A DNA stretch of 28,069 nucleotides. It comes from Saccoglossus kowalevskii (Eukaryota > Hemichordata > Enteropneusta > Harrimaniidae). A program made the translations under genes and the position numbers. How positions within the stretch are numbered: position 1 is the first letter of the stretch; every line of letters starts with the position of its first letter. The notes under the pieces were generated by a model. The model saw nothing but the letters and a program-made list of their open reading frames with translations, made no database searches and was not told the origin of the DNA. Of the stretch, positions 1 to 28,069 are shown in pieces. The DNA is taken from NCBI RefSeq assembly GCF_000003605.2, contig NW_003148776.1, positions 104,133 to 132,201 on the forward strand, read 5' to 3'.

Positions 1-283
1 TTTTTGGAGTGAATAAAATTATGAGATTCGTGAACATAAATCTGGCTTAACGTTTTGAATGCGTTTCCTTCAACGTTTTACAAAACAATTAAATTGCAAC
101 AATAATGTATTTGTGTTTGTTTTTAGTCTGTAGCATTTGTATTTCGAGAATGTTTCAAACTCTTCTAAATTGTGAAACATAATGTGTTGATTCCATTAAA
201 AAAAATATTTGCCCTGTGACTGAGCTCACTAATATTCATAATTGTAAATAAGTTCTGTTAATCAATGAAGGAAAGATATGTAA

Positions 284-574
284 ATGATATGCAAATTATT
301 ATGCAAATTAGCCCCGGCGCTATACATTTTTTCTGGGGAGAACCCTGATTGTCGGTATCTACTAGGGGTGTCACAACACACACCAATTATGGCCATGTAT
401 AGCAAGTTAGACAGATACCCCCAAGACGCATTTATAAAAAAACAAATAATTAAATATTACAGTCGGGCTATGAATTCTAATAATGTGTTACTCAAGAAAG
501 CTTTTGTGAATAACCGAAAGATTAAAAGTAAATGGTATCTAGAAGTAACATCGTTATTAAACAATATCCGATAA
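284..574 (+). pseudogene. LINE ORF2 fragment downstream of the RT core
   Basis: The reading frame contains YLLGVSQHTP and YSKLDRYPQDAFIKKQIIKYY. This matches the post-reverse-transcriptase segment of many animal LINEs, where a leucine-glycine-valine motif precedes an E/DLGRYP-like motif and a basic helix. Residues before about position 15 are not recognisable. The frame ends at a stop at 572-574 and the continuation is in another frame, so the piece is a relic and not a host gene. Confidence 0.65.
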
Positions 575-731
575 TATCATTCAGTTAACAACTGTGATAA
601 ATTAACCTTGGCACAAAGGATTTATTTCTTGGATGGAAAGGTGAGGTCCATAAAGAACATATCGGCTAATCAAATCAGATTTAAACCTTGAGCCATATTT
701 AGTCAAGCTAAAAAACTTTTAACTGCGTAGT

Positions 732-1052
732 GTGCTTACCAAATTTCGTCTTAGTGACCATAGTCTCAAAATTGAAATGGGTCGTCATAAGAAAATCCCA
801 TTAAACAACAGGGTTTGTGACATGTGTAACAAAGGTCTAATTGAGGATGAAATGCATTTTCTGCTGGAATGCAACAAATATAATGAGTTGCGTGCTAAAC
901 TGTTCAATAAAGCTAAGGATATGATCCCAGCATTTGAAAATAAACCTGCAGAGGAAAAATTCATGGAATTGTTACAGAATGAAAACGTTATTATACCAGT
1001 AGCACAGTTCATAAGTAAAAGCTTTGAAGTCAGGAAGCAGGGTCTTACTTGA
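732..1052 (+). pseudogene. LINE C-terminal CCHC-like zinc knuckle fragment
   Basis: The peptide reads LTKFRLSDHSLKIEMGRHKK, then RVCDMCNKGLIEDEMHFLLEC. This is the pattern R-x-S-x-H-L-x-I-E-x-GR ... C-x2-C ... EDE-x-HFLL-x-C found at the C terminus of many LINE ORF2 proteins. The spacing is preserved, so this part is well conserved although the upstream frame is broken. The stop is at 1050-1052. It belongs to the same remnant as the fragment at 284-574. Confidence 0.75.
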
Positions 1053-1258
1053 CATCTTAATGCCTGCTGTCAATTTAGTAATTTTATATTAGTTAGTAAT
1101 TTAGAGATTTTGTATTATTTAGTAATTTAGTGATTGTATTTGTTATTTAGTATATTGTGTTTCTGTTTTGTTTTCATATATATTTTTCTCCTTGTACTTT
1201 GTGACCATTTTCTTTCCCTCTGGGGATTGTGTAAGAGTCAATAAGTAAATAAATAAAT

Positions 1259-1495
1259 CATTAATCAGATGAGATACTAGTAAACAGTGTGAGGACCATG
1301 GTAAAACATTGTGGGTTGCTGATTGCAGTAACACCGTACAAAACATTTTCCCATTGTATTATGTAGCAGCACACATATTGCTACAGATGCTTTTCAGAAA
1401 CTGATTTCTTGGTTTCCAGAAACAAAATTAAGCACAGACTAAAACTTGACGTACAATGATGAACATTAATTTGTAAAATGAGTCATGTGACCTAC
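1259..1495. other. noncoding, presumed intron of the unknown minus-strand gene
   Basis: AT-rich DNA between the LINE tail and the splice donor at 1495/1494. I see no further exon, RNA gene or repeat here. If the minus-strand gene is real, this stretch and the LINE both lie in its second intron or beyond. Confidence 0.5.
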
Positions 1496-1680
1496 CCTGG
1501 TTCAGTGTGATCTGAGACTTGAAGTCCTGGTAAACTTGTTACATTTTCCAAGAATGGGAACAAAGAGGTGTGTCCAACATCATTCTGGTGACCTAGAGTT
1601 GGTGATAAAGATGGGAGACCCTGACTTGAATGTAAATAACTTGGTGACAGAGTATGAGCATCTGGAGATATTGGTGGACC
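1496..1680 (-). CDS. unknown gene, second visible exon (Pro/Ser-rich)
   Basis: On the minus strand a pyrimidine-rich acceptor (ttttttgtag) precedes 1680, and a donor (CCAGG|GTAGG) follows 1496. The 185 bases between are fully open in the frame that exon 1 delivers at phase 0. They encode a peptide beginning GPPISPDAHTLSPSYLHSSQ and containing GLPSLSPTLGHQND. It is rich in Pro, Ser and Leu and has no recognised domain; such composition is common in transcriptional regulators, but that is only a suggestion. There is no internal ATG, so it is visible only as an exon. The exon ends at phase 2, and the next exon should lie beyond the left edge of the window. Confidence 0.6.
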
Positions 1681-2431
1681 CTACAAAAAAACCCAAAGAC
1701 AGCGGGCATTAGTTATTTAGTTATCAAGGCATCCCATGTAAACTACTTGTAATCGGTAGTCGCTGCATCAAGCATGCACAAGATGTAGGTTCCATACAAA
1801 CAAAGATTTCGATTGTGGTGCAAATAAAAGACATTACCAAAATAATTCCTAGGATGAATTGAATGCATTGTTGAATATTCTATGAAGTAAAAGTGGATGT
1901 TAATGCACAATGCATCCAGATCAAAACTTGCACAGTGCTTGCTACTGAGAGTGCATTGCATTGTGGGAAAATCAATATTTAACACAAATCTCTCACATAC
2001 ATGGCACGATGACCATTACACTGAGGGTATTTATGTTTTCAGGACTACAGTAAATTTTTCCCTGCTACCAAATTTTATGATTTTTATTGATTCACGAAGT
2101 CTATAAACATGTATATGTTTTAAGTACTGCAAAACACTTCGAAATACCTACATATCATAATTGCGAATTTGAATCAATGCATGGATTAACAGAATCTTGG
2201 TTTGACTGTCAACAATCATCATGACGCGTACATGTTTCTTGTTCCAGTCGCTACGAAACCCTACACGTAGCGGCCAGAACAACAGACATGTACACAGAGC
2301 TAGCAAATAAAACCAACCATGTGGAATGTCAGTTTATCACCATGTATTATAATCATGGTGGTGATGATGATGACGGTGCGACTAGTTTTATTTTAAATTC
2401 ATACATGTAATAAAATGCACAATAACAATAC
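1681..2431 (-). other. intron of the unknown minus-strand gene
   Basis: This is the inferred GT-AG intron between the two exons of the unknown gene. Apart from the imperfect hairpin at 2229-2292 I see no structure. Short open frames here look like chance. Confidence 0.5.
2229..2292. repeat. imperfect inverted repeat (26-bp arms, 12-nt loop)
   Basis: The left arm (2229-2254, starting TACATGT and ending CGCTAC) pairs with the right arm (2267-2292, starting GTAGCG and ending ACATGTA) at 21 of 26 positions. It sits in the intron of the unknown gene. It could be a small MITE remnant or a transcribed hairpin. Confidence 0.6.
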
Positions 2432-2653
2432 CTGAGACAGCATAAGGCCTTGTCGCTGGTGTAGTATCGCCTCATGATCGTGGCCCAGCCGTCCACGAAG
2501 AATACTTTGCTCAGCTTGGCTAACTTGTTGTGGACGTTCAGGCTCCTCTTCGCTTCCCTCATATCCCTCGGAATGTCTTGATAACATCGGATTTTGAGGA
2601 GGAAACGGAAAAGCACGCCCGTGCTCTTGACGTTCTCTGTTTCCGTCGTCCAT
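2432..2653 (-). CDS. unknown gene, first coding exon
   Basis: The start ATG at 2653-2651 has a good context (TTCAAAATGG). The frame runs 74 codons to a donor CTCAG|GTATTG at phase 0 and continues open through the exon at 1680-1496. The peptide starts MDDGNRERQEHGRAFPFPPQ, has an acidic stretch EGSEEEPE around residues 32-38, and ends with an amphipathic segment containing GHDHEAILHQRQ. No family was recognised. Another in-frame ATG lies ten codons upstream (2683), but 2653 has the better context. A second minus-strand frame over the same DNA is also open, but it hits a stop inside the next exon. The gene is truncated by the left edge. Confidence 0.55.
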
Positions 2654-5600
2654 TTTGAAAAGGGATATCCCCTCTCTGTGCATTACCGCTTGGTGGCGCT
2701 ATCGCAACCACCTGTTCAAACTGAAGTGAAGAGAATTCTCCAAAATATACTACTTGGTACAGGTAGTATTAAAATTAAAAAAGCTGCAGAGAAGTTTTGA
2801 GGTGGGGGCCTGAATATTTCTAGAAAAAAAGGAAGAAAGCACAAAAACAAAGATTCACCGCAACAATTATTGTGCATGACAAACTACATGTACAGTGTAT
2901 GGATTTATGTCACTTTTGGTTGTTTTCCAAAATCAAGCTGAAACCCTTTGTGTCAGTAAAATTAGCCCCTCAAAATGCAGGAAATAATGTTTCAGAGGGT
3001 CTAGATTTCAACATTTTTAAGGGAAGCATGCCCCAAACCTTCGGCGTGAGGCTGGTGAGCAGATCTTGCCCCTCCAAAATGTTGTGCCGTCGCCTCTGTT
3101 GTGACATCATCGTAATAGTTCTAATTAATATTAATGAGTTAGTTCAACATTATGAATCATATGCATATGCACACATTATGGGTGTAGACGCTGTAAGCTC
3201 TTGAGCCAATCACTGTTAAATATTTGAATATGAATGAAATATGATGATCGGTATTGTCATAAGCATAGGCCCAGCTTTGTGCCCTTCACTGAATCACAAC
3301 CACATTCCTTTGAAGTACTAATTCAAACTGAAACAAGAGGTTTATATGTTTTTTTGGCTGAAAGATTTACATTGGAATATTACATTTTCAAAAGATATCA
3401 TTGCACTCGTTGATTGCCATAAAAATTTATATATATATAGAAAATCCAAGAAAATGTATGTGTGGTTGAACCAATACATGTCAAGTAGAATCATTACTCC
3501 ACTTTATCCTTTTCACCACTGACCAGTTCTCTCTTTTCATCACAAATTCACAAAATAGTCTCATTTATAGTCACTTTTCTTCAGGAGATTGGGAGCAAAA
3601 AAAGCAAAATTATTAAAGAAAAACAGAAAATTTACTAAAACTTTTCTGTTGCCTCCAAAATTAGAATTCATAGGTCACATTGACTTTACTAACATTTTAT
3701 ACATGAAATTCATACAGGATGTGGGTAATACCACAATTCGTCTAAATGTGGGTTACTACTAGACAGTAATACACCATGAAAACAACATGGTGTACTTTCA
3801 TTTGTTTATTAATTACAAAGCGACAATATTTTAGTACAGCAATCATATGACTAAATATGTCACACCATATATTTCTTCAAATAATGGTATATATACAATA
3901 TACTTCTCATATCCTAGTATAAATGCAATATAATACTATTCCAAACACTATAAATGATACAGTATGTGACAGAAACGTGTATCCTTAGACTTAAACCCTA
4001 GTTTATAAACATATTAATAAACATTTTGACACTTCAGTTGGTCAAGTGAAAGGTGTAAAGGGGATGCAATACACATTTTATAAATTCAAATTGTTGTTGT
4101 AATCAACTCGTCAGCTCAACACTGTCTCCACCCATTAATTAATCTGCACACGTCTGCAATCAGACATACATGTGAACTAGTGTCAGCAGACACCCACTTA
4201 TCCAAATTAAAGTGCTGATTGGACAATATTAAACTCATTAGTAAGAATAATTTATACTCACTATGATGTCATAACATCCTTGTTGGATTGGTTAACTGGA
4301 AATCCAGCAGTCACTTTGAATTCATATAATTGTAATTGTAACATCCACAGGTTTCTGTTGCAAACTGTATATATTCAAAATAAAATTATTTAAATATACT
4401 GTAAGCCAAAAAAGTCAAAGTCAATCACAGCCTACAGAGATATTCACACTTTTACAACATGTGTCCACTGTCTTACTTCAAAATTCATAACAATAGCATG
4501 GCACAACAGATAGCATTTGGTATATTTAATATCTAAAGGCATAATATACATACATGAAAAAACCAAAATAAAAAGCAGCAACAAAAATCACTTATCAAAT
4601 TTTTACAACAAAAAATCTTCAGTTATAGGAAATAGTTTGTGGATGCTCTGGAAATTGTACTTTTTCTCAAGTCAAAGCAATAAAAATACAAATATTTTTA
4701 ATTACAAATGGAGTAATTGATACAACTTAAAAAAATACAAGTCTAAGACTTAAAGGGATGGTTTTTAATGGAAAACAGAATCACCCTTACAAAAATTGTG
4801 GTTCTCTGCGCCCACTCTTGTGTCTATGTACCATATTTATTAACGTGTATAGTATATTTATAAACCCAATATAAACTTAAAAAAATAATACTAGTATTAT
4901 CAGTTCAATTGATAACAAATATGAGCACCATTACTATCAAATTACTGGAATTGTTCGATGAGAAGCATATCTCACAAAATCATAGTGCTGTTTCGGTACA
5001 CTTAAATTTACACATGCACACTTTCACGTAAACAAATACAGTCTTTAAATTATAAATACATAATTATATATATACATTTGTACCATAATTTATCATTCTT
5101 AGAAAAAATACTGTGAGTAAAAAAACTGCACTGTGTATATTTCTATTCATAAGTATAGGTATTTGCCTCTCATAGTGTTTAGGCTTTGTGACATTTACAA
5201 GAGTAGCTTTTACTCTGAAACACCACGGATATGAATGATGATTAACATATCTTTTAAATGTTTTCATTTGTATATCTTAACTAAATCTATTAGAGTCAGG
5301 ATTATAGGTACTGACTCCCAATATCTAAGTCACGATTCAAACCAAATTTTCCCAACTTGAGCAAAAATAATTGAGCAAAAACTTTTATTCACATGCAAAA
5401 CTCCAGACACCTAGCCAAGCTTGCCAAGGCCTGGCACTAACCTTTTCATTACCAAACTTTCTTGTCCACATTTTTTTGTACGTTTTTCTCACAATCTACA
5501 GTATTTCTGGAAATAAACCCTAATTTTGAAGCCAACATTTTCAGTTTTTACTCAAAAAATGTGAATTTGTGATGAACTTGGTGGTGAAAAAGCTAAAGAG

Positions 5601-6488
5601 TAAATGAAATACTAATTTACAAATGCCTATTTAAACCAGGTAGAAAATGTTAATCTTCAAATTATTACCACCAATACCAAAATTGAGATACCAGTTTGTA
5701 CCTCCCGAGGAAAGGATATGTATTCTATGTTATGTTGGCAACGTATTCCATGTGATAATTGAATGTGGAAACAATACTACTAAAAAATACATGATTTCTA
5801 AACACTATTTCTATATTGAATGAGAATATTCTTTTTTAAGTTTTTCCATCTGTTAAGTACAAATAATGATTTCATTGTCAACAATCTGGTCAAGTTTGAA
5901 ATTATATTTTACCCAAACTATAATTTATTATTTACATATTTTAAAGCTTTTCTTGTGTTCACTTGATTATAAATTAATTATTCATGATGTAATTCTGTGT
6001 CAAATAAAATATACTATGCTATATTAATTATCACCCATCTATCAGTATGTACCATATAAATTAAATAGTCCTTGAACTTTTGAAATCACCTAGCTTTATT
6101 GGGAATGTGTAGCCATAGGTTAAATGTTTCACTCTTAGTTTTGCAGTGGAGTTTATATTTCATTGTCATGGTTAAAGGGCAGTGTTTTGACATGGGACTC
6201 ATAACAAATATGTTATTATACATCTGTCACTGTAACGCCATAAGTTACAGCATGCCGTAATTTTGCGATATTTTACAGGGTATTTTCATCCTACTACCCG
6301 GTATACAAGAAAATGCAAATTCCAAATATGGAATGATTACACGCATATAGCATCCTCTAATAATAAAAACAAACATGGCTGACATCAGGGTTTGACCGGA
6401 CTCAACACAAAGAAGTTTTCTGATTCTGTTCTAAACTTTTTGGATTTCGGCATTCATATGATGTATTCTTGGAAGGAAAAGATGTATA
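2654..6488. other. long AT-rich intergenic region, no gene recognised
   Basis: About 3.8 kb with no convincing exon on either strand; the short open frames have no domain-like sequence. Between about 2930 and 3080 a passage (aaatgcaggaaat, then agggaagcatgccccaaacc) looks like a degraded dispersed repeat, judged only by its style. Part of the right side could be a long 3' UTR of the gene at 6832-7398 if its proximal polyadenylation signal is skipped. Nothing else stands out. Confidence 0.5.
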
Positions 6489-6634
6489 ATAATAAGGTTA
6501 TTATGAGAATACCTCAAAGTATGCACTCAGACAGTATGCCGTGCTTCGACCTCCGCTGCACGTCGGTCGATACTCCAGCTGTACTGTCTTCATGCATACT
6601 TTGAGGTATCCTTGCAATAACTTCATATTATTTG
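6489..6634. repeat. palindromic MITE-like element
   Basis: The left arm around 6489-6537 contains AATACCTCAAAGTATGCA and CAGACAGTA. The right arm around 6582-6634 carries the inverse (TACTGTCTTCATGCATACTT, then GAGGTATCC). Outer parts (aaggttattatga / gcaataacttcatatta) also pair. The arms are about 50 bp with a loop of about 45 bp that is itself partly self-complementary (CGACCTC / GGTCG). The shape is that of a small hairpin MITE. No target duplication was identified. Confidence 0.6.
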
Positions 6635-6801
6635 TTTAAATGTGCGTTCTGTAACGGTAGTCACCCTTTAAATAACCCTACCACAAAAGCATGAGGAACA
6701 GATCTGCTAAATATATGAAACTTTGAAATCATGAGACAAGGTTCTTCAGGATCATGAACTTCTGGAAACATAAATTTCAAATAGAGGGACGATCCTTCTG
6801 T

Positions 6802-6807
6802 TTTATT
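6802..6807 (-). terminator. AATAAA polyadenylation signal for the minus-strand gene
   Basis: TTTATT on the plus strand reads AATAAA on the minus strand, 24 nt after the stop codon at 6834-6832. It supports reading the upstream frame as a complete gene and not just a first exon. Confidence 0.5.
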
Positions 6808-6831
6808 TTTGAGAAAAGTATGTTTGAAAAG

Positions 6832-7398
6832 TTAAATAATTTGTCTCTTTTTACTCATGACATTCAATGGACCACATCTATTTTCACATGGTGAATTGAA
6901 AACAAGGAGACTCTTGGGTAATTGACCGATATCTGGTTTACTTCCCCATTCATCTGCGCCATCACAGCAGTCACAAATACCGTCATTGATTCGATTTGAT
7001 GGTACAAACCGTTCCTCAGCAATACAGTAAAACTTTCCACTGGGACAAGCATTTGTACCCGGTTCATCACTACCATCATCAGGACAGTCACAGTAATTAT
7101 CATTGAGACGAGCAAATGGTATTTTTTCACTTCGGTCAAGGCACTCGAACATGTCGTCTCGGTCTGGTGTGTAAAGTTTACGAAGTTTGGGGTCAATGCC
7201 CCGCACCGTTTTATATAGGCCACGCACACCTGATTGTGAGTTGCCAGCCATCTTGGAAGACAATTCATTCCGATTTACATCTTGGAAAAATGTTTCCATG
7301 GAAACGAACTGCAGGACAATGAAGAAAACGCCTGCTATTGAGCAGGCGATAAAACTTGAACACAACACGCGTCGTCGCATTCCTCGAAATCTCAACAT
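6832..7398 (-). CDS. glucosidase II beta-like (PRKCSH N-terminal domain) membrane protein
   Basis: The 188-codon frame starts at ATG 7398 (MLRFRGMRRR). Residues about 10-32 form a basic-flanked hydrophobic segment, likely a type II signal anchor. Then comes the cysteine-rich PRKCSH-like domain: RGIDPKLRKLY, FECLDRSEKIPFARLNDNYC, DCPDDGSDEPGT, and PSNRINDGICDCCDGADEW, with the two LDLa-like calcium-binding Asp/Glu clusters intact. In glucosidase II beta this region precedes a coiled coil, a mannose-6-phosphate-receptor-like domain and an ER retrieval signal; none of those is here. A ~19-residue insert separates the second repeat from a final CENRC. The frame stops at 6832 with AATAAA just after. 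It is either a complete short paralogue or exon 1 with a donor near 6850 (ATGA|GTAAAA). The product should face the ER or secretory lumen. Confidence 0.8.
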   Translation of the reverse strand: MLRFRGMRRRVLCSSFIACSIAGVFFIVLQFVSMETFFQDVNRNELSSKMAGNSQSGVRGLYKTVRGIDPKLRKLYTPDRDDMFECLDRSEKIPFARLNDNYCDCPDDGSDEPGTNACPSGKFYCIAEERFVPSNRINDGICDCCDGADEWGSKPDIGQLPKSLLVFNSPCENRCGPLNVMSKKRQII

Positions 7399-7743
7399 TT
7401 CGCCTTCATCAGCGCAGGCAAACACTTGTGGCTTCTAAGTATGTTTTATCCAACACAAAGCGTGCACGTTTACCAAACTGTGTATGAACTCAGACCAGCT
7501 TACCCTAATTAAACTGTGGCTCCCTAGGCCAGTTCAAAATGATAAAACTGCAGTAAGTACGTCATTTTTACAATTAAAGCATCAACAATGAAGCCTTACT
7601 AGTAATATATCTAGTAAACTTAATAATTTCGGATTTTTGGTAACAATTTTAAATTCTGGAGTAAGTATACGTAAATAACAAACCTAAGCTAAGGAGCCTT
7701 TATTCGACTGCTGGGATTCGACTTCCTCCTTTCCAATTTCAAC
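7399..7743. promoter_or_regulatory. head-to-head promoter region between the PRKCSH-like gene and TOMM70
   Basis: 345 bp separate the two divergent start codons, so the promoters are probably shared or overlapping. The TOMM70 start lies in AACATGGCGGCC, a match to the YY1-type initiator motif AAnATGGCGGC that often overlaps start codons of mitochondrial and housekeeping genes. No clear TATA box faces either gene. CpGs are moderately enriched in the two first exons. Confidence 0.55.
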
Positions 7744-7950
7744 ATGGCGGCCAGCAGCGGTACGAACAACGTGGGCGAAGACGGATCATGGCCAAAGTGG
7801 GCAATCGCTTTGGCTATCGGAGCCCCGGTTGCTGTTGGATTGGCCGGAGCATATTACTATACAAAGAAGAAGACGGGTGTGTCGGAGAGAAAAGACCCAG
7901 AAGGCAGAACGGACGAGAACGTGGTGACCGAATCAAAACCACCGGAGTTG
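7744..7950 (+). CDS. TOMM70: TOMM70 exon 1: mitochondrial import receptor TOM70, signal anchor
   Basis: TOM70 sits in the mitochondrial outer membrane and receives Hsp70/Hsp90-bound precursors, mainly carrier proteins, for the TOM channel. This exon encodes residues 1-69. A short N-terminal segment (MAASSGTNNVGEDGS) faces the intermembrane space. Residues about 19-39 form the membrane anchor (WAIALAIGAPVAVGLAGAYYY), followed by KKK and a charged linker. The start ATG is in a strong context, AACATGG. The exon ends at ...GAGTTG|GTAAGT, phase 0, and the next exon joins in frame. Together the eight exons make 483 codons of a family that is usually about 600; the rest lies beyond the right edge. 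Confidence 0.95.
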
Positions 7951-8223
7951 GTAAGTCCCCATTTACCTGTGAAACTGTTTTATGTCCATGATGGTTTGCA
8001 GAATATATTTATTGTATTTTAAGGTATGGTCTACGTGCTCATGTAGCGTTCTTATTGTAATTAACGTTTTTATTTTCTACCTTTCATGTATGTCTCGCTG
8101 GTATAATAATCATATTTTAATAATATGTAGCAGGTAATGCCCGGTAAGCGAGCGCAGTCGAGTGGTTGGAAAGAGTTCCTTTAACACTCCACATCTAACC
8201 CTAACTCTAACCCTCACACAAGA

Positions 8224-8307
8224 CCCCAATTCAATTGTACATGTATATTTCCCCTCTAGATAACTATAGGTGTCCTAAGGAAGGGCATATATACAATTAA
8301 ATTGGGG
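8224..8307. repeat. 84-bp imperfect inverted repeat
   Basis: The left arm starts CCCCAATTCAATTGTA and the right arm ends TACAATTAAATTGGGG; with a few mismatches about 26 bp pair around a loop of about 30 bp. It could be a small MITE or a hairpin in the TOMM70 pre-mRNA. Confidence 0.6.
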
Positions 8308-8397
8308 AGCGCTGGAGACTAGGGTAGGGTTTTAAACTCAGACTACTATAGAACAGACTAGTAAGCCTTATTGTTTGTAGCATGTATGTAATTGGGT

Positions 8398-8406
8398 CAA
8401 AAAACT
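8398..8406 (+). repeat. target-site duplication, left (CAAAAAACT)
   Basis: This nine-base sequence is repeated exactly at 9277-9285, immediately outside the element at 8407-9276. Length and identity fit a 9-bp target-site duplication as made by Mutator/Foldback-type transposons. Confidence 0.6.
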
Positions 8407-9276
8407 GGGGGACGGTCGATTCGTCCCAAATCACATTCGTCCCAAGTCGATTCGTCCCACAAGTCGATTCGTCTCAAGTCGATTCGTCCCACAAGTTAAT
8501 TCGTCCCAAAGTCGATTCGTCCCACACGTTGATTCGTCCCAAAGTCGATTCGTCCCACAAGTCGATCGATTCGTCAGATTTAAAGTTAGCCCACTACTAA
8601 CTCGCCAAATAAACACAAAAAATCCAAACAACGAACTGTTCACGTACACGTCAAGCACTGGGCATGCGTAATTGTTCATTATGCCATTTTGTTTTTGCCG
8701 ACGTTATAAACAAATACACCGTACACGCAACGTAGAGTTATTAGTTAATAAATAAATACAAATACACCGTACATGCAACGTACAAGTTATTAGTTAATAA
8801 ATAAATACAAACACACCTGACATGCAACGTAGAGTTATTAGTTAATAAATACAAATACATCGTACATGCAACGTACAAGTTATTAGTTAATAAATACAAA
8901 TACATCGTACATGCAACGTACAAGTTATTAGTTAATAAATACAAATACACCGTACACGCAACGTGGAGTTATTGGTTAATAAATACAAATACACCGTACA
9001 CGCAATGTGGAGTTATTAGTTAGCGTGTCAGTAACAGTTGGCATAGAAATTGACCCTGCTCAAGATCGTAACGCTGACCAAAAATTAAAAAAAATGGACG
9101 AATGTGAATTGGGACGAATGTGAATTGGAACGAATGTGAATTGGGACGAATCGACTTGTGGGACGAATGTGAATTGGGACGAATCGACTTGTGGGACGAA
9201 TGTGAATTGGGACGAATCGACTTGTGGGACGAATGTGTTGGGACGAATGTGAATTGGGACGAATTGACTGTGAATC
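8407..9276. mobile_element. Foldback-like non-autonomous transposon with tandem-repeat arms
   Basis: The left arm (about 8413-8577) is a tandem array of ~21-bp units of the form GTCGATTCGTCCCACAA. The right arm (about 9094-9270) is the same array in opposite orientation, GGGACGAATCGACTTGTG. Even the unit order at the tips matches (GTCGATTCGTCCCAA then TCACATTCGTCCC). Between them is a second array of seven 44-49-bp units. There is no coding capacity. Long inverted arms built of short tandem repeats around a loop, with a 9-bp duplication, is the architecture of Drosophila FB elements and some MULEs. The assignment is by structure only; the sequence itself is not recognised. Confidence 0.65.
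8708..9023 (+). repeat. central 44-49-bp tandem array of the Foldback-like element
   Basis: Seven units share the core ACCGTACACGCAACGTAGAG followed by TTATTAGTTAATAAATA. CAACGT (or CAATGT) recurs at about 8728, 8776, 8825, 8869, 8914, 8959 and 9003. Length changes come from gain or loss of AATA. The array is confined to the element's loop. Confidence 0.85.
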
Positions 9277-9285
9277 CAAAAAACT
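9277..9285 (+). repeat. target-site duplication, right (CAAAAAACT)
   Basis: Exact copy of 8398-8406. It overlaps the outer edge of the long inverted repeat that begins around 9279, so the Foldback-like element appears to have inserted at the tip of that older element. Confidence 0.6.
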
Positions 9286-9511
9286 AACTCTGCGATGCGA
9301 TTGTGCATCTCGCAGAATGTTGATTATTGCACTCTGCGAAAGGGTCGCAGAGAGCACGATTCCCATTGGTTGGCTGGTCGAAAAGCGCGAATCCCAATCG
9401 TCGATGCCCATAATATTACTTCTTATTTACAGTGTAACGGTTCGCCTCGTGCCTTATAGAAAAATTAAGTTTGAAATGGTAAAAATGGTACAGTAAAAAA
9501 ATAATGGCGAC

Positions 9512-9628
9512 ATGCCACACTGTTTGGTAATCGGCATGCACATTGAAGACAAATTGTGGGACCAAACAAATGTCACATGGTTTATGGTGGTCAGACACAC
9601 CACACTGCTGGCTAGAAAAGTGAAATAG
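9512..9628 (+). other. small arm-encoded ORF starting MPHC (left arm copy)
   Basis: A 38-codon frame starts MPHCLVIGMHIEDKLWDQTN and continues VTWF. The mirror-image position in the right arm (11466-11371, minus strand) is also open and starts MPHCSIISMHMENKLWDQTN. The MP-x-C-S-V-x-G opening faintly recalls the first residues of THAP zinc fingers. The remaining C2CH residues are not visible, so no function is assigned. Confidence 0.3.
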
Positions 9629-11317
9629 TGTAACGTGCACGTTGGTGTTGACTGCCTATTTACGGTGTAACGTTATTGCCATCTTGGAGTTGTAAGGCGC
9701 CATCCCAACGACTATGCTCATTAGCATAGACATCAGCTTCAAAGTGAGTGGAACGCGAGTACTTTTCACACGTTCGACAATGAATGTTGCACCAGAGTCC
9801 CTCTGTTGGGGAACTGTGGTTGTACACAGTGAACAAAAATCATTCGCTATGTGCAATGTTTTTCCATGACAGCAGTTGTTAGCAAGCATCTGCCTTCTTT
9901 TAAATCATAAACTGACTCGAAACGAGGAAAAATAAACACTTGTGGTCTACGATCGATCAGCTGATATTTTAACCATCAGAAATGAAATACTTTGTAACAG
10001 TTGTGAAAAGTAAACAAAAACGACGTTAGTTTGTGGTATGAATGTACCTACGGTAATCATAATTTTCGAAGTCAGTATTACTGAAAAATTATGGTTAAAT
10101 TTTTTAAAATGAAAGCCAAACTTCAATGATCCATTTTAATCTTAATGTCATTTTTTTTCTTGATTTTTCAAAAGTTGATAAAACTTTGTACCTTGACCGA
10201 AATTCGGAAAGACCATGCTCAAACGTTAACACTACCTACCGTCTTGTTAATATAATTGCATAATGTTTATCTTTGGGACGGTTTAAATGATAGGATCTTG
10301 TCTGTATACTCTGATAGAACGGGTGATAAGCTTCCCGTCGCAAACAATGTGTATTTATTTATCTGACGTCCATTGTCAGCGTTATTGTCAGTCAAGACTT
10401 TGTCTGAGAAATCGTTTTATTTTCCAAGTCTATATTCTATTTTAATAACACCATCTTACTAACGCAATGACAATAAAAAGAAAGCAAGCAAAGACGCAAA
10501 TGACAGACGAGGCAAAGAAACTCAGTGACTAAGGGTCATGTTTACTACATGTATTTTAGACTTTCCTGCAGTCGTTGTGATTCCAATGAAAAATTACAGG
10601 ACTTTTGTGTTCACCCCTCGTTTACACAATTTATATTTATTTTTCAATAATGTTTCATCTAATCAAAACAGACTGCAGGCAAGTCTAGTTCATATTATGA
10701 CCAAACTCACAAGTGGTTCGAAAGGGACGATGAGGTTGAACTATAGTCTATTTGCATTAAAGCAATAGAGTATCAACTACTTAACCGATGACGACACCGA
10801 TACGCGAGACCGTTGAGGGGCAGTGATCAGATGAGGAAGTGAGTACAGAAAATCTGTTGACATCGGCCAAATAAACAAAGCCATCATTCCCGTTTATGCA
10901 GAGAGAGCTCACCCATCTAATTTTCCATTGACACTGCCATTTTAGTTTTCTATCTACAGCAGTGGTTTTAATCCATTCACATAGCTATACATTTTTTTCT
11001 CTTAATATTCTTAATAAAACGAAATTGATTGCTGAGAAACAGCTGAATGCTTTGTTTGGGAGTTCAAGTGGTGAACAATAGTCATAACAAATTATACTTG
11101 CTAAATGATGAAAAAAGAAGGTTACATCGATAAAGCATAGTCATAAACAGTGAACCTTTTAATTGAATATTTTTGCACTTTATTGGAGACGAAAATTCAC
11201 AAGTCAAAGCTGACGTACAACATTCGTTGTAGAACGTGTGAAAAGTACTTCATGTTCCACTCACTTTGAAGCTGCCGCCTATGCTAATGAGCATAGTTGC
11301 GAGACGAAGCAACACCA

Positions 11318-11385
11318 ACGTGCACGCTACACTATTTCACTTTTCATGTCTACGTGCACGCTACACTATTTCACTTTTTATGTCT
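11318..11385 (+). repeat. 34-bp tandem duplication inside the right arm
   Basis: Two adjacent 34-bp copies (11318-11351 and 11352-11385), each starting ACGTGCACGCTACACTATTT, differ at one base. The left arm has only one copy, so the duplication arose after the arms were formed. Confidence 0.85.
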
Positions 11386-12421
11386 AATCACCGTAAACCA
11401 TGTGACATTTGTTTGGTCCCACAATTTGTTTTCCATGTGCATGCTGATTATCGAACAGTGCGGCATGTCACCGGTACATACTTGTTTACCGTAGTTCTCA
11501 AGCAGTCAGTGAAATAACAGTTTAAAATTTAACATTTCTATAAGATATGCGGTGAACCCTTACACTGTAAATAAAGAACTAATATCGACCATGTGATTCA
11601 TGCTTTTCGACCAACCAACCAATAAAAATCATGCTCTTCGCAGAGTGACTCTGCGACCCTTTTGCAGACTGCAATTATCAACATTCGGTGAGTCGCACAA
11701 TTGTGTCACAGAGTTAGTTTTTCATACCTCGTTGTAGGTATGAATTAGGGTTTACACCTGTAGGATGTGTGACACGTGTTTACATGAAGATTTCTGAATG
11801 CATTCGCAGTTACCTGCTTTATGTGTTTTTTGTAATGTCATTCTAGTGCACAGCCGCTTACTTTCAGAACTAACCAGAAATGAAATCAGTGAATTTTGAC
11901 CTTTCGGTCATTGTCGTTCCTGTTCAATTTGGTCAATTTTTTGGATGAGTTACGGCATTTTTAATTTTTGTTCCTTTCATCTACAATATTTATGAATATA
12001 TAATGAGCAAATTTATAGCAATATTTCTCATTATTTTGACTTTTCCCAGAATTTGTTGATCTTTTTCTATAAACGTCTAATAGCGATGTTGGCATCGACA
12101 GTGTTCTTTTGTGTGGACGCTTCGTAGTATTTGTAGACAATGCCTTTGAAAACTTGATATGCTCATGCAACTATGCGATTGAAGTCATTTAATATTCAAT
12201 AAGAAGCTGACATTTTAATGGTGCATAAATTTTAATTATCTCTGTTCTCACCTTTTTGTATAATTACAGTAACACAGAGGATAAACGTAGAAATAATTGC
12301 ATAATAAAAACTTCCAGTTCTGTTAATGGGTTTGCCCGTTAAACTGTGTATTAAATAAATTACCATTGATATTACACGTACACATTTTCTTGCATTAAAG
12401 TTCAGTCTGTCCTTGTTTCAG

Positions 12422-12595
12422 AGTCCTGCCGAGAAAGCCCAGTCTGAAAAAAACAAAGGCAATAAGTACTTCAAAGGTGGTAAATATGATCAAGCCATTA
12501 AATGCTATTCCACAGCCATAGATATCTGTCCAGAGGAAAATACTAAAGACTTGTCAACATTCTACCAGAATAGAGCTGCAGCATATGAACAGTTG
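12422..12595 (+). CDS. TOMM70: TOMM70 exon 2: first TPR motifs
   Basis: Encodes residues 70-127. The acceptor is tgtttcag|AGTCCT and the donor CAGTTG|GTGAGT, phase 0 on both sides. The peptide has EKNKGNKYFKGGKYDQAIKC (TPR1) and LSTFYQNRAAAYEQL (start of TPR2). The N of the KNKGN segment and the N of YQNRAAA correspond to carboxylate-clamp residues that hold the EEVD tails of Hsp70 and Hsp90 in the TOM70 family. A 20-bp minisatellite begins about ten bases into the following intron. Confidence 0.95.
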
Positions 12596-12604
12596 GTGAG
12601 TTCT

Positions 12605-13515
12605 GGAGGGGTGGATGGGTTGTACATAGGGTGGATAGGTTGTACATAGGGTGGATAGGTTGTACATAGGGTGAGTGGGTTGTGCATGGGATGAGTGGGT
12701 TGTGCATAGGGTGAATGGGTTGTGCATAGGGTGGATGGATTGTGCATAGGGTGGATGGATTGTGCATAGGGTGGATGGATTGTGCATAGGGTGGATGGAT
12801 TGTGCATAGGGTGGACGGATTGTGCATAGGGTGGACGGATTGTGCATAGGGTGGATGGTTTGTGCATAGGGTGGATCGATTGTGCATAGGGTGGATCGAT
12901 TGTGCATAGGGTGGATCGATTGTGCATAGGGTGGATGGATTGTGCATAGGGTGGATCGATTGTGCATAGGGTGGATGGATTGTGCATAGGTTGAGTGGGT
13001 TGTGCATAGGGTGGATGGATTGTGCATAGGGTGGATGGATTGTGCATAGGGTGGATGGATTGTGCATAGGGTGGATGGATTGTGCATAGGGTGGATGGAT
13101 TGTGCATAGGGTGGATGGATTGTGCATAGGGTGGATGGATTGTGCATAGGGTGGATGGATTGTGCATAGGGTGGATGGATTGTGCATAGGGTGGATGGAT
13201 TATGCATAGGGAGAATGGGTTGTACATAGGGTGAATGGGTTGTACATAGGTTGAGTGGGTTGTACATATGGTGATTTGGTTGTGCATAGGGTGTGTGGTT
13301 TGTACATTTGGTGAGTGGGTTGTGCATAGGGTGACTGGGTTGTGCATAGGTTGCGCATAGGGTGAGTGGGTGGTGCATATGTCGAGTGGGTGGTGCATAT
13401 GGCGAGTGGTTTTGTACACATGGTGAGTTGGTAGTGCATAGGGTGGATGGTCTGTGCATAGGTTGAATAGGTTGTGCATAAGGTTAGTGGGTTGTACATA
13501 GGGTGAGTGGGTTGT
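12605..13515 (+). repeat. 20-bp minisatellite filling TOMM70 intron 2
   Basis: About 45 head-to-tail copies of a 20-bp unit, TGTGCATAGGGTGGATGGAT. The centre (about 12720-13200) is nearly uniform, while both edges are degenerate (gtgagtgggt, gtgaatgggt and similar variants). The array occupies most of the 1076-bp intron (12596-13671). On the minus strand all three frames stay open for 200-300 codons because the unit lacks stop triplets; that is a consequence of the repeat and not evidence for a gene. Confidence 0.97.
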
Positions 13516-13671
13516 TCAGGTGGAGATGATATCTACATCCCACAAAGTAGCGTAATTCAATGTGATGATTGGTTCTTTTCTCTCATGTCAGCCCCTCATA
13601 TAAGATCTGTAATTGGGTTTTGATCTGATTGTCAAATAAATATTAATTACGTAAACTTGGTATTTCCATAG

Positions 13672-13798
13672 AAAAATTACAAAGAAGTGATAGAAGATTG
13701 TACTTGTGCATTAAAACTGAATAAACAATACACCAAGGCATTATTCAGACGAGCCAAAGCGTATGAAAAAATGGGTGAGAAGATGAAGTGTTTAGAAG
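13672..13798 (+). CDS. TOMM70: TOMM70 exon 3: TPR2-TPR3
   Basis: Encodes residues 128-169 plus the first base of an Asp codon. The acceptor is tttccatag|AAAAAT and the donor TTAGAAG|GTGAGT, phase 1. The peptide KNYKEVIEDCTCALKLNKQY followed by TKALFRRAKAYEKMGEKMKC is the second helix of TPR2 and the start of TPR3. The K and R of KALFRRAKA are the basic members of the chaperone carboxylate clamp. The split codon G|AT is completed by exon 4. Confidence 0.95.
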
Positions 13799-14299
13799 GT
13801 GAGTTTACAGATATTTGTATATTTATATACTCACTCCATCTCCTATGAACCTGTGTGTGATTCTCCCATAAGTGTTTCACACCTGTCATTAAAGTTGTGT
13901 CCTTACGCATTCTAAAAATCACTGGACAATTGTAGGACCCAATTTTCTTTGCAAATTCATTTCTGGGGTAGTAATAACTTTTATTTTTTTGTGGGTCAAC
14001 ATAGATAGAGGAATAACTATGTATTTGAACTACATAGATATGATTGTGCACGCATATAATGTATGTGTCTAAAACAAAAATGACAAAAGTGAGAACATTT
14101 TGAATCAAACTGGATGAACAGAATCTGCCAATATATAGCAGTGAACAGATACCTTGGCTGGTGAAGATTCCCCAACATCATAGATAATAAATCAGAACTA
14201 GTTATATTAGTGATCAGCTGTCGGTGCCTTCCTGTCTACATTTGTTCTCTTGTTTCTTGATTTCAAAAGTCTGTTCTCATGAAAAGATTCAGATAACTA
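13799..14299 (+). other. TOMM70 intron 3, left part
   Basis: About 500 bp of AT-rich intron before the piggyBac insertion. A minus-strand 143-codon frame (13677-14108) overlaps coding exon 3 and shows no domain; I treat it as chance. Nothing else was recognised. Confidence 0.6.
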
Positions 14300-14303
14300 T
14301 TAA
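14300..14303 (+). repeat. piggyBac target duplication TTAA, left
   Basis: TTAA immediately outside the inverted terminal repeat and matched by TTAA at 18722-18725. TTAA is the invariant piggyBac target. Confidence 0.95.
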
Positions 14304-14317
14304 CCCTTTTCCGGTCA
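14304..14317 (+). repeat. piggyBac inverted terminal repeat, left
   Basis: CCCTTTTCCGGTCA, the exact inverse complement of 18708-18721. The three bases TCA overlap the first copy of the subterminal motif (TCAAGTCAGTGAAAAACCG at 14315-14333). Confidence 0.95.
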
Positions 14318-14449
14318 AGTCAGTGAAAAACCGCCGTCAATATGGGTATGCTAGAATTTACCATGACTCCAGCTAGCTAACTGGTTAAGTCGTTGAAAAA
14401 CGGCCTGTTATTTAGGTTGCTCAGACGGTCAAGCGTTTATAATACGTTG
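14315..14449 (+). repeat. left-end subterminal motif copies (three)
   Basis: Copies at 14315-14333 (TCAAGTCAGTGAAAAACCG), 14385-14403 (TTAAGTCGTTGAAAAACGG) and 14429-14449 (TCAAGCGTTTATAATACGTT plus G). A weak fourth, TCAAGTCAA, is at 14512. They resemble the units of the array at the other end and are candidate transposase-binding sites. Confidence 0.65.
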
Positions 14450-14982
14450 TACGGAACCTGATATTTTACACTTGCGAAATTATGGAGGGAGAGAATTTGT
14501 TTTTGATTCCGTCAAGTCAAATAAATTAAGCAAGTAATAAAGAATGTAATTCTATACACTTGTCTGCTCATTTCACTATTTTACCGTCACAACGCGACGT
14601 TTGCGACGACATAAAAAAACAACGTCTTGACCACATTGCAAACTGCAGCACTACAACCATATTTGAACGACACGATTCACGATTATAATGGTAGTAATGT
14701 ATTTTGACCAGCTTGGCAAATAGTCCCAGCACTTAGAATGAATAGATTCCAACGGCTGAGCTTGGAATGTCGGCAATCATCTACGTAAAATGACCGGGAC
14801 AGCTGGTGGGAAATATTCAAGACAATGTGATTTCACCGTCTGAGCTAGCATATGCAATTCCATGTGTATGCAAATTGTAACCAATCCGCGTTCGAAAATA
14901 TAACGTATTTATTTGCATAACAATAAATATTCAAATTGTGGGGAGATGCAGTCTTGTGGACATCTGGTCGTTTAGTATAAAC

Positions 14983-17775
14983 ATGGCCGAAGAAAGTGAG
15001 ATAAAGCCCAGACTCGCTGTGTGCCTCCTTTCCGACACGTACGTCAATATGCCGTCCTATACAGATAGGAAGTGTTTTATGAAAACAAGAAGGAAACTGA
15101 AGAAAACACGTCAATCATGCTGTGGCACAGGGAGTGATAAGTTTGACATTGTTACGACAGATTTTTCACCAGCAAAGCATGGGAAAAGAAAGAAATCCAA
15201 AGCAAAGGAAACATTTGACGTCTGTGAGTTACTAGCCGAACGTACCATGAACACCAGTGATAATAGTCCACTCAAGAAAAGGCGTAAAAAGAAAAAGAAC
15301 AAACGCAAGTCGGAGACTGTCTCCTCTGACAACGAACATGTGATTACGGAAGAAAGCCGCTCGAAGGACTGTGGGGGCAAACTAGGAGGCAAACCAGGAG
15401 GCAAACGTAAATCGAAGACGAACCGTAAAGTGGTTGAATCGCCAGTTGCCGACGAAACAGATGCTGAAGAAACGGGAGTTGGTCACGCTGAAATACAATG
15501 TGCCGTCGAAGATGTGATACAATTTTTGCAAAACAATGTTTGCGATTCGGAACCGTCGACATCCGCCNNNNNNNNNNNNNNNNNNNNNNNNNNNNNNNNN
15601 NNNNNNNNNNNNNNNNNNNNNNNNNNNNNNNNNNNNNNNNNNNNNNNNNNNNNNNNNNNNNNNNNNNNNNNNNNNNNNNNNNNNNNNNNNNNNNNNNNNN
15701 NNNNNNNNNNNNNNNNNNNNNNNNNNNNNNNNNNNNNNNNNNNNNNNNNNNNNNNNNNNNNNNNNNNNNNNNNNNNNNNNNNNNNNNNNNNNNNNNNNNN
15801 NNNNNNGTGTTGTGTATGCACACGCATCGCCAATGGACACGCGTGATGATGAACTTGTATTGGACGAAAAAACGGGTGAGCTACGACACAAAATACCAGA
15901 TGATTTCATAGTTGCAACTGACGACGATACAGATTCAGAAATCGATGAAGATCGTGCTGAGAATGACGATTTTTTAGAGCAACGTTACCCACCTGTACTC
16001 GATAGCGACATTGAAATTGAATCCGACACAGAAATTGGTGCTACATTCGATTATGTTGCCTCCGGCACTGGTGAATGGAGAATGGCCACGGAGGAAGACG
16101 GCGATATATTTACTATTCCAGTTTTTGAACTCGAACCTGGACCAACTTTCGAACTGCCTTCATATGCTCCTGAGGTGGAATATTTCTACAAATTTATCCC
16201 ACCAGAACTGATAGAACTGGCTTCTACCGAGACTAATAAATACGCCAAATATCATCAAAAATGCATTGCAAAAAAATTAAATGCCCGCTGGCGTAATACA
16301 AATTTCATTGAAATGCAAGCATTCTTTGGTGTGATGATATGTATGGGTGTTGATCACAAATCAGCAATCGACGATTATTGGTCGAGTGACCCCTTTCTGC
16401 AGAACATGGGAATTGCATCAGTAATGACTCAGGCCAGATTTCAAATGCTAATGCGTTATTATCATTTAGCTGATCCGGTAAATAACCCACAGCGGGATCC
16501 TGACATTGAACGTCGTCGTCAACGATCAGAGGCCGACCCGTTGTACAAAATCAACCCGTGGCTAAAACACATACTCGAAAATTGTCGGCGATATTATCAG
16601 ATGGGACAGGAAATTTCGATTGACGAGGGTATGGTGAGATTCAAGGAAAGGTCCATGTTTAAGCAGAGATTGCCCCACAAACCCGACCGTGATGGCTTCA
16701 AAATATGGCAGGTGTGCGACTCTACAACGTCTTACATTGCGAACTTTAAACTGTATTTGGGAGTGAAATATAAAACTACAAATGAGGGAAGAAAGAAACT
16801 GGGACAATCAAGAAGACTGTGCACCGGTTGTTACAGCCCCTCACAGAAAAAAACCATATTCTTTTCTGTGAGTCGCTTTTTACCTCAGTTAACACAGGCC
16901 TTGAATTACAAGACAAGAAAGTGTACATGGTCGGTAGTTTTAGCAGACGAAATCGGAAAACCATGCCGCCACAATTAATTCCTGAGGGGAAAAGCAAGAA
17001 GCTGAAATTGAAAATTGGTGAAATGAAAGCAGCAACTAGACCGGACGACACTATCAATAATATTACTGCATACCAGGATGACAGCACGCAAATATTGATT
17101 TTAAATACAGTCTATCCCCCACTGGCTACTTCGGCAGAAGCAGTAGATGACGACAGACACATGCCTGTATCGTTACAATGTTCCAGACATCACATGGGTA
17201 GCATGGATCGTTCTAACCAAAGGCGAAAATACTATCACACGGGCAGAAAAAACAATCATTGGTCGATCTGCATGACCTGTTACCTCATAGATGTTGCATT
17301 GGTCAATGCTTATGAATGTTTCAAGGCATTGAATCGCACGACTAAAGTAACGCACAAATTCTTCAATATCTGCACAGGTAAACAACTGATTGGTGGACAC
17401 TCGAGTAGAATTCAAAAATCCACAAGAGAAGTTGGCTCTCTTCCAAGTAACACGTCATTTATTCGTAGTGAAAACATGGATTCGCACGAAATATGCAGAC
17501 TACCCGGGCATCAAAAATCGTGTAAGCAGTGCAGCAAGGACGGGAGAAAAACAGCGAGTGGCCGATTATCAGAAACATCGAAAGGATGCCCAATTTGTAA
17601 AGTTCACCTTCATGCGAGTGAATGTTTCGCTGCTTTTCATCACAACATGGCACTGAGGGGAAAACGCACCGTGGGAACACAAACACGAAGTTCGGAAGAG
17701 CAGCCCTCGACATCAGGCAGACACATGGGAGAAGCCCACCAGGGTGGACGACTAAGAAAGGCGCACAACAAATAA
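14983..17775 (+). pseudogene. piggyBac transposase, frameshifted and interrupted by a sequence gap
   Basis: The start ATG 14983 is in AACATGG (MAEESEIKPRLAVCLL). The N-terminal part is basic and acidic by turns, with a nuclear-localisation-like KKRRKKKKNKRK; 239 N interrupt it at 15568-15806. After the gap an acidic stretch precedes the DDE_Tnp_1_7 core: FIPPELIELAS, NFIEMQAFFGVMICMG, YYHLADP, ISIDEGMVRFKERSMFKQRL, PHKPDRDGFKIWQVCDS. Near 16786 the frame slips by one base (a G seems lost from GGGG), then continues as CESLFTS, NRKTMP, MGSMDRSNQ and LIDVALVNAYECFK. It ends with a Cys/His-rich finger (CRLPGHQKSCKQCSKDG, then CPICKVHLHASECFAAFH). The first catalytic Asp is present (16622-16624); the second position is Glu (16870-16872); the third is Asp (17206-17208) but its usual partner is Asn (17215-17217). 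AATAAA overlaps the stop. Confidence 0.9.
15568..15806. other. assembly gap (239 N)
   Basis: A run of 239 undefined bases inside the transposase N-terminal region. The frame before the gap differs from the frame after it when N are counted literally, so either the gap size is an estimate or an indel lies within. Confidence 1.
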
Positions 17776-17814
17776 ATTTGGGACTTATCAGCATCACAAA
17801 CTGTACAATAGTTT

Positions 17815-18310
17815 GAGTTGGTGAAAATACGTTATCGTTAATTTAGTTTCATGCTCAATCGGTATTTATACGTTTTAATGTCAGGATAGTTCATCAGGTC
17901 TAGTCGGTTGAAATACGTTTCTGCGTGAGTACATTGTATATATATATATATATACACGCCAAGTCCCTGCAGTTACGTTTTGTTTCAAGTCGTTAAATAT
18001 ACGTTGAAATATTTAATTAGTTAATCGGGTCATGTCAGTGAATATACGTTGCCGTGTGAAGGTAACCCCGATCAAGTCGTTGCAGTTACATTCTTGTTCG
18101 TTTTAGTCTCAGTTTGAGTTGTTAAATATATGTTGTAAGTGTGGGCTTACTCGTACAGTCAAGTCGGTTAATATACATTAGAGCTTGAATATAACATCAG
18201 TCAAGTCGCAGAAAGTACGTTGTAATATGTTACACATGTAGTTCAAGTCGTTGAATATACGTTGCAATTTGAAATGTACGCTGACAGGTCAAGTACGTCA
18301 AACACGTTTT
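17815..18310 (+). repeat. ~43-bp-phased degenerate array of subterminal motifs in the piggyBac 3' region
   Basis: Twelve copies of a motif close to TCAAGTCGTTGAATATACGT begin at about 17815, 17855, 17899, 17960, 17985, 18030, 18072, 18114, 18159, 18201, 18243 and 18289. The spacing is 40-46 bp except for one pair (61 then 25, together two periods). The sequence between motifs is poorly conserved, so the motif is kept better than its linkers. A (TA)n run at 17937-17955 interrupts the phase. The same motif occurs three times at the left end, including next to the inverted repeat. Confidence 0.8.
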
Positions 18311-18665
18311 TCCCCGTACATGTCCCAAATATCCCTCTACTCGCGCGTTTTTTTTTTCTTACTTCGAACTTGCATTCAATTAAGCAATTATATTTATTTC
18401 AATGTTTAACACATGTTTATTGAGACTGTACAAAGGGCAAAACATCGATTCTTAACGACAGTAAAAAATGTGTATTGAAATAAAATGGTGATTTTTTTTA
18501 TACGAGAAATTGTTGTCCATGGTGGTAATGAAGTGTGTATGCGAACAGATTGCAAAAAATGTAAAAACTGAAGTCGATACAGTCTGTTAACTATGGCCTA
18601 TTTTTACAAAAATGTCTGGCAGGATAGCATGCACAGATGCTGGCTACTGGAGTGCATTGAATCAT

Positions 18666-18686
18666 GACCGTTTTTCACCAACTTAA
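18666..18686 (-). repeat. right subterminal copy, inverted
   Basis: On the minus strand it reads TTAAGTTGGTGAAAAACGGT and C. It corresponds to the left copy at 14385-14403 and is the only right-hand copy in inverted orientation. It starts 35 nt inside the right end. Confidence 0.75.
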
Positions 18687-18707
18687 CCTGATAGCCTGAA
18701 ACTCCCC

Positions 18708-18721
18708 TGACCGGAAAAGGG
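18708..18721 (-). repeat. piggyBac inverted terminal repeat, right
   Basis: TGACCGGAAAAGGG on the plus strand, the exact inverse of the left terminus. Confidence 0.95.
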
Positions 18722-18725
18722 TTAA
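18722..18725 (+). repeat. piggyBac target duplication TTAA, right
   Basis: Second TTAA, directly after the right inverted repeat; pairs with 14300-14303. Confidence 0.95.
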
Positions 18726-19383
18726 GGATTCTTGTTAACAATTACAAAGTGTTTTATAAGTTTCATATGAGAGTTCTGACTTATCTTGCTGGTTGGTTGG
18801 TAATTAAAGTGCATTCTCAGGGTTTTTTCTTGAAAAAAAAACTGCAAGAGGGAGCACTGCAATTCAGCGGCGCCACCAAGTGGGGGAGATAGGGTTCTCC
18901 CTACCAGAGTGTGGAGTTTTTGATAATTCTAAGTTAAAATGGAGCATTCTATGGCTTCCTTGGGGCCAAAATAATTACTATCAGACAGGTCATAGTTGAA
19001 GACTGTGGCCACATGTGATCCCTAGTCAATCAGAATTTTATGGTTGCCAGAAGATCTGCTCCTCAGGGTAAGGGGGCGCATGGCCATGCAGGAGGGTGCT
19101 GCACTCCTGTTCCCTTGTTTAAACATATCCCTGAGAATACCCATCTATAGTTTTGGTTTTATTGTTTTAAGGACAATATTAAGAATGAAAAGTCGTTTCC
19201 TTTTGTCTCCTTTGTCTCAAGACCCCAGTGAGCAGTTCACTTCTAAAGAACTTCATGATATAAGCTTTCTCTCTGGGAAAATTGTTTACATTAATTGATA
19301 TAAAGAAATTTCAAAGAAAATCTGATAAAATGTTCTCCAACCTTCTTTTCCATTAACTCTATAAAGACTTTATCCCACTTCAG
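18726..19383 (+). other. TOMM70 intron 3, right part
   Basis: About 650 bp. A stretch near 18838-18920 (CTGCAAGAGGGAGCACTGCA, then GGCGCCACCAAGTGGGGGAG) is more GC-rich than its surroundings and has the look of a dispersed repeat, but I cannot name it. No exon was seen before the acceptor at 19383. Confidence 0.5.
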
Positions 19384-19493
19384 ATGTAACAGCTACCTGT
19401 ATTTTAGAAGGATTCCAAAACCAGAACAGTATGCTACTTGCCGACAAAGTACTCAAAGATATGGGAAAAGAAAAAGCAAAGAAGAAATATTCT
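19384..19493 (+). CDS. TOMM70: TOMM70 exon 4: TPR3 to linker
   Basis: Encodes the rest of Asp170 and residues to 206. The acceptor is cacttcag|ATGTAACAG and the donor TATTCT|GTAAGA, phase 0. The peptide VTATCILEGFQNQNSMLLAD followed by KVLKDMGKEKAKKKYS closely follows the conserved TOM70 segment in which VTAVCILEGFQN precedes a basic helix. This is among the most diagnostic segments of the gene. Confidence 0.95.
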
Positions 19494-19650
19494 GTAAGAA
19501 CTATTTTTAGTAAATTTTTAGGTTTATAACATACTTATGAAATTCTATGTGTTAAACTATTCACTACCATTTATAAGTTGTCTCCTGCCACAAATTAATA
19601 AAAAACAGTCCAATGTAACAGTGTGATTGAAACTAAATTGGGTTATAAGA

Positions 19651-19672
19651 CCCCCCCCCCCCCAAAAAAAAA
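19651..19672 (+). repeat. C13A9 homopolymer junction
   Basis: Thirteen C followed by nine A in intron 4. Its length is likely to be unreliable in the assembly. Confidence 0.9.
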
Positions 19673-19797
19673 TATTTTTAGTCAGTTTTTGTCAGAATAT
19701 TAGTAAAAATTAACTTTCTTGTCAGTCACAATTTTTTTTCCTTTACAAATATTTAAAATAAAAATACTAAAACAAATGTCTGCATCAGTATTAAAAA

Positions 19798-19890
19798 ACA
19801 AATTGACAGGACATGATCAATTTCAAAACAAATTAACAGGACATGATCAATTTCAAAACAAATTGACAGGACATGATCAATTTCAAAACA
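19798..19890 (+). repeat. 30-bp tandem repeat, three copies, in intron 4
   Basis: Three copies of a 30-bp unit starting ACAAATTGACAGGACATGAT differ at one base (a/g). The unit length is a multiple of three, so the plus strand happens to be open as repeats of KLTGHDQFQN, but this is intronic and lacks coding support. Confidence 0.95.
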
Positions 19891-20062
19891 AAATAATGCA
19901 TTGTTTGAAAAATGCCGATCTCATCTGATTGTTCAACATTTATGTGTTTAAAGCATTGTTAAACATCCTATGTTTTGAATTTTAACAGAATATGACATCC
20001 TGGATCTTGCACTTCAATTGAAATAAATCTTCCAAATGTTTGTATCACATATTGTTTTGCAG

Positions 20063-20328
20063 ACCCGCACACCTTCGATGCCTTCCAAGCAATTTATCAA
20101 GTCATACTTTTCCTCATTTGCGCAAGATATCACAACACAACCATTAGAAAGTTTACCTGTTGAGAAAACAAAGAGCATTGATAAAGTAGACATTGAAAAA
20201 GACGCACAAGACGTGGAATTGGTAGAGGATGTAAAGAATGAGACTGATGGAGAAGATGAAAAAGTAGAGGGTGACAACGATGATGAAGATAAGGACAAAG
20301 ATGAAAGTGTGGAAACTCCAAAATCCAG
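20063..20328 (+). CDS. TOMM70: TOMM70 exon 5: linker between TPR clamp and core
   Basis: Encodes residues 207-294 and two bases of a Ser codon. The acceptor is tgttttgcag|ACCCGC and the donor AAATCCAG|GTATTT, phase 2. SMPSKQFIKSYFSSFAQDI matches the conserved MPSPQFIKSYFSSF motif of TOM70. It is followed by a long acidic, lysine-rich linker (about residues 235-290, with repeated ED/DD/KD) that is longer and more acidic than in vertebrates. The linker separates the chaperone-binding clamp from the C-terminal precursor-binding domain. Confidence 0.95.
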
Positions 20329-20410
20329 GTATTTATATTTGTTCTATTTACCAGGGTATTATTTATTTTTTGTTGTTGTTGTTGTTTGTAGACTTCATTT
20401 GTGTAGTTTT

Positions 20411-20762
20411 TAGCTTCGCTGTTGACAAAGTCATCTTCTTCTTCGAAACTGCAAGTCAGAATGTTTTCAAATACTTTCAACTTCTTGTAAAAAAACGCAA
20501 GTCTGATTGCTTTGATATTACATAGATAGGTACTACATGTGGACCTCTCTCAGCTTTGTTCATTTTGTGATATCTTTAATTCTCTAATTTTGATGAATAT
20601 TTTTGTCATTTTGGTAAAAAGTGATATTTTCGACTTCTTGTTAAGTCTGATTGCTTTGATACAATACATATTGTTCATTTTCTAATGATATCTTCAGTTC
20701 TTTAATTGAAATGTGTATTGCTAACAGTGGAGATATCTCAGCCGACAGGCTGCTTGTAATTA
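20411..20762 (+). repeat. short copy of the AGCTCCGCTG-type repeat element (intron 5)
   Basis: Starts TTAGCTTCGCTGTTGAC and ends GCTAACAGTGGAGATATCTC followed by AGCCGACAGGCTGCTTGT. It contains about one and a half copies of the ~156-bp internal unit (TTCGACTTCTTGTTAA, GATTGCTTTGAT, TACTACATGTGGACCTCTCT, GAATATTTTTGTCATTTT). It is the same family as 23188-24050 in intron 6 but with fewer internal units and more diverged tips. Confidence 0.8.
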
Positions 20763-20820
20763 AACTGACCTGTTTATCATTATTCATCCTGTATCACCAT
20801 TTTCTCTGTTCTATTTTCAG

Positions 20821-21025
20821 TGGATACAGAAAAGCCAGAGAATACTTTGATAATGAAGATTATGACAAAATAATTGATGAATGTACAAAAGAGATTGATA
20901 GTGAGGGACCATGTATGGCTCATGCTGTGTTGATGAGAGCCACTTTCTATATGCTAAAAGGACAGGCCAATCTTGGTAAACCTGGCTTAGATGATGTTAT
21001 TGATATGGAAAGTGCTGATAAAATG
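20821..21025 (+). CDS. TOMM70: TOMM70 exon 6: start of the C-terminal TPR core
   Basis: Encodes residues 295-363 (first base completes the Ser codon). The acceptor is tattttcag|TGGATAC and the donor AAAATG|GTAAGT, phase 0. YRKAREYFDNEDYDKIIDEC followed by TKEIDSEG matches the TOM70 segment in which the helix YDKII.EC..EID begins the C-terminal TPR superhelix. MRATFYMLKGQANLGKPGLD is the second helix pair. Confidence 0.95.
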
Positions 21026-21245
21026 GTAAGTTAAGGATACAAAGCCACTTAGCTTAGTGGTTATTATGGTATTGTGTGGATTTTACAAAGTTTGCACAAA
21101 AACTGAATAGGAATCATTGGAATTGCAAAACAGTTTTCTATGGTTACAAGAACACATACAAGTTTACAAGATGACACATGGAATACAAAAACAATGAATA
21201 TATATATATATATACATGTATATAGACACAGTGGTTTACGGTATA

Positions 21246-21254
21246 TCTCTTTTT
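21246..21254 (-). promoter_or_regulatory. purine-rich histone-downstream-element-like sequence
   Basis: On the minus strand AAAAAGAGA, starting 12 nt after the stem-loop-like sequence 21282-21267 and preceded by CC. In replication-dependent histone genes a purine-rich element of the CAAGAAAGA type at about this distance pairs with U7 snRNA. Confidence 0.45.
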
Positions 21255-21266
21255 GGAATATGTGTT

Positions 21267-21282
21267 GGCCCTGAAAAGGGCT
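21267..21282 (-). promoter_or_regulatory. histone mRNA 3' stem-loop-like sequence, distal copy
   Basis: Minus strand AGCCCTTTTCAGGGCC. It has the 16-nt geometry of the histone stem-loop: a 6-bp stem with a 4-nt TTTC loop and the usual T-A closing pair. Only the outermost pair (A opposite C) is mismatched. A purine-rich element follows. It lies 79 nt beyond the transposase stop codon. Confidence 0.6.
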
Positions 21283-21319
21283 GTTGTTGGGAGTTCACCT
21301 CGAACAGTTGAGATTTGTT

Positions 21320-21335
21320 AGCTCTGAAAAGGGCT
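21320..21335 (-). promoter_or_regulatory. histone mRNA 3' stem-loop-like sequence, proximal copy
   Basis: Minus strand AGCCCTTTTCAGAGCT, again a 6-bp stem with a TTTC loop and one internal C/A mismatch. It begins 25 nt after the transposase stop codon at 21363-21361, the distance typical in histone mRNAs. Its 5' flank, ACAAAC, is A/C-rich as in real histone stem-loops. The loops would be GAAA on the other strand, so the signal is directional. Confidence 0.6.
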
Positions 21336-21360
21336 GTTTGTTTCGTCTGGTTTCTTCATA

Positions 21361-22847
21361 CTATTCGACGTCGTCACTGTCGCTGTCAAACAAATTAGCG
21401 TTAATTAGCGAAATCATGTCGTCTTCTGTCCCGTCTAAATTGTTGGAGATGCCACCTTTCAGGAAAGATTGTTTCACAGTAGTTTCGGACCACAATCCGT
21501 CGACCCAGTCCACGATCAAATCTCTACTCGCACATTTACGTTTTCCAGCAGGAGTAAATTTGGCATGTCCTTCCTTCATCCACAAATCCCATAAGTTGTG
21601 CAAGCTGTCTTTTACTGGCCGATTCATTCCGACGTCAAGAGGCTGAAGGAGTGAAGTAATGCCGCCAGGAATTACCGCTATGTCGACGTTTCTCTCTGTC
21701 AGTGCAGCCTTTACTTTTGCCGTCAGGTGAACCGAGCAAGAGTCCCATATTAGCAGTCTTCTACTTTCGTCGTCGCGATGTGGAAATGTGTGTCGTATGC
21801 AGTCAAGACAGCCTAGAAATAAACAAAAAGACAAAATAAGTTCCGAACTACAAAAAAGGCATGCGGTTCATGCAGACGACCTAATTTACATACAGGACGT
21901 CATATGGCGCCCCAATCAAGCAATGCCCAAAGAACATACGAGTATATGTTGGAGTACCGGTAACTGAAACATCCGGTCATTCTACCCAGATTTCCCAGTG
22001 AATAACGTATGCTCTAAAAATAGAATATCGGTACTATACTTTTATTTGTAATGAAAAAAAACCTTACCTGGTTCATCAATACCGGTATATCCCTTGGGAT
22101 GTACTCGAACTTGAACGCTTCCAGTTGACAAGTGAGACTGATCACGCTTCCCTTTAAATATGATCACCGGTTTCAGCTTGGTACCATCTGCAGCAACTTT
22201 TAACACTACCGTGAAACCCTTTTTCTCATTTCCTGTCGTTTTTATATGTACAGTCTGAGCACCCTTATGGTCTAGTGTGTGATTTCCAGGCATATCGAAG
22301 CGCAATGGCGTTTCGTCAAAGTTGAATATGTTGGATAGTGGGTAATTGTGTTGTTGTCGAAGTCGGTAACGTAGCGATGAAATGGCGTGATTTTTTTTTC
22401 TTCATAATCTGGCGGTAACTTTTGTCCGATTGATGTCCTTTGATGGGTCGACAAAGTGTGGTGATGTTTGAAACATCTCAACCAGCCCTCTGATGCCTTG
22501 AAATTTTTACTGCTCTACGCTCTGAGTGTCTGGCGTTGTAGCTGCTTCCCGGTGACTCCATTGCCATTTTTACGCTGGTTTTCAAACCATTGCAATAAAC
22601 TGCTGTCTGCTTCCTTGTCAGTGACAGACCGACCTCCGCCTGCTAGACGTTTAGCCGATTTTGATCTCACTGCAAGTTTGTCTTTTTGCTTGATCCAATC
22701 ACGAACCTGTCTTTCATTTAGACCGTAATGCTCAGCAGTCTTTCTGTTGTTGCCCCACTCGAAAGCAGTTGAAACAACCTTCAACTTGCATGATAGGTCA
22801 TTAGCTGCGCGTCTGCGACTGCCACTTGGTTTTGTATCCTTCGGCAT
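21361..22847 (-). pseudogene. pogo/Tigger-like transposase gene with one intron, broken
   Basis: The start is ATG 22847 (MPKDTKPSGSRRRAANDLSC). A Brinker/CENP-B-type helix-turn-helix follows (KLKVVSTAFEWGNNRKTAEH, YGLNERQVRDWIKQKDKL), then a Tc5-type second DNA-binding domain (FKASEGWLRCFKHHHTLS). The DDE_1 core has the first Asp in FNFDETPLRFDMPG, the second in LLIWDSCSVHLT and the third in SLLQPLDVGMNRPVKD. An intron (22067-21813, CCAG|GTAAGG ... TTTCTAG) joins DEPG to CLDC in frame. Two lesions are seen: an in-frame TAG at 22517-22515 and a one-base shift at a nine-T run (22391-22399). Past the shift the frame still reads well (RYRLRQQHNYPLSNIF), so the damage is recent or partly sequencing error. 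The C terminus is acidic (DSDSDDVE). No TIRs were identified. Confidence 0.85.
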
Positions 22848-23187
22848 ATTTGAAAATAATTTGGCAATAGATAAAGCGTAGTAATAATAATATTGTAGCG
22901 ATTGCAATGTACTCAGGTCAGTAGAACATGAGATAAGTGAATTTGCTATCCCCAAAACCCTGCTTTTATGGAATGATTTTGCATCTCATTATTACTCAAA
23001 CAATACTGGTACTCTCAATACAATAAAATATCATAAACTTGTAAATGGTGCAGTGGCTCTGGCGGTTGCAGCGAATCCTTTGACGATCAAAGTCAACTGG
23101 CTACTGTTGGTATCAATAATAGGGCGATAATCACGTGTTGAAGCATTGACAACAACTAGAATTTTAAAGTTTTATTACTACTATTAT

Positions 23188-24050
23188 TAGCTCCGCTGTC
23201 GACTTTGTCGAGCGGAGCTTATAATATGAGTGATTGTCCGTCGTCGTCGTCCGTGTCAATGTTTTACTTTTTCGACTTCTTCTTGAAAACTACAAGCCTA
23301 AATGCTTTGATACTTGGTGTATATGTACCTTGGATAGACCTCTCTTAGGTTTGTTCATTTCATGTTGATATCTTTAATTCTCTAATTTTGGTGAATATTT
23401 TTGTCATTTTTGGTAAAAAATGATATTTTTGACTTCTTGTTAAAAACCGCAAGTGCAATTGCTTTGATATTACATCTATAGGTACTACATGTGGACCTCT
23501 CTCAGATTTGTTAATTTTGTAATGATATCTTTAATACTTTAATTTTGGTGAATATTTTTGTCATTTTTGGTAAAAACTGATATTTTCGACTTCTTGTTAA
23601 AAACCGCAAGTCCAATTGCTTTGATACTACATATATAGTACTACATGTGGACCTCTCTCAGATTTGTTCATTTTGTGATGATATCTTCAATTCTCTAATT
23701 TTGGTGAATATTTTTGTCATTTTTGGTAAAAAGTGATATTTTTGACTTCTTGTTAAAAACCGCAAGTCCGATTGCTTTGATATTACATATATAGGTACTA
23801 CATGTGGACCTCTCTCAGATTTGTTCGTTTTGTGATGATATCTTCAATTCTCTAATTAAAATTTATTTTGGTGAATATTTTTGTAATTTTTGGTAAAAAG
23901 TGATATTTTCGACTTCTTGTTAAAAACTGTAAGTCCGATTGCTTTGATACTATTCATATTGTTCATTTTCTAATGATTTCTTCAGTTCTTTAATTGAAAT
24001 GTGCATTGCTAACAGCGGAGCTATCTCAGCCGATAGGCTGCTTGTCTTTA
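23188..24050 (+). repeat. large copy of the AGCTCCGCTG-type repeat element with internal tandem units
   Basis: TAGCTCCGCTGT at 23188-23199 is inverted as ACAGCGGAGCTA at 24012-24023. The left end also forms a hairpin, AGCTCCGCT (23189-23197) with AGCGGAGCT (23211-23219). A (GTC)n-like stretch follows (TCCGTCGTCGTCGTCCGTG), then nearly five tandem units of about 156 bp beginning near 23273, 23430, 23588, 23744 and 23911. The right end is AGCCGATAGGCTGCTTGT, a small hairpin. No coding capacity was seen. The same structure is present at 20411-20762. It is a non-autonomous element of unknown class. Confidence 0.85.
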
Positions 24051-24493
24051 TTACTCTTAATAAATTCTCTACAAATGTAGCCCTTGAGGTAAATGCAGAT
24101 TGATTCTCTCAAACACTTTGAGACAACTATTCCACTCTGTTACAATGTATTAAAATAAAAGCACCGTGTAAGGTAGCGCTTGTCCCGGGCCCGGCAGTTC
24201 TCATTACTATACAGTGTACACCTAACGCTAGATTAATCCCGCTATGAAATAATAAATTTTATTCAAGGATATTCTTTTTTTTCAAATGATTGTAGTTTGG
24301 GTATGATTTTTAGCCTGGCAATAAATGCAGTTACATTCTGAACAAAGATCGGCACATGTTTCCTAGCTATATAGCAATGTTTTTGTTTTGATTGTATCGT
24401 TACTGTTGTGTCAAATAAATAGAATGGTATGCGTGGATCTGGCATTCTCATTGGTGTAGCCATAGTTGACTCCAAAGAACAAACGTTCCACAG

Positions 24494-24551
24494 TGACGTC
24501 AAAGTTGACCTATGCAAATGATGACAACATGTTTTTGTTTCAAATAAAATG
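24494..24551 (+). promoter_or_regulatory. promoter-like motif cluster (CRE, octamer, ATGGCG)
   Basis: A consensus cyclic-AMP response element TGACGTCA (24494-24501), an octamer ATGCAAAT (24512-24519) and AAAATGGCGTC around 24547-24556 lie within about 60 bp in intron 6. The arrangement is promoter-like, but no gene follows that I can recognise. Confidence 0.4.
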
Positions 24552-24641
24552 GCGTCTTGTGATGAGTTCCGTGACACATGGTTCACTGGGCTGATTTTTG
24601 GACGAAGAAGAATATTTATTTTACGATTTTCTGGTTTTTAG
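24549..24641 (+). other. small ORF after the motif cluster (30 codons)
   Basis: ATG in the context AAAATGG, peptide MASCDEFRDTWFTGLIFGRR and ten more residues, stop TAG at 24639-24641. It ends just before a tandem array. No family was recognised; it could be a relic first exon or chance. Confidence 0.2.
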
Positions 24642-24677
24642 CCATACATGAAAAGTATGGTGATCAGAACATGGGAA

Positions 24678-24952
24678 CCCGGGTATGTGGAAGTTTGGCG
24701 ATCGTCAACTACGGCCGGAACCCGGGTATGTGGAAGTTTGGCAATCGTCAACTACGGCCAGAACCCGGGTATGTGGAAGTTTGGCAATCGTCAACTACGG
24801 CCGGAACCCGGGTATGTGGAAGTTTGGTGATCGTCAACTACGGCCGAGTTCTGTATCGGCATGAAGTTTGGCGATCGTCAACTACGGCCAAGTTCTGTAT
24901 CGGCATGAAGTTTGGCGATCGTCAACTACGGCCGAGTTCTGTATCGGCATGA
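24678..24952 (+). repeat. chimeric 43/44-bp tandem array
   Basis: Four 43-bp units starting CCCGGGTATGTGGAAGTTTG (24678, 24721, 24764, 24807; the last is cut at 24845) are followed by two full 44-bp units and one partial starting GAGTTCTGTATCGGCATGAA (24846, 24890, 24934). Both unit types share a core, GAAGTTTGGCGATCGTCAAC then TACGGCC; only the remainder differs. The sequence is GC-richer than its surroundings and open on the plus strand, without coding support. Confidence 0.95.
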
Positions 24953-25537
24953 TTCCGTGATGTCACTCAATTATTCTTTTGAGACGAGACAGACAACCCA
25001 GCTGTTTTTTTATGAAAAACTGACTTTTAACTTGCGGATGACAACCAAATGTTGACGTTTAGCATCTATTTATTAGGCATTCATAACCAATACACATTTT
25101 GACTGACACAAACATTTTAACACTTAGACATAACAAAGACACAAAAATAATGTTCGAACAGTACGCAAGAAAAAAAAAACACAAGACAATTTTTTGCTCA
25201 AAATAAATTTTTACTTTTTTGGGGGTTCAAGGCCAAGAAGGGGGTGCGATTAGTATTATGTACTTTTCCAGTTTTCAATTTTTCTCACGGTCAAGAGGTC
25301 TCTGAAGTGAGAATTTAGGGTACAGTTAGTAATACGGATGCGGTTTATATTAGGACTTTAACGGTATTCATTATACATCATGTTATAGATATATACATGT
25401 ATTCAAAATGGCTGATTTTGTTTTAATTAATGCTGTTCCAGAGCAATTATTCTCAATGTGGACATGTACTTGTTTGACGATCAGATACAAATGTCAATCA
25501 TTTTAATGTTAAACAATCATCATAATCATATTTCTGA

Positions 25538-25625
25538 CATGTTTATATTCCAGCTATATTACTATAAACAAAACTATATATCTTAAATTCGATAACTAAC
25601 GAGGACTGTGCCATGCATGGCTTGT
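25538..25625 (+). repeat. dispersed repeat end, copy 1
   Basis: Contains AAACAAAACTATATATCTTA, AATTCGATAACTAAC and GGACTGTGCCATGCATGGCT. It matches 27337-27430 over about 90 bp with small differences. The 12-bp GCCATGCATGGC is a perfect palindrome near the end. Confidence 0.85.
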
Positions 25626-26844
25626 CATTTTTACATTTTCAAGGTCTTGAAAAAAACATGAACGTAATTTCCAAAATATGCAATAATGACATGCTGACTT
25701 TAGCAGACCAGTAGAAACCATTGGTTGAGTTTATACTTATCATTACTGTGAATGAATCGTCAGAAATGAAATTTTTTCAACCCATCAAAATTCTCGAATG
25801 TTCTTTGTTGAACTTGACTCACATTGTGCACATGATATGCAATATATATAGTTCATTCTACCACAATAAATATTATCATTGCTAATAATTCCAACTACTG
25901 TAAAATACTTTATTTTAGCCAGGATTAATTTTCACTGAAAAAACTTTTTGGGTGTTTCTGCATTTTTTTCACTGATTGTTGGTGAGTTGAATATAAAATA
26001 TAGGAAAAAAGGATTCTTCAGCAAAAATAGCGAAAATAAAGCATTTTACAATAGTTGTTCATCATCAAAACAACACAAAATTTTGACAATATATCTGATG
26101 GTATGACGGGTTTCTGATGCACATGATTTTTAGGTGTTTTGAATTTTTGCTGATTGTTGGATGTGAAATATTGGGAAAAGATATATTTGCTGGATTTTAT
26201 TTTCACTGAATTATCCCTGCATTCACAACCAATGAATAAAAGCATTTGCATGAACGCTTAGCACAGGCTATGAAATTATATGTATGGATTAAATCTGTCC
26301 TGTTTGTAAGACCTGGTCCTAGTTCAGGCTAAGTGTCCAAAACACCATTGTATTCTATGTCCACTTGAACAATTTACTATAATCATACTCATAATTAATC
26401 ACTTGGACTTGTACACTTCCAACACAACAATCAATGCGAGCACATCTAAGAAAATTGTTCTTGAGCAAAAAATAAACTAACTATGAGACTCTGAGCTACT
26501 TGTTGTTATTCTGCAATTTGCACTTTCTGATTTTGCTTTGTTATAGTTGTAGAGACATAAAACTAACATGTATCATAGTTACAATAACTGAAGATTTTTG
26601 TATATTCTTAACAAGTTTGGGCGTTCCTAAGCCTGTGCTAACCACTGTAAATATTCATGATATCTAAGGCCATGTATTTTTATTTTCAGAATTGTATTTT
26701 TTCATTATTCAGTTAAAATTAATATTAATAACTTATGCTATTTATAGATATATCTTTGATTATAATAGCAGTAACAATAATTCACAAAAAATGCTGCTGT
26801 GAATTTTCAACTAGCTAACTGAACATGTACATTTCATTTTTCAG

Positions 26845-26979
26845 TTAAGAGTAAATGCATTAATCAAAAGAGGGAGTATGTATATGCAACAAGGTAACTC
26901 AACAGAAGCGCTCAATGACTTCGCGCAGGCTGTACGTATCGATCCAGAAAATGCAGACATCTACCATCATAGAGGACAG
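26845..26979 (+). CDS. TOMM70: TOMM70 exon 7: core TPR
   Basis: Encodes residues 364-408. The acceptor is tttttcag|TTAAGA and the donor GGACAG|GTAAGA, phase 0. LRVNALIKRGSMYMQQGNST, then ALNDFAQAVRIDPENADIYH and HRGQ follow the conserved TOM70 pattern in which RANALIKRGSMYMQQ and IDP.NADVYHHRGQ bracket a TPR. This domain binds internal presequence-like segments of precursors. Confidence 0.95.
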
Positions 26980-27059
26980 GTAAGAAATCGGTGTATAGCA
27001 ATCACCCAACATAGTTTAAAGAAATTGTCATTTATAGAAAGGTGGTCTATAAATAGAGG

Positions 27060-27087
27060 TTGATTAATTAATTAATTAATTAATCAA
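27060..27087. repeat. perfect 28-bp palindrome (TTAA/ATTA microsatellite)
   Basis: TTGATTAATTAATT continues as its own inverse to AATCAA. A short ATTA microsatellite whose two ends are mirror images. Confidence 0.9.
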
Positions 27088-27336
27088 CTGATAAAAATAC
27101 AGTAATAATTTCCCGGTTGAAGTTTGTCAACAGATGTTTGTTTTGTCTAGACTAAATAGAAAATGTCAGTGTGGAAAATATGTGAGCTTCTACTGTCATT
27201 TTGGCATTTATACACATTTGACCAAACTGGTACCAAAAGGGTGGCATCCATCCGTCCGTCCGTCCGTTCGTGCATGCATCCTGTATCTTAGACATGCCTT
27301 ACTGATTATATTCAAACATCATACTCATAACTCAGT

Positions 27337-27430
27337 CATGTTTATGTTAAAATTATATTACTACATGTATAAACAAAACTATATATCTTAAATTTGATAA
27401 CTAACAGGGACTGTGCCATGCATGGCTTGT
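27337..27430 (+). repeat. dispersed repeat end, copy 2
   Basis: Same sequence as 25538-25625, including the palindrome GCCATGCATGGC followed by TTGT. A short inserted piece (ACATGT) near 27363 distinguishes it. Confidence 0.85.
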
Positions 27431-27485
27431 TGTATTTAGCCATAATTTGTTATTGTTATTATAATCAATAATCTTTTAATTTCAG

Positions 27486-27710
27486 CTAAATGTTCTTTTG
27501 GACCGAGTTGATGAAGCACTCAAAGACTTTGAGAAATGTGTGTCTCTAAACCCAGGCTTTGCCTTGGCCCAAGCACAACACTGTTATGCAATGTATCGTG
27601 CCGCCTTTGCACAACGAAGTCCCATGCAGTTACAGGCAGCAATGAATGCTTTTGAAAAAGTTATAAAAGATTTTCCAAATTGTGCAGAAGGATATGCACT
27701 TTTTGCTCAG
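27486..27710 (+). CDS. TOMM70: TOMM70 exon 8: core TPRs
   Basis: Encodes residues 409-483. The acceptor is taatttcag|CTAAAT and the donor GCTCAG|GTGAGT, phase 0. LNVLLDRVDEALKDFEKCVS, LNPGFALAQAQHCYAMYRAA, and FEKVIKDFPNCAEGYALFAQ match the TOM70 TPR core, including the conserved ALAQAQ and CAEGYAL.AQ motifs. The remaining ~120 residues should follow beyond the right edge. The last ~20 bases of the exon and its donor are duplicated in the next intron. Confidence 0.95.
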
Positions 27711-27855
27711 GTGAGTCACCCTGGTTACATTGGAAACAGACAGTTGCTTATTTAATTTGGAGGGTTATGTACTCATTGCTCAGGTGAGTCGATCTGATCA
27801 CCTTGGATACAGACAGCTGCTAATTTAATGTGGAGAGATATGCAATCTTTGCTGA
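27690..27855 (+). repeat. tandem duplication of the exon 8 / intron 8 boundary
   Basis: Copy 1 (27690-27762) spans GGATATGCACTTTTTGCTCA, the donor, and CAGACAGTTGCTTATTTAAT. Copy 2 (about 27763-27836) reads GGTTATGTACTCATTGCTCA, then G|GTGAGT and CAGACAGCTGCTAATTTAAT. A decayed third copy starts GAGATATGCAATCTTTGCTG at about 27834. Copy 2 keeps a consensus GTGAGT donor. Confidence 0.85.
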
Positions 27856-28069
27856 AGGATACTCTAAAGGGTCAAAGTTGATATTTAGTGTACATCGTAC
27901 TTTGTTCAAAACTTGCATTCATGTTGGCCTTAGGAGGATGCATTAGATTTAAGGAAAATCATATTTTATCAACACAAATCTCACACTTGTGGACATGGTC
28001 ACTGCCCTTTAAAAAATACTGTCTGTGGGCATGGACAGTAGGAAATGGAGTTACAGGGTATGGACAGTA
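27856..28069 (+). other. TOMM70 intron 8, to the end of the window
   Basis: Nothing recognised apart from short direct repeats of GGGCATGGACAGTA / GGGTATGGACAGTA at 28027-28069. Confidence 0.5.

Follow-up and report, generated by a model that had tools for sequence, protein, structure and literature searches.

The window and its pogo-type transposase gene

In the window, that is, the whole stretch of 28,069 nucleotides from Saccoglossus kowalevskii analysed here, exons of a TPR-protein gene lie on the plus strand at 7693-8022, 12359-12649, 20027-21034 and 26815-27755. They match Pfam TPR only, and we take the protein to resemble the mitochondrial import receptor TOM70. One intron of this gene harbors a copy of a pogo-like transposon in antisense orientation, and a 20-bp minisatellite of about 40 copies (12489-13500) is also found within the gene. 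Further features are a glucosidase II beta subunit-like exon (6832-7434, minus strand; PRKCSH-like, E=1.2e-30), a large imperfect inverted repeat at 9279-11722 with its arms (9279-9792 and 11215-11722) in pieces, which is probably a foldback element, and a piggyBac-type transposase at 15518-17775 on the plus strand (DDE_Tnp_1_7, E=1.7e-47), which includes a run of N from 15568 to 15806. Near the piggyBac-type transposase we found no histone-type module of the kind described below. The pogo-like gene is composed of the following pieces:

22515..22847, minus strand: N-terminal part of the transposase, which runs from its start codon ATG at 22847 (identified by reading the letters) as far as an in-frame TAG at 22517-22515, with Pfam BrkDBD and HTH_Tnp_Tc5
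22068..22514, minus strand: middle part of the transposase, open in two frames (22514-22272 and 22401-22068), with relatives at C2746 and C2073
21813..22067, minus strand: putative GT-AG intron, read from the sequence and deduced from the gap between the coding pieces
21361..21812, minus strand: C-terminal part of the transposase, with Pfam DDE_1 and the stop codon TAG at 21363-21361

The two N-terminal domains score at or over their cut-offs (BrkDBD, 25.8 bits, E=1e-5; HTH_Tnp_Tc5, 22.2 bits, E=1.4e-4) and DDE_1 reaches 36 bits (E=6.5e-9), by which the transposase is pogo-type. Its C-terminal part is 61-63% identical to the copy at C3323 (C numbers denote contigs of the assembly), while the middle part shows 57-67% identity to the copies at C2746 and C2073 and contains a frameshift near an A-run at about 22400. 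With this frameshift and the in-frame stop, the window copy is unable to encode an intact transposase itself. We looked for inverted repeats around it and found none. It seems to be an old, broken member of its family, and its age may be the reason why the inverted repeats are missing.

Histone-type 3' ends behind the stop codon

The first-pass annotation had reported two histone-type stem-loops after the transposase stop codon, with one mismatch in each stem, a purine-rich element behind the second and no AATAAA nearby. All of these observations hold, and the features are:

21320..21335, minus strand: SL1, the proximal histone-type stem-loop, AGCCCTTTTCAGAGCT, read from the sequence
21267..21282, minus strand: SL2, the distal histone-type stem-loop, AGCCCTTTTCAGGGCC, read from the sequence
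21246..21254, minus strand: purine-rich histone downstream element, AAAAAGAGA, the same element in the same place as in host histone genes
21236..21291, minus strand: the whole, apparently captured histone 3'-end module (5' flank, SL2, spacer, purine element and TACCGTAA), covering positions 1-59 of 59 of the host-histone covariance model

SL1 starts 25 nt past the stop codon and SL2 a further 53 nt on, 78 nt past the stop. Both are 16 nt long with a 6-bp stem and a 4-nt loop, the mismatch being C4-A13 in SL1 and A1-C16, at the stem base, in SL2. The purine element follows SL2 after 12 nt, which is the spacing seen in host histone genes, and is missing from SL1. On the transposase strand, neither AATAAA nor ATTAAA occurs in the 40 nt ahead of the SL2 start or in the 260 nt that follow it.

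A comparison with the histone genes of the same species, proposed in the first-pass annotation, gave a match of about 57 nt that takes in the flanks and the purine element. Ten host histone ends (H1, H2A, H2B, H4) have CACAAACCAAAC GGCCCTTTTCAGGGCC ACCACATCCTCCAAAAAGAGAACTACCGTA in common with little variation. When these ten ends were set against 15 pogo stem-loop places (14 copies, two of the places being in the window), flank, loop, spacer and purine element were found to be common to both groups. The module consists of an A/C-rich flank, the 16-nt stem-loop, a spacer of about 12 nt, the purine-rich downstream element and TACCGTA. This last motif is found 3' of the purine element in histone genes and also starts the inverted repeats of two transposon families.

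We built a covariance model solely from 12 histone 3' ends of this genome; its E-values are rough, coming from a short calibration. In a search of the window, SL2 with its purine element scores 54.1 bits (E=2.5e-14) and SL1 22.6 bits (E=1.3e-4), the best other match in the window having 11.9 bits. These scores indicate that SL2 is homologous to a host histone 3' end, including the flank, the spacer, the purine element and the TACCGTA after it. In the scan with Rfam Histone3 (RF00032), also proposed beforehand, SL2 is detected with 27.5 bits (E=5.4e-4, window against 4227 families) but does not reach the gathering score of 34, and SL1 has just 13 bits (E=0.96). The predicted fold of SL2 has -7.6 kcal/mol (z -3.1) and that of SL1 -2.1 kcal/mol (z -0.55). 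Given its weak fold and Rfam score and the lack of a purine element, SL1 is unconvincing by itself. The two stem-loops are joined by a 26-nt direct repeat at 88%, and SL1 is most simply seen as a partial duplicate of SL2.

The possibility that the transposon inserted beside a histone gene fragment, raised as an alternative in the first-pass annotation, or that the similarity is due to chance, deserves hardly any credence. It is true that the core is just 16 nt long, that each stem in the window has its mismatch and that the Rfam score is below the cut-off. However, queries with H1, H2A, H2B, H3 and H4 match nothing in the whole window, and the same module lies within independent copies with different flanks (see below). 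Moreover, an exact pattern of stem-loop plus purine element has 92 matches genome-wide, the window included, and 0 in the reversed control; together with the E-values from Rfam and from the host-histone model, this excludes chance for SL2.

In comparison with the replication-dependent histone genes of animals (RF00032), the stem-loop, flanks, spacing and purine element are alike, with letters nearly identical to the host's own, and the difference is that here the preceding gene encodes a transposase and the element is mobile and dispersed. To our knowledge, non-histone genes with a true histone 3' end are very rare. Among the CC-licensed PMC papers searched, none came up that describes a transposon ending in this way.

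The pogo family and the conservation of its module

The genome searched, which includes the window, is assembled in 4830 contigs totalling 572 Mb. A DNA query with the 3' part of the window transposon gave 41 matches: the query itself, one place similar to the transposase, and 39 covering only SL2 and the purine element, which fall in histone genes and other repeated elements. By protein, the C-terminal part of the C3323 transposase has 31 matches at about 25 places, revealing multiple dispersed copies. We delimited a close family after the hits had been seen, taking 10 places with E <= 1e-19 plus C3161, which matches C3323 by protein over 22 aa at 95% and by DNA at 99.5% over 430 bases. The 11 members are the window copy, C3323, C3161, C2242, C2746, C2073, C59, C2732, C1466, C1358 and C1422.

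These copies were gathered by protein, not via the module, and in all 11 places the module follows the transposase on the sense strand, scoring 43.4 to 82.3 bits in the host-histone model. The stem is perfect in C3323, C1358 and C1422 and the stem-loop is decayed in C2073; in both C3323 and C2746 the stop codon is 32 nt from the stem-loop. The comparison with other genomic copies, which had been suggested as a check, therefore favours capture. Two short matches outside the close family (C11 and C1491:477349, 51-59% over 34-39 aa) showed no module downstream. Among 14 more distant places, the module was found in three (C2222, C3943 and, weakly, C1491:42410). It was not found in 10 of the 13 distant places tested, with a stretch of 311-521 nt fetched for each and the second match of C4080 left out (41 bases of sequence); these ten negatives are weak, since in most of them the protein match ends well short of the C-terminus. 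Searches for relatives by protein (viral and genome contigs) and by stem-loop pattern (viral contigs) found none, which says little, the collections being viral or prokaryotic.

Complete ends were recognized at C3323 and C3161, where 27-bp inverted repeats TACCGTAAAATATCTAATTGAGGCCGC (26/27 and 27/27) start with TA and the sequence outside them differs. The right end of C2242 is the same. In C3323 and C3161 the distance from the right end inwards to the stem-loop is about 300 bp, and the position of the module within the repeats together with the different outer flanks implies that it moves with the element. Capture of a histone 3' end by the transposon, the idea put forward in the first-pass annotation, is thus sustained: the module is present throughout the close family, is enclosed by the inverted repeats in two full copies and matches the host histone ends. 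On these sequence comparisons, we regard the capture as well supported.

One could also think of pogo-derived host genes that were domesticated and gained histone-type 3' ends as host genes. The distant member C2222 has an open frame of 502 aa (29% identity), and inverted repeats were shown for some copies only, with none found for the window copy. The repeats and TA of C3323 and C3161, the near-identical copies at different sites and the in-frame stops in several copies speak against domestication, which we hold to be very improbable.

Compared with the pogo superfamily of the IS630-Tc1-mariner elements (Tigger, Passer) as characterized in the main text of PMC7386202, the DDE_1 transposase and the BrkDBD/HTH DNA-binding part are alike, as are the TIR below 40 bp, the TA target in full copies and the length of about 2.3-2.7 kb. 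The elements described here differ by their histone-type 3' end and by having no evident poly(A) signal; polyadenylation, stem-loops and the 3' UTR go unmentioned in that main text. In the stretch from -40 to +260 (shorter where less sequence is available), AATAAA and ATTAAA are absent from 8 of 11 copies and present in 3.

The conservation of the module was measured over 11 diverged copies, a set that omits C3161 and C2242, nearly identical to C3323, and the weak match C1491:42410. Median pairwise identity is 0.81 for the module (57 nt), 0.46 for the preceding 50 nt and 0.50 for the following 150 nt (0.48 when shuffled, computed on part of the pairs); the coding sequence (380 nt) has 0.53, from only 10 pairs of 5 copies. 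The module is more similar than the downstream stretch in 55 of 55 pairs. The downstream stretch of C1358 has 83 nt instead of 150, and without this copy the result is the same in 45 of 45 pairs (0.80 vs 0.51; shuffled module 0.46). Such conservation has to be explained by selection on the module or by its renewal from histone genes. Part of it could be due not to selection but to histone genes, by repeated recapture or gene conversion. The same module variants recur in near relatives (C59 and C1422, C2746 and C1466, for instance), a sign that the module is inherited with the element.

Other transposon families and a possible link to S phase

The Rfam Histone3 search of the genome gave 73 matches, 65 of them over the cut-off, and the three best are the pogo copies C3323, C3161 and C2242, whose 42 bits are above those of the listed histone genes (36.9-38.7). 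The union of Rfam and pattern matches comprises 109 places, and the sequence was read for 78: 50 lie in transposon elements, 16 in histone genes and 12 elsewhere. Among the places read, transposon-borne histone 3' ends thus outnumber those of host histone genes. The 50 element places belong to a 1.5-kb non-autonomous family (35), its relative (4), a DDE_3 transposase family (3) and pogo (8, five assigned by script and C2222, C3161 and C1422 reassigned by hand from the class of others, their stretch being short or masked).

The DDE_3 (IS630/Tc1-like) family at C1343, C3770 and C13 (L073, L074, L081; Pfam E=8e-22 and 1e-20) resembles the pogo family in having the same module after the stop codon and differs in the transposase domain. 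The stop is 27 nt (C1343) and 33 nt (C3770) ahead of the stem-loop, and all three close copies have the module; no more distant DDE_3 relatives were found in the module lists. Both pogo and DDE_3 elements are classed in the wide IS630-Tc1-mariner group. The 1.5-kb non-autonomous family (L029 and 34 further places) has TA and inverted repeats (TACCGTATTACCCCGGGCACGCGCCC, TACCGTATTACCCCGGGC...) beginning with TACCGTA, and the module inside its right end, on one strand and about 190 nt from that end. It differs in that no transposase was seen and in that 23 of its 58 right ends collected by pattern are without the module by the searches made, the other 35 having it. Some copies keep a HIRAN-domain remnant.

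The module was also observed in repeats without a recognised protein (L085/L088/L111; L093/L112; L033/L044/L104; L034/L108; L031/L032; L013/L014). In L093 and L112 the stem-loop comes shortly after the end of an unknown protein that the two have in common. A MULE-like assignment of L013/L014 was discarded, since the motif was seen by eye only and there is no Pfam match.

The module could be a passenger or an element acting on DNA, captured once and since then retained by chance or because the transposase binds this subterminal site, with no role in RNA. Its retention at a fixed distance from the right inverted repeat of those 35 non-autonomous ends, and the TACCGTA found both in the inverted repeats of two families and after the purine element, would fit such a role. 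However, in every copy with coding sequence the module follows the transposase gene in sense orientation, and loop, flank and purine element keep the host-histone consensus (median 81%) where the neighbouring sequence is random. The 23 non-autonomous ends in which the searches made show no module also indicate that it is not needed for mobility there. We therefore consider a passenger or DNA-level role improbable.

It is probable, in our judgement, that a pogo-type lineage captured a host histone 3'-end module and employs it to end its transposase gene, from which histone-like RNA processing and a coupling to S phase would ensue. In histone genes, the stem-loop and the downstream element direct cleaved, non-polyadenylated mRNA 3' ends via SLBP and the U7 snRNP, and histone locus bodies contain active holo-U7 in S phase only, as set out in passages of PMC9756948. 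In the genome searched, the SLBP RNA-binding domain (PF15247) was detected at C1837 with two exon matches over the cut-off (51.2 and 33.8 bits). U7 snRNA (RF00066) has no Rfam match in the genome, where the control gave no match either, and one sequence pattern for it has 0 matches.

If the module works as in histone genes, the U7 snRNP machinery would cleave the transposase pre-mRNA a few nt 3' of the stem-loop, and the mRNA would remain without poly(A) and bound by SLBP. It would then build up chiefly in S phase and, as histone mRNA does, perhaps also in oocytes and early embryos. Transposition in S phase could bring a copy gain to a cut-and-paste element if it jumps out of DNA already replicated into DNA still to be replicated, or if the excision gap is repaired using the sister chromatid. 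Judged from the sequence, a histone-like, and thereby S-phase-coupled, end of the transposase mRNA in this lineage is the most likely outcome.

The captured end might instead serve only as a short transcription end, for cleavage and termination, with no meaningful S-phase coupling; its conservation would then stem from the requirement for a 3' end of whatever kind. S-phase expression of histone genes depends on promoters too, and in the 8 of 11 copies without a nearby AATAAA or ATTAAA the module is maybe the sole 3' end. The processing machinery is nevertheless described as active in S phase in the passages of PMC9756948 mentioned above, so some coupling would follow, and we find a mere transcription end unlikely.

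Whether several transposon families here (pogo, DDE_3, non-autonomous and others) have histone-type 3' ends as a common device, inherited vertically, recaptured or exchanged, is for us a matter of even chances. Such a community of elements would make non-polyadenylated, SLBP-bound transposase mRNA coupled to S phase.

Rfam Histone3 matches in such genomes are not safely histone genes. If the module is functional, its 57 nt replace a poly(A) signal, and poly(A)-selected RNA libraries would miss the transposase transcripts. The transposase of the pogo lineage would then be held at the RNA level to S phase, when cut-and-paste movement can raise the copy number, and the replication timing of cut-and-paste jumps, an old question, would become directly testable.
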